NCBI RefSeq assembly: GCF_011392115.1
Contig: NZ_JAAJBT010000001.1
Location: 372,001-436,000 of the forward strand
DNA length: 64,000 bases
Source: Flavobacterium difficile
GTDB taxonomy: Bacteria; Bacteroidota; Bacteroidia; Flavobacteriales; Flavobacteriaceae
Reading direction: 5' to 3'
Below the pieces are notes generated by a model. That model had not been told where the DNA came from, did not search any database, and saw nothing but the letters and a program-made list of their open reading frames with translations. Of this stretch, positions 1 through 64,000 are shown piece by piece. The position numbers were made by a program, and so were the translations under genes. Positions within the stretch are counted from its first letter, which is position 1, and every line of letters starts with the position of its first letter.

Positions 1-2
1 AA

Positions 3-350
3 TGGTTACAATTGGCTAAAATTACACCTATTGTTCGTCAAGAAGAAGAAAAAAAACCTAAAATATCTTCAGAATTAGAAAAAAAATTCGATTTAATTGA
101 AAAATTTATCGAACTAAACCCGAAAATTCCTCAAGCTAAAGATACAACGTCAGTGCCAGCAAATATTGCTAAAAGTAATGAAATGCCATCGTCTATTATG
201 ACAGAAACCTTAGCGCAAATTTATTTAGAGCAGAAAAAATATACAAAAGCCATACAAGCTTATGAAATATTAATTTTGAAATATCCAGAAAAAAGTAGTT
301 TCTTTGCAGACCGAATAAAAAATATAAAAATTTTACAACAAAATAATTAA
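3..350 (+). CDS. TPR-type protein, C-terminal part (5' end outside window)
   Basis: The frame is open to the left edge, and the first possible start inside the window (TTG at 12) is not convincing, so this is the tail of a longer gene. The last 50 residues hold one helix-turn-helix unit of tetratricopeptide type (AQIYLEQKKYTKAIQAYE followed by a Lys-rich helix). The preceding part is charged and probably a linker. It ends 10 bp before secG and probably shares its transcript. In related genomes I remember a TPR protein at this place before secG. The function is unknown. Confidence 0.72.
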   Translation, partial: WLQLAKITPIVRQEEEKKPKISSELEKKFDLIEKFIELNPKIPQAKDTTSVPANIAKSNEMPSSIMTETLAQIYLEQKKYTKAIQAYEILILKYPEKSSFFADRIKNIKILQQNN

Positions 351-360
351 TACAGAAGTT

Positions 361-699
361 ATGTCATTTACAATTTTTTTAGCATTAATCATCATCGTAT
401 GTTTCTTATTAATCTTAACTATTATGGTTCAGAATCCTAAAAGTGGAGGTTTGTCTTCATCTTTTGGTGGTGGTGGTCAAATGGGAGGTGTTCAAAAAAC
501 TACCGACTTTTTAGAGAAATCAACTTGGGTTTTAGGAGGTGCACTTATCGTGTTGATCTTATTATCAACTTTAAGTTTTAATGGAAGTACAGGTGGTTCT
601 AAATTAGTAGATGAAAATGTAACTCCAGTTTCTACTCCAGCAACTCCAGCAAAATCTGCAACTACAACAACACCAGCTGCCGATACAACAAAAAAATAA
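361..699 (+). CDS. secG: Preprotein translocase subunit SecG
   Basis: Small inner-membrane subunit of the SecYEG channel, which helps SecA-driven export. It has two hydrophobic helices, residues about 3-25 and 57-75, separated by a Gly/Ser-rich cytoplasmic loop with the family's NPKSGGLSSSFGGG stretch. The C-terminal tail is rich in Thr, Pro and Ala, as is common in Bacteroidota SecG. The length of 112 aa is usual. It lies 10 bp after the TPR gene and is followed by a strong terminator, which separates it from groES. Confidence 0.95.
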   Translation: MSFTIFLALIIIVCFLLILTIMVQNPKSGGLSSSFGGGGQMGGVQKTTDFLEKSTWVLGGALIVLILLSTLSFNGSTGGSKLVDENVTPVSTPATPAKSATTTTPAADTTKK

Positions 700-722
700 T
701 TATTTAAATATAAGTAATAAAT

Positions 723-749
723 GCCAGCCTGTCAGTGCTGGCTTTTTTA
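723..749 (+). terminator. Rho-independent terminator after secG
   Basis: Perfect 6-bp stem GCCAGC/GCTGGC with an 8-nt loop, followed directly by six T. It ends the secG transcript before the chaperonin operon. Confidence 0.85.
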
Positions 750-771
750 TTTAAGTAAATTTGTCAGAATT

Positions 772-779
772 TAGCTTTG
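772..779 (+). promoter_or_regulatory. Candidate -7 box of the groES-groEL promoter
   Basis: TAGCTTTG fits the Bacteroidota -7 consensus TAnnTTTG, 49 bp before the groES start. No TTTG is present at the expected -33 spacing. The adjacent TTTGGCAC could belong to another sigma-factor site, so this call is tentative. Confidence 0.4.
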
Positions 780-828
780 GCACAATTTCTGAAATAGAGT
801 CAACACATAATCAAATTAACATATTAAT

Positions 829-1104
829 ATGGCATTAAATATCAAACCTATTGCAGACAGAGTTGTAATTGAACCTTCTGCAGCCGAAACTACTACTGCA
901 TCTGGAATTATCATACCGGATACAGCTAAAGAAAAACCTCAAAAAGGAACTGTTGTAGCAGTTGGAGCTGGAAAAACTGATTATACTATGACAGTGAAAG
1001 TTGGAGATACCGTTTTATATGGTAAATATGCAGGTACAGAGTTAAAATACGAAGGTAAAGATTACCTAATTATGCGCGAAGACGAAATTTACGCGGTATT
1101 ATAA
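829..1104 (+). CDS. groES: Co-chaperonin GroES
   Basis: Ten-kDa co-chaperonin that caps the GroEL ring as a heptamer during folding. Residues 1-91 cover the whole family: N-terminal IKPIADRVVIEP, the mobile loop around residues 18-33 (TTTASGIIIPDTAKEK), and the closing segment ending LIMREDEIYAVL. The length of 91 aa matches Bacteroidota orthologues. groEL follows 129 bp downstream with no terminator between, so the two genes form the usual groESL operon. The spacer carries a short heptad-phased repeat. Confidence 0.97.
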   Translation: MALNIKPIADRVVIEPSAAETTTASGIIIPDTAKEKPQKGTVVAVGAGKTDYTMTVKVGDTVLYGKYAGTELKYEGKDYLIMREDEIYAVL

Positions 1105-1113
1105 TCTTTAAAT

Positions 1114-1141
1114 TTCAGGTCTAAAGTTTTAAGTTATAAAC
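1114..1141 (-). repeat. Heptad-phased array, groES-groEL spacer
   Basis: Four successive 7-nt units on the plus strand: TTCAGGT, CTAAAGT, TTTAAGT, TATAAAC. On the complement three of them read ACTTAAA, ACTTTAG, ACCTGAA. It resembles, more weakly, the arrays at 2861, 10870, 11125, 13015 and 22255. Confidence 0.35.
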
Positions 1142-1196
1142 TTTATTTTTCTGAGAAAATTATTTATTAAAATTGATTTAAAAGTTGTTGAATTTA

Positions 1197-2859
<1,663 letters not shown>

Positions 2860-2860
2860 G

Positions 2861-2895
2861 ATTAAGTACGAAGTTAGATTTACGAAGTACGAAGT
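2861..2895 (-). repeat. Heptad-phased array after groEL
   Basis: Five consecutive 7-nt units on the plus strand: ATTAAGT, ACGAAGT, TAGATTT, ACGAAGT, ACGAAGT. On the complement four of them begin ACT (ACTTCGT x3, ACTTAAT). The array begins directly after the groEL stop codon and ends before the terminator. Confidence 0.55.
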
Positions 2896-2898
2896 ATA

Positions 2899-2936
2899 AA
2901 AAAAACCGTCTCGATAAAATCGGGACGGTTTTTTCG
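2899..2936 (+). terminator. Rho-independent terminator after groEL
   Basis: Twelve-position stem AACCGTCTCGAT / ATCGGGACGGTT with a single mismatch and a 3-nt loop, flanked by an A run before and a T run after. It ends the groESL operon and could act from both directions. Confidence 0.9.
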
Positions 2937-3218
2937 TTTTATAACTACACTCTGTTATAATTCAAAATAGTTTCACTAGATCTTTTTTTGAGTCAGATTA
3001 TAATTGGTTAAATGCTAAATTAAGTTAATAACAATTTGAATTTGCTGTTATAGCAAATAGATATAATAGTTGTATTAACTTTGATGGTGCTTCCAACTAC
3101 AAAACAAATCGTATAATGGGGTACTTTTTAGTTGGAGGCAAAATGAAGTTTAAGTATCGAGTTTTTGGTTTTCTGTTTTCGTAGATGCGAAAGTTTCCGA
3201 ACTGGTATTGAAATTGAA

Positions 3219-3456
3219 TCAATCTAATTCAAAGTCGTCTTCTAATTCTGATTCTTCATGAAAAAAATCTAAATAGTCTGTGCTTTCTTCAATTTCATGA
3301 AATAACGAAAGTTTTTAAAGCATTTTTCCCGACAGAAACAACAGTGTTTTTGTTGTTTTGTTCGATAGAAAAAGTATTTATTCCATGGGTAAAAGAGAGT
3401 ATCAGCCCTAAAAGAGAAGTGATAAACAGTAATTTATGGAATATTTTTTTAAGCAC
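3219..3456 (-). pseudogene. Broken small exported protein
   Basis: Read on the minus strand from a GTG at 3456, the first frame gives Lys residues then a hydrophobic helix (KKIFHKLLFITSLLGLILSF), a good signal peptide, and about 20 more residues before a TGA. The next frame takes over at once with an acidic stretch (HEIEESTDYLDFFHEESE) that ends at 3219. A continuous protein would need a one-base shift. A strong promoter stands 22-50 bp upstream, so the gene was probably once expressed. I do not recognise the family. Confidence 0.4.
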
Positions 3457-3477
3457 AGTTTTGTTTTTTTTGCATTA

Positions 3478-3507
3478 CAAATGTACTTGTTTTTTTATCA
3501 CATCAAA
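3478..3507 (-). promoter_or_regulatory. Promoter of the broken small gene
   Basis: On the minus strand TTTG (3504-3507) and TACATTTG (3478-3485) are separated by 18 bp, close to the Bacteroidota pattern TTTG-N19-TAnnTTTG. It points away from the tRNA promoter. Confidence 0.5.
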
Positions 3508-3534
3508 ATAATTTAATTTTTTTTTAAGTTTTAC

Positions 3535-3564
3535 TTGTCAGAATCAAAATAGGTTGTATATTTG
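3535..3564 (+). promoter_or_regulatory. Promoter of tRNA-fMet
   Basis: TTG at 3535-3537 and TATATTTG at 3557-3564 with exactly 19 bp between, matching the Bacteroidota primary-sigma promoter. Transcription would begin about 60 bp before the tRNA. Confidence 0.7.
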
Positions 3565-3630
3565 CACTCGAATTAAGAAGGAGTTTTACTAATTAATTCT
3601 CGAAATTGACAAATTGATTTAAACATATAT

Positions 3631-3703
3631 CGCGGGATAGAGCAGTAGGCAGCTCGTCGGGCTCATAACCCGAAGGTCACAGGTTCGAGTCCTGTTCCCG
3701 CTA
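3631..3703 (+). tRNA. Initiator tRNA-fMet (CAT)
   Basis: Complete cloverleaf of 73 nt without encoded CCA. Initiator hallmarks are visible: the first base C1 opposes U72 and does not pair, while the other six acceptor pairs are good. The anticodon stem ends with three G:C pairs (TCGGG/CCCGA) around the loop CTCATAA with anticodon CAT. T-arm ACAGG/CCTGT with loop TTCGAGT. The discriminator base is A. Its 3' half, from the first base of the anticodon loop, is repeated exactly at 9144-9189, so the present 3' half was probably supplied by an integrated element. Confidence 0.96.
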
Positions 3704-3707
3704 CTAA
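3662..3707 (+). repeat. attL: 46-bp direct repeat over the 3' half of tRNA-fMet
   Basis: Exact 46-bp match to 9144-9189. It starts at the first base of the anticodon loop and ends four bases past the tRNA (CTACTAA). The base before it differs between copies (G here, A there) and so does the base after it (A against G). This is what site-specific recombination at a tRNA gene leaves. Confidence 0.88.
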
Positions 3708-3736
3708 ATTAGAAAAGCTTGTAGAGCTAGAAAACA

Positions 3737-3769
3737 AAAGGTTTTGGATACTTTCAAAGCCTTTTTTTT
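3737..3769 (+). terminator. Terminator after tRNA-fMet, just before int
   Basis: Stem AAAGGTTTTG / CAAAGCCTTT with one G-T pair and an 8-nt loop, then a T run. The recombinase start codon follows at 3770, directly after the T run. Confidence 0.7.
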
Positions 3770-4051
3770 ATGTCTAAAATTCTTCATATATTGGCAGCAG
3801 TAAACGAATCAGTAAACGTTTTTGAATTGAAGCCTAAAAGAAAATATACCGAACCTAAAATTTATACTGGTGGCATTGAGGTGTCAAAATGGTCTAAATA
3901 TTCTAATGATGAAAAAGAAAAAGCATTAAAAAAAACAATGGTTTGTTTATTTTTCTTTTCGTAATCCTGAAACAGACTTATTAGAAAAACAACCTTTCAT
4001 TAAAGGTGGCGTAAATCATTATAAAACAAAAGAGGAACGGTTAGAGATTTT
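3770..4051 (+). pseudogene. Tyrosine recombinase (integrase), N-terminal remnant
   Basis: From ATG 3770 the product has the N-terminal layout of flavobacterial site-specific integrases: VNVFELKPKRKYTEPKIYTG, then GGIEVSKWSKYS. Near 3937 the frame shifts. The next frame continues the same domain (WFVYFSFRNPETDLLEKQ, then IKGGVNHYKTKEERLEIL) until about 4050, where similarity to integrase ends. The core-binding and catalytic domains with their Arg, His and Tyr residues are absent. The position beside attL and the family type both fit its having been the integrase of this element. Confidence 0.72.
3799..3818 (+). repeat. Left pair of candidate integrase arm sites
   Basis: AGTAAACG at 3799 and 3811, spaced 12 bp, followed by TTTTTG. 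The pair lies 92 bp inside attL, within the recombinase reading frame. The same arrangement with the same 12-bp period occurs at 9041-9060 near attR. Confidence 0.55.
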
Positions 4052-4285
4052 AATTTTGTTAGTTTTGACTCAAATTTTTTACAAGGAAATCACATTTTAA
4101 TTAACCATACCTATCCGCAAGGGACTTCATTTGCAAGTCGAGCAGATAGAGTGCTTTTAAAAGCATTACGAGATAAAGGGTCGCCTCAAAAATCATCTGA
4201 AATAATCCCTTCAGGTATTAAATCTACCTCCAGATTTAATCATAGTCAAGATCAAGAAAATAAATCATATAGATTAAAAGATTAA
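4052..4285 (+). pseudogene. C-terminal remnant of a toxin-like protein
   Basis: A frame open from 4025 with no credible start codon, ending in TAA at 4285. From about 4052 it encodes 77 residues including NHTYPQGTSFASRADRV and ALRDKGSPQKSSEII. The spacing H-x-Y-P...S-x-x-D recalls the metal site of JAB-type domains, but the second His is Tyr here, so this is only a suggestion. The next gene starts 2 bp after its stop, the usual arrangement of a polymorphic toxin tip and its immunity gene. The front of the protein was lost at the junction with the int remnant. Confidence 0.5.
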
Positions 4286-4287
4286 AA

Positions 4288-4545
4288 ATGTATAAAATTG
4301 AAATAAAAGATATCCCAAGTTGTTTTTATCAAATACAATTTATAAACGTAATTAGAGAATATACTGAATATAAGCCTTTAGAAATAATTAATATGATCGA
4401 TATTTTAAAAAAAGGTAATTCTCTAATTATCGAATTTAATTCTCAAAATGTTTCTACAGCTAGTAATTTTGTTATGAGATTAGCAAATATGGGTTTTAAA
4501 ATAATAAGATCTAATTTTCATGAAGAAGAAAATGATAATTGGTAA
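4288..4545 (+). CDS. Small protein, candidate immunity protein (L7/L12-like fold)
   Basis: 85 aa, soluble, with no signal peptide. The pattern KIEIKDI, then an Ile-Arg helix (NVIREYTEYKPLEIINMID), then IIEF, then a second helix ending in GFKII recalls the C-terminal domain of ribosomal protein L7/L12, which occurs in several stand-alone small proteins near toxin genes. That likeness comes from reading only. It begins 2 bp after the toxin remnant, which suggests it once protected against that toxin. It may persist as an orphan immunity gene. Confidence 0.6.
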   Translation: MYKIEIKDIPSCFYQIQFINVIREYTEYKPLEIINMIDILKKGNSLIIEFNSQNVSTASNFVMRLANMGFKIIRSNFHEEENDNW

Positions 4546-4700
4546 TATACCCAGCTCCCTGCTCCTCCAAGCATAAGGTGGCGTGCTTGTGCGAGCAACT
4601 TGCTCGTACACACAAAGTATAAAAACAACTAAAACCAGTCTAATAAAAGGCTGGTTTTGTTGGTTTAAAATAAAGTGTATATTTACACTACGTTCTTTAA
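4546..4700. other. Spacer between toxin cassettes
   Basis: Contains a small inverted repeat CGAGC-AACTT-GCTCG (4592-4606), a terminator-like hairpin AAAACCAG / CTGGTTTT (4631-4658), and a weak promoter-like TATATTTA (4678-4685). The RHS reading frame opens at 4701. Confidence 0.45.
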
Positions 4701-4754
4701 TCTGAACTTGTTTCAGATTCTATTTTACTGTACAATGATGTCTATCCTTTTGGA

Positions 4755-5732
4755 ATGCTCGTACCAAATAGGCATGGTTCAAGCAGTGCCTATCGCTATG
4801 GTTATCAAGGTTCGGAAAAAGATAATGAAGTGAAAGGAGAAGGAAATAGTTATGATTTTGGAGCAAGGATGTATGATCCGAGAGTGGGAAGATGGTTTGT
4901 AAGAGACCCTGAAGAAAAATCATTTCCTTCACTCACTACTTATAACTCATTTGCAAACAATCCTATTATATACATAGATTGTGATGGGAAAAAATTTGTA
5001 ATTCCAGAAAATTTAACCAAATCTCAAAAACTAAAAGTCCAGTTTATGCTAGATGTTTTAAAATTAACTAGACCAGAAATTTTTGAAGAATTAGATAAAT
5101 CAGAAATTAATATTGAAATTTCTGTTGGGATTGTTTCTCAAGAAGGTGTTCCCGATAACATGGTTCTAAACGGTCATACAACATTTCCATCACAAAAAGC
5201 TAATATAATTAAAGATAAAGATGGTGATTGGAAGACTACTGATTATGAAACAAGTATCGTTAAAGCTTATGCAATAAATCCTAATAAGTATGAAAAAGAA
5301 TATAACGACCCTGAAAAGCACGTTAATGATCTAATTTCAATCACATTAGAAGACGCAAATAGATTAACAAAGATTGATTTAAAAGATGGTTCTGTAAAAA
5401 TATTAGTAAATGATAGTAGTGATTCTCATTTTTTAGCTACAATCGGCGGACATGAATTTGGACATGCTTATTTTGGTATTATAAATCCTGCCTTAAATTA
5501 TATAATTGGCGATTTATTAAAAAATGCAAAAGGAGGCCATATAGAAAATAAACCTTATGGAGAAAGTCATCCAAGTGGAATAGTTGCGTTTGGTGTTCAA
5601 ATTGATATTGGTCTCATTATTTTAAAATACAAAATTGCAGAATATGAAATGCTAGAGGAAAAGTTTCAAAAAGAATTAAAAGAAGCAGAAAAAGAAGAGA
5701 AGAAAGAAAAAAAAGATAAGAAAAGTAAGTAA
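4755..5732 (+). CDS. 5'-truncated RHS protein with C-terminal HEFGH metallopeptidase domain
   Basis: Residues 1-80 are the end of an RHS repeat-associated core: YGYQGSEKDNEVKGEG, YDFGARMYDPRVGRW, then YNSFANNPIIYIDCDGK, after which the variable toxin tip begins. The tip (about 80-325) has a zinc-protease motif, GGHEFGHAY, with HEFGH at residues 233-237, and ends in a Lys/Glu-rich coiled tail. The frame is open from 4701 and already reads the RHS motif DVYPFGM before Met 4755, so the ATG is internal and the large N-terminal RHS shell is missing. It is therefore an orphan tip cassette. Proteolytic toxicity is inferred from the motif. Confidence 0.75.
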   Translation: MLVPNRHGSSSAYRYGYQGSEKDNEVKGEGNSYDFGARMYDPRVGRWFVRDPEEKSFPSLTTYNSFANNPIIYIDCDGKKFVIPENLTKSQKLKVQFMLDVLKLTRPEIFEELDKSEINIEISVGIVSQEGVPDNMVLNGHTTFPSQKANIIKDKDGDWKTTDYETSIVKAYAINPNKYEKEYNDPEKHVNDLISITLEDANRLTKIDLKDGSVKILVNDSSDSHFLATIGGHEFGHAYFGIINPALNYIIGDLLKNAKGGHIENKPYGESHPSGIVAFGVQIDIGLIILKYKIAEYEMLEEKFQKELKEAEKEEKKEKKDKKSK

Positions 5733-5737
5733 TAAAA

Positions 5738-6373
5738 ATGAAAATATATTTAATCTTTACATTAGTTTTTTTTAACTGTTACAGTAATAATGTTGATACT
5801 TTAAAAACAATTCAATCATTTCTTAAGAAAGAAGTAAACTTTTTTGTAAAAAATGAATTAGGATATTCTAAGTTTAATAATTCTCAAATTAAAACAAGCG
5901 AAATTGATTTTTGTTTTGAAGATTTTTCAATTAAGAGAAGTGATTTGAAATTGGCTAATTATAGTTTGTATGAAGTTTATGTAAATAAAATTATAACTAA
6001 TAAACAGAATGAAAAACAAACTTATAACGAAATTAATAAGATTCATTTTTTGCTTTTTGATAAAATTTTAATTGCGTATAGTGATGATGAAATTTTGGTT
6101 TTAAGTGGTAGAATTTATAATAACATGTTTTCGCAATTATTTAAGTTTAATGATTTAGATTTTAGTACTTACATCAGTTACCTTGAACTTAAGATGAGTA
6201 TGTACGATTATTCTAAAATTGTCTTTGAAAAGAGAAAAAAAGATTTTTTGTTTTTTTCTTTAATTATAAACAATGAAAAAATATATTTTAAATTTAAAAA
6301 ATCAAATCCTAATTTCGTGATTGAACTTGGTCATAAAATTTCTGGGAGATATAAGAAAAATAAATCAAATTGA
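5738..6373 (+). CDS. Exported protein, candidate immunity to the HEFGH toxin
   Basis: 211 aa, beginning 5 bp after the RHS tip. The N-terminus MKIYLIFTLVFFNCYSNN is a short signal peptide with a possible lipobox Cys at residue 14. The rest is rich in Lys, Asn, Phe and Ile with no motif I recognise. A gene directly after an RHS tip is normally its immunity gene, and a periplasmic or membrane-anchored location would suit a protein acting on an incoming protease. Its 3' end overlaps the next fragment's open frame by 53 bp, which points to a recombination junction near 6360. Confidence 0.55.
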   Translation: MKIYLIFTLVFFNCYSNNVDTLKTIQSFLKKEVNFFVKNELGYSKFNNSQIKTSEIDFCFEDFSIKRSDLKLANYSLYEVYVNKIITNKQNEKQTYNEINKIHFLLFDKILIAYSDDEILVLSGRIYNNMFSQLFKFNDLDFSTYISYLELKMSMYDYSKIVFEKRKKDFLFFSLIINNEKIYFKFKKSNPNFVIELGHKISGRYKKNKSN

Positions 6374-6647
6374 AGCTTTGTCTTCAGCTGTTCCAGGATT
6401 AGGTCCAATGATTGTGGGTGAAACATTTAATTATAATTATGCAGAAAGGAAATGGGGAATTCAAACCCCAAAGAGTTTTGAACATGGAATTCTTCAAATA
6501 GGTGGTGGCTTTTTAAGTAATAAATTTGAAGGTAAAATAGAATCTAATCCAATTTTTAGAGAAGGGGTTTCAAAAACATACGGGAAAATGGCTACATTTG
6601 GAGTTGAAACGGGTTCTAATGTATTACCAAATTTAGCAGACAAATAA
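6321..6647 (+). pseudogene. C-terminal fragment of another RHS-type toxin
   Basis: The frame starts only at TTG codons inside the preceding gene. Real similarity to a domain seems to begin near 6365 with ALSSAVPGLGPMIVGE, a hydrophobic Gly/Pro-rich segment common near the ends of RHS and other polymorphic toxins. It ends in a 60-residue soluble part (FEHGILQIGGGFLSNKFEG and following). There is no start codon or ribosome site of its own, so it is a displaced toxin tip. I do not recognise a catalytic motif. Confidence 0.5.
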
Positions 6648-6664
6648 CTAAATTTAAAAATAAA

Positions 6665-7045
6665 ATGAAAAAAATAATTTTGAGACTTGTGTTATTGGTA
6701 TTTTTAATCACTTTTGTTTATAATCTTTTTGAAAGTTACATTATAAAGTATAATACTGAAAATAAAGGTAAAGTATCTGTGGGTAAATATGTTTCTCAAG
6801 ATGAATGGGCAAAAGGAGAACTTAATTTTTTTGTGTATTATATCAATGGCGTAAAACATAAAGAAAATGGAGGTCGTGCTCCAAAAGGTTTCTCTGAAAA
6901 TATAGGTAAATTTTATAGGATTATATATTCTGAGAAATATGAAAATTCAATAAAAGCATTTTATGAAGAGGAAATTACAGATACAGCATTGATACTAAAT
7001 GCTGGATTTTCAAAGGAGGATATTAAGGGTAGATTTTCAGATTAA
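6665..7045 (+). CDS. Small membrane-anchored protein, candidate immunity protein
   Basis: 126 aa. An N-terminal hydrophobic helix (residues 5-22, after KKII) is followed by a soluble domain with VGKYVSQDEW, FFVYYINGVKHKENGG and RAPKGFSENIGKFYRIIYS. I recall similar flavobacterial proteins of unknown function. The motif GRAPKGFSENIGKFY seems to be their signature. It lies 17 bp after the toxin fragment, as immunity genes do, and is followed by a hairpin terminator. Confidence 0.55.
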   Translation: MKKIILRLVLLVFLITFVYNLFESYIIKYNTENKGKVSVGKYVSQDEWAKGELNFFVYYINGVKHKENGGRAPKGFSENIGKFYRIIYSEKYENSIKAFYEEEITDTALILNAGFSKEDIKGRFSD

Positions 7046-7129
7046 GTGGGTAATGTATCAAAGTTAGTGATAGATATTTCAATATGATTAATCTATTGAT
7101 AATCAGGTAAAAATAAATTTTTAAACAAA

Positions 7130-7157
7130 AAGGCAAGTAGAGATACTTGTCTTTTTT
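7130..7157 (+). terminator. Terminator after the third cassette
   Basis: Stem AAGGCAAGTA / TACTTGTCTT with one G-T pair and a 4-nt loop, then a T run. The same hairpin recurs at 8762. Confidence 0.65.
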
Positions 7158-7238
7158 ATTTTAGATAATGTCTTAAATCGAAGCTAATGACAAAAAATCC
7201 GACTTCATGTTTCAGAATTAGTGATGGTAAAACTTGCC
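7130..7238 (+). repeat. Imperfect direct repeat, copy 1 (terminator plus IS1 start)
   Basis: This hairpin, the spacer with AAATCGAAGCTAATG, and the first 50 bases of the transposase gene (through TTTCAGAATTAGTGAT) have a diverged counterpart at 8762-8866. There the bases read AAATCGAGGTTAATG and TTTCAGGATAAGTGAT. The two copies flank the IS1 and zeta genes. Confidence 0.5.
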
Positions 7239-7885
7239 CTAATTGTAAAATGATAAAAATTATAAAAAATGGCACTACTAAAAACAAAAAGCAACAATAC
7301 TATTGTAAAAATTGCAATAAGAGATTCATAGAAAATTATACTTATAATGCTTATCTCTCGGACATAAACAATAAAATTATCTTGTTTACCAAAGAGGAAT
7401 TAGGGATTAGAAGCACTGCCAGAATCTTGAAAATTTCAACAACAACTTTATTAAAAAGAATTATAATAATTGCTAAAAGCATAAGTCAGCCAATTATTAG
7501 CAAAGGAAAAACTTATGAAGTGGATGAAATGTGTACTTACATAAATCATAAACGAAACTTTATTTGGTTAGTTTATGCTTTGGATAAAGATTCAAAGAAT
7601 GTAGTTAGCTTTAATGTTGGTAAGAGAACAAATAAAACATTAAGTAAGGTTGTAGATGCCTTGCATTTGTCGGATGCTAAAAGGATTTTTACAGATGGTT
7701 TGAAAAATTATAAATATTTAATTGATAAGAAATTTCATTCTGTAAAGCGTTTTGGTACAAATTATATAGAGAGGAAGAATTTGACATTAAGAACGCATCT
7801 TAGAAGATTAAATCGTAGAACAATATGCTTCAGTAAAAGTATGGTAGTTTTAGTTTCAATTTTGAAGATTTATTTTTGGATTTGA
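7187..7885 (+). CDS. IS1-family transposase
   Basis: 232 aa, the normal length of the single-frame flavobacterial IS1 transposases. The N-terminal zinc ribbon has CPNCKMIKIIKNG and YYCKNCNKRF (residues about 17-45). A helix-turn-helix follows (GIRSTARILKISTTTLLKR), then the DDE catalytic segments YEVDEM, IFTDGLKNY and NYIERKNL, and the C-terminal THLRRLNRRTICFS block. The reading frame is intact. I could not find clear terminal inverted repeats or a target duplication, so the ends of the element are not defined. It may be inactive. Confidence 0.88.
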   Translation: MTKNPTSCFRISDGKTCPNCKMIKIIKNGTTKNKKQQYYCKNCNKRFIENYTYNAYLSDINNKIILFTKEELGIRSTARILKISTTTLLKRIIIIAKSISQPIISKGKTYEVDEMCTYINHKRNFIWLVYALDKDSKNVVSFNVGKRTNKTLSKVVDALHLSDAKRIFTDGLKNYKYLIDKKFHSVKRFGTNYIERKNLTLRTHLRRLNRRTICFSKSMVVLVSILKIYFWI

Positions 7886-7957
7886 AGTTTTTAAAATGTT
7901 CATAGTAAGATAAAATTATATCCTAATTGAAGTTAAAAAGTATTCGTTAATTTTGTA

Positions 7958-7965
7958 TATATTTG
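7958..7965 (+). promoter_or_regulatory. -7 box at the zeta toxin gene
   Basis: TATATTTG fits the Bacteroidota -7 box. It ends six bases before the ATG at 7971, so transcription should begin at or very near the start codon. No clear TTTG lies at -33. Confidence 0.5.
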
Positions 7966-7970
7966 CATTG

Positions 7971-8555
7971 ATGGACAAGAATCTTTATATAATTGCTGGA
8001 TGTAATGGTGCAGGGAAGACAACTGCTTCATTTACAATATTACCAGAGATATTAAATTGTAAAGAATTCGTAAACGCAGATGAAATTGCGAAAGGATTAT
8101 CTCCTTTTCAACCTGAGAAAGTAGCATTTGAAGCTGGGAGAATTATGCTCAACAGAATTAAAGAACTTTTAGATGGAAATGAAAATTTTGCTTTTGAAAC
8201 CACTTTAGCTACTAAAAGCTATAAATTTAAAGTTGCTGAAGCTCAAAGAAAAGGTTATAATGTAACACTTCTGTTTTTTTGGTTGCAAAATGTCGATTTA
8301 GCAATTGAAAGAGTTAAAACAAGAGTTTTAGAAGGTGGTCATAATATAGAAACTGATGTAATTAAAAGAATATATAGTAACGGAATTAGAAATTTATTCG
8401 ATATTTATATTTCAATAGTTGATGAAGTTTTAATATTTGACAATTCTGGGGGTAAGCCAATTTTAATTGCCGACAAGACTTTAAAATCAGAATTAAATCT
8501 AGTTGATGAAGATAAGTTTAAAAAATTAAAAAAGTATCACAATGAAAGAACATAA
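7971..8555 (+). CDS. Zeta-type P-loop kinase toxin
   Basis: 194 aa from Met 7971. Residues 5-18 read LYIIAGCNGAGKTT, a Walker A motif at the very N-terminus as in zeta toxins and their relatives. These kinases phosphorylate UDP-N-acetylglucosamine or other small molecules. Next come the zeta-like substrate segment EFVNADEIAKGL, a central FAFETTLATKSY, and LLFFWLQNVDLAIERVKTRV, a lid with Arg residues. An upstream in-frame TTG at 7953 was rejected because it lies before the probable transcription start. The substrate is not known from sequence. A 48-aa gene overlaps its end. Confidence 0.8.
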   Translation: MDKNLYIIAGCNGAGKTTASFTILPEILNCKEFVNADEIAKGLSPFQPEKVAFEAGRIMLNRIKELLDGNENFAFETTLATKSYKFKVAEAQRKGYNVTLLFFWLQNVDLAIERVKTRVLEGGHNIETDVIKRIYSNGIRNLFDIYISIVDEVLIFDNSGGKPILIADKTLKSELNLVDEDKFKKLKKYHNERT

Positions 8556-8688
8556 AATAACTCCACATCAAATGAAAATTCTTAAAGGAATGGATAAGGT
8601 TTATGATAAGCTAATCGAATTCAAAAAAAGAATGAATAGTGATTTGGTAATTCTTGAAGATAATAAAATTATTAGGATTAAACCATAA
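8542..8688 (+). CDS. 48-aa partner of the zeta-type toxin, candidate antitoxin
   Basis: Small frame with ATG at 8542, overlapping the toxin's end by 14 bp and ending in TAA at 8688. The product begins MKEHKITPHQMKILKGMDK, is basic, and is predicted mostly helical, with a short strand-like ending (VILEDNKIIRIKP). The overlap implies translational coupling, which is usual in toxin-antitoxin pairs. In classical epsilon-zeta systems the antitoxin comes first, so the order is reversed here. The function is inferred from position only. Confidence 0.6.
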   Translation: MKEHKITPHQMKILKGMDKVYDKLIEFKKRMNSDLVILEDNKIIRIKP

Positions 8689-8761
8689 TAAGATTTAAAA
8701 AGCGAGTGTATCTAAATTAATGTTAGATTAAAATTAATATATAAATATATTTTTTAATATA

Positions 8762-8866
8762 AAGGCAAGTAGAAATACTTGTTTTTTTTGTTTTGATAAT
8801 TTAATAAATCGAGGTTAATGGAAACTACACTATTTACTATTTCAGGATAAGTGATTCCAAAATCTT
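8762..8866 (+). repeat. Imperfect direct repeat, copy 2 (decayed IS1 start)
   Basis: Hairpin AAGGCAAGTA / TACTTGTTTT, then AAATCGAGGTTAATG and a degenerate form of the first 50 bases of the transposase gene. It is the diverged counterpart of 7130-7238. No transposase frame survives. Confidence 0.5.
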
Positions 8867-9143
8867 AGTAAGAATTAAATTTATGAAAAGTATTTGATAA
8901 GTCCAAATAATCGAAAAGAAGTAGTTTACATATTTTGTTTGCTTTTTGTAATGTAAATTTAAGAACAAAAATTAACAATAGTTTTTTTGAGTTTAAAGAC
9001 TGTTTTTAAAGTATATTTTTATACATTTGTACTGAACAAAAGTAAACAAAGCAGTAAACGTTTTTTGCTCTATCATTAATGATTTGGTTTTTTAATTAGT
9101 TGATATACAGTGTTTTGAATTTTTAAAAAGTTGTTTTTTTAAA
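8867..9143. other. Right inner flank of the element
   Basis: AT-rich, with no gene that I can support. It contains an isolated TACATTTG (9022-9029) and the right pair of candidate arm sites at 9041-9060. Confidence 0.5.
9041..9060 (+). repeat. Right pair of candidate integrase arm sites
   Basis: AGTAAACA at 9041 and AGTAAACG at 9053, spaced 12 bp and followed by TTTTTTG. The pair lies 83 bp inside attR. It has the same orientation and period as the pair at 3799-3818. Confidence 0.55.
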
Positions 9144-9189
9144 CTCATAACCCGAAGGTCACAGGTTCGAGTCCTGTTCCCGCTACTAA
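9144..9189 (+). repeat. attR: displaced 3' half of tRNA-fMet
   Basis: Exact copy of 3662-3707, beginning at the anticodon loop. No 5' half of a tRNA precedes it, so it is not a functional tRNA. It is followed directly by what is probably the original tRNA terminator. Confidence 0.88.
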
Positions 9190-9190
9190 G

Positions 9191-9219
9191 AACCCTTTCA
9201 GAAATGAGAGGGTTTTTTT
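9191..9219 (+). terminator. Probable original terminator of tRNA-fMet
   Basis: Hairpin AACCCTTTCA / TGAGAGGGTT with a short loop and seven T. It sits two bases after attR, where the terminator of the uninterrupted tRNA gene would be. Confidence 0.8.
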
Positions 9220-9294
9220 ATGCAATTAATTCATTAACAAATGGTTAAGTTTTAATTTGTTTCCTTTTTCTTTCCTTTTTTAAATAAAAAACAC

Positions 9295-9302
9295 TACTTT
9301 TG
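9295..9302 (+). promoter_or_regulatory. -7 box of the KTSC gene
   Basis: TACTTTTG, matching TAnnTTTG, 22 bp before the ATG at 9324. It supports starting the protein at 9324 rather than further upstream. No clear -33 TTTG is visible. Confidence 0.5.
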
Positions 9303-9323
9303 CACTTTTATTTTCAAAATTAT

Positions 9324-9776
9324 ATGACTACACAAAAAATTATTGGGTACAGAAAGTTACTGAATGTTACAAGAGACGCAACGTTAAAAGAATTAAAAAC
9401 GATTTACAGAAATAGCATGAAGGAAGACCATCCAGATACTATTGCTGATCCAGTGGAACGTTTAGCCGCTGAAGAAAGAAGTAAGAATATTATTGAAGCG
9501 TATCACTTTTTAGTAAGTATTGCGCCAGAAACTAGAGAGAAAGTAAAAGCAGAATATATAGCTACTACGACAACGTCTCAAATTTCTGATTTTTATATGG
9601 ATAAAGGTGTTTTGTACATTAGCTTTGTAGATGGAAGTAAATTCGAATACTTTGGTGTGCCAAGAAATACATATGTGAAAATGGTTAATGCAGAATCGCC
9701 AGGTCGTTTTGCTCGTCGTCATATTTACAACGAATTCATTTACCGTAGCGCAAGTAAATTAGTAGCTGCAGAATAA
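9324..9776 (+). CDS. J-domain-like / KTSC domain protein
   Basis: 150 aa. The N-terminal 60 residues look like a short J domain, with a helix, then the HPD tripeptide at residues 36-38 (KEDHPDT), then an Ala/Glu-rich helix. J domains stimulate DnaK-type chaperones through HPD. The C-terminal 70 residues form a KTSC domain (ISDFYMDKGVLYISFVDGSKFEYFGVP and following), named after a lysyl-tRNA synthetase C-terminal region and of unknown role. It is the first host gene after attR and is followed by a terminator. In this family the pairing of the two domains is common in flavobacteria as far as I recall. Confidence 0.82.
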   Translation: MTTQKIIGYRKLLNVTRDATLKELKTIYRNSMKEDHPDTIADPVERLAAEERSKNIIEAYHFLVSIAPETREKVKAEYIATTTTSQISDFYMDKGVLYISFVDGSKFEYFGVPRNTYVKMVNAESPGRFARRHIYNEFIYRSASKLVAAE

Positions 9777-9827
9777 TTAAAACAGTATTTCGAGTATTTC
9801 GAACAACAGTTTTAATCAGATTATAGC

Positions 9828-9857
9828 AAAAAGCCATTCTGAAACGAGTGGCTTTTT
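9828..9857 (+). terminator. Terminator after the KTSC gene
   Basis: Stem AAAAGCCA / TGGCTTTT, with a loop that includes TTCTGAAACGAG, followed by a T run. Confidence 0.75.
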
Positions 9858-9862
9858 TTATG

Positions 9863-9870
9863 TACCTTTG
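9863..9870 (+). promoter_or_regulatory. -7 box of the era promoter
   Basis: TACCTTTG, matching TAnnTTTG, overlapping the end of the previous terminator. It would serve the short aborted frame at 9888 and era behind it. Confidence 0.5.
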
Positions 9871-9895
9871 CAAAAAAAAATAAATATATGTCGCG

Positions 9896-10019
9896 TAAAG
9901 CAGGTTTTGTTAATATAAATGATTTGATATTAAGAGGAGAATGTCCGGTGGACATTTGGTAAGACATATATAATTTAAAAAAATGATCATGACACATAAA
10001 GCAGGTTTTGTTAATATAA
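9896..10019 (+). repeat. Duplicated era 5' end around a palindromic insertion
   Basis: A 23-bp direct repeat (TAAAGCAGGTTTTGTTAATA plus TAA) occurs at 9896-9918 and 9997-10019, shifted by 101 bp. The first copy belongs to a 24-codon frame from ATG 9888 that starts like Era (KAGFVNI) and then stops at TAA. Between the copies lies a perfect palindrome AATGTCC-GGT-GGACATT (9940-9956). The simplest reading is insertion of a small palindromic element with duplication of the target, leaving era to start from the second copy. Confidence 0.65.
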
Positions 10020-10873
10020 TTGGAAACCCAAACGTGGGTAAGTCTACCTTAATGAATGCTATGGTAGGCGAGAAGTTGTCTATTATTACCAGTAAGGCGC
10101 AAACCACACGTCACAGAATTTTCGGAATTGTTAATGATGAAGACTATCAAATCGTCTTTTCAGATACACCTGGAATTATTAAACCAGCCTACGATTTACA
10201 AACCAGTATGATGGATTTTGTAAAAAGCGCTTTTAAAGATGCCGATATTTTAATCTATATGGTCGAAATTGGCGAGAAAGAATTAAAAGACGAAGAGTTT
10301 TTCAATAAAATCATTCATGCTAAAATTCCAGTTTTACTTTTGTTGAATAAAATCGACAAATCGAACCAAGAATTATTAGAAGAGCAAGTACAAACCTGGC
10401 AAGCGAAAGTTCCTAATGCCGAAATTTTTCCAATTTCAGCTTTAGAAAACTTCAATGTAAAAGAAGTGTTGAACAGAATTGTAGATTTGTTACCTGATTC
10501 ACCACCTTATTATCCAAAAGATGCTTTAACTGATAAACCAGAACGTTTTTTCGTAAATGAAACAATCCGTGAAAAGATTTTATTAAATTACGATAAAGAA
10601 ATTCCATACGCGGTTGAGGTGGAAACAGAAGAGTTTTTGGAAGACGAGAAAATTATAAGAATCCGTTCTGTTATTATGGTGGAACGCGATACGCAAAAAG
10701 GAATTATTATCGGACATAAAGGTGCAGCTTTGAAAAAAGTAGGCATGCAAGCTCGCGCCGATTTAGAAGTGTTTTTCGACAAACAAATACATATCGAAAT
10801 TTTCGTAAAAGTGAATAAAGATTGGAGAAGTAACGCTTTCCAATTAAGAAGATTTGGATATAACCAAAAATAG
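9983..10873 (+). CDS. era: GTPase Era
   Basis: Ribosome-assembly GTPase that binds the 3' end of 16S rRNA and helps mature the 30S subunit. 296 aa with all expected parts: G1 GNPNVGKST at residues 14-22, the switch segment TTRHRIFGIV, G3 DTPG, G4 NKID and a C-terminal KH RNA-binding domain with GHKGAALKKVG. The start is ATG 9983 or ATG 9989; the second gives the usual MTHKAGFVNIIGN. The leader is disturbed by the duplication upstream, which may alter expression. der follows about 300 bp later. Confidence 0.96.
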   Translation: MIMTHKAGFVNIIGNPNVGKSTLMNAMVGEKLSIITSKAQTTRHRIFGIVNDEDYQIVFSDTPGIIKPAYDLQTSMMDFVKSAFKDADILIYMVEIGEKELKDEEFFNKIIHAKIPVLLLLNKIDKSNQELLEEQVQTWQAKVPNAEIFPISALENFNVKEVLNRIVDLLPDSPPYYPKDALTDKPERFFVNETIREKILLNYDKEIPYAVEVETEEFLEDEKIIRIRSVIMVERDTQKGIIIGHKGAALKKVGMQARADLEVFFDKQIHIEIFVKVNKDWRSNAFQLRRFGYNQK

Positions 10874-10897
10874 AGTTGGAAGTATTCAGTTAAGAGT
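10870..10897 (-). repeat. Heptad-phased array at the era stop
   Basis: Four 7-nt units on the plus strand: ATAGAGT, TGGAAGT, ATTCAGT, TAAGAGT. On the complement each begins ACT. The first unit overlaps the era stop codon. Confidence 0.5.
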
Positions 10898-10944
10898 AAA
10901 TGGGATTTGGAGACTTGCAGAAAAGGAGAATTTATTTTCTAGAA

Positions 10945-11022
10945 AGCGAGTGTTTAGCCCAGATGGAAGCGGCATCTCCCGATTTTTCATCGGGAATATA
11001 GCGTACAGCTGGAATAGCTTCA
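10945..11022 (+). ncRNA. Flavo-1-like structured intergenic element
   Basis: Contains the blocks TTTAGCCCAGATGGAAGCGG and AGCGTACAGCTGGAATAGCT, which I remember as a frequent intergenic element of flavobacteria resembling the Flavo-1 RNA motif. Between the blocks is a perfect hairpin TCCCGAT / ATCGGGA with a five-base loop (10977-10995). The orientation is taken from the conserved block order. Its function is unknown. The identification is from memory and needs a covariance-model search. Confidence 0.5.
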
Positions 11023-11124
11023 AATAAAAAATAATAATAGCAAAAAATTAATTTTATAATATAAATAATTAAATAGTAATCAAAGTTACGTTACAAAGAG
11101 AGTGAGAAAGTAGAAAAACGCTGC

Positions 11125-11159
11125 ACTCCTAACTCTAAACTCCTAACTTTAAACTATCT
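11125..11159 (+). repeat. Heptad-phased array before der
   Basis: Five 7-nt units in phase: ACTCCTA, ACTCTAA, ACTCCTA, ACTTTAA, ACTATCT. The last unit runs into the -7 box of der. Confidence 0.6.
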
Positions 11160-11162
11160 TTG
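11155..11162 (+). promoter_or_regulatory. -7 box of the der promoter
   Basis: TATCTTTG, matching TAnnTTTG, 17 bp before the der ATG. It overlaps the last heptad of the repeat array. There is no TTTG at -33. Confidence 0.55.
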
Positions 11163-11179
11163 CACAAAATATAAGAAGA

Positions 11180-12490
11180 ATGAATAATATAGTTGCCATT
11201 GTAGGAAGACCAAATGTAGGAAAATCTACACTTTTTAATCGTTTAATCCAACGTAGAGACGCCATTGTAGACTCTGTAAGTGGAGTTACACGTGACAGAA
11301 ATTATGGAAAAAGTGAGTGGAATGGAAAAGAATTTTCTGTAATTGATACGGGTGGATACATTAAAGGTTCTGATGATATTTTTGAAGGTGAAATTAGAAA
11401 ACAAGTAGAATTAGCAATTGACGAATGCGACGCTATCATTTTTATGGTAGATGTGGAAGAAGGCATTACGCCAATGGATGATGAAGTGGCGAAATTACTA
11501 CGTAAAGTTACTAAACCCGTTTTACTAGCAGTTAATAAAGTAGATAATTCAAAACGTGTGACTGATGCGTTAGAATTTTACAATTTAGGATTGGGCGAAT
11601 ATTTTACTATTGGTGCCATGAATGGAAGTGGAACTGGTGAATTATTAGATAAATTAGTAGAAGTTTTACCAGAATTGCCAGAAGTTGTAGAGAATGAAAA
11701 TCCTTTGCCTCGTTTTGCAGTTGTGGGAAGACCAAATGCTGGAAAATCGTCAATTATTAATGCCTTAATTGGAGAAGATAGATTTGTAGTAACCGATATT
11801 GCAGGAACTACTCGTGATGCCATTGATACAACTTATAACCGTTTTGGTTTCGAATTTAATTTGGTAGATACTGCCGGAATTCGAAGAAAAGCGAAAGTAA
11901 AAGAAGATTTAGAATTTTATTCAGTCATGCGTTCGGTTCGTGCGATTGAACATTCGGATGTTTGTATCTTAGTTATTGATGCCACTCGTGGTTTCGAAGG
12001 TCAAGATCAAAGTATTTTCTGGTTAGCTGAAAAAAATAGAAAAGGAATTGTAATTTTAGTCAATAAATGGGATTTAGTAGAAAAAGATACTATGACCGCA
12101 AGAGATTACGAGCGTAAAATTCGTGAGCAAATTCAACCGTTTACAGATGTGCCCATTCTATTCGTTTCAGCATTAGAAAAACAACGTTTATTAAAAGGTT
12201 TAGAAACTGCTGTTGAGGTTTTTGAAAATAGAAAACAAAAAGTTGCGACTTCTAAATTCAACGATTTAATGTTGCCAATTATTGAAAACCAACCGCCTCC
12301 AGCGTTAAAAGGGAAGTATGTGAAAATTAAATATTGCATGCAATTGCCTACACCGGTGCCACAGTTTGTGTTTTTTGCTAATTTACCTCAATATGTAAAA
12401 GAACCATACAAACGTTTCTTGGAAAATAAATTACGTGAAAACTACAATTTCAGTGGTGTGCCAATAGATATTTACTTCAGACAGAAATAA
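11180..12490 (+). CDS. der: GTPase Der (EngA), double G domain
   Basis: Essential GTPase for assembly of the 50S ribosomal subunit. 436 aa with two G domains in tandem: the first has GRPNVGKST near residue 9, DTGG and NKVD; the second has GRPNAGKSS near residue 181, DTAG and NKWD. A C-terminal KH-like domain follows, ending in the family's [11 protein letters not shown]. Its length and order are standard. It lies on the same strand as era but has its own promoter. A bidirectional terminator separates it from the convergent TPM gene. Confidence 0.97.
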
Positions 12491-12497
12491 AATAAAA

Positions 12498-12526
12498 AAC
12501 CCGATAAGAGATTGTCGGGTTTTTTG
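12498..12526. terminator. Bidirectional terminator between der and a TPM gene
   Basis: Stem AACCCGA / TCGGGTT with a ten-base loop and T runs on both strands. It lies between convergent genes. Confidence 0.82.
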
Positions 12527-12530
12527 TTGT

Positions 12531-13013
12531 TTATTTCCATTTTTCAATAAGAGCAATTACTCCGGTTTCAATGCCAATAAACATTTCTCCATTTTTAAAA
12601 TTTGGAAGTATTTTTTCTTGTAAAATAGTTTCGCAAATGTCGTCAGTAAGAATTTTTTCTGTTCCAGTTCCTGTACAGATTCTAATTTTTCTTAATTGGT
12701 TGGAAATCACAATCACCAAACCATTGTCTTTTCCTTTTTTGCCAACTGCCCAATTTTGAGCTAAACTAAGCGCATAGGTGTTAAAATCAGTTTCGTCCCC
12801 AATTTCACTAATAGTTACAACAACTATTTCATTAGAAGTTTGTTTTTCATAATTATGCAATAGTGTTTCTAGTTTTGTAATACCTTCTTGATTTAGTATG
12901 TTTTCGAAATCATTAACAAATCCGATAGGTTTTGGAAAACTAATTGTTTGTCCAAAAGAAAAACTAATAACTCCGAAAATTAATATTAAAACAAAATTGA
13001 ATTTACTTTTCAT
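12531..13013 (-). CDS. TPM domain protein (short, exported)
   Basis: 160 aa: an N-terminal signal peptide (KFNFVLILIFGVISFSFG) and one TPM (TLP18.3/Psb32/MOLO-1) domain. Visible are VNDFENILNQEG at the start of the domain, IVVVTISEIGDETDFNTYA, the strongly conserved NWAVGKKGKDNGLVI, and ICTGTGTEKIL. TPM proteins are membrane-associated and of unclear function. It is the last gene of the LemA-TPM minus-strand cluster and is a shorter paralogue of its upstream neighbour, without the C-terminal membrane helix and Gly-rich tail. Confidence 0.85.
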   Translation of the reverse strand: MKSKFNFVLILIFGVISFSFGQTISFPKPIGFVNDFENILNQEGITKLETLLHNYEKQTSNEIVVVTISEIGDETDFNTYALSLAQNWAVGKKGKDNGLVIVISNQLRKIRICTGTGTEKILTDDICETILQEKILPNFKNGEMFIGIETGVIALIEKWK

Positions 13014-13014
13014 A

Positions 13015-13049
13015 ACTGAATACTAAAAACTGCAAACTGAACACTAATA
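13015..13049 (+). repeat. Heptad-phased array between two TPM genes
   Basis: Five 7-nt units in phase: ACTGAAT, ACTAAAA, ACTGCAA, ACTGAAC, ACTAATA. It fills exactly the space between the two TPM genes. Confidence 0.6.
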
Positions 13050-13832
13050 CTACCAGCTTCCACTAGCACCACCACCAGAAAAGCCACCGCCGCCAAATCC
13101 GCCACCGAAGCCACCGCCAAATCCACCACCAGATGAACCGCCGCCAAAACTTCCGCCGCCAAAACCGCCACCGCGACCCATTCGGCTTAAAATAATAACG
13201 TCCATTAAATCTGGACCGCCAAATCCGCCTGAATTCCCGCCGTTATTGCCTTTCATTTTTGATACAAGAATTAAAAAGATAGCAATAAAAACTATAAGTA
13301 TTATGATAGGAATAATACCACCTTTAGCATTTTGTTTGCGTTCTCCTTTATATTTTCCAGTTAGAACTTTAAAAATAGCATCACTACCTTTATCTAAGCC
13401 ATTATAATAACTTCCCGCTTTAAATTCTGGAGTAATATCGTTTCTAATTATTTGGCCACAAATACCAGCAACTAATCTATCTTCAACACCATAACCAGGT
13501 CGGATAGAAATTTTCCTATCATTTTTAGAAACTAAAATAATCACACCATTGTCTTCTTTAGCTTGACCAATTCCCCATGTTTGAGCCCAATTGGTTGCTA
13601 AAACGCCTACATCTTCACCTTTTAAATCATTAATTGTAACAACTACAATTTGTGTAGAAGTAGAATCGGAATAATAGACTAATTTGTCACCTAATTGCTT
13701 TTCTTCTGCATCAGACAAAACATTTCCATAATCATATACAGAAGTTTGTAAACTTGGTTTTTCAGGAATTGTAAATTGTGCTTGTGCAACCATTCCAAAA
13801 AGGAAAACGAATAAAATCAGTATTTTTTTCAT
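13050..13832 (-). CDS. TPM domain protein with Gly-rich tail
   Basis: 260 aa from the ATG at 13832. That start gives a proper signal peptide (KKILILFVFLFGMVAQAQ) and lies one base after the upstream stop; longer in-frame starts would overlap the previous gene. The TPM domain spans residues 20-165, with VYDYGNVLSDAEEKQLGD and WGIGQAKEDNGVIILV. Then come a membrane helix (IIPIIILIVFIAIFLILV) and a long Gly/Phe/Ser tail ending SGGGASGSW. Such tails are characteristic of this family in Bacteroidota. Confidence 0.9.
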   Translation of the reverse strand: MKKILILFVFLFGMVAQAQFTIPEKPSLQTSVYDYGNVLSDAEEKQLGDKLVYYSDSTSTQIVVVTINDLKGEDVGVLATNWAQTWGIGQAKEDNGVIILVSKNDRKISIRPGYGVEDRLVAGICGQIIRNDITPEFKAGSYYNGLDKGSDAIFKVLTGKYKGERKQNAKGGIIPIIILIVFIAIFLILVSKMKGNNGGNSGGFGGPDLMDVIILSRMGRGGGFGGGSFGGGSSGGGFGGGFGGGFGGGGFSGGGASGSW

Positions 13833-13833
13833 A

Positions 13834-14274
13834 TTATCCTTTTGAAATTTCATTAGACAATTCATTGGTATCCTCTTCATGGTTGTAAGGAAAGTATTTT
13901 TTCAATTGTTCACCAGCTTCAATAATTCCTCTTACCAATCCGTCTTTGTATTTCCCTTCTTTGAATTTTTCAATTACATGGTCTTTTGTAGAATTCCAAA
14001 AATTCGGTGCCACTAAGTCGTTAATTCCTTTATCGCCAATAATCGCAAAACTTTTGGTTTGCATACAAATGTAAAAAAGTACTCCGTTTTTCAATTCTGT
14101 GGCATCCATTTTAAGGAAATGAAAAACCTCCTGTGCTCTTTCAACAGGAGGTTTGGTATTGTTTTCTTCTATGTGCACACGAATTTCTCCCGAAGTATTT
14201 TTTTCGGCAATCACAATAGCTTGAACAATTTCTTGTTCTTCCGCTTGGGTTAAAAAAGCTTCGGTTTTAGACAT
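13834..14274 (-). CDS. TPM domain protein (cytoplasmic-type)
   Basis: 146 aa without a signal peptide. The TPM fold is recognisable from TSGEIRVHIEENN, GVLFYICMQTKSFAIIGDKGIN and a C-terminal helix-rich part (FKEGKYKDGLVRGIIEAGEQL). Its start overlaps the last base of lemA, and the next TPM gene begins one base after its stop, so all are translated from one message. It is the middle member of the LemA-TPM-TPM set. Confidence 0.88.
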   Translation of the reverse strand: MSKTEAFLTQAEEQEIVQAIVIAEKNTSGEIRVHIEENNTKPPVERAQEVFHFLKMDATELKNGVLFYICMQTKSFAIIGDKGINDLVAPNFWNSTKDHVIEKFKEGKYKDGLVRGIIEAGEQLKKYFPYNHEEDTNELSNEISKG

Positions 14275-14879
14275 TATTTAGTTTCTTTTTTGTCGAAATT
14301 AAATTCTACATCTGGAGCTTTTTCTGCGCCAGCATCTGCTTTAAATGGTGCTTTCTCTTTGTAATCTGATAAAAATATTTTACGAGGCATTTTTAAAACA
14401 TAATTATTGAACTTCTCAATAGATTCATTATATCTTGTACGAGCCGTTAAAATTTGATTTTCAGTACTTGCTAATTCATCTTGTAATTTCAAAAAATTCT
14501 CATTGGCTTTTAAACTTGGATATTGCTCAACGGTTACTAATAAGCGAGATAAGGCACTACTCATTCCGCTTTGAACTTGTTGAAATTGTGCCAATTGTTC
14601 TGGAGTAACATTAGCTGGATCGATAGTAATAGAAGTTGCTTTTGCACGGGCTTCAATTACGGCAGTTAAGGTTCCTTTTTCATATTCAGCAGCACCTTGT
14701 ACAGTTTTAACTAAATTTCCAATTAAGTCATTTCTTCTTTGGTAAGACGATTCCACATTTCCCCATTCTTTTTTTACAGACTGATCTACTTCAACGGCTC
14801 CGTTGTTGACACTCATGTAATACAAAAATCCTAAAACAAGTATTCCTACAATAGCTAATACTGGTGCAAACTTTCTCAT
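14274..14879 (-). CDS. LemA family protein
   Basis: 201 aa. An N-terminal hydrophobic anchor (residues 4-22) is followed by the all-helical LemA domain: VKKEWGNVESSYQRRNDLIGNLVKTV, YPSLKANENFLKLQDELASTENQI and RTRYNESIEKFN. LemA proteins are membrane-anchored with the helical domain exposed; their role is unknown. The combination with TPM proteins in one operon is common in Bacteroidota and suggests a joint envelope function. Confidence 0.92.
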   Translation of the reverse strand: MRKFAPVLAIVGILVLGFLYYMSVNNGAVEVDQSVKKEWGNVESSYQRRNDLIGNLVKTVQGAAEYEKGTLTAVIEARAKATSITIDPANVTPEQLAQFQQVQSGMSSALSRLLVTVEQYPSLKANENFLKLQDELASTENQILTARTRYNESIEKFNNYVLKMPRKIFLSDYKEKAPFKADAGAEKAPDVEFNFDKKETK

Positions 14880-14954
14880 AATTTTCTTTTTTTTAGTTAA
14901 TTTAATCTGATTTAGATTCAGATTCGTTTTTATTTAGTTAATAATTTTTCTAAT

Positions 14955-14999
14955 ACTGCGACTGAATACTGTGACTGTGACTGCGACTGAAAACTAAAT
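14955..14999 (+). repeat. Hexad/heptad array before lemA
   Basis: Seven units beginning ACT: ACTGCG, ACTGAAT, ACTGTG, ACTGTG, ACTGCG, ACTGAAA, ACTAAAT. Unit length is mixed, 6 and 7. It fills the space up to the MerR stop codon. Confidence 0.5.
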
Positions 15000-15328
15000 C
15001 AAAGTCCCTTTTTCAATTCTAATAATTGATGTTTGATTCCTTCTAGTTTACTAATAATTTCAAAATTGTCTAAGGTTTTCTTTTTGCCTTCTTTCAAATG
15101 AATTTTGGCGCCTTCCAAAGTAAAACCGCGTTCTTTAACTAAATGGTAAATCATTTGAAGTACTTTTACATCATCTGGACGAAACATTCTGTCGCCTTTT
15201 GCATTTTTTTTCGGATTGATTTCATCAAATTCTTTATCCCAAAAACGGATTAACGAGGCGTTTACATCAAATGCTTTCGCTAATTCGCCAATGCCATAAT
15301 ATCTTTTTTCTGGTAAGTTTACTTGCAT
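14999..15328 (-). CDS. MerR family transcriptional regulator
   Basis: 109 aa. Residues 8-75 are a MerR-type winged helix: YYGIGELAKAFDVNASLIRFWDKEF, then the wing with PKKNAKGDRMFRPDDVKVLQMIY. There is only a short C-terminal helix, so there is no obvious ligand domain. Its target is unknown. It lies between the M23 peptidase gene and lemA on the same strand and may regulate that envelope cluster; this is inferred from context. Confidence 0.9.
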   Translation of the reverse strand: MQVNLPEKRYYGIGELAKAFDVNASLIRFWDKEFDEINPKKNAKGDRMFRPDDVKVLQMIYHLVKERGFTLEGAKIHLKEGKKKTLDNFEIISKLEGIKHQLLELKKGL

Positions 15329-15330
15329 TT

Positions 15331-15432
15331 TAGCCCCCTATCCCCCAAAGGGGGAACCTGTTAGAGGGTAACAGGTTTTTAATTTATTAAAAACAATTAA
15401 GCCGTTTATTCCCCTTTGGGGATAGGGGCTTA
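15331..15432. repeat. Long inverted repeat element between M23 and merR
   Basis: The left arm TAGCCCCCTATCCCCCAAAG (continuing GGGGGAA) and the right arm TTCCCCTTTGGGGATAGGGG (continuing CTTA) are near-perfect complements, about 25 bp each. Between them is a smaller hairpin ACCTGTT / AACAGGT followed by T5. The right arm contains the M23 stop codon and the left arm begins two bases before the MerR start codon. Its C/G runs contrast with the AT-rich surroundings. Confidence 0.65.
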
Positions 15433-16407
15433 ATCCAACGATTGATTTTCTTGATTCGCTAATTTACTAATTAAAACATATTCTTTAGCAGAAATACTTC
15501 CATAATAAAAATTTAATGGATTTACTACTTCGCCATTTTTATGTACTTCATAATGTAAATGTGGCGCTTCGCTTCGGCCAGTGCTTCCAACATATCCGAT
15601 GATGTCGCCACGTTTTACTTTTTGTCCTGCACGAACTTTATATTTACTCAAATGCGCATACAGAGTTAAATAGCCGTAACCATGACTTATTTCAATATGA
15701 TTGCCATAACCAGATAAACTAGCATCCGCTTTTCTAACTATTCCATCACCTGTCGCGAAAATGGGTGTTCCTGTTTTGGCTGAAAAATCCATGCCTTTAT
15801 GAAATTTTCTAATTTTAGTAAACGGATCACTTCGGTAACCAAATCCAGAAGCCATTTGCTTTAAATCTTCATTTTTTACAGGTTGAATCGCTGGAATGGC
15901 TTTTAATAAATTCGCTTTTTGCTTCGCTAATTTTGTAATTTCGTCTAAAGAAACAGATTGAATCGCTAAAGCTTTCATAATTTCATCTACTTTTTTAGAG
16001 GAACCAATTATCAAATCACTGTTATTAAAATCTTCTAAATCTTTATATCTGTTTACACCACCTAATCCAGCACGTCGTTCTTCGTTCGAAATGGCTGCGC
16101 TATTAAAATAAACCCGATACAAATTATTATCTCGTTCTTCAATAGCAGATAATCCTTCTTCCATTAAAGCAATTTTTCTATTCAATAAATTGTAATTCAA
16201 CTTCATGGTTTCCAACTCACGCGCTTGTAATTTCGATTTTGGAGTTTCGAAAAAACTAGTGTTACTTAGAATAAAAAAACATAAAAAACCAAACAACGCA
16301 CTAGCCAATAGAAACAGCATAGCATAACCAATTTTCGTACTGTTTTTAGTAACGATTTGTTTAAAGGCTAATTTTTCGGCGTCGTAATAATATTTTACTC
16401 TCTTCAT
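15430..16407 (-). CDS. M23 family metallopeptidase
   Basis: 325 aa inner-membrane anchored peptidase, probably acting on peptidoglycan cross-links. One membrane helix at residues 27-49, then a coiled coil (about 55-100), then a LytM/M23 domain from about 185. The zinc ligands are visible: H203 and D207 in KFHKGMDF, and H283/H285 in APHLHYEVH. AHLS at 251-254 is also conserved. Members with the family's full set of ligands are normally active. It is divergent from alaS. The regulator merR lies about 100 bp downstream. Confidence 0.93.
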   Translation of the reverse strand: MKRVKYYYDAEKLAFKQIVTKNSTKIGYAMLFLLASALFGFLCFFILSNTSFFETPKSKLQARELETMKLNYNLLNRKIALMEEGLSAIEERDNNLYRVYFNSAAISNEERRAGLGGVNRYKDLEDFNNSDLIIGSSKKVDEIMKALAIQSVSLDEITKLAKQKANLLKAIPAIQPVKNEDLKQMASGFGYRSDPFTKIRKFHKGMDFSAKTGTPIFATGDGIVRKADASLSGYGNHIEISHGYGYLTLYAHLSKYKVRAGQKVKRGDIIGYVGSTGRSEAPHLHYEVHKNGEVVNPLNFYYGSISAKEYVLISKLANQENQSLD

Positions 16408-16466
16408 ATTTGAAAAAGTTGCTTTTTAAGAAACTTTTTGTTGTTAGCGATTTCATTAAAATTTAC

Positions 16467-16474
16467 TATTTTTG
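16467..16474 (+). promoter_or_regulatory. -7 box upstream of alaS
   Basis: TATTTTTG, matching TAnnTTTG, 118 bp before the alaS start. TTG triplets lie upstream at 16438-16443, with wider spacing than the consensus. It predicts a long leader for alaS. Confidence 0.4.
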
Positions 16475-16591
16475 TGCTCGTTATCACAAAGTAACACTTA
16501 TTATACGAAAGAACTTAAAATTTGTTTCATATTTGCGAACATTTTTTTAAAAATTTCAATCAACTAAATTATTCGATTCAATACCATAAAA

Positions 16592-19228
16592 ATGAAATCA
16601 CAAGACATAAGAAAAGCGTATTTACAATTTTTTGAAAGCAAAGGACATACCATTGTTCCTTCAGCACCAATTGTTTTAAAAGATGATCCAACCCTAATGT
16701 TTAACAACTCGGGAATGGCTCAATTTAAAGAGTTTTTCTTAGGAAATGGAACGCCAAAAAGTCCGCGAATTACGGATACGCAAAAATGTTTACGTGTTTC
16801 TGGAAAACATAACGATTTAGAAGATGTTGGTTTTGATACGTATCACCATACCATGTTCGAAATGCTTGGAAACTGGTCTTTTGGCGATTATTTCAAAAAA
16901 GAAGCGTTGCCATGGGCTTGGGAATTTCTAACAGAAGTATTGAAATTAGACAAAGACCGTTTGTATGTTTCTGTTTTTGAAGGAAGTACAGAAGATAATG
17001 TGCCTTTCGACCAGGAAGCTTGGGACATTTGGAAGCAATTTGTACCAGAAGACCGAATCATTTTAGGAAATAAAAAAGACAATTTCTGGGAAATGGGCGA
17101 TCAAGGTCCTTGTGGTCCATGTTCGGAAATTCATATCGATTTAAGAACAGATGCGGAAAGAAATGAAGTTTCTGGAAGAAGTTTAGTAAACGCTGATCAT
17201 CCACAAGTGGTGGAAATTTGGAATAATGTTTTCATGGAATTCAACCGTAAAGCTGATGGTTCTCTTGAAAAATTACCTGCACAACACGTGGATACCGGAA
17301 TGGGATTTGAGCGTTTGTGTATGGCGATGCAAAACGTAACATCCAATTATGATACAGATGTTTTCACGCCGCTTATCGCGAAAGTGGAAGAAATTACTGG
17401 ATTAAAATACACTTCAAACGAAGTTAAAAATATATCAGAAGAGCAAAACAAAACGAATATTGCCATTCGTGTAATTGTAGATCACGTTCGTGCGGTGGCT
17501 TTTGCTATTGCAGACGGACAATTGCCTTCTAACACAGGAGCTGGTTATGTAATTCGTAGAATTTTACGTCGTGCCATTCGTTATGGTTTTACGTTTTTAG
17601 ATACAAAAGAACCTTTCATAAATAAATTAGTAGCTGTTTTAGCAAACCAAATGGGAGAATTTTTCCCAGAAATCAAATCGCAACAACAATTGGTTACGAA
17701 TGTAATTCGTGAAGAAGAAGCTTCGTTTTTAAGAACATTAGAACAAGGCATTCAGTTGTTAGAAAACGTAATGGTAAATACTTCTGGAAAAGAAGTTTCT
17801 GGAGAAAAAGCCTTCGAATTATATGATACTTTCGGATTTCCAATCGATTTAACCGCTTTAATTCTTAGAGAAAGAGGTTTTAGTTTAGACGAAGTGGGTT
17901 TCGAAACAGAATTGCAAAAACAAAAAGCACGTTCTCGTGCCGCTTCAGAAGTTTCTACAGAAGATTGGAATGTTTTAATTGAAGGAAATGTAGAAACGTT
18001 TGTAGGTTATGATCAAACTGAAAACGAAGTTAAAATTACTCGTATTCGTAAAGTAGATTCTAAAAAAGACGGAATTTTATACCAAATCGTTTTAGATAAC
18101 ACGCCTTTCTATCCAGAAGGTGGTGGACAAGTAGGAGATAAAGGAACTTTAGTTTCAGCCAATGAAACGATTGACATTATCGATACGAAAAAAGAAAACA
18201 ACTTAATTTTACATTTCGCCAAACAATTACCAGAAAATGTAAATGCGGTTTTCACTGCTAAAGTCAATACCGATTCAAGAAGTGCTTCTTCTAAAAATCA
18301 CTCTGCAACTCACTTAATGCACTTAGCTTTAAGAACGATTTTAGGAACGCATGTAGAACAAAAAGGTTCATTGGTGAATCCGAATTATTTACGTTTCGAT
18401 TTTTCTCATTTTTCTAAAGTTACGGAGGAAGAATTACGTCAAGTGGAAGCTTTTGTGAATACAAGAATTTCGGCTCAATTGCCATTAATTGAAAGAAGAA
18501 GTATTCCGATCCAACAAGCTTTAGACGAAGGTGCAATGGCTTTATTTGGTGAGAAATACGGCGATAATGTGCGTGCGATTAAGTTTGGGGAAAGTATGGA
18601 ATTATGTGGAGGAATTCACGTAAATAATACCGCAGATATTTGGCAATTTAAAATAGTTTCAGAAGGAGCTGTTGCAGCTGGAATCAGAAGAATCGAAGCC
18701 ATTACCGGTGATGCCGTGAAAGATTTTTACACGAATCAAGAAAATACTTTAGCAGAAATTAAGGAGACTTTGAAAAATCCACAAGATGTTTTGAAATCTG
18801 TTATTTCTTTGCAAGAAGAAAATGCGAAGTTGAAAAAACAAATTGAACAATTAGTAAAAGAAAAAATCGACGGATTATCAGCGAGTTTGGTTTCTGAATT
18901 TCAAGATATTAACGGAATTAATTTCTTAGTCAAACAAGTAGATTTATCGATGAGTGCAACGAAAGATTTAACGCAAGCGATTGGAACATCGAAACCTAAT
19001 TCATTTGTAGTTTTAGCTTCTATTGAAGAAGGATTACCAAATATTCATTGTTACATCGCAAAAGAATTAGTCGCAGATAAAGGTTTAAACGCTGGAAATG
19101 TTATCCGTGAATTAGGAAAACTAATCGACGGAAATGGTGGTGGACAACCTTTCTTTGCATCTGGAAAAGGGAAAAAATCTAATGGAATTGCTGCTGTTTT
19201 AGAGAATGCGGTTAGTTTTGTGAAGTAA
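16592..19228 (+). CDS. alaS: Alanine--tRNA ligase
   Basis: Charges tRNA-Ala and edits misacylated Ser and Gly. 878 aa, full length. The class II aminoacylation core occupies the N-terminal half ([35 protein letters not shown]). The editing domain has zinc ligands in HSATH (residues 570-574) and CGGIH (672-676). The C-terminal coiled coil and DHHA1 domain end in [15 protein letters not shown]. It is transcribed alone and ends at a palindromic repeat. Confidence 0.98.
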
Positions 19229-19242
19229 GTTAAAATATTTTT

Positions 19243-19298
19243 AAAACACAGATTAGAGAAATTACTATAATTTTAAAAATTTCTTTAATCTGTGTTTT
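19243..19298. repeat. Palindromic element, alaS-ridA junction
   Basis: Arms AAAACACAGATTAGAGAAAT and its near-complement ATTTCTTTAATCTGTGTTTT around a central AT-rich loop. It can act as a two-way terminator between the convergent alaS and ridA, and it contains the ridA stop codon. A second copy lies on the other side of ridA. Confidence 0.7.
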
Positions 19299-19674
19299 TG
19301 TTTTTATCAATCACCGCCGTAGCTTCTATCTCAATTAACCAATTTCTATTTCCTAAAACGGTAACACCAACTAAAGTACTGGCTGGATAATTTTCAGCAC
19401 CTAAAAAGTCTTTTCTTACTTTTCTAAAAATGGGTAAATCCACTTCCGGATTGAAATTTACGATATAGGTAGTCATTTTTACTACATCTTGAAAACTAGA
19501 GTTACTTTCTTTTAAAAGGGTTTCTAAATTTTTAAAAGTGGCTATAGTTTGAGATTCTAAATCATCTCCTTCACCAATTTGACCAGATATATGTAAGGTT
19601 TTGGTTTCCTCCGTTTCTATAACTACAACTTGTGAGAAACCTTCGTTTGGATGTAAATATTCTTTTTTAAACAT
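19285..19674 (-). CDS. RidA family protein
   Basis: 129 aa of the YjgF/YER057c/UK114 family. Its classical members deaminate reactive enamines and imines and form trimers. Visible are LHISGQIGEGDD, ATFKNLETLLKESNSSFQDVVKMTTYI and the C-terminal YPASTLVGV ... LIEIEATAV. The catalytic Arg of true RidA, in the segment (P)xR(S/A), is not obvious here (YPASTLVG), so it may be a non-deaminating subgroup. It is flanked on both sides by copies of one palindromic repeat. Confidence 0.86.
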   Translation of the reverse strand: MFKKEYLHPNEGFSQVVVIETEETKTLHISGQIGEGDDLESQTIATFKNLETLLKESNSSFQDVVKMTTYIVNFNPEVDLPIFRKVRKDFLGAENYPASTLVGVTVLGNRNWLIEIEATAVIDKNKNTD

Positions 19675-19691
19675 AAATTAAAGCTTTTTTT

Positions 19692-19746
19692 AAAACACAG
19701 ATTGAAGAAATTTTTAAAATTATAGTAATTTCTCTAATCTGTGTTT
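19692..19746. repeat. Palindromic element upstream of ridA
   Basis: Same family as 19243-19298: AAAACACAGATTGAAGAAAT with the complement AATTTCTCTAATCTGTGTTT. The loop carries TTATAGTAATTT, the reverse of the sequence in the other copy, so the two copies are in opposite orientation. Confidence 0.7.
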
Positions 19747-19767
19747 CTTTTTAAATACTGGTAGCAC

Positions 19768-21513
19768 TTATTTTCTTTCCCCAATTTGTTGGCGCCACAT
19801 CGCGTAGTACAAGCCTTTTTCAAGTAATAAATCTTCGTGTTTGCCTTGTTCGATAATTTTTCCTTGTTCTAAAACGAATATTTTATCAGCGTGCATAATG
19901 GTGGAAAGTCGGTGTGCGATTAAAACTGTAATTCTATTTTCGTCTGAAATATTTCGAATCGTACTATTAATTTCTTCTTCTGTAATCGAATCTAAAGCAG
20001 AAGTGGCTTCATCAAAAATTAATAAATTCGGATTTCTTAAAATCGCTCTCGCAATAGATAAACGTTGTTTTTCGCCGCCAGAAATCTTAATTCCGCCTTC
20101 ACCAATGGTTGAATTTAATCCGTTATCAGCTCTAGCTAATAAATTGTCACAACTGGCTCTGTGTAATGCGTTTAGTACTTCTTCGTCGGTTGCTTCTGGT
20201 TTAACGAATAGTAAATTTTCTCTAATCGTACCTGAAAATAACTGAGCATCTTGAGTCACAAAACCTAATTGTTGACGCAGTTCTAACATGTCAATGGATT
20301 TCGAATCAATTCCATTATACAATACATTTCCAATTGCGGGTTGGTATAAGCCTACTAATAATTTTACTAAAGTGGTTTTTCCTGCGCCAGATGGGCCAAC
20401 AAATGCAACCGTTTCACCTTGTTTTATAGCAAAATCTATGTTTTCAACAGCTGGTTGTTTTGCCGATTTGTGTTGAAAACTCACATTTTTAAATACTAAC
20501 GAATTTATTTTTCCGAAATGTTCAGGAGTTTCTGGTCGGTGTTCTGATTTGGCATTTAATAATTGTTCGAAGTTTTCCATCGAAACTTTAGTTTCATTTT
20601 TCGCGATGATAAACGCACTTAATTCTTGTAACGGATTGAAAATGAAAAATGTGAAAAACACCATTGTTAATAAATCGCCCACTACAATTTTTTCACTAAA
20701 CAAGAAATAATACAAAGCGAAAACTACACAAGTTCGCATGAAATGAACCGTTGTACCTTGAATGAAACTCAAACTTCGAATAAATCGAATTTTCTGAATT
20801 TCTAATTGTAAAATTTTCAGGGTATTCGAATTCAAACGACCTTCTTCTTGCGCGGTTAAACCCAAACTTTTTACCAATTCTATATTTCGTAAACTTTCTG
20901 TTGTTGAACCTGCTAAAGAATTGGTTTGCATGACAATGGTTCGAGAAACGGCTTTAATTTTTTTGCCTAAAAACGAACTGATATAAGCAATAACTGGCGC
21001 TGTAATTACAAATACGAAAGCAATTCTGTAATCGATTCTAGAGATGTAAACGATCACAAAAATAAATCCAATTATCGTTTGAAAAATCAACGAGATAGAA
21101 AGTGTAATCAATTTTTCTGAATCGGTTCTGGCTTTTTGTAATTTATTTAAAGTTTGTCCGCTACTTTGGTCTTCAAAATCTACATAAGGTAAATCTAACG
21201 ATTTTTTAATTCCATCCGTATACATTTCTGCACCCGTTCTTTGAATGACAATATTGGTAAAATAATCCTGAAAATTTTTAGTAATTCTGGAAATCATTGC
21301 CGCACCAAGCGAAAGTCCTAACCAAAATCCAACCGCTTTGATAAATCCGATTTCATTGCCTTTGTATTTTGCAATTCCAACCCCACAATCTTGCATTAAT
21401 TTACCTGTAATGATTGAATCGGATAAACTAAAACAAATATTGATAGTAGCCATTAATAAGGCGAAAAACAGGAGTAATTTGTGTTTTTTTAGATAAGAAT
21501 AAAGTAGCTTCAT
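19768..21513 (-). CDS. ABC transporter, fused permease/ATPase (exporter type)
   Basis: 581 aa half-transporter. The N-terminal membrane domain (residues 1-315) has about six helices. The nucleotide-binding domain has Walker A GPSGAGKTT near residue 373, signature ISGGEKQR, Walker B LLIFDEATSALD and the switch His in LIAHRLST. Such proteins dimerise and export lipids, peptides or drugs; the substrate is not evident. It is a single gene on the minus strand, divergent from the GSCFA gene. Confidence 0.93.
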   Translation of the reverse strand: MKLLYSYLKKHKLLLFFALLMATINICFSLSDSIITGKLMQDCGVGIAKYKGNEIGFIKAVGFWLGLSLGAAMISRITKNFQDYFTNIVIQRTGAEMYTDGIKKSLDLPYVDFEDQSSGQTLNKLQKARTDSEKLITLSISLIFQTIIGFIFVIVYISRIDYRIAFVFVITAPVIAYISSFLGKKIKAVSRTIVMQTNSLAGSTTESLRNIELVKSLGLTAQEEGRLNSNTLKILQLEIQKIRFIRSLSFIQGTTVHFMRTCVVFALYYFLFSEKIVVGDLLTMVFFTFFIFNPLQELSAFIIAKNETKVSMENFEQLLNAKSEHRPETPEHFGKINSLVFKNVSFQHKSAKQPAVENIDFAIKQGETVAFVGPSGAGKTTLVKLLVGLYQPAIGNVLYNGIDSKSIDMLELRQQLGFVTQDAQLFSGTIRENLLFVKPEATDEEVLNALHRASCDNLLARADNGLNSTIGEGGIKISGGEKQRLSIARAILRNPNLLIFDEATSALDSITEEEINSTIRNISDENRITVLIAHRLSTIMHADKIFVLEQGKIIEQGKHEDLLLEKGLYYAMWRQQIGERK

Positions 21514-21590
21514 TTGAAAATTTTTGTACTACAAAAGTAAGGAATAAAAAGTCTTACCGTAATTTTTCACAACTATTTAACTAGTTTTTG

Positions 21591-21598
21591 TATTTTTG
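21591..21598 (+). promoter_or_regulatory. -7 box of the GSCFA gene
   Basis: TATTTTTG, matching TAnnTTTG, 20 bp before the start codon. There is no clear -33 element. Confidence 0.45.
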
Positions 21599-21617
21599 GA
21601 TTAAGATTTAAAACACG

Positions 21618-22565
21618 ATGAACTTCCAAACACAAATACCCATTCAAAAATCTGATTTTCCTATAGATTATACTTCTAAAGTAATGTTGTTAGGTTCTTG
21701 TTTTGCCGAAAATATGGCTCAGAAATTCGAGTATTTTAAATTCGATACAGTGGTCAATCCATTTGGAATTATTTTTAATCCCGTTTCTTTAGAAAAATTA
21801 ATGGTTAGAAGTATTCATAAAACCTATTTTACAGAAACGGATATTTTTTATCATAATGAAGCTTGGCATTGTTATGAAGTACATTCGGAACTTTCCAACC
21901 CAAATAAAGAGGAGTTTCTTGAAACTTTGAATCAATTAATAGATGCCACCAATCAGCACATTGTCACATTGACACATTGTCTCATTACTTTAGGAACTTC
22001 TTGGGTTTATAGACATGTTGAAACCAATGAAATCGTAGCGAATTGCCACAAAGTGCCACAAAAACAATTTGTAAAAGAGTTGCTTTCGATTGCTCAAATT
22101 GAAGCTAGTTTGCAAACTATAATCTCAGAAATTCAGGCTGTAAATCCGAAGGCCAAATTTATTTTTACAGTATCACCAGTGCGACATATTAAAGACGGTT
22201 TTGTGGAAAATAATGTGAGTAAAGCACATTTAATTTCAGCTTTAAATGCTCCCAACTTCCAACTTCCAACTTCTAACTATTTTCCAAGCTACGAAATCAT
22301 GATGGATGAATTGCGTGATTATCGTTTTTATACTGAAGATATGTTGCATCCGAATCAAACAGCAATTGATTATATTTGGATAAAGTTTTTTGAAAATTAT
22401 GTGGCTGAAAAAGAATTTAGTTTGATGAATCAAGTTTGCGAAATTCAACGCGCTTTAAAACACCGACCTTTTAATCCAGATTCGGAAAGTCATCAAAAGT
22501 TTTTAAGTAAATTGGAAGAAAAAAAACAAAAGATTACCAAAGAAAATCCTGCTATACACTTTTAA
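21618..22565 (+). CDS. GSCFA domain protein
   Basis: 315 aa. The family is named after its signature, here LLGSCFAENMAQKFE near residue 29. It belongs to the SGNH/GDSL-hydrolase-like superfamily and its substrate is unknown. Other conserved parts are FNPVSLEKL, LGTSWVYRH, FTVSPVRHIKDG and DMLHPNQTAIDYIW, the last with the His expected near the C-terminus of such enzymes. A heptad array lies inside the coding region, encoding PNFQLPTSNY. The next gene follows after 2 bp. Confidence 0.92.
   Translation: MNFQTQIPIQKSDFPIDYTSKVMLLGSCFAENMAQKFEYFKFDTVVNPFGIIFNPVSLEKLMVRSIHKTYFTETDIFYHNEAWHCYEVHSELSNPNKEEFLETLNQLIDATNQHIVTLTHCLITLGTSWVYRHVETNEIVANCHKVPQKQFVKELLSIAQIEASLQTIISEIQAVNPKAKFIFTVSPVRHIKDGFVENNVSKAHLISALNAPNFQLPTSNYFPSYEIMMDELRDYRFYTEDMLHPNQTAIDYIWIKFFENYVAEKEFSLMNQVCEIQRALKHRPFNPDSESHQKFLSKLEEKKQKITKENPAIHF
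22255..22282 (+). repeat. Heptad-phased array inside the GSCFA gene
   Basis: Units ACTTCCA, ACTTCCA, ACTTCTA, ACTATTT in phase. Three units make 21 bp, so they add seven codons without a shift. The encoded stretch looks like an insertion before FPSYEIMMDELRDY. Confidence 0.5.
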
Positions 22566-22567
22566 TT

Positions 22568-23218
22568 ATGTCTACAACCACCACCTTATTTAGTAAAATC
22601 GCCGAATTTAGAAAATTACTTTTAGTACTAGGTTTTCTAGTTCTTTTGTATTTAGTATATCAAAATAGTATTAAAAATAACAGCACTTCTACTATAGAAT
22701 ACGATACCGCTTTAATTCAACAACAAATTAAGAATGTTGGTAAATTAGTAGTTACAGAAGGGCATTTTTCTGAAGTGATTACGTATAAAGATCAAAAAAA
22801 ATATTTGGGAGATTTACTTTCATTTGAAAAAAAAGCCATTGTTGTAATTAATGCTGATGTTACGGTGGGTTTCGATTTAAGTAAAGTAAAGTTTGAAGTA
22901 GATTCGATTCATAAAGTATTGAAGATTTCAAATCTTCCCAAAGAAGAAATTAAAATTAGTCCAGATTATAAATATTATAGTATTGATGAAAGTACTTTCA
23001 ATGAATTTGAAGGCCAAGATTATAATAAAGTCAATAAAATAGCACGAGAAAATTTAAACAAAAAAATTAATGCTTCGTCTTTAAAAACAGATGCAAAAAA
23101 ACGATTGAAAGAAGAATTATTTAAGTTATATTCCTTTGTAGAGATTATCAAATGGAAAGTAGAAATTGAAGGTGAAACGGTATCCGACGAAAAAGAAATT
23201 CAAAAATTTTTAGATTAA
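22568..23218 (+). CDS. DUF4230 domain protein
   Basis: 216 aa with one N-terminal membrane helix (residues 18-36, KLLLVLGFLVLLYLVYQ) and a soluble domain matching DUF4230: QIKNVGKLVVTEGHFSEVITYKD, the central VINADVTVGFDLSKVKFEVD and a charged C-terminal helix. The function of the family is unknown. It is translated in the same unit as the GSCFA gene. Its stop codon lies in a dyad that precedes the two-component operon. Confidence 0.88.
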   Translation: MSTTTTLFSKIAEFRKLLLVLGFLVLLYLVYQNSIKNNSTSTIEYDTALIQQQIKNVGKLVVTEGHFSEVITYKDQKKYLGDLLSFEKKAIVVINADVTVGFDLSKVKFEVDSIHKVLKISNLPKEEIKISPDYKYYSIDESTFNEFEGQDYNKVNKIARENLNKKINASSLKTDAKKRLKEELFKLYSFVEIIKWKVEIEGETVSDEKEIQKFLD

Positions 23219-23238
23219 ATACGGCATATAGCGTATTT
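23217..23238. promoter_or_regulatory. Candidate operator dyad before the two-component operon
   Basis: Perfect inverted repeat AAATACG-GCATATAG-CGTATTT, seven-base arms with an eight-base spacer, starting within the stop of the preceding gene and 42 bp before the small gene at 23280. Weaker relatives are at 26106 and 30184. NarL-type regulators usually bind paired heptamers, so the regulator encoded at 25460 is a candidate; this is inference. Confidence 0.45.
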
Positions 23239-23279
23239 GAATAACATATAATATTATTCAAATTTGTTGATTGATTAAA

Positions 23280-23564
23280 ATGTTATGTATGATGTATTAT
23301 TTGCTTTCTGTTCTGATATTAGTTGTAATTGTTTTGCTATTTGGTTTTTTAAAATACTTTATTGAGTCAATAAAAAAGCACGAAAATACAATTGAAATTT
23401 TAAATTATAGAAAAGAGATTTTATTGAAAGAACAATTTCTTCTGAATAAAAAAACAGTAATTTGTTTAATGTTTAATTCTGCATTTAAAGAAAGGTTGAG
23501 TGTGTTAAATATTGAAATTGTTAGTTTACAAAAGTCATTTTTAGAGCTAATTTTAAAAAAATAA
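23280..23564 (+). CDS. Small membrane protein, unrecognised
   Basis: 94 aa from ATG 23280. A TTG nine bases upstream is in frame but less likely. Residues 5-30 form one long hydrophobic helix; the rest is a basic, Leu-rich helical segment (RKEILLKEQFLLNKKTVICL and following). It ends 2 bp before the histidine kinase gene, so it is probably co-expressed and may be an accessory membrane component of that sensor. I know no family. Confidence 0.6.
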   Translation: MLCMMYYLLSVLILVVIVLLFGFLKYFIESIKKHENTIEILNYRKEILLKEQFLLNKKTVICLMFNSAFKERLSVLNIEIVSLQKSFLELILKK

Positions 23565-23566
23565 TA

Positions 23567-25459
23567 ATGCGTTTATTTAGAGTAGTTATATTTTTCTTTT
23601 TTTGTTATCAAGTTTCGTTTAGTCAAAGTATAGATGAGTTACTTTATAAAGCCTATATTTCTAAAGATTCTTCAGAGTATTTTTTTTTAAAAGCGAAAAA
23701 CAAATTAAAAAATACTGAGGATGAGGCTTTATACTTTCTTTCAAAAAATGCCAGACATTTAGATTTCGGTTCACCAGATAGTGCTGTTTATTATGGTAAA
23801 ATAGCTCTTGATAAATATAGAAAAACAACTAAAAAATCGCATTTGTTTACGACTTACAATAATATAGCAAATGCCTACAAAAAGAAAGGAAGTTATAATG
23901 AAGCGATACAATATGCATTAACAGCACTTCGGGAAGCTGAAAAAGAAAAGAATGATTACTGGATAGGTACTTTTAATGTGGCTTTAGCTTTGCAATATCA
24001 TGATTTTGAAAATTACGAATTGGGTGTAAAGTATGGCAAAGCAGCGCTTGAAGTTTTTCAGAAAAATCAAAAAAAAGATCTGATGAGTTTGTATTCCGCT
24101 ATTAATGCTATTGCGATTAACTATGACGATTGGAAAAAGCCTGAATTAGCCTTAAAATATCATTTTTTAGTATTTAAATATATAAAAGGAAAAGACACCT
24201 TAAACATTTCTTCTACCTATAACAATATCGGGAATACCTATCTCAAACAGAAAAAATATAAAGAAGCCAAAAATTGGATTTCAAGAGCTGTTGCCATTGA
24301 AGAACAAAGTCCTTCGAGAGAACAAAATGTCAATTATTATTACAGTCAAGCTACAAATTATACCAATTTAGCTACAATTGCCTCAGAATTGAATCAAATT
24401 AAAGAGGCAGAATTGTTGTTTGAAAAAGCTTATGCATTTGTAAAACTTTCCAAAAGTGCAGAAAAAAAGCGAGATTATTATTATCAAAAAATTCAGTTCA
24501 GTAAAAAAAAGAATGATTTACAAGAAGTAATAAACAATCAGGATAATTATATACGGATAAGAGATTCATTATTTATTTCAGAGAGAACTAAAGCGGTTGC
24601 CGAAGCTGAAGCAAAATATCAAACCGAAAAAAAAGAAAAGGAAATTCTACTGGTAAAAAATAATTTATTTAAAGAAGAAGTTGCCAATAAAAAAAAATCA
24701 TATTGGTTAATTGGTAGTGCTTTATTTATACTAATTTGTATCCTAATTGGTTTTTTACTTTATCGCCAGCAAAAATTAAAATTAAAGCAACAACAACAAG
24801 AGTTTCAATTAAAAAATGCCATTCGGGATATTGAAAATCAAAACAAGCTCCACGAACAAAGAATTGCAATTTCAAGAGATTTACATGACAATATTGGCGC
24901 ACAACTGACTTTTATTATTTCCACTTTAGATAATTTAAAATTCGGTTTTCCAAATTTGGATAATAGTATTAAAAATAAATTATATAACATCAGTACTTTC
25001 ACTAAAGATACTATAATTGAATTACGAGATACCATTTGGGCAATGAATACCAATGAATTTACTTTTGAAGACTTAAAAGTTAGGATTTTAAATTTCTTAG
25101 AAAACGCCAAAAAAGCACAAGAAGAAATAGGTTTTAATTTTACTATTGATGATTCCTTAAAATCATATTCTTTTTCTTCGGTATTGGGTATCAATGTATA
25201 CAGAACCATTCAAGAAGCCGTAAATAATGCTTTAAAATATGCTAATTGCTCAGAAATAAACGTTAATGTTACCAATCAAAATGGGATCTTAAATATTGAA
25301 ATTATGGATAATGGTATCGGATTTAAAACTTCTGAAATCCTATTGGGAAACGGATTGAACAATATGAAGCAAAGAATTGAAGAAATTGATGGTGTTTTTT
25401 CAATACTATCAGATAAAGAAATAGGGACAAAGATTATCATACAACTAAAAATAGATTAA
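23567..25459 (+). CDS. Sensor histidine kinase with periplasmic TPR repeats
   Basis: 630 aa. Signal peptide (to about residue 20, ending SFSQ), then tetratricopeptide repeats through about residue 330 (TTYNNIANAYKKKGSYNEAI, STYNNIGNTYLKQKKYKEA). A coiled segment and a membrane helix at about 378-400 follow. The cytoplasmic HisKA_3 domain has the phospho-acceptor H440 in SRDLHDNIGAQL, and the HATPase domain has EAVNNALKYANCSEI, DNGIGF and GNGLNNMKQRI. The kinase should phosphorylate the regulator encoded next, whose start codon follows directly. The signal it senses is unknown. Confidence 0.93.
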   Translation: MRLFRVVIFFFFCYQVSFSQSIDELLYKAYISKDSSEYFFLKAKNKLKNTEDEALYFLSKNARHLDFGSPDSAVYYGKIALDKYRKTTKKSHLFTTYNNIANAYKKKGSYNEAIQYALTALREAEKEKNDYWIGTFNVALALQYHDFENYELGVKYGKAALEVFQKNQKKDLMSLYSAINAIAINYDDWKKPELALKYHFLVFKYIKGKDTLNISSTYNNIGNTYLKQKKYKEAKNWISRAVAIEEQSPSREQNVNYYYSQATNYTNLATIASELNQIKEAELLFEKAYAFVKLSKSAEKKRDYYYQKIQFSKKKNDLQEVINNQDNYIRIRDSLFISERTKAVAEAEAKYQTEKKEKEILLVKNNLFKEEVANKKKSYWLIGSALFILICILIGFLLYRQQKLKLKQQQQEFQLKNAIRDIENQNKLHEQRIAISRDLHDNIGAQLTFIISTLDNLKFGFPNLDNSIKNKLYNISTFTKDTIIELRDTIWAMNTNEFTFEDLKVRILNFLENAKKAQEEIGFNFTIDDSLKSYSFSSVLGINVYRTIQEAVNNALKYANCSEINVNVTNQNGILNIEIMDNGIGFKTSEILLGNGLNNMKQRIEEIDGVFSILSDKEIGTKIIIQLKID

Positions 25460-26107
25460 ATGATTAAAGTCGCAATTGTAGATGATAATGCTTTTTTACA
25501 AAAAGCTATTATTGATAAGTTGTCCTTTTTTGATACAATAAGGGTAAAGTTTACTGCAAATAATGGTATCGATTTATTAGAAAAATTGAATGACAATCAT
25601 ACGATTGATCTAATTTTAATGGACATAGAAATGCCTAAAATGAATGGAGTTGAGGCTGTAGAAAAGGTAAAAAAGCTTTACCCACAAATTAAAATTATCA
25701 TGTTAACGGTATTTGATAATGATGTGCATATTTTTAATTCTATTAAAGCGGGTGCAGATGGCTATTTTTTAAAAGAAGTCAATCCACAAGATTTGTTTAA
25801 TGGTATAGTTGAAACTTTAAATGGAGGAGCGGCCATGACTCCATCTATAGCCATGAAAACATTAAAATTATTGCGGAATCCTTTCCAAATAGAATCTACT
25901 GAAAATCAGGATGATATACAGTTAACGACTCGTGAAATTGATGTGCTTGAGCAACTTAGTAGAGGATTAAAAAACAAAGCGATTGCAGAAAATCTCTTTA
26001 TTTCAGCGGCAACTGTTAAAAAACATATTGAAAATATTTATCGAAAACTTCAAACACACAATAGAATAGAACTCATTCAAAAAGCACGAGAAAATAGACT
26101 AATTTGA
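25460..26107 (+). CDS. NarL/LuxR-type response regulator
   Basis: 215 aa. The receiver domain has the acidic pocket in IVDDNAF, the phospho-acceptor D55 in LILMDIEMPKMNG, and the conserved Lys in FLKEVNP. The C-terminal LuxR helix-turn-helix reads LTTREIDVLEQLSRGLKNKA, then SAATVKKHIENIYRKL. It is paired with the histidine kinase in front of it. The dyads before its operon and before the next transcription unit are plausible targets. Confidence 0.95.
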   Translation: MIKVAIVDDNAFLQKAIIDKLSFFDTIRVKFTANNGIDLLEKLNDNHTIDLILMDIEMPKMNGVEAVEKVKKLYPQIKIIMLTVFDNDVHIFNSIKAGADGYFLKEVNPQDLFNGIVETLNGGAAMTPSIAMKTLKLLRNPFQIESTENQDDIQLTTREIDVLEQLSRGLKNKAIAENLFISAATVKKHIENIYRKLQTHNRIELIQKARENRLI

Positions 26108-26127
26108 ATAAGTCAAATGGCGTATTT
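26106..26127. promoter_or_regulatory. Candidate operator, second copy
   Basis: GAATAAG-TCAAATGG-CGTATTT: the right arm is identical to that at 23217, the left arm matches in five of seven bases, and the spacer is also eight bases. It overlaps the regulator's stop codon and lies 49 bp before the next gene. Confidence 0.35.
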
Positions 26128-26176
26128 TTTTTTGTAAGCATTCCATTTAATTTTAAAAAATTTTAATTCTCATACT

Positions 26177-27640
26177 ATGCGTCACAATTTTTTTATTTTA
26201 CTTCTGTTTTGTTTGGGTACTACACAGGCGCAATATGCCGATTATACCGACATGATTAGAAGAGAAGCGCGTGCTACCCAAGAATATATTAGCAGAATGA
26301 ACTCCTATTACAACAAACCTAGCAGCTCAACAAGTGTTTTCTATGATTACAAATCTAAAAGTGACGAAGAAAAAGAACGCGCAAAACGCGAGCGCGAACA
26401 AAAAAATATTGAAGTTCAAGCATTCTTAAAGCAACAAGAGAAATTAGAAAAAGAACAACGTGAGAAATGGGAAAAATATCGAGAAGTTGAAGAATCTGTT
26501 TATCGAGCAACAGCCCATAAAGCTATTTCGTATGTAGCAGAAAATGGAATTCCATTGAGTACAGCAGAAAGAGATACTTATATTAAGTTTGAATTAATGA
26601 GTAATGGGGTTTTAAAACCTAATTATGAACAAAAAATGACCGAATTATTAGCGTTAATTGAGGTCGAAAAGACTATAAATACAGCCGGATTAGATGAACT
26701 TTTAAGCAAAATATTGAAGTTAAGTTCGTTAGAAGGTTTGAATGCCAATCAAAATTTAGAATATGTATTTCAGCTTCAAAAGCGATTCCCACAGGAAGAA
26801 ATAAAAATAGATAATGCATTTATTACTCTTTTTGTGAATTTTTATAATAGTCGAAACGATTCCAAAATTTTGTTTGGTAATTATGATAAATATTATGATT
26901 TGTATCAGTATTTAGAACAAAAATATCCTGAAACGGTTTTATTGCTTATGAAAGGTTTAATCGAAGGAAATTACAATCCAATTGAGCACGGCAATATTAT
27001 ATTTAAAAGGGATAATGAAAAAGCAAGTTCTAAAGAATGGGAAAAAAGACATAAAAAAAACGATGAAAAAATAAAGGATATTAAATTTGGTCTCATTGGA
27101 TATTCTGAAAAAAGCAAAACACTTGAAGGTATTCTTGAATTATGTGATCGGTATGGTTTAGAGCCTATGGAAGTGGTGCTTTTAGACGACTTTAAAGTAT
27201 TAAATTCGGGAGGAAAAGGAACAATTTATAGTACTTATTATACTTCATTTGATAAGAATAATCCTAAGTTTAAATTTTTTAAGTCCTTAGCAGCACTCTG
27301 CGATAAAAATAGTATCAGAGCTTATATGTTTTACTTGGATGAATTGGGTTATACAGATTCTAGTAAAAACAAAATATTAGATTATGCTAATAGTATGTTA
27401 GAAAAAGGGTGTAACACGGCATTTACTTTATATTTTATAGATCATTTACCAACTTATTATGTGGGTGCCGAAAATGCATTAAAGTCTATGAAACAATTTA
27501 AAGAAACTGTTAGTCCTGAAGAGTTTAAATCAGTTACAGATGAGATTTTTAAACAGAATAGAATTTTCGATTCGGATAGTAAGTTTTATAATAAAATTCA
27601 AGAAAATTTGGTTAATCAACTCAAACAATTAGTACTCTAA
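26177..27640 (+). CDS. Exported protein of unknown function
   Basis: 487 aa. Signal peptide (HNFFILLLFCLGTTQAQ), then a highly charged helical segment (DEEKERAKREREQKNIEVQA and following) that could form a coiled coil, then a mostly helical region without a motif I know. It opens a run of four unrecognised exported proteins directly behind the two-component system. The next gene overlaps its stop by one base (TAATG), showing translational coupling. Confidence 0.72.
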   Translation: MRHNFFILLLFCLGTTQAQYADYTDMIRREARATQEYISRMNSYYNKPSSSTSVFYDYKSKSDEEKERAKREREQKNIEVQAFLKQQEKLEKEQREKWEKYREVEESVYRATAHKAISYVAENGIPLSTAERDTYIKFELMSNGVLKPNYEQKMTELLALIEVEKTINTAGLDELLSKILKLSSLEGLNANQNLEYVFQLQKRFPQEEIKIDNAFITLFVNFYNSRNDSKILFGNYDKYYDLYQYLEQKYPETVLLLMKGLIEGNYNPIEHGNIIFKRDNEKASSKEWEKRHKKNDEKIKDIKFGLIGYSEKSKTLEGILELCDRYGLEPMEVVLLDDFKVLNSGGKGTIYSTYYTSFDKNNPKFKFFKSLAALCDKNSIRAYMFYLDELGYTDSSKNKILDYANSMLEKGCNTAFTLYFIDHLPTYYVGAENALKSMKQFKETVSPEEFKSVTDEIFKQNRIFDSDSKFYNKIQENLVNQLKQLVL

Positions 27641-28884
27641 TGAAGAAATATTTTTCAATAATCATAATGTTGTTAACGCCTTATTTGCTTTTTTCCCAAA
27701 AAGAAGTATCTTCTATGATTTCAAAAATTTGGAAAGAGGCACCCAATCAGTTTGCTAATTTCAAAGGTAATTTTTTAGAAGATTCTGACGAATTTGAAAA
27801 ATTTACAGGGCGAATTGAAGTAAAATATGGTGAGGTTCAGATTGTAAAAAACAAAGCACAAAATGTAACATCCTTTTTTGTAGCATGGAGTTATAACGAC
27901 AACACTAAAGCGTATATTGACGAGGAAGTGCAAAAATGTGTCAAACAGTTTGAAGAAATTGCTGCTAAAAATCAGCTTCAAGCAATGTCTTATGGAAAAG
28001 AGGAAAGTTTCAGTTTTACTGCACTAGAAAATAAAGAGAACTTACCTGTTTTTACTATCGTGATACAAGAAGATAAAATGCTGCTATTAATAACAGATGT
28101 TTTATACCGAAAACCTACAGCAGAAGTAGCAACAGCAGTTTCATCGAAAAGTTCGTTAGTTTCAAATGTAACCTTGATTTTAACTGATGCAGCTCAATCT
28201 TTTGAGAAAATAAGAACTACAGTTAAAAACCCTAGAACTTATGATACTACTATTTATGATGTAAATCAAGGGATTTTCGATGATGAAAAAGGACATATTG
28301 TTCGTTACGAAGCCAATTATAGTTTCACTCTCAAAGAGTTTTTTCCTGATGAATATTATTATGTAGATTACATTCCAATTGGTAGTGAAAAAGAAAAACA
28401 ATTTAATAGTATTTTGCTTCCATATATCTCACAAATAGCCAAAGAATATAATTGGAAATCTAAAAAATACACACAAGATAAATTGGTTAAAGATCAGGTC
28501 AATGGCGTAATTTATTATGATGCTAATAAAGAGAAAGTTTTGGAATATCATGAAAACAGAAGTTCTAAAAGTATCAGTTTAAAAATATTTTCAAAAATTA
28601 ATCCTATTAGAGACTTTACTTATAAAGGAGCCATTATTTTATATCAAAAAAATATTGGTGGAAAGGATGTAGCGAATGCTCGAATTTATCATATTACCGA
28701 TGTCGCAGATCCAGATTATGAAGTACTTAAAAATAAATTAATTAAACGATGGCAAAATCCAGAATTAATTGTACAGGTTGAATTTAGAGAAAGAGCCACA
28801 CAACAAAGTGTAATGTATCCGTTTCATGGTACTAAATTAAACGTTGTTGAATATGATATTGACGCTCAAGGTAACGATAGATAA
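27640..28884 (+). CDS. Exported protein of unknown function
   Basis: 414 aa with a signal peptide (YFSIIIMLLTPYLLFS). Two similar-looking halves seem possible: the N-terminal part has ANFKGNFLEDSDEFEKFTG and FFVAWSYNDNTKAYIDEEV, the C-terminal part YTYKG-like strands (RDFTYKGAIILYQKN). It looks alpha/beta, periplasmic and perhaps repetitive. It is coupled to the gene before it, and a third gene follows after 15 bp. I do not recognise the family. Confidence 0.7.
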   Translation: MKKYFSIIIMLLTPYLLFSQKEVSSMISKIWKEAPNQFANFKGNFLEDSDEFEKFTGRIEVKYGEVQIVKNKAQNVTSFFVAWSYNDNTKAYIDEEVQKCVKQFEEIAAKNQLQAMSYGKEESFSFTALENKENLPVFTIVIQEDKMLLLITDVLYRKPTAEVATAVSSKSSLVSNVTLILTDAAQSFEKIRTTVKNPRTYDTTIYDVNQGIFDDEKGHIVRYEANYSFTLKEFFPDEYYYVDYIPIGSEKEKQFNSILLPYISQIAKEYNWKSKKYTQDKLVKDQVNGVIYYDANKEKVLEYHENRSSKSISLKIFSKINPIRDFTYKGAIILYQKNIGGKDVANARIYHITDVADPDYEVLKNKLIKRWQNPELIVQVEFRERATQQSVMYPFHGTKLNVVEYDIDAQGNDR

Positions 28885-28899
28885 ATAATACATACAAAT

Positions 28900-29667
28900 A
28901 TGAAAACTAAAATACTCTTTTTTCTTTTTTTCTTGATAAAGATTCATGCTCAAGAAAGCTATAAAACTTCGGAATTTAAATTTCCAAACAATGTTAAAGA
29001 AGTAGAAGTAAACGAATACGAAATTAATCGTGTAACAGGAGATAAAAAATGGTTTAAAAAAACAAGTTATTTTTTTTCAAATAACCTCTTACAAAATAAA
29101 ACAGAATCCTATGATAATGGAACTGCAAGACAGTTTACCTATACGTATGAAAATGATAAGCTAGTGAAATACGAAGCAACAGACGCGGATTTAATTTATA
29201 CTGAAATGTATTCGTACAATAGAAAGCAGCAGTTGCAGGAAATAAAGGCTTTAGATCAAAATGTGGTTACCAACTTGATGCTCTTCAAGTACAATGCTGA
29301 TGGGACTTTAAAAACCAAAATTTTTAAAGAAAATGATGGTTTTATTTCGTGTCAAGAAGACTTTATTTACACTTCCAAAAACAAGTATACCAAACGAGTT
29401 GAATTTAAATATACAACACAAGATCATATTATTGACGAATATTATTATGAAAACAACTTGCAAATTGGTTCTAAATCTGATATTACAGGTAAACAACCTT
29501 TTGAATTGTTTAAAAAATACGACGATAAAGGGAATTTAACAGAAGTGAGAGAGCCTGTCACTTTATATTTCAATAAATATGATGCTAACGGATATCTCAC
29601 CCAAACCAATATTAATACAAATGATAATTTATTGTATACGATTATAGAATACCAATATAAATTTTAA
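28900..29667 (+). CDS. Exported protein with YD/RHS-like strand repeats
   Basis: 255 aa with a signal peptide (ILFFLFFLIKIHAQ). The body consists of repeated beta-hairpin units of the type YxYNxDGxLxxK: FTYTYENDKLVKYEATD, FKYNADGTLKTKIFKEND, KKYDDKGNLTEVREP, NKYDANGYLTQTNIN. Such units occur in YD-repeat proteins, but this one is too short for an RHS shell. It is probably a periplasmic or surface protein of the same transcript. Confidence 0.72.
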   Translation: MKTKILFFLFFLIKIHAQESYKTSEFKFPNNVKEVEVNEYEINRVTGDKKWFKKTSYFFSNNLLQNKTESYDNGTARQFTYTYENDKLVKYEATDADLIYTEMYSYNRKQQLQEIKALDQNVVTNLMLFKYNADGTLKTKIFKENDGFISCQEDFIYTSKNKYTKRVEFKYTTQDHIIDEYYYENNLQIGSKSDITGKQPFELFKKYDDKGNLTEVREPVTLYFNKYDANGYLTQTNINTNDNLLYTIIEYQYKF

Positions 29668-29676
29668 AAACTAAAT

Positions 29677-30171
29677 ATGAAATCAAAATTATTATTTCTT
29701 GTTTTATTCTCAATTGTTCTGAGCTCTGCAGCAATTCAGGCACAAAAATTAGATGCTAAATTTTCAAATGAAATTGAAACCTATATCACAACAAGTTTTT
29801 ATAAAAAGCAAGGTGAAAATTTGGGTGTTGAAAAAGGTACTCGCTATGAAATAAATGAATCGAAATTGAAGATTAAAGATTTCAAAACCTTATTGTATAA
29901 CGACTTTGCCACTTATTATGCAGTATCAGAATATCAGAAAAAAGGTTCAGAAACACTTATGGATGAAATAAATGCTGCTTTTATGTCGTCTAAAATTATA
30001 AAATATAGAAATGATAGTAAGAATACATCCACTCTTATAACTGACGAGGATAAAAAAAAAGGTATTACTAGAAAAATAGAATTACAAAATACCACTTTTA
30101 AGGTTTTAGCTACAGTATTGTTGTATGCAAACAATAAGATTACCATTCGTTTTGCTGAGAGCGCAATTTAA
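29677..30171 (+). CDS. Exported protein of unknown function
   Basis: 164 aa, signal peptide cut near residue 22 (VLSSAAIQAQ). The rest is basic and mixed alpha/beta (TSFYKKQGENLGVEKGTRYE, ITRKIELQNTTFKVLATVLL). It begins 9 bp after the previous gene and closes the run of unknown exported proteins. I see no known domain. Confidence 0.68.
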   Translation: MKSKLLFLVLFSIVLSSAAIQAQKLDAKFSNEIETYITTSFYKKQGENLGVEKGTRYEINESKLKIKDFKTLLYNDFATYYAVSEYQKKGSETLMDEINAAFMSSKIIKYRNDSKNTSTLITDEDKKKGITRKIELQNTTFKVLATVLLYANNKITIRFAESAI

Positions 30172-30183
30172 TTTTATATGTAA

Positions 30184-30205
30184 AAATACGCTTTTCGGCT
30201 AATGG
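30184..30205. promoter_or_regulatory. Weak third copy of the operator-like dyad
   Basis: AAATACG-CTTTTCGG-CTAATGG: the left arm is identical to the one at 23217; the right arm agrees in only three of seven bases. It lies 46 bp before the T9SS gene. Confidence 0.22.
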
Positions 30206-30250
30206 ATTGCCTTCATGATAAATTAGATATTTGTTTAAAATTTTACAATT

Positions 30251-31981
30251 ATGAAGGCATTTTTTTATTTTTTATGTTTGATGATATTCGCTACCTCGAA
30301 TGCTCAAGAATATCAGTACCATAGTGCACAACTTTATGAAAGCACTAATGGTAACATTACAATGAAAAAAGTAGTGAAAGATGATAATGGTAATTATTAC
30401 ATCTGTGGTGTTTTTATAGGTACAGTCGATTTTGATCCTAGTACTGCAGTCTTTACTGCTACTTCTACTAATAAACTTGTAGCGTTTGTACAAAAATTAG
30501 ACGCCAATAGGAATTTTATTTCAGTTAAAACCCTTGTTGGTATTGGCAGTAATGATTTAGTCGACATAAAAGATATGGTCATCAAAAATAATGAACTATT
30601 ACTTGCAGGTGCTTTCACCGGCAGTGTAGATTTTGATCCATCAGTTGCTACAAATATCCAAACGGTTACGACAGGTTCTTTAATTAGCAATGGTGATTTT
30701 TTTGTTGCAAAATACAATTTAAACATAGATTTACTGTGGGTAAAAAAAACAGGTTCCACCTCTTCTGATGTTATCAACTCTATTTATGTTGAAGAAAATG
30801 GAAAAATAAATGCTGTTGGACAATTTACAGGCTCTACAGACTTTGATACTGGCTCAACTAATTTAATTATCAGTACGAATGGTCAAGGTGATGCCTTTTA
30901 TTGGCAATTAGACACTAATGGTGCTTTTCTAAAAGCCTTTAAACTTGGCGGATCATTTAATGATGAAGCTTTTAAAGTAAAAGTTTATAACAATCAACTA
31001 TTCATATCAGGTGCTTTTTCTGCAACTGTAGATTTTAATCCTTCTACAACCGTAACCAACAATTTAGTTTCTAGTTCTGGATTTAATGGATTTGTAGCTA
31101 AATATGCTTTAAATGATCACTCGTATCTTCAGGCGGTTAGAATTACACCTCAAATTTTGGATATGGATATCGATGGAAGTGGAAATGTATTTACAACAGG
31201 TTTGTTCAACGCAGCAACAGATGATTTTGATCCTTCACCAACAGCTACTTTCAACTTATCCAGTTCTACTTTTGCTAAAAATTATATCGTAAAATTAGAT
31301 TCTAATTTGAATTTTATATGGGTTAAAGATTTTGCTAAAAACGATTACGGGAATAATGAATTTGTAGATTTTGATATTGATCAAAATGGGAATTTATATT
31401 CAGTGAGTAGATTTAAAGGTGTAGTAGATATGGATCCTAGTACTGCTGTTTTCAATTTAACACCTTTAGCAGTTAATTTATACACCAAATACCACATATT
31501 CTTACAAAAATTAACCAATGAGGGTGTACTAACTTATGCTGGTTTTGTTGGAAATACTTCTTCTGATTATAATTTTTTAAATGATATTTTAGTTTCAAAT
31601 GGAGAAATCATTGGCGTTGGCGATTTTGATAATACTATCGATTTAGATCCTAATAACACAAATCAATATAAGACCAATCCCAACGGGCAAAAAGACGCTT
31701 ACATTTTGAGGTTAACAGAAAATACACTTTCACTTTCAGATTTTTCTAATGTTAGGTTCGATGTTTTTCCTAATCCAACTTCAAACATAGTTTTTATTAC
31801 GGCAAATGACGCAATAAATGAGATTGCCTTATTTTCATTAGATGGAAAACAAATTTCGAAGCAAAAGTGTAATGCGTTTCAGTATGAAATGGATCTTTCA
31901 GCCGTACAATCTGGAGTTTATTTAATACACATTCAAACTGAAAATCTACAATCTAAAACTTTAAAAATTATAAAAAACTAA
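30251..31981 (+). CDS. T9SS type A surface protein with VDFDPS repeats
   Basis: 576 aa. Signal peptide (FFYFLCLMIFATSNAQ), then about seven blade-like repeats, each containing a G-x-VDFDPS type motif (GTVDFDPSTAVF, GSVDFDPSVATN, ATVDFNPSTTVT, GVVDMDPSTAVF, NTIDLDPNNTNQ) with a companion DAF(L/I) strand. This suggests a beta-propeller. The C-terminus is a type A sorting domain (FDVFPNPTSNIVFI ... GVYLIHIQTENLQSKTLKIIKN) that directs export by the type IX system and anchoring. It may be co-transcribed with the lipoprotein that follows. Confidence 0.9.
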   Translation: MKAFFYFLCLMIFATSNAQEYQYHSAQLYESTNGNITMKKVVKDDNGNYYICGVFIGTVDFDPSTAVFTATSTNKLVAFVQKLDANRNFISVKTLVGIGSNDLVDIKDMVIKNNELLLAGAFTGSVDFDPSVATNIQTVTTGSLISNGDFFVAKYNLNIDLLWVKKTGSTSSDVINSIYVEENGKINAVGQFTGSTDFDTGSTNLIISTNGQGDAFYWQLDTNGAFLKAFKLGGSFNDEAFKVKVYNNQLFISGAFSATVDFNPSTTVTNNLVSSSGFNGFVAKYALNDHSYLQAVRITPQILDMDIDGSGNVFTTGLFNAATDDFDPSPTATFNLSSSTFAKNYIVKLDSNLNFIWVKDFAKNDYGNNEFVDFDIDQNGNLYSVSRFKGVVDMDPSTAVFNLTPLAVNLYTKYHIFLQKLTNEGVLTYAGFVGNTSSDYNFLNDILVSNGEIIGVGDFDNTIDLDPNNTNQYKTNPNGQKDAYILRLTENTLSLSDFSNVRFDVFPNPTSNIVFITANDAINEIALFSLDGKQISKQKCNAFQYEMDLSAVQSGVYLIHIQTENLQSKTLKIIKN

Positions 31982-31993
31982 AACCTTAAACAC

Positions 31994-32437
31994 ATGAAAA
32001 AAGGAATTCAAATTTTACTAATACTTTGTGCAATGGTAATTGCTTCTTGTTCTAATGATAATCAGGAAAATAATAACGATACCTCACCAAACCCAACAGG
32101 TTTTGTTTGGCGTGAAAACCTTATAGATGCTCCTCTTAATAGTGCCAGTAGTGCTTATTTTACAGCTGCTTTTAATACTCTAATTGCAAAAGATGCCAAC
32201 AATATTACGCTATTCGAAATTAACTTAACAGGTGCTAGTCCCGGAACTTATGCAATTGATAATTCTAGTGTGCTTTTTACTTATACAGGTGTTAATCCGA
32301 TGTATGTAGCAACTGGAGGACAGGTTGTAATCACTACTAATGCTAGTGGTAAGATATCTGGAACTTTTGAAGCATTTAGATCAGGTACAGGACTTACCAG
32401 AATTTATGGTAGTTTTACAGATGTAGTGATGCAATAG
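31994..32437 (+). CDS. Lipoprotein of unknown function
   Basis: 147 aa. A lipobox, VIASCSND, places the modified Cys at residue 19. An Asn-rich linker is followed by an about 110-residue beta-rich domain (AAFNTLIAKDANNITLFEIN, TGASPGTYAI, GKISGTFEAF) with the look of small DUF-type lipoproteins of Bacteroidota. It follows the T9SS protein after 12 bp and is closed by a terminator. Confidence 0.72.
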   Translation: MKKGIQILLILCAMVIASCSNDNQENNNDTSPNPTGFVWRENLIDAPLNSASSAYFTAAFNTLIAKDANNITLFEINLTGASPGTYAIDNSSVLFTYTGVNPMYVATGGQVVITTNASGKISGTFEAFRSGTGLTRIYGSFTDVVMQ

Positions 32438-32447
32438 CGATAAAGAA

Positions 32448-32476
32448 AAATCCCGATTGATATCGGGATTTCTTTT
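32448..32476. terminator. Terminator between convergent genes
   Basis: Stem AAATCCCGAT / ATCGGGATTT with a four-base loop, with T runs in both directions. Confidence 0.82.
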
Positions 32477-32783
32477 ATAATTTTTTTTGTAAACTATTCC
32501 AGCCGCCGCCATTCATAGCTTCGATTCCGTGTTTTTTTAAAATCATAGCTGCAATTCCGCTTCTTCTTCCGGTTCTGCAACAAGCAATAACGGGTTGGTT
32601 TAGTTTTTTTATGTCGTTTATTTTTGATTCGATAACTTGCAAAGGCATGTTTTTGGAGTTTTTAATATGTCCGCCAGCAAATTCTTCATACGTTCTTACG
32701 TCAATTATTATTGCATTTTTGGCTGTAAATTCTGCAATTTGTTTGGACTTATCTCCAAAACCTAAAAAATCTAAAATTCCCAT
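32475..32783 (-). CDS. Rhodanese-like domain protein
   Basis: 102 aa single rhodanese domain: AIIDVRTYEEFAGGHIKNSKNMP and the active-site loop ACCRTGRRSGIAA, with the catalytic Cys in CRTGRR. It should carry sulfane sulfur on that Cys and pass it to acceptors. It is cytoplasmic by sequence. It is a single gene, convergent with the lipoprotein gene, and has the usual length. Confidence 0.92.
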   Translation of the reverse strand: MGILDFLGFGDKSKQIAEFTAKNAIIIDVRTYEEFAGGHIKNSKNMPLQVIESKINDIKKLNQPVIACCRTGRRSGIAAMILKKHGIEAMNGGGWNSLQKKL

Positions 32784-32901
32784 ATATATAATTTTATTTC
32801 AAAAATACAGACTCGATTTTTCACAAACGGTTACATTTGTTACATAACTTCGAAATAATTGGATTAATTTAAGGTTTAGATGTTTGCTGATATTATTGCA
32901 A

Positions 32902-33453
32902 TTAACAACCTTTATTTTTACTCAAGTCTCGTTGAAAAAGTATCTTATTATCTTTTGAAATGTAATCGCTAGATAAAATTAAATAAGGATGATTTGGCGA
33001 ATTGGAGGCGCTGTGACTTTTTAGAATTATTTTGTCATTTACTTTTAAGCTTTTTAACTTTTCAAAATCCTTTTCAATAAATTGCAGCATGTACGTTTCA
33101 TTATTGATAGCAACTAAAAGCCATTTTGGTCCGGATGAATTCGCGTTTTCACGTTTAAAAGTAACAGATGAAACTGTAGCTTCCATAGCTGAGAATGTTT
33201 TTAAGTTCTTTTTTATTTTATCGTAACTCGTATTTACTTTTTTACCTTCTGATGAATTTTCCCATTCTTTAAACTTTATACCATCAGGAGAAGCTTCCCA
33301 TTTTTTTCTTTCTTTTAACATTTTGATTTTTCTCTCAGTTAGAGTTAGCTCTTTTTCTGAAGGATTTGTTTCATTTTTAATTTTGTAATTTGCGAAGATT
33401 ACTGCACTCACCACAACTAGCGATGCGAATAATACATAAATGATTTTTTTCAT
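32902..33453 (-). CDS. Membrane-anchored protein of unknown function
   Basis: 183 aa. One N-terminal helix (YVLFASLVVVSAVIFANY), then a Lys/Glu-rich helical stretch (LTLTERKIKMLKERKKWEAS) and a C-terminal beta-rich part (WLLVAINNETYMLQFIEKDF ... VNDKIILKSHSAS). The latter could be a small OB-like or SH3-like barrel. It is divergent from the winged-helix regulator, and no family is recognised. Confidence 0.6.
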   Translation of the reverse strand: MKKIIYVLFASLVVVSAVIFANYKIKNETNPSEKELTLTERKIKMLKERKKWEASPDGIKFKEWENSSEGKKVNTSYDKIKKNLKTFSAMEATVSSVTFKRENANSSGPKWLLVAINNETYMLQFIEKDFEKLKSLKVNDKIILKSHSASNSPNHPYLILSSDYISKDNKILFQRDLSKNKGC

Positions 33454-33588
33454 AAGTTTATTATTTTAAAATTATAGTGCTAAAATAAATTGATTTATGT
33501 TGGTTAGTGAAATCGGAATTGTAAATATAATTGTAAACTTTGTAAATAAATGATTGACCAGATGTATTTTGTTTTAAATCAGAATAGT

Positions 33589-34452
33589 ATGAATCGAAAA
33601 TGTATTTTTGGATTGATTTTATTTTCCTTATTGTTTGTGTTTTGTACTTCATTTAATGCAACTGGTAGCGATGCTTTCGATTTGGCTAAAAGGGAAGTTT
33701 TACTCAGAAGAATAGGACACGAAGTACTTTTGCAATCGGGCGACAGTACATCAAGAATACTTCCAATTGAAAAAATATCAGACCATGAATATCAAATTAA
33801 ATTTGAAAATACGTTTACTTTTAAACCTGAAGCACTAGTAACTATATCGAAGCGTTTTTTAATAAAAGATGTTTTATCAGATGAATATTTAGTTAATGTC
33901 TTGAACTGTAATAACTCTTCCATTGTTTATGGTTTTACCATTTCTAAAAATAAAAAAGATGCGCAAATAACTTGTATAGGAAGAAAACAACCCAAAGCTT
34001 GTTATACGATTAGTGTTAAATTTAAAACGCCACCTAAATCGATAGGAAACTATCTATATTTATGGGCTGGTTTATGTTTGTTAGTTTGTATGGGTTTTAT
34101 TTTTTCAAAAAGAAATAAGGCTAAAAAAGCTATAGTTAAAGAAGAATATGATAAGAGATTTAATATTGGTCTAACAGTATTTGATGTGCAGAAACGAGAG
34201 TTGCAATTTCATGATGCTACTGTAGATTTAACAAAAACTGAAACACGTTTGTTACTTATTTTTGCCTCATCTCCAAATGCAATTATTGAAAGAAGTCGTT
34301 TGCAAAAAGAAATCTGGGAAGATGAAGGTGTTATCGTAGGCCGAAGTTTAGACATGTTTATTTCAAAACTTAGAAAAAAATTAGAACAAGACTCTAACAT
34401 AAGTCTAGTAGTAGTTCGCGGCAAGGGTTATAAACTAGAAGTAACAACATAA
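33589..34452 (+). CDS. Membrane-bound winged-helix regulator
   Basis: 287 aa from ATG 33589, chosen because a signal-like helix (KCIFGLILFSLLFVFCTSF) follows it directly; an ATG at 33550 is also in frame. A periplasmic domain of about 130 residues precedes a second membrane helix (YLYLWAGLCLLVCMGFIF). The C-terminal 100 residues are an OmpR/ToxR-type DNA-binding domain: VDLTKTETRLLLIFASSPNAII, then RSLDMFISKLRKKLEQD and VVRGKGYKLE. The inverted order, with the sensor at the N-terminus outside and DNA binding at the C-terminus inside, recurs in Bacteroidota. It has no kinase partner nearby. Its target is unknown. Confidence 0.82.
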   Translation: MNRKCIFGLILFSLLFVFCTSFNATGSDAFDLAKREVLLRRIGHEVLLQSGDSTSRILPIEKISDHEYQIKFENTFTFKPEALVTISKRFLIKDVLSDEYLVNVLNCNNSSIVYGFTISKNKKDAQITCIGRKQPKACYTISVKFKTPPKSIGNYLYLWAGLCLLVCMGFIFSKRNKAKKAIVKEEYDKRFNIGLTVFDVQKRELQFHDATVDLTKTETRLLLIFASSPNAIIERSRLQKEIWEDEGVIVGRSLDMFISKLRKKLEQDSNISLVVVRGKGYKLEVTT

Positions 34453-34464
34453 GTTGTATTAAAA

Positions 34465-34501
34465 AAAACATCCTTGAAATATAGTTACAAGGATGTTTTT
34501 A
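34465..34501. terminator. Terminator between convergent genes
   Basis: Stem AAAACATCCTTG / CAAGGATGTTTT with an eleven-base loop, serving the winged-helix gene and possibly the opposite gene. Confidence 0.82.
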
Positions 34502-34523
34502 GTAAAATTTATCGAAAAGTGAA

Positions 34524-36284
34524 TTAGATTTCTGTTGCTTTTTCGAAAATCAATTCTAAACCACCATCAATTAAATGGGCCACTTCTGGACGATTGATTT
34601 TTAATTTTTCTAAATGATTTAATACTTTATCAATTAAGTCAGAATGGTTTTCTTGCTTGGCTAATTCAGCAATCTCAACAGAAAGTAACCAATCATTTTC
34701 GTGAGAAGCAGTAACGGCACCAAAGGCTTCTTTTAAAGTGATTTCAGCTGGTTTACCTTCTCTAAGTAGTCTGACATTTTTGTATAAACTTTCTAATTCT
34801 TCTCTTTTTGCTGATTTTTTTTGTTTGATAGTATGACTTGAAGGCACATGGCTAATCATATCAAAACTATTTACATCAGCAGGTCCAGAAAAAGCTGAGG
34901 TGATTTTTTTACCAACGGCCATATCATAAATTCCCCATTCAGGAGCAAATAATACCGTTTCGCCATGAGTAACAGTGCAATTTTTGAATTTAATCAGTAA
35001 AATTTCACCTTGTAAATTTCTTGTTCCGGTAATAATTTCTCCAGAAACTTTTATGTTACCTTCAAACTCTAAAGTAATTTGTTCGCCTTCATAAATATCG
35101 TAAGCTCTTAAATCTCTAGGACCCATATCTTCAATCGCTAAATTGATCCCTTTTAGCATGCCGACTGGCGAGCCAAAACCGTCAGGATGTGCATCTGTAC
35201 CATGACTTACTAATTCTTTTTCTCTGTAAGACAAAGCGGTTTTTCCAGTAGTTTGGATATAAACTGGTTTGCCTTCGTTTTCAATTACATTAGTAAAAAC
35301 TCCTGAAATTTGTAAACCAGTACTTAATTCTACAGTTCCTAAATTTTTTGAATTTATTAGTTTTTTAATTCCAGATAAACCACCAGTTCTTAAAGCCATT
35401 TTATTAGCAAATTCTTCTAAAACAGAGCTTAATTGTGCAAAATCTGGTGTGACATAAAGTTGTGGTTGAGGTTTTGTAATATCGAAACTTTGGTCTGCAG
35501 CCGAAATATCATAAGGAATTTTGGTTACATTATCTGTCATACACCAAGCACTTTCTCCGATAGAAGACAACAAACCAGCACCATATATTTTTGGATTTTC
35601 GACAGTTCCGATTAAACCATATTCTACTGTCCACCAATGTAAATTTCTAATTTTTGACATCTCAGACAATTCGCCCATGTTGTTTTGTAAAAACTCTACT
35701 TGGTCTTCTGCAGCTTTAATTTCTGCTTCTGGCGTTCCTTCGGCTTCTTTTAAGATGGAAAGTAAACGTATGGCTTCGTACAATTCGTAATCACGTGCAG
35801 AAGAAATCGCTTTGCAACCAATTTCACCAAAACGACGTAAATATTCTGCATATTCTGGATTGGCAATAATAGGAGCGTGACCAGCTCCTTCATGGATAAT
35901 ATCTGGAGCAGGTGTATATTCAATATGTTCTAATTGACGAATGTCGCAAGCTATAACTAAAACATTATAGGCTTGAAATTCCATAAAAGCACTTGGTGGA
36001 ATAAATCCATCAACGGCGACTGCAGCCCAACCAATTTCTTTTAAAATACGATTCATACCGTACATGTTAGGAATATTATCTATTTCTAATCCGGTTTTAT
36101 CTAAACCTTCTAAATAAGAATTGTGCGCAACTTTTGATAAGTAATCTACGTTTTTACGCATTACATATCTCCAAACCGCTTGGTTTATAGGTGTGTAGTC
36201 GTTATAATCTTGTGGGATTATGAATTGTTTTAAATGTTTAGGTAACCTGTCAATCAATGGGTTACTTTCAAAATTTGCTTCCAT
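34524..36284 (-). CDS. phhA: Biopterin-dependent aromatic amino acid hydroxylase
   Basis: Non-haem iron enzyme that hydroxylates phenylalanine to tyrosine, or a related reaction, with a tetrahydropterin cofactor. The catalytic domain fills the N-terminal half. Iron ligands H131 and H136 lie in IHEGAGHAPI, and the third ligand Glu in WWTVEYGLIG. At 586 aa it is about twice the length of proteobacterial PhhA, because of a long C-terminal extension (from about residue 330) seen in Bacteroidota members; its role is unknown. Whether Phe is the substrate is not decided by sequence. No phhB or tyrosine-degradation gene is next to it. Confidence 0.88.
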   Translation of the reverse strand: MEANFESNPLIDRLPKHLKQFIIPQDYNDYTPINQAVWRYVMRKNVDYLSKVAHNSYLEGLDKTGLEIDNIPNMYGMNRILKEIGWAAVAVDGFIPPSAFMEFQAYNVLVIACDIRQLEHIEYTPAPDIIHEGAGHAPIIANPEYAEYLRRFGEIGCKAISSARDYELYEAIRLLSILKEAEGTPEAEIKAAEDQVEFLQNNMGELSEMSKIRNLHWWTVEYGLIGTVENPKIYGAGLLSSIGESAWCMTDNVTKIPYDISAADQSFDITKPQPQLYVTPDFAQLSSVLEEFANKMALRTGGLSGIKKLINSKNLGTVELSTGLQISGVFTNVIENEGKPVYIQTTGKTALSYREKELVSHGTDAHPDGFGSPVGMLKGINLAIEDMGPRDLRAYDIYEGEQITLEFEGNIKVSGEIITGTRNLQGEILLIKFKNCTVTHGETVLFAPEWGIYDMAVGKKITSAFSGPADVNSFDMISHVPSSHTIKQKKSAKREELESLYKNVRLLREGKPAEITLKEAFGAVTASHENDWLLSVEIAELAKQENHSDLIDKVLNHLEKLKINRPEVAHLIDGGLELIFEKATEI

Positions 36285-36371
36285 AATGGTTTTTATGTTG
36301 TTTGATGTAAAATTACGATAAATTTTATATCAATTTATGATTTTTATCATGCAAAATAAAAATCTTGTATC

Positions 36372-37418
36372 TTAATTGGTTTCTTGTTCGAGTTGGTAAT
36401 TTTTTGCTTTTCTGTTTTTAAGAATATTGATATATCGTAAAGCAATTTTGTCGCCATAATCTGTATATGATTTGGTTGCCCAATCAATAGCCTTGTCTAA
36501 ATCGCCATTAATTTCATTTATAATTGCCATGTTATAACAAGCTCTTCCTGCAATTTTAGAATCTCTATTATTGGTTTCTAAAAGCCATAATTCGGCCGCG
36601 CTATCCCATTTTCCTGCTTGTGCTCTTCTTTTTCCGATTTCGAAATTGTTAGTTCCTTTTACATAATAATCTCTTGAAACTCTGATGTTAAAGGGTAAAA
36701 TTCTATAGCTATAATTGATTCCGATATTTTTACTTGCATCTAAAACAGCATCTTTTCTAGTTAAAATTGCTTCAAAAGCTTTCATTGGATTTATTCCTCT
36801 GCCAGTAGTTGTTAATGTTGTAGCGTCTGAATATACATCTCTAATTTGTTTATCTACATTGTCATAAATTCGCCAGCCATATTTTACTAGTGTTGAAACC
36901 GTAGCTTCTTGTTCTATAATCGGAATTTTCAAGCCTAAATTGTTATTAACTTGACTTGTAATTGTACGATAAGCAATTTTAGAATCGGTATCAAAAAAGG
37001 AAAGTTCATAAATGGCTTCAACATTGTGTTTCTTGCAAATTTCATCAATTTTTGCCCAAGATAATTCTGCTGAAAATTGATCAATTCCATATTTTTTAAA
37101 ATCGATACTATCAATTAAAACTACATTTTTAATCCTGTTGTTTTTTAATAATTCGTCTTTTAAATTTTCGATTGCAACAAGACTTCCTTTTTTGTCTAAT
37201 TCTTTTCCTTCGATCGTTAGAATTTTATCAACCGCATCAATGGCTTCATATTTTTTATCAGTTATGCTTCTGTTAATTATTCCTATTTTTGTAATTTGTT
37301 TGTTAATGTAAACTGGAGCTGGTTGCGTAACAGGAAGTGTTAAGTCATTAGTAGCGCTACATGAACTTAAAATTACGACTAATATTACTGCTAATTTTGA
37401 AATGTATTTTTGTGTCAT
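36372..37418 (-). CDS. DUF6340 family lipoprotein
   Basis: 348 aa. Lipobox LSSCSATND with Cys near residue 20. The N-terminal half includes KIGIINRSITDKKYEAID and NVEAIYELSFFDTDSKI. The C-terminal 100 residues have a TPR-like character (AAELWLLETNNRDSKIAGRACYNMA, then INGDLDKAIDWATKSY). It is probably an outer-membrane or periplasmic lipoprotein. Its function is unknown. The DUF4136 gene lies upstream on the same strand, with a terminator between. Confidence 0.8.
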   Translation of the reverse strand: MTQKYISKLAVILVVILSSCSATNDLTLPVTQPAPVYINKQITKIGIINRSITDKKYEAIDAVDKILTIEGKELDKKGSLVAIENLKDELLKNNRIKNVVLIDSIDFKKYGIDQFSAELSWAKIDEICKKHNVEAIYELSFFDTDSKIAYRTITSQVNNNLGLKIPIIEQEATVSTLVKYGWRIYDNVDKQIRDVYSDATTLTTTGRGINPMKAFEAILTRKDAVLDASKNIGINYSYRILPFNIRVSRDYYVKGTNNFEIGKRRAQAGKWDSAAELWLLETNNRDSKIAGRACYNMAIINEINGDLDKAIDWATKSYTDYGDKIALRYINILKNRKAKNYQLEQETN

Positions 37419-37444
37419 ATTTTCTAGTATTTAATTAGAATAAA

Positions 37445-37469
37445 AAAACCGCAATGTGATTGCGGTTTT
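37445..37469 (-). terminator. Terminator after the DUF4136 gene
   Basis: Stem AAAACCGCAAT / ATTGCGGTTTT with a three-base loop, between the DUF4136 and DUF6340 genes. Confidence 0.8.
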
Positions 37470-37481
37470 AAAAATATAGTT

Positions 37482-38024
37482 TTATTTTATAATAGGCGGA
37501 TATTTTTCTAAAATCTTAGCTACAAACTCTGCAATTCTTTCGTCTTTTTTCTCAGAATTGGTGGTTAGATAGCCTGTTCCAATACCTTGCCATACTAATT
37601 CTTTTGTTTTAGCATCAATTAGGTCGATGTACAATGTTCCTTCAGGCGTGGTGGTGGTTCTGGTGTAACCCATTCCCCAACCTGGTCCCCAGCCCCAGCC
37701 CCAGCCAAAACCTCCGCCAAATCCCCAGCCCATGTTGTTATAAACGTCCACTCTTTCACGTTCTTTAGTAAACAAACTAATCAGTACATCTGGAGTTTCA
37801 GATTTGGTGAATCCTTTTGCAGGCATGGCGTTGTCAATTGCATATAGAATTCTCTTTTTGTCTAAATCTGAGATTTCTAATTTGTCAATGCTAGATTTGC
37901 TGAAAGCGTAAGTTTTGTAAGAAGCAAAATTAGCTTTTTTGTCGTAATCTGTATTTACTGATACAGTAGCACAAGAAGTTAGGATGAAAAATCCTAAAAC
38001 GGTAAGTAGTTTTAATAATTTCAT
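37482..38024 (-). CDS. DUF4136 lipoprotein
   Basis: 180 aa. Lipobox FILTSCATVSV with Cys near residue 18. The DUF4136 body has NFASYKTYAFS, ILYAIDNAMPAKGFTKSE, and the C-terminal GTLYIDLIDAKTKELVWQGIGTG. A Gly/Trp-rich insert (GFGGGFGWGWGWGPGWGMGY) of about 20 residues in the middle is characteristic for the group. The function is unknown. It lies 11 bp after the hutU stop and may be co-transcribed. Confidence 0.9.
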   Translation of the reverse strand: MKLLKLLTVLGFFILTSCATVSVNTDYDKKANFASYKTYAFSKSSIDKLEISDLDKKRILYAIDNAMPAKGFTKSETPDVLISLFTKERERVDVYNNMGWGFGGGFGWGWGWGPGWGMGYTRTTTTPEGTLYIDLIDAKTKELVWQGIGTGYLTTNSEKKDERIAEFVAKILEKYPPIIK

Positions 38025-38035
38025 AGCATTTGTAT

Positions 38036-40015
38036 TTAAGTTAATAAATTTTCATCCACTAGGTTTGGAAGCGTTACTTTTAATAATGGTTGTGTAGCCA
38101 TAGCGCGTTGGATTGCAAATATAGCACCTTCATTTCTTGCCCAATTTCTTCTAGATATTCCGTTGTTTACATCCCAGAACAGCATCATTTCCAAACGTTT
38201 AGAGGCTTCCTTAGTTCCATCAAGAAGCATGCCAAAACCTCCGTTTATGACTTCGCCCCAGCCAACTCCACCGCCGTTGTGAATAGAAACCCATGTAGCA
38301 CCACGGAAACTATCTCCAATTACGTTTTGAATGGCCATATCTGCAGTAAAACGAGAACCGTCATATATGTTAGAAGTTTCTCTATATGGAGAATCAGTTC
38401 CTGATACATCATGATGATCACGACCTAAAATTACCATTCCGATTTCACCACGAGCAATAGCTTGATTGAAAGCTTCTGCAATTTTAATTCGACCTTCAGC
38501 ATCGGCATATAAAATACGTGCTTGCGATCCTACAACCAATTTGTTTTCTTGAGCGCCTTTTATCCATTGGATATTATCTGCCATTTGTTGTTGGATTTCT
38601 TCTGGCGAATTTTTCATCATTTCTTCTAAAACCTCACAAGCTATTTGATCTGTTTTAGCTAAATCTTCTGGGTTTCCTGAAGCACAAACCCAACGGAATG
38701 GGCCAAAGCCGTAATCGAAACACATTGGTCCCATGATATCTTGTACATAGCTTGGGTATTTAAAATCGATATGATTTTCTGCCATAATATCTGCACCAGC
38801 ACGAGACGCTTCCAATAAAAAAGCATTTCCATAGTCGAAGAAATACGTTCCTTTTGCTGTATGTTTATTTATGGCTATTGCATGACGACGTAAGGTTTTT
38901 TGGACTTCTTCTCTGAATTTTTCCGGTTGATTGGCCATCATTTCATTCGATTCTTCAAAAGTAAAACCAATAGGGTAGTAGCCACCAGCCCAAGGATTGT
39001 GTAAAGAAGTTTGGTCTGAACCTAAATCGATAGGTAAATTTTCTTGATCGAATCGTTCCCAAACATCAACTATATTACCTAAGTATGCAATGGAAACGAC
39101 TTCTTTATTTTCTAATGCTTTTCGAACTCTAGTCACTAAAAGTGTAATGTCTTCTACAATTTCATTGATCCAACCTTGTGAATGACGAATGTGAGTAATT
39201 TTTGGATTGACTTCAGCGCAAACTGTTACACAACCTGCTATATTTCCCGCTTTTGGTTGTGCACCAGACATGCCACCTAATCCTGAAGTTACAAATAAAC
39301 CACCAGTTGGAGATTTTTTAATTTTTCTAAAACCATTTAATACCGTTATAGTTGTTCCGTGTACAATTCCTTGTGGTCCGATATACATGTAACTTCCTGC
39401 TGTCATTTGTCCGTATTGCGAAACACCTAAGGCATTCATTTTTTCCCAATCATCTGGTTTCGAATAGTTGGGTATTACCATTCCGTTTGTAACTACGACT
39501 CTTGGTGCATCTTTGTGAGATGGGAATAGCCCCATAGGATGACCAGAATACATAGATAAAGTTTGTTCGTCTGTCATTTCAGACAAGTACTTCATCGTTA
39601 ATAGATATTGCGCCCAATTTTGAAAAACGGCTCCATTTCCACCATAGGTAATTAGTTCATGTGGATGTTGTGCTACCGCATAATCCAAATTATTCTGTAT
39701 CATCAACATAATAGCTTTTGCTTGCTCCGAATTTCCAGGATAATCTGAAATTGGTCGGGCTTTCATTTCGTAATCTGGACGAAAACGGTACATGTAAATT
39801 CTTCCGTAAGTTTCTAACTCCGCTTTAAATTCTGGTATTAATTCTGCGTGATGTTTTGGATCGAAATAACGTAATGCGTTTTTAAGTGCTAATTTTTTTT
39901 CTTCAGCAGTTAATATTTCTTTTCGCTTTGGGGCATGATTTATAGCAGTTTCGTAAACTTTTGGTTGTGGTAAAACTGATGGAATACCTTGTTGTATTTG
40001 TTCTTTGAAAGTCAT
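38036..40015 (-). CDS. hutU: Urocanate hydratase
   Basis: Second enzyme of histidine degradation: urocanate plus water gives imidazolonepropionate, with tightly bound NAD. 659 aa, the long form found in Bacteroidota. Recognisable parts are YGGNGAVFQNWAQYLL, the NAD loop TSGLGGMSGAQPKAG and the C-terminal SIHNGGGVGWGEVINGGFGM. No hutH, hutI or hutG neighbours exist in the window, so the pathway genes are dispersed or elsewhere. A small DUF5522 gene lies 41 bp upstream. Confidence 0.95.
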   Translation of the reverse strand: MTFKEQIQQGIPSVLPQPKVYETAINHAPKRKEILTAEEKKLALKNALRYFDPKHHAELIPEFKAELETYGRIYMYRFRPDYEMKARPISDYPGNSEQAKAIMLMIQNNLDYAVAQHPHELITYGGNGAVFQNWAQYLLTMKYLSEMTDEQTLSMYSGHPMGLFPSHKDAPRVVVTNGMVIPNYSKPDDWEKMNALGVSQYGQMTAGSYMYIGPQGIVHGTTITVLNGFRKIKKSPTGGLFVTSGLGGMSGAQPKAGNIAGCVTVCAEVNPKITHIRHSQGWINEIVEDITLLVTRVRKALENKEVVSIAYLGNIVDVWERFDQENLPIDLGSDQTSLHNPWAGGYYPIGFTFEESNEMMANQPEKFREEVQKTLRRHAIAINKHTAKGTYFFDYGNAFLLEASRAGADIMAENHIDFKYPSYVQDIMGPMCFDYGFGPFRWVCASGNPEDLAKTDQIACEVLEEMMKNSPEEIQQQMADNIQWIKGAQENKLVVGSQARILYADAEGRIKIAEAFNQAIARGEIGMVILGRDHHDVSGTDSPYRETSNIYDGSRFTADMAIQNVIGDSFRGATWVSIHNGGGVGWGEVINGGFGMLLDGTKEASKRLEMMLFWDVNNGISRRNWARNEGAIFAIQRAMATQPLLKVTLPNLVDENLLT

Positions 40016-40056
40016 TTGTTTTGGCTTTAAGTTTTATGCAATACGCATTAGGCTTT

Positions 40057-40233
40057 TTATTTTTTATTAGTTCCTGTTTTTTTGTCGAATCCATACGGAC
40101 AATGACGGCAGCCACTTTTGCAACAATATCCGCGTTTTAAATGGTATTTTTCAGTAAAACATTTGTATCCTTCGGGTGTGTAATAAAAATCTTCACCTTC
40201 TTTTAAATTATTTGGATTTATTTCATTGTTCAT
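40057..40233 (-). CDS. DUF5522 small Cys-rich protein
   Basis: 58 aa with ATG at 40233. The sequence EGEDFYYTPEGYKCFTEKYH, then LKRGYCCKSGCRHCPYGFD is the DUF5522 signature. Five Cys, four of them in CCKSGCRHCPYG, suggest a metal or iron-sulfur site; the function is unknown. It precedes hutU on the same strand by 41 bp. Its start overlaps the leader of the divergent gene at 40262. Confidence 0.88.
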   Translation of the reverse strand: MNNEINPNNLKEGEDFYYTPEGYKCFTEKYHLKRGYCCKSGCRHCPYGFDKKTGTNKK

Positions 40234-40261
40234 ATTCGCAAATTTAGCAACTTTGCATCAA

Positions 40262-40588
40262 ATGATTGTAATAGTTTTTAAATATTTAACGCCAAAATGG
40301 GTGAGAGGAATAACTTTATTTCCTTTTATACTTTTATCTGAGAAATTGGATAGAAATGATGTTGTTTTATTAAATCATGAGAAAATTCATATCAGACAGC
40401 AATTGGAAATGTTGGTGCTTCCTTTTTTTATTATTTATATTACAGAATTTTTTATAGGTTATGTTAAATACAAGAATTGGCATTTGGCTTATAAGAATAT
40501 TTCTTTCGAGCGTGAAGCTTATGCCAATGAAAAAGACCTTTACTATCTAAAGCAAAGGTCTTTTTGGAGTTTCTTAAAATACTATTAG
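40262..40588 (+). CDS. Small membrane protein with HExxH motif
   Basis: 108 aa from ATG 40262. It has a membrane-like start (VFKYLTPKWVRGITLFPFILL), then LLNHEKIHIRQQLEML, a zinc-protease type HEKIH, then a second helix (LPFFIIYITEFFIGYV) and a Tyr/Phe-rich end with FEREAYANEKD. This resembles the core of M56/BlaR-type membrane peptidases but much shortened. Activity is not certain. A hairpin with a T run (40531-40566) lies inside the last 20 codons and may act as its terminator. Confidence 0.65.
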   Translation: MIVIVFKYLTPKWVRGITLFPFILLSEKLDRNDVVLLNHEKIHIRQQLEMLVLPFFIIYITEFFIGYVKYKNWHLAYKNISFEREAYANEKDLYYLKQRSFWSFLKYY

Positions 40589-43500
40589 TAAATAATTTTT
40601 CTTACTTCTTCGGAGTTGTCTTCTAGAGTAACTTTTACAATCATTAAACTGTTTGTTCTGTTTAAGTTGTTAACTTCAAAAGTATTTAGGTTAACGTTGT
40701 TCTTACTAAGTAAGAGTTTTCCTAAAGTATCAAAAATTTCTATATTTTTAATTTTTAGTTTTCCAGATTCAATAGTCATAACGGAATTGTCATAAACCGT
40801 CAATTGGTTTGTTAACTCAATTGTGTTTTCTGTCGATTTTTTATATCTAATTACGAAACGATCAGTTATTGTTCCTTTTTTGTCAATAAATGAATAAGGA
40901 GCTTCTCTTAAATTAAATATTATGCCTATTGTTTTATCCTCTAAATAGATATTTTGTTGTGGATTTAAAAACAGGCCGTCTACTTGGCTTAATGCTATTT
41001 TATATAGACCATCTTGAGGAAGACTTACACCGATTTTAACTTGGTCGTTTGTATCGAATGGAAGTTTTCTACCTTGAATTAGAAAATGTTCTTCATCAAT
41101 TAATGAGAAAATATTGAATGACAATTTTTGATTAGAGAAGGCGTCATATAATCTGTCTTTTTCGTTTGTGGCTTCAGAAGCATATCCTAATAGGGATTTT
41201 ACATTTGTTCCTGAAGGCGTTACTAGATCGAACCAAATCCTGTGTTTTTCTTCACTTTCACCTTCGGTAGTATTATTTTCTGAAGAATTTCTGTAAAATT
41301 GACTGTTATTGTATGCACTACTTCTTAATGAATTATTAAAGTTTAAGTTTTCTGTTGTAGCAGTACTTGTATGTAACATTGAAACAAAGAAACCTTGTCC
41401 GCCTGCAATTCTACCATTATAACCGGGAGGTGTTGAGCCAAGTGCGTTATAGGTGATGTAATCTGTAGGGGTGTAATTATACGTATAATTAGCATAAAAC
41501 GGATCTGCAATTGCTGTTGAAGGTAGAGTACCATGAGACCATACATTGATAAAACCAGCAATATTTGTATTTAAGGTTAGGAAGTTAATGGCATGAATGG
41601 CTGATGGATATGGGTTACCCACTAAGTTCCAATTGTCATCTTCTTGAGTTCCTAATGTTGTTGAGACTCCAGTTGAGTAATTAGGACCATTGTAAGTTCC
41701 TCTACTAATTGGCACAACAATATTACCATTATTTGGAACGCCGATAAAAGTTGCTGTATAATTTGCTGCTACTGAATAAGAGAATGAATCAGGAGCTCTT
41801 AAACAATATCCTTTTCCAATAACCATTGTTTCGTTTGCAAAAGCCCAATTTCCGAAGAAATTAGTATTTGTAGGTATGGTTGGTGTCCATTTGTATTGAA
41901 ATCCTAAACCTGTACCTGGAGATACAGCACTATTAGCAAAACCAGCAACTGGTGAAGACCAATACACATAGTCTTGTCTTCTTACATTAGCAGTTCTTCT
42001 ATATTGTATGTTTCCAACATTTGGAACGTTATTGGTTTGAATAATACTAGCATCATCTTGTACAATTAATGTTCCGGTTGGGTTAACATTTATGGCATCT
42101 GTGATAGTTGCAGAGTTAGAAGCGGTTATGTTTAAAAATGCATTGGCATTTACAGCTAAACTTCTTCCTAAACCATTGAAATTAGTTCCAACAATAACTG
42201 GATCATTTGTAACATCTGGTATCACAACACAATCTGTACTAGTTGGTACCCCAACTGGTGTCCAGTTAGAAGCAACGTTCCAATCGGTACTAGTAGAGCC
42301 ATCCCAAATTTTATTACCAGATACGGTTACAGTAACTTCGTCAGTTTCTATTAAGGAAGTTCCATTACATAAACTATATTCAATTTCTGCTGTATAAGTT
42401 GTAGTTGTAGCTGGACAAACATTTATAACGTCTGTAGTTCCAACAACTGGTCCTGATGTTCCTGATCCTTCATACCAAGTAATTGTACTTATTGATGGTC
42501 CAGATGGTGTAAATCTCCATGCTTCATTGGTTGCTGTCCAATCTGCAGATAAACCGTTTCTGTTTGGTGCTACTGTTGCTATGGTACCATTTCCGTTTTG
42601 TACTCCAACAATTGCATTTCCACCATTCCAAGTAGAGCAAATTTGTTTGTTGTTGATATATACTTCGATAATATTTGTGTTTTCATATAAAATCATCATT
42701 CCACGATAAATATTTGTGGTACAACTAAACATTGGGACATTGCTCCAAGAGGCTACTAAAGCTCTACAACCTGTATTTAAAGTAATTAATTCCCACCCTA
42801 TTTCTCCACCTAGAGCAGGGTTGATATCTTGATAAACTCCGAATATAGAACTTAAATATAAGTTTGGATTAGGTAAGTTATCATCTATTACATAAGTTGA
42901 AAAATCTAAAGGTTGGTTATTTACTAAATCAAATGTAATTACTCCATTGGCGCTAATCAAACACTGGTTATAATTTGTGCCATAAAAACAAAAATCAAAA
43001 GGTAAATTTACAACATCTGACCATCTATCATCTAATGTTACATTCAATTGATTTCTTAAGCAATTGAATTGATAAGGTGGTGCATATGGTATAGATTGTA
43101 CAGTGTAACTAGTTGTATTTCCTATTGATAAATAACTTGCTTCTAAGTCCGTGCAAGTCGATCCTGCACCACATGCAATACTCGCAGGGTCGGCACCATT
43201 TAATCCTAATCCTCCTGAAACTACTTGAGGACATCCCAAAGAAGTTGTGCCAGTGCCTGGACCTACTGCACAAGTTGGCATTGTATATCTTGTAGGACCA
43301 ATCCAAGTACCAGAACCAGTGCCTCCGCAATTAGATCTTACCCAAAAATAATAAGTAGTACCAGGTGTTAATCCTGTTATTGTAGCAGATGTAACCGTAG
43401 ATGCTGTAGCTCCTGTTGGAGCTGTTGCATTTGAAGGTGCGTTTGCGTTTGTTGTATTAAAATATTGATAGCCACTAGCTGGAACAGGAGCTGCTGCTGA

Positions 43501-45513
43501 CCAACTTAATGTAACAGATGTTTGTGAATTTAAATAGGAAGTTACTGCAGATGGGTTCTGACTACAAGGTAACGGAGCTAATACTGTAAATGTATAATCT
43601 TCAGTTTCTCCAGCTGATATGGATCCACAGTAAGATGGGTTAGTCGAATTAAAATCGGATCTAATTCTCATTCTATGATTTCCTATTGTAGCTGTAATAG
43701 GTACAGTAAATGTTCCTGATGCAGCGGTAACATAATTACCTGAGGCGAATACTAATTCATTTGCGTCATTAAAATCAAAATCATTATTCCAATCTATCCA
43801 AATGTTAAAACCAGACGAACCTCCAACTAAAGTTGTAGAAAAACTTACTGATCCCAATTGTTCTTTACTTACAGCCAGTCCAATAAAGTTACCATAACCT
43901 GTAGCAGAATAACCTGTAGCGTTTGTTATATTAGCTGTTCCACCAACTGTTGTGAAATTGCTAATATAATTTCCAGTGCTAGTTGACGTTGATGAACAAT
44001 AACCAGTAGTAAAACTTATAGTACTCCATGTGCTAAATCCGTTGATGGCTCCACAATCACTTCTAACATGTAAATAGTATAAAGTATTAGCTGTTAAACC
44101 CGTAGCATTTATTGATGTTGCTGTAGTTGCAGTTCCAGAACCTGGAGGAGTTGCGCTTGTAGTTATGGCATATTGATAGCCATTTGAAGGAGTATAAGCT
44201 GTTGGTGCTGTCCAATTTACTGTTGCGGTTGTAAAAGTTATATTTGTTGCAGCAGTAGCGGTAGGAGGAGCGCAAGTTATGCAACTTCTTGATATTGTAA
44301 AAGTTCCTGTTGTAGTTCCTGATGTCCAGTAAGCTACATAAACATAATAAGTAGTTCCTAGAACTGTTGTAAATGTTGCAGTTTCTGGCGATATATCTGT
44401 ACAAACTATATTTGTCATTGAAGCACAAGTTCCTGTAGAAATTGATAATTTGATATCAAAGGCAGGGTTTGTAGTTATGGTTGTAGGGTTTCCATCTCCA
44501 ACAAAGGTATACCAAACCCCATAATTAGACATAAGACATCCAGATCCGTGTACTATGTTTGCAGTATTTACAGTTGTACCAGCTAAGTTTGTTGTTCCGC
44601 AAGGTAAAACAGTTGCATTGGTGCATAAGTTATTTGCTGGTGGGACAGGTGCGGGAGCACAACTTCTTGAGATCGTAAATGTTCCAGTAGTTGTACTGCC
44701 TGATGCATAATCTGCAATATAAACATAATAGGTTGTTGCAGCTACAGTAGTAAAAGTAAATGATTCTACGCCACCACTCAATCCTGAATCTTCACATGCT
44801 AAATTGGTTAAAGCACCACAACTTCCTGATGAAACAGACATTTCGTGATCATAACCTGCTCCTGCAGTAGAAGTTATAGTGGTTTGTTGTCCATCACCAA
44901 CGAAAGTATACCAAACTCCATAATCAGATATAGAACAACCTGTGTTATTAGTAATACTTGTAGTGCCTACAGTTGTACCTGCTAGATTTGTTGTGCCACA
45001 AGGTAGATTTGTTGCACTAGCACATGTGTTATTAGAGGGAGGACTACTAACACTAACAGCATCTAAGTTCATGTTGTTATTTGCAGAATTGACAACTCTA
45101 ATGTAGTAAGTTGTTAAGGCTGTTAAACCTGTTAGGTTCATGGTTTCAACTTGTGCGCCAGCAGCGGTATTAGTATTTGCACAATTAATTTGAGTCAAGC
45201 CAGTACATATTCCAGAGTAAGCATATATAACTAATTGTCTGTTGGTTGAACTAACTGTTACTGTGGCTGTAGTATTTGTGGCAACAAATCGATACCATCC
45301 GTCTCTAGAAACACCACCTCCGGCACATGCTGCAGCTGCTGGATCGTTTACTGTTGCGTCGCTTATAGTGCCTGTTATCGGAGCTGCATTAACGGTTAGC
45401 AGTGTTGCAGCAGCACAATTAGCACCTTGGGCATAAGTTTTAGTGCTAATAAATGATAATAATACAAGTAGTACATGTAGTACGAGTTTCAAACTAGGGG
45501 GGGTCGTTCTCAT
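40585..45513 (-). CDS. Giant T9SS surface protein (PPC-like, Fn3, GEVED, type C sorting signal)
   Basis: 1642 aa. Signal peptide (LVLHVLLVLLSFISTKTYAQ). Three Cys-containing PPC-like domains (residues about 30-410; repeats of PCGTTNLAGTTV and GVWYTFVGDG), a fibronectin III domain, a GEVED domain (WIDWNNDFDFNDANEL ... SAGETEDYTFTV), a second Fn3, and a NIDO-like region (NQCLISANGVITFDL). Then comes a roughly 480-residue module shared with the protein at 47654 (RRTANVRRQDYVYWSSPVAG, EDDNWNLVGNPYPSAI). The end, IKNIEIFDTLGKLLLSK ... EEVRKIIY, matches type C T9SS sorting signals. It is probably an adhesin. A run of seven C lies 10 bases into the gene. Confidence 0.88.
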   Translation of the reverse strand: MRTTPPSLKLVLHVLLVLLSFISTKTYAQGANCAAATLLTVNAAPITGTISDATVNDPAAAACAGGGVSRDGWYRFVATNTTATVTVSSTNRQLVIYAYSGICTGLTQINCANTNTAAGAQVETMNLTGLTALTTYYIRVVNSANNNMNLDAVSVSSPPSNNTCASATNLPCGTTNLAGTTVGTTSITNNTGCSISDYGVWYTFVGDGQQTTITSTAGAGYDHEMSVSSGSCGALTNLACEDSGLSGGVESFTFTTVAATTYYVYIADYASGSTTTGTFTISRSCAPAPVPPANNLCTNATVLPCGTTNLAGTTVNTANIVHGSGCLMSNYGVWYTFVGDGNPTTITTNPAFDIKLSISTGTCASMTNIVCTDISPETATFTTVLGTTYYVYVAYWTSGTTTGTFTISRSCITCAPPTATAATNITFTTATVNWTAPTAYTPSNGYQYAITTSATPPGSGTATTATSINATGLTANTLYYLHVRSDCGAINGFSTWSTISFTTGYCSSTSTSTGNYISNFTTVGGTANITNATGYSATGYGNFIGLAVSKEQLGSVSFSTTLVGGSSGFNIWIDWNNDFDFNDANELVFASGNYVTAASGTFTVPITATIGNHRMRIRSDFNSTNPSYCGSISAGETEDYTFTVLAPLPCSQNPSAVTSYLNSQTSVTLSWSAAAPVPASGYQYFNTTNANAPSNATAPTGATASTVTSATITGLTPGTTYYFWVRSNCGGTGSGTWIGPTRYTMPTCAVGPGTGTTSLGCPQVVSGGLGLNGADPASIACGAGSTCTDLEASYLSIGNTTSYTVQSIPYAPPYQFNCLRNQLNVTLDDRWSDVVNLPFDFCFYGTNYNQCLISANGVITFDLVNNQPLDFSTYVIDDNLPNPNLYLSSIFGVYQDINPALGGEIGWELITLNTGCRALVASWSNVPMFSCTTNIYRGMMILYENTNIIEVYINNKQICSTWNGGNAIVGVQNGNGTIATVAPNRNGLSADWTATNEAWRFTPSGPSISTITWYEGSGTSGPVVGTTDVINVCPATTTTYTAEIEYSLCNGTSLIETDEVTVTVSGNKIWDGSTSTDWNVASNWTPVGVPTSTDCVVIPDVTNDPVIVGTNFNGLGRSLAVNANAFLNITASNSATITDAINVNPTGTLIVQDDASIIQTNNVPNVGNIQYRRTANVRRQDYVYWSSPVAGFANSAVSPGTGLGFQYKWTPTIPTNTNFFGNWAFANETMVIGKGYCLRAPDSFSYSVAANYTATFIGVPNNGNIVVPISRGTYNGPNYSTGVSTTLGTQEDDNWNLVGNPYPSAIHAINFLTLNTNIAGFINVWSHGTLPSTAIADPFYANYTYNYTPTDYITYNALGSTPPGYNGRIAGGQGFFVSMLHTSTATTENLNFNNSLRSSAYNNSQFYRNSSENNTTEGESEEKHRIWFDLVTPSGTNVKSLLGYASEATNEKDRLYDAFSNQKLSFNIFSLIDEEHFLIQGRKLPFDTNDQVKIGVSLPQDGLYKIALSQVDGLFLNPQQNIYLEDKTIGIIFNLREAPYSFIDKKGTITDRFVIRYKKSTENTIELTNQLTVYDNSVMTIESGKLKIKNIEIFDTLGKLLLSKNNVNLNTFEVNNLNRTNSLMIVKVTLEDNSEEVRKIIY

Positions 45514-45769
45514 TTTATTTTTATTATGTATTTGTCAAATAATTAATTATTTTTTATTTGATTAATTAAATTATTTTAATTTATATTGTATATTCTTTGA
45601 GCAATATATAAAAATTAAACATATTTGGTATTAAATGTGTATTTTTTTCGATACAAAACACATTTTATCGACAAAAAACACCTTTATGGGTTATAATGCG
45701 TATTTTTTTTACTATTTTTTTTAATTATTTATAAAATAATGTTAAATAATTACTTTTTTGTACAAAAAA
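45514..45769. other. AT-rich spacer upstream of the giant surface gene
   Basis: No gene. No match to TTTG-N19-TAnnTTTG could be found on the minus strand for the giant gene. The sequence contains several CAAAACACA / CAAAAAACAC type words near 45655-45690 of unknown meaning. Confidence 0.4.
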
Positions 45770-45800
45770 AAAGCCTTAACATACATATGTTAAGGCTTTT
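45770..45800 (-). terminator. Terminator after the tail-fibre-like gene
   Basis: Stem AAGCCTTAACATA / TATGTTAAGGCTT with a two-base centre (effective loop 4-6) and T runs on both sides. Confidence 0.85.
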
Positions 45801-45819
45801 GAAATTATTAGTGATTTTA

Positions 45820-47436
45820 TTAATTTTTTACTTCTTCTTTCTTTTTGGTTTTCGGTCTTTTTGCTAATTCAGGAATGTTTGTACCTTCGTGACTTTCTTT
45901 TGGTGCTATTTTTCCAAATTCTAATGAAGTACCATTCCACCACATAGCCTTAGAAGTTTCTTTTGCTTCTTCATCGATAGTTAAAAAGTTGTCTAAATTG
46001 GCATCAAAATCTTTTGTTAGTAGTTCAGATGGAACGTTCATTGCTTGAGCGTTATTTTTTTCTCCAATCGCAATCCAATAAAAAGAAACATTTGAGTTAC
46101 CATTTCCATTTTCTTTAACTACAAAACCATCAGCAGTAACTTCAGATACATAAACACCTTTTGTTTCTCCCATTGGAGATACAGTAACGATTGTAGGTTT
46201 GTTTTTATCTGTTAAGCTGGCGTAATTCTTGTCAAAATATATTCTTGCTGTTCCATTTACTAATTTTCCTGTTCCTTTTGTGGAAACATCAACAGTTGTA
46301 GAGGTAGGGACGTAAGTGGCAACTTTTTCACCATTTGAATTTGTGTTTACCACTGCATATCCTTTGTTGGAAATTGATGAACCATCTGTATACTGACCTA
46401 CTATATCTCCTTTCGTAATTAAACCGTATTGATTCCCTTTTAAATGACCGCCTAAAAAGCCGCCATTAATTGCTAAACCTATCGAAGAATTATTTTCTTG
46501 TGAAGCTGTTTTAAAAGTAGCATTTGTATAAGCCGTATTTCCTAATACTCCAATATTGTTACCATTACTTCTTTCGTAACCTAAAATCCCATAAGTTCCA
46601 TTAGTATTGTTTATTCCCATAACACCTCCAACAACTCTAGCGGTATTTCCGGTAGTTTGTCCTTTAATACCAAAAGCAAAATCAGAAGTGGTACCTAATT
46701 GTCCATTAACACCTGTATTTGAATCATTTAGTGTTGAACCGGCTCCAGTTGAATTACTTAAACCTCTTACTCCTGGTCCTGCAGAGTTTGTACCTTCGTA
46801 TTCTCCTTGTACACCTGCAAAAGCAGTATTTCCACCTTGTACAAGTCCGTAGGTTGCTGCTCCGTCTTGGTCTGTATACCCATTAATTGCGAAAGGGAAA
46901 GTTGCATTGCCTAAACTAACACCGTTCATTAAATCTCCTGGTAATACCGTATTGAATGCTCCAATAAAAAATTCACCTAGAGCAGAAACACGTGCTCTGT
47001 GTAATCCGTTAGTTCTGATATCCATATTGGTATTGTCATAAGTTCCTAGAAAGTGTGTTCCACCAGTAGTGGCAGTACCTCCATCGATACCTCCATTTCC
47101 AATAATAGACCAATCTAATCCACCTGGTGATCCGGCTAATGAAATCCAACGGGTTCCATTCCAATAATACATTCCAGGCGCTACAGCAGTAGCAACGGTT
47201 GGTGAATTTGTGTTAGTATTCCAAACTAAAGTACCAGCTACTAAAGGTCCGCCAGTAGGGTTTACAACTGGTGCTGCTAAAGCTGTTGAAGTTAGGGCTA
47301 CTCTTGGTGGCACCATACCTTGTGTGGTTGAATTGATATCTAATGCTCCGTTTGGTGCGGTAGTTCCGATACCTACTTGAGAATGGCCCATATAAAAGGT
47401 GCCAACTAGTAAAGTTGAGAGTAATAAATTTTTCAT
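45820..47436 (-). CDS. Exported tail-fibre-like protein
   Basis: 538 aa. Signal peptide (LLLSTLLVGTFYMGHSQ), then the common flavobacterial opening VGIGTTAPNGALDINSTTQGM. A long region of short Gly-rich beta repeats follows (GVQGEYEGTNSAG, GVRGLSNSTGAG, GVNGQLGTTSDFAFGIKGQ, GVMGINNTNGTYGILGYE), of the kind that forms trimeric shafts in phage tail fibres. The last 80 residues are acidic then Lys-rich (RPKTKKKEEVKN). No sorting signal of type A or C is visible, so it may stay in the periplasm or use a partner. It lies between two giant surface-protein genes and has its own promoter. Confidence 0.78.
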   Translation of the reverse strand: MKNLLLSTLLVGTFYMGHSQVGIGTTAPNGALDINSTTQGMVPPRVALTSTALAAPVVNPTGGPLVAGTLVWNTNTNSPTVATAVAPGMYYWNGTRWISLAGSPGGLDWSIIGNGGIDGGTATTGGTHFLGTYDNTNMDIRTNGLHRARVSALGEFFIGAFNTVLPGDLMNGVSLGNATFPFAINGYTDQDGAATYGLVQGGNTAFAGVQGEYEGTNSAGPGVRGLSNSTGAGSTLNDSNTGVNGQLGTTSDFAFGIKGQTTGNTARVVGGVMGINNTNGTYGILGYERSNGNNIGVLGNTAYTNATFKTASQENNSSIGLAINGGFLGGHLKGNQYGLITKGDIVGQYTDGSSISNKGYAVVNTNSNGEKVATYVPTSTTVDVSTKGTGKLVNGTARIYFDKNYASLTDKNKPTIVTVSPMGETKGVYVSEVTADGFVVKENGNGNSNVSFYWIAIGEKNNAQAMNVPSELLTKDFDANLDNFLTIDEEAKETSKAMWWNGTSLEFGKIAPKESHEGTNIPELAKRPKTKKKEEVKN

Positions 47437-47464
47437 ATTTGGGGGGTTTTATGATAAATATATG

Positions 47465-47495
47465 CAAATGTATAATTTTATGTATAAAATACAAA
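47465..47495 (-). promoter_or_regulatory. Promoter of the tail-fibre-like gene
   Basis: On the minus strand TTTG (47492-47495) and TACATTTG (47465-47472) stand exactly 19 bp apart, a full match to the Bacteroidota promoter. It predicts a leader of about 22 bases containing a run of six C. Confidence 0.75.
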
Positions 47496-47598
47496 TAATA
47501 GTGTAATTTTTTGGTGTTTTTTTGATTAATTTGTTTTTTTTTTGTTTTATGTTAGATTGATTTTTTTTTAAATTATCACTATTTTCACTTATTGGCAC

Positions 47599-47637
47599 AA
47601 AAAAAGACTTCTATTAATTTATAGAAGTCTTTTTTTT
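47599..47637 (-). terminator. Terminator after the 1847-aa surface gene
   Basis: Stem AAAAGACTTCTAT / ATAGAAGTCTTTT with a six-base loop and T runs on both strands. Confidence 0.88.
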
Positions 47638-47653
47638 AATTTGAAATAATTTT

Positions 47654-50600
47654 TTAATAAAGTACTTTTCTAATTTCTTCTGTATTATTTTCTAATACTA
47701 TTTTTACTACAATTAAACTGTTTGTTCTGATCAGGGAGTTGATTTCTATATTTTTATCATCAATATTATCTTTGTAAAATAGTTGTTTCCCTAAAAGATC
47801 GAAAATTTCAATTTTTTTAATTTTCATTTTGCCAGATGCTACAGTTAATACTTTATTATCATATACTTGAATCAAATTTGGAAGTTCATTAGTATTTAAA
47901 GTTTCATTATCTTTCTCAAAACGTATAACAAACCTATCAGAGATTGTTCCTTTATTTCCAATAAACGAATAAGGAGCTTCTTTTAAATTGTAAATGACCT
48001 TTATTAATTTATCTTCTAAGTATATATTTTGGTTAGCTTCTAAAAATAATCCGTCAACAGCACTTAAAGCAATTTTATAAAGGCCATCTTGCGGAATTGT
48101 AACACCGATATTCACTTCATCCTTAGGGTCAAAAGGTAATTTTCTACCTTGAATTAACATTTTTTCATTGTTGGTAATAGAAAAAATGTTTAGACTTAAT
48201 TTTTCGTTTGAAAAAGCATCGAATAATCTGTCGACATCGTTAGTTGCATTTTCGGAATACCCTAATAGTGCTCTTACACTTGAACCTGTTGGTGGGATTA
48301 AATCAAACCAAATTCTGTGTTTTTCTATGCTTTTAGTTTGTGGTGATTTTGAATTACCAGTTGTTTTGTAAAATTGATTATTGTTATATCCATTACTTCT
48401 AAGTGAATTATTAAATATTAAATTTTCAGTTGTAGCTGCTGAACCGTGTCTCATTGAAACAAAAAATCCTTGCCCAGCATTAATATATCCGTTGAATGTT
48501 CCGGGACCACTTGATGCGCCTAATGAATTATAAGTAATGTAATCGGTTGCAGTATAATTAAAGACATAATTTGCATAGAAAGGATCTGAAATTGCATTTG
48601 AAGGTAAAGTTCCATGAGTCCAAATATTTACAAAGCCTTCAATATTTGTATTTAAAGTTAAGAAATCTATAGCATCGATAGCTGATGGAAATGGGTTTCC
48701 TACCAAGTTCCAGTTGTCGTCTTCATTTAATCCTAAAGTTGAAGAAACGCCTGTGGAATAAGGGCCGCCATTCCAAGTTCCTCTACTAATTGGGATTGTA
48801 ATGTTGCCGTTATTGGGTACACCAACAAAAGAAGCTGTATAATTAGTAAAAGTTGAGTTAGGAAGACTATTGTCTCCTCTGATAGCATATCCTTTCCCAA
48901 GAACCATCGTTTCATTCGCATTTGTCCAATTTCCGAAATTGTTTATGCCACCAGTAGTTGGAAGCCATTTTAATTGGAAGCCCAATGGTGTTCCGGGCGA
49001 AACTGCACTGTTAGAAAAACCAGCAACAGGTGAAGACCAATATACATAATCTAATCTTCTAATATTTGTAGTTCTTCTATAAATTATATTGCCTATATTA
49101 GGCATGTTGCTAGTTTGAAGTAAGCTAGATCCATTTTGAAAAGTAGCGGTACCACCAACTTCCACATTAAGATTGTCTGTAATTGTAAGTGTATTGTTAC
49201 TATTAACTAATAAATCTCCATTGGGTCTCACAATTACATATTTTGCAAAAGCATTATAAAATGATCCAATAATTCTTGAGTCATTTGGTCCGTCATAAAT
49301 AATAACACAAGTATTTGCATCCGGAACACCTGCAGGTTCCCAATTATTTGCGTCGTTCCAGTCTGTATTTACAGTACCTTTCCAAAGTTTTGTTTTATTT
49401 TCAATAGTAATCGGTATGGAAACTGCACATCCATTATTTAAAGTTGCTGTTGCTGTAAATGACCAACTTGTTGATGCTAATTGTAGTGGAGTAGGTCTAA
49501 CATAGACTGTTGGTACTAATTGAGCAACATATGGAATTGTACAAGCAGGGTCTATAAATACATCTATTGGAGCACCGCCCCAAGTAAATGAAGTACTCAG
49601 TGGTTTAGTACCGTATAGCCTAACATCATCAACTGCCCAACCGTCACAAAATTTAGCATTATATCTAAATCTAACTTTTAAATTAGTTTGATTGATATAA
49701 GCGTTCATGTTAATTGTTTCTGAAACAAAGTTACTTGCTTGTCCATCATCTGCTACTATAGTCTGTAAAGGAATGTAGGTTGTACCCCCATCTGTTGATA
49801 CTTCAACATACCCCACGTCATATGGAACACCATAGTAAGAGTAGTAATGTCTGAATGTTAGAGTTAAATCTGAGTATGGAGAAGAATCTAAAATTATAGA
49901 TTCTAATGCAGTGTTTACGTCTAAGTTATAGTCAGATGTAGCCATAGCGAAACCATCGCCAGCACTTCTGGAAATAATTGCTGGTTTCCAAACTCCACCT
50001 GCTGGAACGTATGGACTTACTTGACGTTGCCATCTTGTTAAGGCGTCGCCAGCTCCACCGATTATTACAGAGGTTAAAGCTCCTAAGTTTGTGTTGAAAT
50101 TTTCATCAATTAAATAATCAACAACATAATCTCCAGCTGCTGTAATTGAAATGATATTATTTTCTCCACATACTTCAGGTGTAGAAGGAGTAATAAACAT
50201 ATTTGCTACTGGATTGATTGTTGCAATGATTTTCTTTCTATATAAACTTTCACAACCTCCAACGGTATTAAAGGCCGTAACCCAATATTCGGTTGTGGCT
50301 GATATAATTGGAGTAGTCCATGAAGAAGCATTAGCAACAACGTTAGTTGTAGCTAGTAATGTTCCGCCTACTTCAGCATCATACCATCTTACATGTGTTG
50401 CGGGCGGTACTCCATTTGTTGTTACGTTTAATGTTACAGTACCAGCAGCACATCTACTGTTGTCTGTAACAGTTGCTATTTGGTGTACGCAATCTTGAAT
50501 TACGCTAATGGTGTAGTCTTCCGTTTCTCCATCAACTGTAAATCCATATGGTAATAAATTAGTTACAATAGCAGGTGTGTAAGTTCTGTTGAAATTTGTT

Positions 50601-53197
50601 GATCTCACTCTAAATCTATAATTTCCTACGGCAGTTGGTCCTGGAATTACAAATCCAAATGAAGTCGCTATTGATAATATCCCAGAAGAATTGTAAACCG
50701 TTTCTGTAGCATCATCAAATAATCCGTCGCTATTCCAATCTACCCATGCTTTTATTAATTGCCTTGATTCCCTCAAGCCTAGGTCAACGTTTATACCACC
50801 TCCGGCAACTCCTACAGCTGCTGTTAATCCTGTGTAATTTTTGTAACCTGTAATACTTCTTCCGGTATTCATATTAACCGTGTTAGTTAAAGTTCCTGTA
50901 GTATTATAGTCTTGAATAAATCTATTGCTGAATCCAGCAGTTGGATGAATAGTATAGGATGCGGGTGCAGCTGAATTGCTACTATGTGTTGCGTTTCCGG
51001 TTGTTACACAAACTGTAAATTTTGTTCTATTTGCTCCTGAACTGTGTACTCTAATAAAATAAGAGGTACCAATAACTAAGCCACCAATGGATTGTGATTC
51101 AGTACTATTTGCATTATTATTTACACATGCTACGCTTACTGGAGTGCCACAAGTTCCTGAAAGAACTTGAAATCTTAAATTTGCATCTGTTATGGTTGAA
51201 GCTACATAATCAATAAAAGGTTGTGGAACAACTGTAATTCTATGTGTAACAGCAGTTGCTGTAAATCTATACCAAACATCTACATTGTTGTTTGAGCCAC
51301 AAATAGTAGCATTGGGTGTAACAGAATTTTCTAATGTTCCCTCAACTGCAACATCACAATTTGTTCCTGCATTTACAGGTACTACTATTGCTCCTGCGCA
51401 AGTGTCATTGGTTAAAGTAGTAATGAAGTTACCCATACTATTCCAAACACCATAATCGCCACTTCCGCAATTTCCTCTTATCCATACATAATACCTCACA
51501 CCAGGAGTAAGTCCTGTTGCGTTATATGGTGAGGCTAAGTCGTTTACTGTTGGAATGGTTTCAAGAGGAGGTAATGGGTTAGGCGCAGTATTTATAGGTG
51601 AAATATAAAGGTCATATCCGTTAGCAGGTGCAGGTGTTGCGGCTGTCCAACTTATTGTTGCTGTTGTACCAGTAACTGCTGTAAATGAGAATCCTGCTGT
51701 CGGACTAGTGCATGTTTCTGGGTTTATATTTATTATATAGTCTTCTGATTGTCCGGTTCTTGCTCCTACTTGACAAGCTGTTGGGTAAGCCATGTTGTTG
51801 TTGTGCATGGCAATTCTCATTCTGGTTTGTCCTAAAGAAGCTGTTAGAGGAACTTGAACATATATGGATGTATTGAAAGTGACATTATCAATTAATCCCA
51901 TGCCAAATGATTCACCTGCATCAATGAAATCTCCATCTTTATTCCAGTCAAAGAAAGCTATAACTGAGTGTTCAGTAGCTCCATTTGTATTGCCTGACAT
52001 TGAAAGTTGGTAAATTTCACCTCTTTCAGTTTGTCCTACAGGCATAAAAAATATTTCATGATCAGGTGTTCCGTTTACAACATTTGAGGTATTGTTAATG
52101 ATGTTTGAGAATGTAACATTTGTAATTGGGTGAACTGCAGTTGTATATGTATTCAAACAATATGGTGAACAAGCAGGTCCAGATAGAGTATTTACTACTA
52201 TATTGTCAAAAACCGATCCGCATGAACCATTAGAAATAGTCCAACGAAATGTTGTGCTAGTACCAGGTACTAAATTTGAAATTGCTGTTGTAGCAGAATT
52301 TGGGGAAGCTATTGTTCCTGGTCCTGTGACAATAGACCATGTGCCAGTCATTCCGGCTGGTATAGCGCTACCTGTTAAAGTTGTAGTAGTTATGCATGTC
52401 CCAAGATTTTGATCTGCTCCTGCATTAGCTGAAATTAAAGGACAAGTAAATGTGATGTGAACTTCACCATTAGCACCGTTACCACCATTTCTTGACCCAC
52501 CTCCGGTTCTTTCAGCACCACCACCTCCACCGCCAGGTACGGTTCCATTAGAACCAGTAGCGTTTGTAACGGCAGCACCTCCACCTCCAAATATCCCTAT
52601 CACGACTCCGGAATTACCACCTACTTGTCCAGATGCGTCTCCTATTGTTCCGTTTTGTCCTGAGGAATTTATGATTCCACCTGTTGCAGTTCCGCCTGTT
52701 CCCGCAGCACCTCTATTTCTTGCGCCACCAGTACCTCCGTTTCCAAGTAGGTTTATTCCTAAACCAATATTGATAAAAGTTGAATTCCCTCCATTTCCTG
52801 CGAGTGTTGCATTGGCAAGACCTCCGGGTCCTCCAGCTCCTACAGTATAGGTGAAAACATCGCCAGGAGTTACAGCGATCGTAAGTGTTGTGGCACCACC
52901 ACCACCACCACCGGATCCACCTTCTCCATTAAGGCTAGATCCACCACCACCACCGCCAGCACCCCATACAGAGGCTGTAATTGAGGTTACACCTGCAGGA
53001 ACAACAAAAGTTTCTGTTCCGTTAGGTGTGTTATCTATAAAAGGTGATTGACCGTAAGATTTTATAGTTCCTAATAGAACGAAAATTAAAAAGAATAAGA
53101 TGTTAATTTGTGGTTTGAATATGTTCCAATCTAGTGTTTTTAAGAAAAAATTACATGGAACCTGGAAGGTGTATTTTTTTTTCATACGCGGGGGCAT
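47654..53197 (-). CDS. Giant T9SS surface protein (Gly-rich, Ig-like, GEVED, Fn3, type C sorting signal)
   Basis: 1847 aa. The start may be ATG 53185, which gives KKKYTFQ directly. A hydrophobic segment (NILFFLIFVLLGTIKSYGQ) is the export signal. Then a Gly-rich domain (residues about 60-250: VWGAGGGGGGSSLNG, GNGGNSTFI), a PKD/Ig-like domain (ANAGADQNLGTC), two GEVED domains (QSEDYIINI; GETEDYTISV), an Fn3 domain between them, and a region ending in DGWAVDDVRLYGT. The C-terminal 500 residues are shared with the 40585 protein (RRTTNIRRLDYVYWSSPVAG ... EEIRKVLY), including the type C sorting signal. It is probably a cell-surface adhesin secreted by the type IX system. Confidence 0.9.
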   Translation of the reverse strand: MPPRMKKKYTFQVPCNFFLKTLDWNIFKPQINILFFLIFVLLGTIKSYGQSPFIDNTPNGTETFVVPAGVTSITASVWGAGGGGGGSSLNGEGGSGGGGGGATTLTIAVTPGDVFTYTVGAGGPGGLANATLAGNGGNSTFINIGLGINLLGNGGTGGARNRGAAGTGGTATGGIINSSGQNGTIGDASGQVGGNSGVVIGIFGGGGAAVTNATGSNGTVPGGGGGGAERTGGGSRNGGNGANGEVHITFTCPLISANAGADQNLGTCITTTTLTGSAIPAGMTGTWSIVTGPGTIASPNSATTAISNLVPGTSTTFRWTISNGSCGSVFDNIVVNTLSGPACSPYCLNTYTTAVHPITNVTFSNIINNTSNVVNGTPDHEIFFMPVGQTERGEIYQLSMSGNTNGATEHSVIAFFDWNKDGDFIDAGESFGMGLIDNVTFNTSIYVQVPLTASLGQTRMRIAMHNNNMAYPTACQVGARTGQSEDYIININPETCTSPTAGFSFTAVTGTTATISWTAATPAPANGYDLYISPINTAPNPLPPLETIPTVNDLASPYNATGLTPGVRYYVWIRGNCGSGDYGVWNSMGNFITTLTNDTCAGAIVVPVNAGTNCDVAVEGTLENSVTPNATICGSNNNVDVWYRFTATAVTHRITVVPQPFIDYVASTITDANLRFQVLSGTCGTPVSVACVNNNANSTESQSIGGLVIGTSYFIRVHSSGANRTKFTVCVTTGNATHSSNSAAPASYTIHPTAGFSNRFIQDYNTTGTLTNTVNMNTGRSITGYKNYTGLTAAVGVAGGGINVDLGLRESRQLIKAWVDWNSDGLFDDATETVYNSSGILSIATSFGFVIPGPTAVGNYRFRVRSTNFNRTYTPAIVTNLLPYGFTVDGETEDYTISVIQDCVHQIATVTDNSRCAAGTVTLNVTTNGVPPATHVRWYDAEVGGTLLATTNVVANASSWTTPIISATTEYWVTAFNTVGGCESLYRKKIIATINPVANMFITPSTPEVCGENNIISITAAGDYVVDYLIDENFNTNLGALTSVIIGGAGDALTRWQRQVSPYVPAGGVWKPAIISRSAGDGFAMATSDYNLDVNTALESIILDSSPYSDLTLTFRHYYSYYGVPYDVGYVEVSTDGGTTYIPLQTIVADDGQASNFVSETINMNAYINQTNLKVRFRYNAKFCDGWAVDDVRLYGTKPLSTSFTWGGAPIDVFIDPACTIPYVAQLVPTVYVRPTPLQLASTSWSFTATATLNNGCAVSIPITIENKTKLWKGTVNTDWNDANNWEPAGVPDANTCVIIYDGPNDSRIIGSFYNAFAKYVIVRPNGDLLVNSNNTLTITDNLNVEVGGTATFQNGSSLLQTSNMPNIGNIIYRRTTNIRRLDYVYWSSPVAGFSNSAVSPGTPLGFQLKWLPTTGGINNFGNWTNANETMVLGKGYAIRGDNSLPNSTFTNYTASFVGVPNNGNITIPISRGTWNGGPYSTGVSSTLGLNEDDNWNLVGNPFPSAIDAIDFLTLNTNIEGFVNIWTHGTLPSNAISDPFYANYVFNYTATDYITYNSLGASSGPGTFNGYINAGQGFFVSMRHGSAATTENLIFNNSLRSNGYNNNQFYKTTGNSKSPQTKSIEKHRIWFDLIPPTGSSVRALLGYSENATNDVDRLFDAFSNEKLSLNIFSITNNEKMLIQGRKLPFDPKDEVNIGVTIPQDGLYKIALSAVDGLFLEANQNIYLEDKLIKVIYNLKEAPYSFIGNKGTISDRFVIRFEKDNETLNTNELPNLIQVYDNKVLTVASGKMKIKKIEIFDLLGKQLFYKDNIDDKNIEINSLIRTNSLIVVKIVLENNTEEIRKVLY

Positions 53198-53236
53198 TTG
53201 GGTTTGTTTTTTATTTTAGAACAATATGTGTTTATT

Positions 53237-53268
53237 CAAAGTTATTAAATAAAAACCAAATTTAACAA
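53237..53268 (-). promoter_or_regulatory. Candidate promoter of the 1847-aa surface gene
   Basis: On the minus strand TAACTTTG (53237-53244) fits TAnnTTTG, with TTG (53266-53268) 21 bp upstream. A second TAAATTTG lies at 53257-53264. The rest of the 374-bp divergent spacer is very AT-rich and holds no gene that I can see. Confidence 0.4.
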
Positions 53269-53532
53269 CATATACTTGTTTTTTTTTGTTAAAATTTTGT
53301 GTTTATTTTGTTTTTTATCTTTTTTTACTAAAAAACTCTCTTTTTTGTAGATTAAAATTTATCATTATAATAAACCCAATTGATGTTTTTCTTATATTTA
53401 TGATAGATTTACTTATGATTAATGCATTTTTGATATCGTAAAATGTTAACATATAAATACATATATCAAAAAAAAATATATTTTTAAATTAAAATATTTT
53501 TAATAAAACTTTAAAATATAATAAATTAATCG

Positions 53533-53540
53533 TACTTTTG
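53533..53540 (+). promoter_or_regulatory. -7 box of the T9SS type A gene
   Basis: TACTTTTG, matching TAnnTTTG, 31 bp before the start codon at 53572. There is no clear -33. Confidence 0.5.
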
Positions 53541-53571
53541 ATTTTAAACCAAGTCGTAATAATACTAAAAT

Positions 53572-55488
53572 ATGAAAAAAATATTACTTTCAGGTATCTT
53601 GCTTTTTTCAACATATGTAGCTAGTGCTCAGTTATTTGTAAGAGATGGTTCTTATGTTTTTGTTACTAATCAATTTATAACGGTTACACAAGATGTAAAT
53701 TTAAATAACACTGGTAACATTTTTTTAAGAAATACTTCTCAGTTATTGCAGAGAGGTACTGGTAGTTCATCAAATTCAGGAACAGGAGCTCTATCTGTTT
53801 TTCAAGAAGGTACAGTTAATAATTTTCAATATAATTATTGGTGTTCTCCAGTAGGATCTGGTGCTGCTGGAAATCCATTTGGTATTTCATTATTTAATAG
53901 ACCAACAGGATTAATTTCATCAACTTCTGCAGAAATTTTACCATTAGGTAATTATAATGGTACTGCTACAGGTGGTGTTGGTGGAACAATACAAATTGCA
54001 CCTTATTGGATATGGAAATTTGTCAATCAAACTCCAGTTTATGCAAATTGGCAGTTTGTAGGAAATACTACAACTTTAAATCCAGGTGAAGGTTTCACAA
54101 TGAAAGGGACATCTGGAACAGATGCTTTAGTTGTAGACGCCGATGGTGTAGCAAATAAAACAGGTTTGGCACAAAGATATGATTTTAGAGGGAGACCTAA
54201 TGATGGAAATATTATTGTAGCGGTTTCTACTGGTAATAGAACTTTAATTGGTAATCCTTATCCAAGTGCAATCAATTTAAATATGTTTTTAATTGAAAAT
54301 AGTGGACGTTCTTTCAATGCTTCTACTGGAGTTGTTTCTGCAGGTGGTAATCCTAATGTAATTAGGGGTGAAGCCTATTTCTGGGAGCATAGTAAATCAG
54401 GTGCTTCACACAACCTAAATACGTATGTAGGCGGTTATGGTACTTATGTAGCAAATGGTTCGAATGTTGGAACTCCAGGTACTTGGGCTTCAGCAACTTG
54501 GAATACATATAACGCATCAGGTACTGTTAATACAACTGGACCATCAACAGGTTCGGATTTTAGAAGACAATTTTCTCCAATAGGGCAAGGTTTTATGGTG
54601 GAAGGTGTTGCGGCAGGATCTGTAACTATGAAAAATTTATACAGAGTTTTTGTTAGAGAAGGTTTGTCTAATCAATCTACTTTTGAAAGAAATGCTTTGG
54701 TAACATCAACTTCGGTTTCTACTTCTCAAAATTGGGAAGACATTCCAAACGTTGCGGGCTTAGACTATACACAAATTTCTAAATTACCTGTGCCTCAAAT
54801 TAAATTGGAAGTTGTTTTAAATGATACACAATCAAGAGAAGTTGTAATGGCTTTTAATCCAAACACTACCGATGGTTACGATATTGGTTATGATGCTATA
54901 GCTCCAGATGATACAACTAGTCCTAATTTAGTTTATTTTAATCAAAATGAAAATACCAAAAAAGCTGTAATTACAACGCTGCCATTTCATTCTGATAAAA
55001 GAATTCCAATTGCTTTTAAAGCGGCAGAAAATGCAACTTACAAAGTAAAAGTATCGGAATTGATTAATTTTTATGATTCAAATGAGGTGTATCTACATGA
55101 TAAAATATCTGGTTTGTATCATGATATCACAAATGGTTTTTGTAATTTGAATGTTGCTGCAGGCGAAAATGTTTCTCAATATGAAATCACTTTTAAAAAC
55201 TATGATGTTTTACTTAATAACGATTTAAATTTGGTTGCAAACTCATTCAATATATTTCAAAATAATACTACTTCTATGTTGAATATCGTGAATAATTCAG
55301 CTAAAGAAATTGCTACTTGTTCTGTATTCGATGTATCTGGAAAATTAATCATCTCTAAGAAAAATTTAGGAAAAAATAGTTTAATTGAAATTCCAACAAA
55401 TGTTTTAAGTGATGGGGTTTATATTGTAAAAGTAGTTACAAGTGATGCTGTTTCTGTTGAAAAGAAAATTATAGTAGGAACAAAATAA
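53572..55488 (+). CDS. T9SS type A surface protein
   Basis: 638 aa. Signal peptide (ILLSGILLFSTYVASAQ). The body belongs to the same broad module as the C-terminal part of the two giant proteins: FQYNYWCSPVGSG, LNPGEGFTMKGT, FRGRPNDGNIIVAVSTGN and TLIGNPYPSAINLNMFL. It ends in a type A sorting domain (NSFNIFQNNTTSMLNIV ... GVYIVKVVTSDAVSVEKKIIV). It is divergent from the 1847-aa gene. A hairpin terminator follows, with the next start codon directly behind it. Confidence 0.92.
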   Translation: MKKILLSGILLFSTYVASAQLFVRDGSYVFVTNQFITVTQDVNLNNTGNIFLRNTSQLLQRGTGSSSNSGTGALSVFQEGTVNNFQYNYWCSPVGSGAAGNPFGISLFNRPTGLISSTSAEILPLGNYNGTATGGVGGTIQIAPYWIWKFVNQTPVYANWQFVGNTTTLNPGEGFTMKGTSGTDALVVDADGVANKTGLAQRYDFRGRPNDGNIIVAVSTGNRTLIGNPYPSAINLNMFLIENSGRSFNASTGVVSAGGNPNVIRGEAYFWEHSKSGASHNLNTYVGGYGTYVANGSNVGTPGTWASATWNTYNASGTVNTTGPSTGSDFRRQFSPIGQGFMVEGVAAGSVTMKNLYRVFVREGLSNQSTFERNALVTSTSVSTSQNWEDIPNVAGLDYTQISKLPVPQIKLEVVLNDTQSREVVMAFNPNTTDGYDIGYDAIAPDDTTSPNLVYFNQNENTKKAVITTLPFHSDKRIPIAFKAAENATYKVKVSELINFYDSNEVYLHDKISGLYHDITNGFCNLNVAAGENVSQYEITFKNYDVLLNNDLNLVANSFNIFQNNTTSMLNIVNNSAKEIATCSVFDVSGKLIISKKNLGKNSLIEIPTNVLSDGVYIVKVVTSDAVSVEKKIIVGTK

Positions 55489-55506
55489 AAATAAATAATT
55501 ATATTT

Positions 55507-55540
55507 AACCCGAATAAGTTATTCTTGTTCGGGTTTTTTT
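55507..55540 (+). terminator. Terminator after the T9SS type A gene
   Basis: Stem AACCCGAATAAG / CTTGTTCGGGTT with one mismatch and a five-base loop, then eight T. The start codon of the next gene lies one base after the T run. Confidence 0.85.
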
Positions 55541-55541
55541 T

Positions 55542-56438
55542 ATGGCAAGAATTCAAATCATCAATCAAGAATTTCCCAATAACATTTCTTTATCTATAAA
55601 AAGAGAAGATGAGTTACATCCTATAATATCGGGAAATAAATTTAGGAAATTAAAATATAATATTGAAGAGGCAAAAAATCTAAGTAAAAAAAAGATCTTA
55701 ACTTTTGGAGGTGCATTTTCTAATCATATTTTGGCAGTAGCTGGTGCAGGAAAAGAATTTGGATTTGAAACAATTGGAATAATAAGAGGCGAAGAACTTT
55801 CTGGTAAGATTTCGGAAAATCCAACTTTAAAATTGGCAGAACAACTAGGAATGAAGTTCGACTTTGTTTCAAGAACGACTTATCGGCTTAAAGAAACTAA
55901 AAGTTTTATAGCAGAATTAAAGGAAAAATTTGGTGATTTTTACCTATTGCCAGAAGGAGGGACCAATTCATTAGCTGTAAAAGGTTGCGAAGAAATTGTA
56001 AGCAATTTAGATTTAGAGTACACTCATATTTGTTCAGCTGTAGGAACAGGTGGTACAATTTCGGGAATAATTAATGGTTCTAAAAATAAACATAAAATTA
56101 TTGGATTTTCTTCACTAAAAGGTGATTTTTTACAAAAGGATATTGCTAAATTTGCAAATAAAGAAAATTGGTTAATAAATTGCAATTATCATTTTGGAGG
56201 TTATGGAAAAGTAACAGATGAGTTGATTCATTTTATAAATAAATTTTACTTGGAACAACAAATTCCATTAGATCCTGTTTATACTGGAAAAATGATGTTT
56301 GGTATTCTAGATTTAATACATAATAATTATTTCCCTGCCAATTCTAAAATACTTGCCATTCATACTGGTGGTTTGCAAGGTATAGTTGGTATGAATAAGG
56401 CTTTAGAGAAAAAAGGAAAAACGACGCTTATAATATGA
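55542..56438 (+). CDS. D-cysteine desulfhydrase / ACC deaminase family PLP enzyme
   Basis: 298 aa of the fold-type II PLP family that includes 1-aminocyclopropane-1-carboxylate deaminase and D-cysteine desulfhydrase. The PLP Lys is K33 in SGNKFRKLKYN. The substrate segment is FGGAFSNHILAVAG (residues 55-68), and the phosphate loop is AVGTGGTISGII near residue 170. Which substrate is used cannot be told from sequence. The next gene overlaps its last four bases, so at least those two are co-translated, and hemL may share the transcript. Confidence 0.88.
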   Translation: MARIQIINQEFPNNISLSIKREDELHPIISGNKFRKLKYNIEEAKNLSKKKILTFGGAFSNHILAVAGAGKEFGFETIGIIRGEELSGKISENPTLKLAEQLGMKFDFVSRTTYRLKETKSFIAELKEKFGDFYLLPEGGTNSLAVKGCEEIVSNLDLEYTHICSAVGTGGTISGIINGSKNKHKIIGFSSLKGDFLQKDIAKFANKENWLINCNYHFGGYGKVTDELIHFINKFYLEQQIPLDPVYTGKMMFGILDLIHNNYFPANSKILAIHTGGLQGIVGMNKALEKKGKTTLII

Positions 56439-57301
56439 TGAAGAAAATTGTAATAGTATTGATTTCGCTTCTTTTAGTGAGTTGCGGAAGTACTAAAATA
56501 AGAACAACAAAAAAAACCACAAGTACTAAGAGTTATCCGGTTACTAAAAGGTATCCTGTTAAAACTGCTCCTACTGCTAAAGAGAATTCTCCAAAAGAAA
56601 ATCCTACAAAAGAAACTAAAGCAACAGGTAGTGAAGTATTAGTGGCGACTTCTAAGGTAAAAGCAACAACCGAAGATGTTAAAAAATATATTGAGGATTT
56701 TAAAGAAACAGCTAAAAATAACATGAAAGTTCATGGTGTTCCGGCAAGTATAACAATGGCTCAGGGAATTTTAGAATCGGGTGCTGGTTTTGGTCAGTTG
56801 GCCAAGGAAGCCAATAATCATTTCGGAATTAAATGTCATACGGGTTGGACTGGCGAATCTGTAAAATACGATGATGATGCAGCACAAGAATGTTTTAGAA
56901 AGTATAAAGATCCAGCTGAATCTTATAAAGATCATTCTACTTTTTTATCAACAAGAAAACGATATGAAAATTTGTTTAAGTTAGATAAAGGCGATTACGA
57001 AGCATGGGCCAATGGTTTAAAGCAAGCAGGTTATGCAACCGATGTTTTATATCCTACAAAATTAATTGGGATTATTGAACGCTACGAATTGTATAAAATT
57101 GATAATGAAGTTTTAGGAAGAAATTTTGTGCCTAAGCCGAAAGTTGTTACTTCAGTTGATGGAGAACATATTGTACAACAAGGAGATACTTTGTATTCCT
57201 TATCAAAAAAGTATAATTTAACTGTAGAGGAGTTAAAAAGTTTAAATAATATTCTAGATTCTGGAATATCAATTGGTCAAAAATTAAAAGTAAAGAAATA
57301 A
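56435..57301 (+). CDS. Glucosaminidase with LysM domain, lipoprotein
   Basis: 288 aa. Lipobox [12 protein letters not shown] with Cys near residue 16, then a Lys/Thr-rich linker. The glucosaminidase (FlgJ-like) domain spans residues 85-225: [20 protein letters not shown] with the catalytic Glu in [16 protein letters not shown] and YKDHSTFL. A single C-terminal LysM has [19 protein letters not shown]. It should hydrolyse peptidoglycan while anchored in the outer membrane. It starts inside the end of the preceding gene, and hemL begins on its last base. Confidence 0.93.
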
Positions 57302-58587
57302 TGTTATATCAAAGAAGTAGTCAGTTATTTGTTGAAGCTAATGAAGTAATTCCTGGTGGTGTGAATTCACCAGTAAGAGCATTTAAAGGTGTTGGAGGTT
57401 TTCCTATTTTTATAAAAGAAGCTAAAGGAGCTTATTTATTTGATGAAGATGGAAACAGGTATATCGATTACATCAACTCGTGGGGGCCAATGATTTTGGG
57501 TCACGCTCATGAACCTGTTGTAAATGCTATTGTTGAAAAAGCTAAAAAAGGAACATCATTCGGAACACCAACAGAATTAGAAACTAAAATTGCGGCATTA
57601 GCCATTTCAATGGTTCCTAATATTGATAAGATCCGATTTGTAAATTCGGGAACTGAAGCTTGTATGAGTGCCATTCGTTTGGCACGTGGCTATACTAAGC
57701 GCGATAAAATTATCAAGTTTTCTGGTTGTTATCATGGGCATTCCGATTCGTTTTTAATTGCAGCTGGAAGTGGTTTAAGTACTTTTGGTGTGCCAAATAG
57801 CCCTGGAGTTACTGTTGGAACTGCAAAAGATACACTTTTAGCAAAATACAACGATCTAGAAAATGTAAAAGGTCTTTTTGAAGCGAATAAAAATGAAATT
57901 GCTGCAATTATCGTAGAGCCTGTTGCAGGAAATATGGGTTGTATTCCTCCAAAAGAAGGTTTTTTAGCGGGTTTAAAACAACTTTGTGAAGAAAATGGCG
58001 CAGTGTTAGTTTTTGATGAAGTAATGACTGGATTTCGCTTAGCTAAAGGTGGAGTTCAAGAATTATACAATGTAAATGCTGATATTGTTTGTTTTGGAAA
58101 AGTAATAGGTGGAGGTTTACCTGTTGGTGCTTTTGCTGCTAGAAATGAAATTATGAACATGTTGTCGCCACTAGGTCCTGTATATCAAGCAGGAACTTTA
58201 TCTGGAAATCCACTTGCAATGGCAGCAGGTTACCAAATGTTACTAGAATTAAATGCAAGTTCAGAAATTTTTACACGTTTAGATGAAAAAACAGCTTACC
58301 TAGAAAAAGGTATTCATGAAGTTTTATCCAAAAATAATATCGAATTTACTATAAATAGAGTAGGATCAATGATTTCTGTACATTTTGATAAAAACGAAGT
58401 GTACGATTTTGAAACAGCTAAAAATGGTGATAACGAAACTTTTAAAAAATTCTTTCACGAGTTGTTAAAACGCGGCATATACATTGCACCTTCTGCATAT
58501 GAAACTTGGTTTATAACCGATGCATTAACGTATGAAGATTTAGATTATACCATAAAATGTATTGACGAAGTAGCAAAAGTTTTATAG
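57301..58587 (+). CDS. hemL: Glutamate-1-semialdehyde 2,1-aminomutase
   Basis: PLP enzyme of the C5 pathway that turns glutamate-1-semialdehyde into 5-aminolevulinate for haem. 428 aa, full length. Landmarks are [16 protein letters not shown] near residue 18, [31 protein letters not shown], and the PLP Lys 267 in [15 protein letters not shown], followed by [14 protein letters not shown]. It overlaps the glucosaminidase gene by one base, an unusual partnership for haem synthesis. A strong terminator follows. Confidence 0.97.
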
Positions 58588-58600
58588 AAAATAGGTTAAA

Positions 58601-58631
58601 AAAAATTCCCATCAATTAGATGGGAATTTTT
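58601..58631. terminator. Bidirectional terminator after hemL
   Basis: Stem AAATTCCCATC / GATGGGAATTT with a five-base loop and A and T runs outside, between convergent genes. Confidence 0.9.
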
Positions 58632-58636
58632 TTATT

Positions 58637-58966
58637 TTAGTTGGTTAGCTTTTTCAGCAAGCCTTCTTTCTTTTCAATACTTAACATCTGATCTGGTGTA
58701 AGTGTTGCTCTTAACTTTAATTCGATTATTCTAGTTAATTCAGCCTTTCTTTCAGCAGATAAGTTTTCATTTAAAGTTCTGTATTTGTATTCAAATAAGC
58801 CAATTAAATCTTGACTTAATTTTGCATCCAATTGAATAACTTGCGAAAGCGCTTCTAAATTAGTTTTAGCCTCAACTTTTTCGTCAACTTTTCTAAACTT
58901 CTCTTGTGCACTAGCATTCATTGAGAAAGCTAAGAATAATACAAGAGCACCTAATAAATTTTTCAT
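58637..58966 (-). CDS. Small exported helical protein
   Basis: 109 aa. Signal peptide (LLGALVLFLAFSMNASAQ), then two long helices rich in Leu, Lys and Glu: VEAKTNLEALSQVIQLDAKLSQDLI and AERKAELTRIIELKLRATLTPDQMLSIEK. The ending LTPDQMLSIEK is like that of Spy/CpxP-type and DUF4890-like periplasmic proteins and of its neighbour, but I cannot name the family. It probably acts in the periplasm. Confidence 0.72.
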   Translation of the reverse strand: MKNLLGALVLFLAFSMNASAQEKFRKVDEKVEAKTNLEALSQVIQLDAKLSQDLIGLFEYKYRTLNENLSAERKAELTRIIELKLRATLTPDQMLSIEKKEGLLKKLTN

Positions 58967-59031
58967 TGTAATTTGTTTAATAGTTTCTTCAAAAATAAAA
59001 AATATTTTTAATATTAAAGCCTTTTTATCAA

Positions 59032-59451
59032 TTATTTATCTTTTTTCTCTTTTTTTGCCTTTCTAACTTTTTTAATTTTTTCTTTATTTTCGTTTTGTAA
59101 GGCTTCCCATTTTTTAAATTGTTCTTCTGTAAGTACCGTTTTCATTTTTGCTTTTAAAGTTGCTTGTTGTTTTTTCATTGCCTCAATTGCTTCGGCACGA
59201 ACTTTTTCTTTTTCCTTTTTAATGTCTTCTCTTAAAGCTTGGTTTTCTTTTTGTTGTGAAACAAGTATTTCGCTAACTTTCTTTTTCTGGTTTTCATCTA
59301 AGCCTAATTCTTCTGTAAGTTTATCGGTTCTTATTGCTATTCTTTCTTCTGGAGTAGCATTTTTAATCTTTTCTTTTCTTTCCTGAGCCGAAATTCCAAT
59401 TGAAAATACTAACGCCACAGCCACAACTAATTTTTTTACAACATTTTTCAT
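59032..59451 (-). CDS. Spy/CpxP-like or DUF4890-type periplasmic protein
   Basis: 139 aa. Signal peptide (KLVVAVALVFSIGISAQ), then helices with the pattern PEERIAIRTDKLTEELGLDENQKKKV and VLTEEQFKKWEALQ, typical of LTxxQ-containing periplasmic helical proteins. It ends in a strongly basic Lys tail. It may buffer envelope stress or bind metal, as Spy relatives do; this is inferred from similarity of pattern. It precedes its smaller paralogue-like neighbour on the same strand. Confidence 0.75.
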   Translation of the reverse strand: MKNVVKKLVVAVALVFSIGISAQERKEKIKNATPEERIAIRTDKLTEELGLDENQKKKVSEILVSQQKENQALREDIKKEKEKVRAEAIEAMKKQQATLKAKMKTVLTEEQFKKWEALQNENKEKIKKVRKAKKEKKDK

Positions 59452-59534
59452 AATATCAATTTTAAAGTTTAGTATTTGACAAATATTATTGTATAAGGTT
59501 TAACTAAGAATGTAAAATTTATTATCTTTACAGG

Positions 59535-59909
59535 GTGAAAAAAATCGCAATTATAGTAACCTTTTTATTGTTGGCAAGGCCTATTTTGCCTTTTTTAGAT
59601 TATTGGGTTAATTATAAGTACATTGCGAATGAGCTCTGCGAAAACAAAGACCAACCTGAACTAGAATGTAACGGTAAATGTCATCTTAAAAAAGAATTAG
59701 CGAAAGCAGCTACTGAAGACTCTTCTCCTACAAAAGATAAAAAACAAGTAAGCAAACAAGAAATTGAAATTCTTTTTTATAAAGAATCATTTCAATTGGA
59801 ATCTAAAAAAGTACATTTTGTTTGCACTCAAACACCTACTTATTATTTCAATAACTATTTTCACTTAAATAGTTCTCAGATTTTTCATCCACCCACAAGT
59901 ATTTCTTAA
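59535..59909 (+). CDS. Exported protein with CNGKC motif
   Basis: 124 aa starting at GTG 59535, since no ATG precedes the signal-like helix (KKIAIIVTFLLLARPILPF). Three Cys are present in ELCENKDQPELECNGKCHLKKEL; the Cys-x-Gly-x-Cys pattern suggests a metal site. I recall similar small proteins beside copper or haem genes in flavobacteria. It stands 157 bp before the MbnP-like gene on the same strand. TATCTTTA at 59523-59530 is a near -7 box just upstream and would make the message almost leaderless. Confidence 0.65.
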   Translation: MKKIAIIVTFLLLARPILPFLDYWVNYKYIANELCENKDQPELECNGKCHLKKELAKAATEDSSPTKDKKQVSKQEIEILFYKESFQLESKKVHFVCTQTPTYYFNNYFHLNSSQIFHPPTSIS

Positions 59910-60066
59910 AGTTTCAAGAATAAGAGAACAGTTTCATTCCTAAATTGTTTCTTAATCGTAAATTGTTTTCAATTCTAATAAAGATTTGAATGGACTTTTT
60001 ATGTCCAAAATATTTGAAAAGCACGCTTTTCGAACACATTTTACATACACTTTAATTAATAAAAAA

Positions 60067-60858
60067 ATGAAATTTCAAATAAAAAATATAGTAGCTGTAA
60101 TAGCTATGGCTTTCGCATTGACATCTTGTAATAATGACGATACACCTGCAGTTGCTGCTGATGAAAAAGGTGCTTTAAAAGTTGAATTTGATAATACGTA
60201 TGGTGGAGCAAATTTGGCATTTGCTACAAATTATACAAATTCAAACGGAGAAGTAATACAAGTGGATAAAGCAAAATATATTGTTAGTAATATTGTTTTA
60301 ACTAAAACAGATGGTTCTACTTACACAGTTCCAAAAAGTGAAAGTTATTTTATCATTGACGAAGCTACTGCTGCTTCAACTGTTGTTACCTTGCCTAACA
60401 TTCCAGCTGGTGATTATGCTGCCATATCTTTTGGAATCGGTGTAGATCAAGCACAATGGGAATTAGGAGTAACGGGACAAGGTAACTTTTGGGCGCAAGC
60501 ACAACAAGCAGGAATGGAGTGGGGTTGGACAGCAGGTTATCGTTTTCTTGTATTAGAAGGTACATTTACAACTCCAACTAATGCAACTCCAACAAATTTT
60601 CAAGCACATACAGGACGTACTTCTCAAAGTTATAATTACACCACAATTAACTTAAGTTTTCCAACAGGCGATAAAGCTTTAGTAAGAAGTTCAATTACTC
60701 CACAAATTCATGTAATGGCTGATTTGTCTAAAGTATTAGACGGAACGAATACCATTAATTTGTCTGAAGGCGCAGGTATTCATGGTGGACCAAAAGTATC
60801 TTTAATTACTCAGAATCTTTCTGAAATGTTTGAAGTACATCACGTACACAACGATTAA
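60067..60858 (+). CDS. MbnP family lipoprotein
   Basis: 263 aa from ATG 60067; the upstream in-frame codons lack a signal peptide, while this start gives FQIKNIVAVIAMAFALTSC with lipobox Cys 21. The body has the MbnP signature parts: LKVEFDNTYGG at the start, YIVSNIVLTKTDGSTY, IPAGDYAAISFGIGVD, then the Trp-rich stretch QWELGVTGQGNFWAQ and MEWGWTAGYRFLVLEG, and an ending LSEGAGIHGGPK. MbnP proteins, first seen in methanobactin operons, are periplasmic copper-associated proteins modified at a Trp by the dihaem enzyme MbnH. The MbnH-like gene follows after 11 bp. Confidence 0.88.
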   Translation: MKFQIKNIVAVIAMAFALTSCNNDDTPAVAADEKGALKVEFDNTYGGANLAFATNYTNSNGEVIQVDKAKYIVSNIVLTKTDGSTYTVPKSESYFIIDEATAASTVVTLPNIPAGDYAAISFGIGVDQAQWELGVTGQGNFWAQAQQAGMEWGWTAGYRFLVLEGTFTTPTNATPTNFQAHTGRTSQSYNYTTINLSFPTGDKALVRSSITPQIHVMADLSKVLDGTNTINLSEGAGIHGGPKVSLITQNLSEMFEVHHVHND

Positions 60859-60869
60859 TAAGAACTAAC

Positions 60870-61937
60870 ATGAATTTTAACTTAGAAGTTAAGATTATTT
60901 GTAAGTATTGCCTGTTTTTTGTTTTTTTTACCACTTTATTAAGTTGTTCAAAAGACGAGGAAGAAGAATATGAAAATTTGCCAATAGTGTTTGAAAAACC
61001 AGCTAATTTTCCCAATACTACATTTAATTTTGAAAATAATCCTTTAACTCAAAAAGGTTTCGAGTTAGGAAAAAAGTTATTTTATGATGGCAGATTGTCT
61101 TCTGACGGAATCATATCGTGTGGTTTTTGTCATATTCAACGCGATGCTTTTACGCATCATGGACATTCTTTTAGTCATGGTGTCGGTGATAACATTGGAA
61201 CACGAAACGCACCACCTATTCAAAACATGGCCTTTCAAGATGTATACATGTGGGATGGTGCAACTAATGATTTAAATTTATTGTCAATTCTTCCTATTTC
61301 AAATCATATCGAAATGAATGGAAATTTCAATACGATTTTAGCATCGCTTTCTGCTGATCCGGCTTACAGAAAATTATTTCAACAAGCATTTCCCGGAAAG
61401 CCTATAGATACCGAACACATGCTTAAAGCATTAGGGCAGTTTTTAGCGCTTCTTACTTCAAGTAATTCTAAATTCGATCAGTACAGAAGAAATGAGAATA
61501 ACGTTTCTTTAACTACAACAGAAATGGAAGGGTATGCTATTTTTAATCAGAAGTGTGCATCGTGTCATGCCACCGATTTGTTTACGGATAACAGTTTTAG
61601 AAATAATGGCTTACCTATAAATATTCAGATTAATGACTTAGGACGTTATAATGTAACTCAAATAGAAAGTGACAAATATAAATTTAAAGTCCCAAGTTTG
61701 CGAAATATTGAAAAAACAGCTCCATATATGCATGATGGTAGATTCTATACATTAGAAGCTGTTTTAAATCATTATTCTTCTGGAATGGTGAACTCAGCCA
61801 CTTTAGATCCTAGTTTAACTAATAATGGAACGTTAGGAATTCCATTAACTAGTCAGGAAAAGGCAAAATTAATTGCCTTTTTGAAAACCTTAACGGATAA
61901 CGAGTTTTTGAACAATCCAAAGTTTTCAGAATATTAA
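60870..61937 (+). CDS. Dihaem cytochrome-c peroxidase family protein (MbnH-like)
   Basis: 355 aa lipoprotein (Cys 26 in LLSCSKDEE). Two haem c sites are visible: CGFCH at residues 84-88 and CASCH at 229-233. The MauG/peroxidase body has FELGKKLFYDGRLS, GTRNAPPIQNMAFQ, MWDGATNDL, and VPSLRNIEKTAPYMHDGRF. Members next to MbnP oxidise a Trp of that protein rather than act as peroxidases; by position this one probably does the same. It forms a tight operon with the MbnP gene and the barrel protein downstream. Confidence 0.92.
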   Translation: MNFNLEVKIICKYCLFFVFFTTLLSCSKDEEEEYENLPIVFEKPANFPNTTFNFENNPLTQKGFELGKKLFYDGRLSSDGIISCGFCHIQRDAFTHHGHSFSHGVGDNIGTRNAPPIQNMAFQDVYMWDGATNDLNLLSILPISNHIEMNGNFNTILASLSADPAYRKLFQQAFPGKPIDTEHMLKALGQFLALLTSSNSKFDQYRRNENNVSLTTTEMEGYAIFNQKCASCHATDLFTDNSFRNNGLPINIQINDLGRYNVTQIESDKYKFKVPSLRNIEKTAPYMHDGRFYTLEAVLNHYSSGMVNSATLDPSLTNNGTLGIPLTSQEKAKLIAFLKTLTDNEFLNNPKFSEY

Positions 61938-61947
61938 AATGTAAAAA

Positions 61948-62940
61948 ATGAAAAATATACTAATTGTGTTTTTTATAGTTGCAGTAAGTTTTGCAAATGA
62001 AAAACCAAAAGCATCAAATCCTTTTCCACTTAAGTCGGTTATGGAAAGTCCGTATTATTTTGGAAAGAAACAAAATGCAGCGGTGCCAACTTATTTTTGT
62101 GATGGTTGCGGTTGTGGAGCTAGTGGTGGAAGTATGGGTTTTGCTTCGATGCTAAATTCTAACTTTATTGGCATGCGTTATTTCAATCAGCAATACCGTT
62201 CTAATGACGGATTGTATACCAATTCGCCTTGGTTAGAAGAAAATTTTAATACGGTGCAAGTTTGGGCTCGAATTCCGGTGTATAAAGGTTTTCAAATTTC
62301 TGCTTTTGTGCCTTATAATTATCATGATAGAGAAACAACTACAGGTAAAAAATCGATTCGTGGTCTGGGCGATATAACGGTTTTAGCATTAGCGACAGTT
62401 TGTAAAACTAAAGTCGACACCATTTCAAATTCATTTCAGCATAACATACAAGCTGGTGTAGGAGTGAAACTTCCAACAGGTGAATATAAAGAAACTAATT
62501 CTGGAAGTATAAATCCTAGTTTTCAATTGGGAACAGGAAGTTGGGATGTGTTATTCACTACTGAATATGTATTGAAGAAAAATAAATTGGGTTGGAACAA
62601 TATGGTGAATTACATTGTAAAAAACCAAAATGAAAAGTACTATCAATTTGGGAATCAGTTTAATTATGCTTCTACGCTTTTTTATTTGTTAGAAAATGAA
62701 CTTTTGGCTTTTGCTCCACAGGTTGGAATTTCGGGAGAAGTATATGAAAGTAATTCGCAATTCAATCAGGAAGTGAAAAATACTAGCGGTGATGTAGTTT
62801 TTAGTAAGTTTGGATTTGAACTAGGCTATAAAAAATGGTCTTTTGGAACTACAGTACAAGTGCCAATACATCAGAATTTGTTAAACGGTTTAGTGGAAGC
62901 TAAGTCGAGATGGAGTTTGAACATCAATTATAAATTATAA
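61948..62940 (+). CDS. Outer-membrane barrel-like protein with Cys-rich N-terminus
   Basis: 330 aa with a signal peptide (ILIVFFIVAVSFANE). After about 45 residues comes the metal-binding-like stretch YFCDGCGCGASGGSMGF. The rest alternates aromatic and polar residues as in transporter-like outer-membrane barrels (NTVQVWARIPVYKGFQISAF, AGVGVKLPTGEYKETNSG, KSRWSLNINYKL at the end). It follows the MbnH-like gene after 10 bp, so it is probably the third part of one copper- or haem-related system. Confidence 0.78.
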   Translation: MKNILIVFFIVAVSFANEKPKASNPFPLKSVMESPYYFGKKQNAAVPTYFCDGCGCGASGGSMGFASMLNSNFIGMRYFNQQYRSNDGLYTNSPWLEENFNTVQVWARIPVYKGFQISAFVPYNYHDRETTTGKKSIRGLGDITVLALATVCKTKVDTISNSFQHNIQAGVGVKLPTGEYKETNSGSINPSFQLGTGSWDVLFTTEYVLKKNKLGWNNMVNYIVKNQNEKYYQFGNQFNYASTLFYLLENELLAFAPQVGISGEVYESNSQFNQEVKNTSGDVVFSKFGFELGYKKWSFGTTVQVPIHQNLLNGLVEAKSRWSLNINYKL

Positions 62941-62943
62941 TTA

Positions 62944-62974
62944 AAAAGCGACCTAATTTTAACAGGTCGCTTTT
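62944..62974. terminator. Terminator after the barrel gene
   Basis: Stem AAAGCGACCT / AGGTCGCTTT with a T run on each side, between convergent genes. Confidence 0.85.
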
Positions 62975-63009
62975 ATTTTTATTATTGATCAGCAAATTTT
63001 CTTCTGATG

Positions 63010-63912
63010 TTAGTTAGCAGTATTTCCTAATTTTGGAACAAGTACAGATAGGTAATTATAAATAGTAAGCATTCCGTTATAGTTAATATAATCTGGATCA
63101 TCTGTGGTAGCATGGTAATCGTTATGTATGCCTGTCGTAAAATTGATACAAGGAACATTTTTGTTATAAAAAACTTTAGTGTCTAATTGAGAGAGTTTGT
63201 CTTCATCGGTTATATTTAAGGAAAATCCGAAGGGTTGTGTATCAATTTCTTTTAAGATAGAATTGAAAATTGGTGAAGTCATACATTTTATTTTTTTTTG
63301 ATCATCAGCCATTCTGCCTACCATGTCGAAGTTGACTACACCGCTTATCGATTTGAATTGATGTTTTTTCTGCTCAATCAATTTCGCAAAGGCTTCCGAG
63401 CCAAACAATCCGATTTCATGTGCCGCATAAAATACTATAAGATAATTTACCGTTTCTTTTTGTGGTTTGATGAGAAATTCCGACATCCCTAAAAGTAATG
63501 CAACACCCGATGCATTATCATCCGCGCCATTGTGAACTACATCAGATTTTTTACTCATAGATAAGGGACCACCCAAACCGATATGATCATAATGTGCACC
63601 CACAATAATGGTTTTTTTAGCTTTATTATTGATGAAATAATAACCATTTACACCTTGAATTTGAGTAGAATCGTTTAATTGTGCCACAAAAATTTGTTGG
63701 TTAAGCTTTTTGTGAGTCAGCAATTGGAATTGTTTATTGATAAATTTAAGAGATTTGATGGCTTCCGGTGAACCTGAAGCTCGGCCTTTCATGCTATCAT
63801 TGGCTAAAGTATAAATTACTTTTTTAAACAATTGCATTGTTATCGAATCCTTACTCTTTTGAGCAAGTAGGGATGAACAACAAAAAATAAAAATAACGAT
63901 GAGGTTTTTCAT
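63010..63912 (-). CDS. M28 family metallopeptidase
   Basis: 300 aa from the ATG at 63912, which gives a signal peptide (NLIVIFIFCCSSLLAQ); 13 further in-frame residues upstream lie in a terminator. Zinc-binding residues of the M28 aminopeptidase family are visible: H107 and D109 in GAHYDHIG, D131 in GADDNASG, E166 in AAHEIGLFGSEAF, a further Asp in VNFDMVGRM, and the late His in NDYHATTDD. It is an exported aminopeptidase. It is the last full gene of the window. Confidence 0.93.
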   Translation of the reverse strand: MKNLIVIFIFCCSSLLAQKSKDSITMQLFKKVIYTLANDSMKGRASGSPEAIKSLKFINKQFQLLTHKKLNQQIFVAQLNDSTQIQGVNGYYFINNKAKKTIIVGAHYDHIGLGGPLSMSKKSDVVHNGADDNASGVALLLGMSEFLIKPQKETVNYLIVFYAAHEIGLFGSEAFAKLIEQKKHQFKSISGVVNFDMVGRMADDQKKIKCMTSPIFNSILKEIDTQPFGFSLNITDEDKLSQLDTKVFYNKNVPCINFTTGIHNDYHATTDDPDYINYNGMLTIYNYLSVLVPKLGNTAN

Positions 63913-63949
63913 ATAAAAAAATGAGGACTCTAATATACTTAGAATCCTC
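63911..63949 (-). terminator. Terminator of the gene at the right edge
   Basis: Stem GAGGACTCTAA / TTAGAATCCTC with one mismatch and a short loop; on the minus strand it is followed by a U run. It lies directly before the M28 start codon. Confidence 0.75.
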
Positions 63950-63972
63950 AATTTAATTGAATAAATATTGAA

Positions 63973-64000
63973 TTATTTGCGGTTTACTTTCGCCATGTGA
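63973..64000 (-). CDS. C-terminal end of a minus-strand gene (partial)
   Basis: Only the last codons are present: on the minus strand the frame reads HMAKVNRK and then TAA at 63973-63975. It lies 24 bp before a good terminator, which supports a real gene end. Too little is visible to name it. Confidence 0.4.

Follow-up and report, generated by a model that had tools for sequence, protein, structure and literature searches.

In the window, the 64,000-nucleotide stretch of Flavobacterium difficile DNA analysed here, the complete gene for the GTPase Era is preceded by a second, truncated copy of its own 5′ end, and a palindrome lies between the two copies. How did an essential gene come to be arranged in this way, and does the arrangement affect the gene? 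The original prediction was that a small mobile palindrome had entered era, duplicated about 23 bp of its target and left a working copy of the gene behind an aborted frame, which may act as a leader peptide.

Layout of the era locus

The predicted duplication of the era 5′ end, shifted by 101 bp, was found at the expected coordinates and is slightly longer than first described (34 nt, 88% identical), with an exact 23-nt core at 9896–9918 (Table 1). The aborted 24-codon, Era-like frame is present as an ORF whose 24-aa product is MSRKAGFVNINDLILRGECPVDIW; the left era-start copy continues in frame into a repeat element, here called E, and the stop lies at 9962. The perfect palindrome likewise lies between the copies, as part of E. 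The essential gene that was hit retained a working copy: era is complete, and its product scored above the cut-offs for GTPase Era (NF000908 and TIGR00436). TACCTTTG, which we take to be a promoter motif of the Bacteroidetes type, is located 5′ of the left copy. Of 27 relatives with an uninterrupted era, 16 have an ACCTTTG motif before the gene start, all 16 being among the 20 of the genus.

In an anchored flank test, the flank that directly abuts E on its 5′ side was sought up to 260 nt downstream, and matches with a score of at least 13 were counted. The window copy scored 30, which 7 of 1500 mismatched pairs also reached in a null that includes pairs from the same kind of target site. The spacer at era is unlike the sequence upstream of the left copy, and a putative simple 64-bp duplication is not supported by this comparison.

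A Flavo-1 RNA (RF01705, 54.6 bits) was found at 10952–11019, directly 3′ of era. In an RNA fold predicted for the window only, GACAUAUAU of the spacer (9964–9972) would pair with AUAUAUGUC (9884–9892) in the start-codon region of the upstream frame. By eye, an IS1-like transposase frame (7187–7885) and a zeta-toxin-like ATP-binding frame (7953–8688) with a small frame behind it were also recognised in the window.

Table 1 Features of the era locus (window coordinates).
Feature	Position	Strand	Basis or remark
TACCTTTG, presumed promoter motif	9863–9870	+	seen in window sequence
Left, truncated era-start copy (X)	9888–9921	+	direct-repeat comparison
24-codon upstream frame, Era-like start, reads through E	9888–9962	+	ORF; open in 12/12 distinct genomes with the arrangement
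Repeat element E	9922–9961	+	conserved arm 9922–9939, hairpin 9940–9956, TGGTA 9957–9961
Perfect palindrome AATGTCC-GGT-GGACATT	9940–9956		sequence; arms covary between copies
A+T-rich spacer (Y), from E to second copy, 27 nt	9962–9988	+	48–54% mean identity, 12 genomes
Right era-start copy (X′), then GAA	9989–10022	+	direct repeat and flank test
Complete era gene, start 9983 or 9989	9983–10873	+	ORF and profiles

A dispersed hairpin repeat and its flanking duplications

E is a dispersed repeat of 37–40 nt consisting of ATTTGATATTAAGAGGAG, a hairpin with covarying arms and then (A/C)GG(TA). The idea of a small, dispersed palindromic element thus stands, with the correction that the mobile unit comprises at least these 37–40 nt and that the palindrome is only a part of it. 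When at most three mismatches were allowed, 124 of 398 genomes from the genus contained E, the richest of them 63 times, compared with 1 of 398 for a reversed-pattern control. A stricter search (one mismatch, two positions free) of 299 genomes of the family, two of them from the genus, detected E in the genome that holds the window and, among the 297 from outside the genus, in one. The exact pattern of arm and hairpin core occurred in at least 119 stretches in named genomes. Among the 80 matches listed, 67 were titled Flavobacterium, and the remaining ones were seven Flavobacteriaceae bins, one Bacteroidetes bin, one Mariniflexile, three Sphingobacterium-titled bins and one Nitrotoga-titled bin; the matches listed included the same era insertion on a contig of F. 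cheniae. Carriage of E by viruses was rejected, since viral contigs held no match to the exact pattern.

We compared 174 copies with non-redundant flanks, which came from the loci fetched and are not a random sample. Hairpin positions 21/33 are A–T in 67, C–G in 55 and T–A in 51 copies; positions 22/32 are G–C in 119, T–A in 32 and A–T in 23; and positions 23/31 are T–A in 78, G–C in 54 and C–G in 37. The stem pairs change type yet stay paired, that is, they covary; only hairpin-capable copies were kept, which biases the paired share upward and leaves the variety of pair types unbiased. The invariance of the 5′ arm was largely imposed by the search pattern. Rfam gave no match above the gathering score over E in the window, and the matches at six other E loci all fell below the threshold and belonged to unrelated families, a few of them lying over E; E was therefore rejected as a known RNA family. 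Literature searches with the arm sequences or the translated core, and a search of the literature on Flavobacterium and on small repeats, found no description of E in a coverage that excludes subscription papers and preprints.

Longer composites, in which a further hairpin repeat separates the arm of E from its hairpin, were seen at L090, L110 and L167. The window's genome also contains divergent E-like copies with other hairpin sequences (G000:C6:108671, at L043 position 276, and G000:C6:17229, at L049), and the one at L043 has its own flanking duplication with a score of 26.

The flank of E was repeated downstream in 73 of the 174 copies, compared with 62 of 1500 mismatched pairs, and at a score of at least 30 in 31 of 174 copies compared with 7 of 1500 pairs, the null being inflated by repeated target sites; 15 further flank matches near a contig or locus end were left out of the 73. 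By arm type, duplications accompanied 57 of 132, 6 of 26 and 10 of 16 copies. The trinucleotide GNA follows the second copy in 56 of the 73 (GTA 22, GAA 15, GCA 11, GGA 8), with G making up 19% of the background. The target is duplicated as predicted, with a length that is not fixed at about 23 bp and differs by site. In the 73 cases, the second copy ends 30 to 253 nt from E. Sites at era and Flavo-1 cluster at 61–66 nt (two Flavo-1 sites: 79 and 80 nt); nevertheless, a fixed 64-nt duplication was rejected because of this range.

The targets were diverse. At L317, E and a second hairpin lie between near-identical segments (score 144 over 150 nt aligned), with the complete tRNA-Val gene on the right; tRNA-Val is also the target at L084 and L153, and 5S rRNA at L304. 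The 3′ end of an RNase E/G gene was named as the target on L163, and L069, L076, L122 and L177 group with it. Flavo-1 accounts for 12 of the 73 targets by flank sequence, and all four tested were confirmed by Rfam. Targets at gene starts include obg and bshB1, both above curated cut-offs, and, below the cut-off, a partial aroC and an AsnC/Lrp-type regulator. An intact copy lies downstream of E in all targets inspected. Because E also occurs in tRNA, 5S rRNA and Flavo-1 sites, and its frame differs at L309 (by eye), a coding role of E everywhere was rejected. At RNase E/G sites such as L035 and L177, the terminators duplicated next to E retain their flanks and differ inside the hairpin, as if the hairpin had changed in a single step.

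We consider it fairly likely that E is a non-autonomous hairpin element dispersed among Flavobacterium genomes that duplicates the target on its 5′ side on entry, and that its old insertion at era was then inherited and probably exchanged. The family, the duplications, the target rule, the hairpin covariation, and the age and patchiness at era are direct observations; we infer that insertion and duplication are one event. E would enter DNA at N|GNA sites, and the same event would duplicate the target on its 5′ side over a detectable length of about 15 to about 200 bp. The product would be X-E-Y-X′-GNA, in which the left copy is truncated and the right one complete. Where the duplication extends past the near end of a gene, E could thus lie inside essential or RNA genes and leave one intact copy. 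Counting against this explanation, 101 of the 174 copies have no clear duplication, and no GNA follows the second copy in 17 of the 73. Recombination alone could also make the duplications in mosaics of several repeats around E (for example in G016) or in tandem arrays (L035 and L036, with several units, and L153).

History of the arrangement at era and the upstream frame

Eighty E-bearing genomes were tested for the era site, 44 further ones being left out, and 11 of them carry E at the same site; together with L145 (UBA7684), 12 distinct genomes have the arrangement. Relatives with an uninterrupted era, a check proposed with the original prediction, do exist: apart from the window itself (L004) and L006 and L032, which the script did not recognise and which were read as uninterrupted, the arrangement was absent from all 27 recognised loci among 30 (20 of the genus and 7 of other families of the order). 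In a tree of the era protein, the positives are scattered, and well-supported branches force at least five changes. The arrangement is old and patchy across genomes, and is common to several species instead of being new in this strain.

Mean identity among the 12 genomes is 98% in the arm, 89% in the hairpin, 48–54% in the spacer (aligned without gaps) and 51% at era third positions. E and the end of the second copy are 63–64 nt apart in the nine genomes scored by the script. Independent insertions at era were dropped because several spacers can be aligned by eye and are nearly equal in length. We read the locus as one or a few old insertions that were then inherited and exchanged. When G196 was compared with the uninterrupted start of its close relative G009, the left copy had 0 of 21 differences and the right copy 3 of 21; G063 showed the same trend against two relatives. 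This left/right comparison fits recombination in two of the seven genomes compared. In the five others, whose relatives are more distant, the two copies lie about equally far from them, except in L145, where the right copy is closer. The cassette has probably spread in part by homologous recombination between species.

The upstream frame is open in all 12 genomes, with 24 to 41 codons. Between the left and right copies within a genome, 26 of 96 codons differ synonymously and 2 non-synonymously. This codon pattern suggests that the left copy is constrained; it would also result from recent recombination. In 7 of the 12, the end of the frame falls between −8 and +2 nt relative to the era start, compared with 2.95 expected from shuffled spacers (P 0.008, with lineages that are not independent). 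In the window, by contrast, the frame stops further upstream, 26 nt from ATG 9989 or 20 nt from ATG 9983. The leader-peptide idea is at most suggestive: the open frames and the stop positions agree with it, and the position of the window's stop does not. era would be transcribed behind a short frame that opens with a copy of the era start and reads through E, and coupled or reinitiated translation of era is plausible. An extended Shine–Dalgarno sequence in rpsU of Flavobacteriales is described in PMC9976891, and GAGGAG of E may be considered a candidate Shine–Dalgarno sequence.

Alternatively, a role of E and the upstream frame in regulating era could have preserved the arrangement, with mobility being incidental. 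The codon pattern and the stops near the era start agree with this, as do the conservation of the arm over the 12 genomes despite the diverged spacer and the fact that 7 of 11 era-positive genomes have no other E copy by the pattern with at most three mismatches. However, the codon pattern is open to the recombination reading given above, the window's genome has further, more divergent E-like copies, the predicted leader fold is not unusual (z −1.35), and the central hairpin pairs are lost in two of the 12 era copies (AGAGAAC, L224 and L226). We regard maintenance for regulation as possible and somewhat unlikely.

Possible routes of movement and comparison with known systems

We searched for an enzyme that could move E. 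A Y1_Tnp profile search (E-value ≤ 0.001) gave no match in nine E-rich genomes with 63 to 13 copies (G016, G212, G366, G343, G247, G313, G171, G309 and G330), including those with 63 and 40 copies. Over the genomes searched, many of which are drafts, Y1_Tnp was present in 23 of 40 that carry E and in 28 of 40 that lack it, and RVT_1 in 11 of 20 and 11 of 20, respectively; RVT_1 was not found in E-rich G366, G234, G288 and G142. A Y1 transposase as the mover is thus unsupported by presence and absence, and a reverse transcriptase shows no association. The 763 ORFs of at least 70 aa within 2.5 kb of E (loci L068–L186) include 12 groups that occur in at least four loci; none of these groups was transposase-like by eye, and only members of era, obg and RNase E/G were named by profile.

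These counts bear on the proposal that E belongs to the REP-type repeats and is mobilised by a RAYT or an IS200/IS605-type Y1 transposase. Like REPs, E is a short, dispersed, non-autonomous hairpin repeat; the sequence at its foot is conserved, and a second hairpin occasionally lies next to it. Besides the distribution of Y1_Tnp, the flanking target duplications set E apart, as IS200/IS605-type insertion is not known to make a target duplication. According to PMC3733652, REPs have a GTAG or CGTC tag at one hairpin foot. By eye, the feet of E in the 174 copies are GAGGAG and (A/C)GG, with no such tag conserved. The REP-type proposal is largely refuted, barring an enzyme that disappeared once E had expanded or that is hidden in gaps of draft assemblies, and we consider it very unlikely. 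Movement through an RNA copy by target-primed reverse transcription, as in SINE-like retroelements, would agree with one fixed end, variable duplications and a hairpin conserved as structure. It is very improbable, given the equal share of genomes with RVT_1 and its absence from some E-rich ones.

Template switching in replication or repair would need no dedicated enzyme: synthesis would leave the locus, copy E elsewhere and return tens to hundreds of bases upstream. The variable duplication length would fit this route, as would the lack of association with Y1 transposases or reverse transcriptases and of a transposase candidate near E. Some alignments, inspected by eye without statistics, show a few bases in common between the 3′ end of E and the left edge of the duplicated segment. 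On the other hand, the ends of E are constant, and the GNA after the second copy looks like recognition. Such exact ends, together with the GNA rule, speak for an enzyme; template switching is judged unlikely. To our knowledge, duplication lengths ranging this widely are unusual for known transposases. A more speculative proposal, which we hold as doubtful, is that E is moved by an unrecognised mechanism in which the two strands are opened at points separated by tens to about 200 bp, each insertion thereby supplying a repair copy for the gene end that it hits. Essential, tRNA and rRNA genes would then be safe landing sites, and the new translated leader at era and obg a by-product.

Returning to the preferred explanation, a non-autonomous element that duplicates its target, E can be set beside further known repeats. 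Miniature inverted-repeat elements (MITEs) and other small bacterial mobile repeats are small, non-coding and dispersed and have a duplicated target, and E resembles them in all of this. In contrast to MITEs, its ends (ATTTG… and …GGTA) are not inverted copies, its palindrome is internal, and its duplications vary in length (the second copy ends 30 to 253 nt from E) and far exceed the few bases that are usual. Rickettsia palindromic elements, which are described as in-frame insertions in the gene product, are likewise palindromic repeats within genes that still function, whereas with E the gene is restored by duplication. Flavo-1 RNA (RF01705) is described in parts of PMC2864571 and PMC9723704 as a dispersed structured repeat of Flavobacteriaceae; E is also a dispersed structured repeat and differs from it in sequence and structure, Flavo-1 being a frequent target of E.

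Normally, an essential gene does not survive an insertion. A repeat that rebuilds its target could settle in essential genes, create leaders and alter the regulation of GTPases such as Era and Obg. The long, variable duplications and the precise ends point to an enzyme or repair route that would best be sought in the E-rich genomes. Taken together, E behaves like a small non-autonomous mobile repeat, yet it fails the REP/RAYT and MITE tests that were run.
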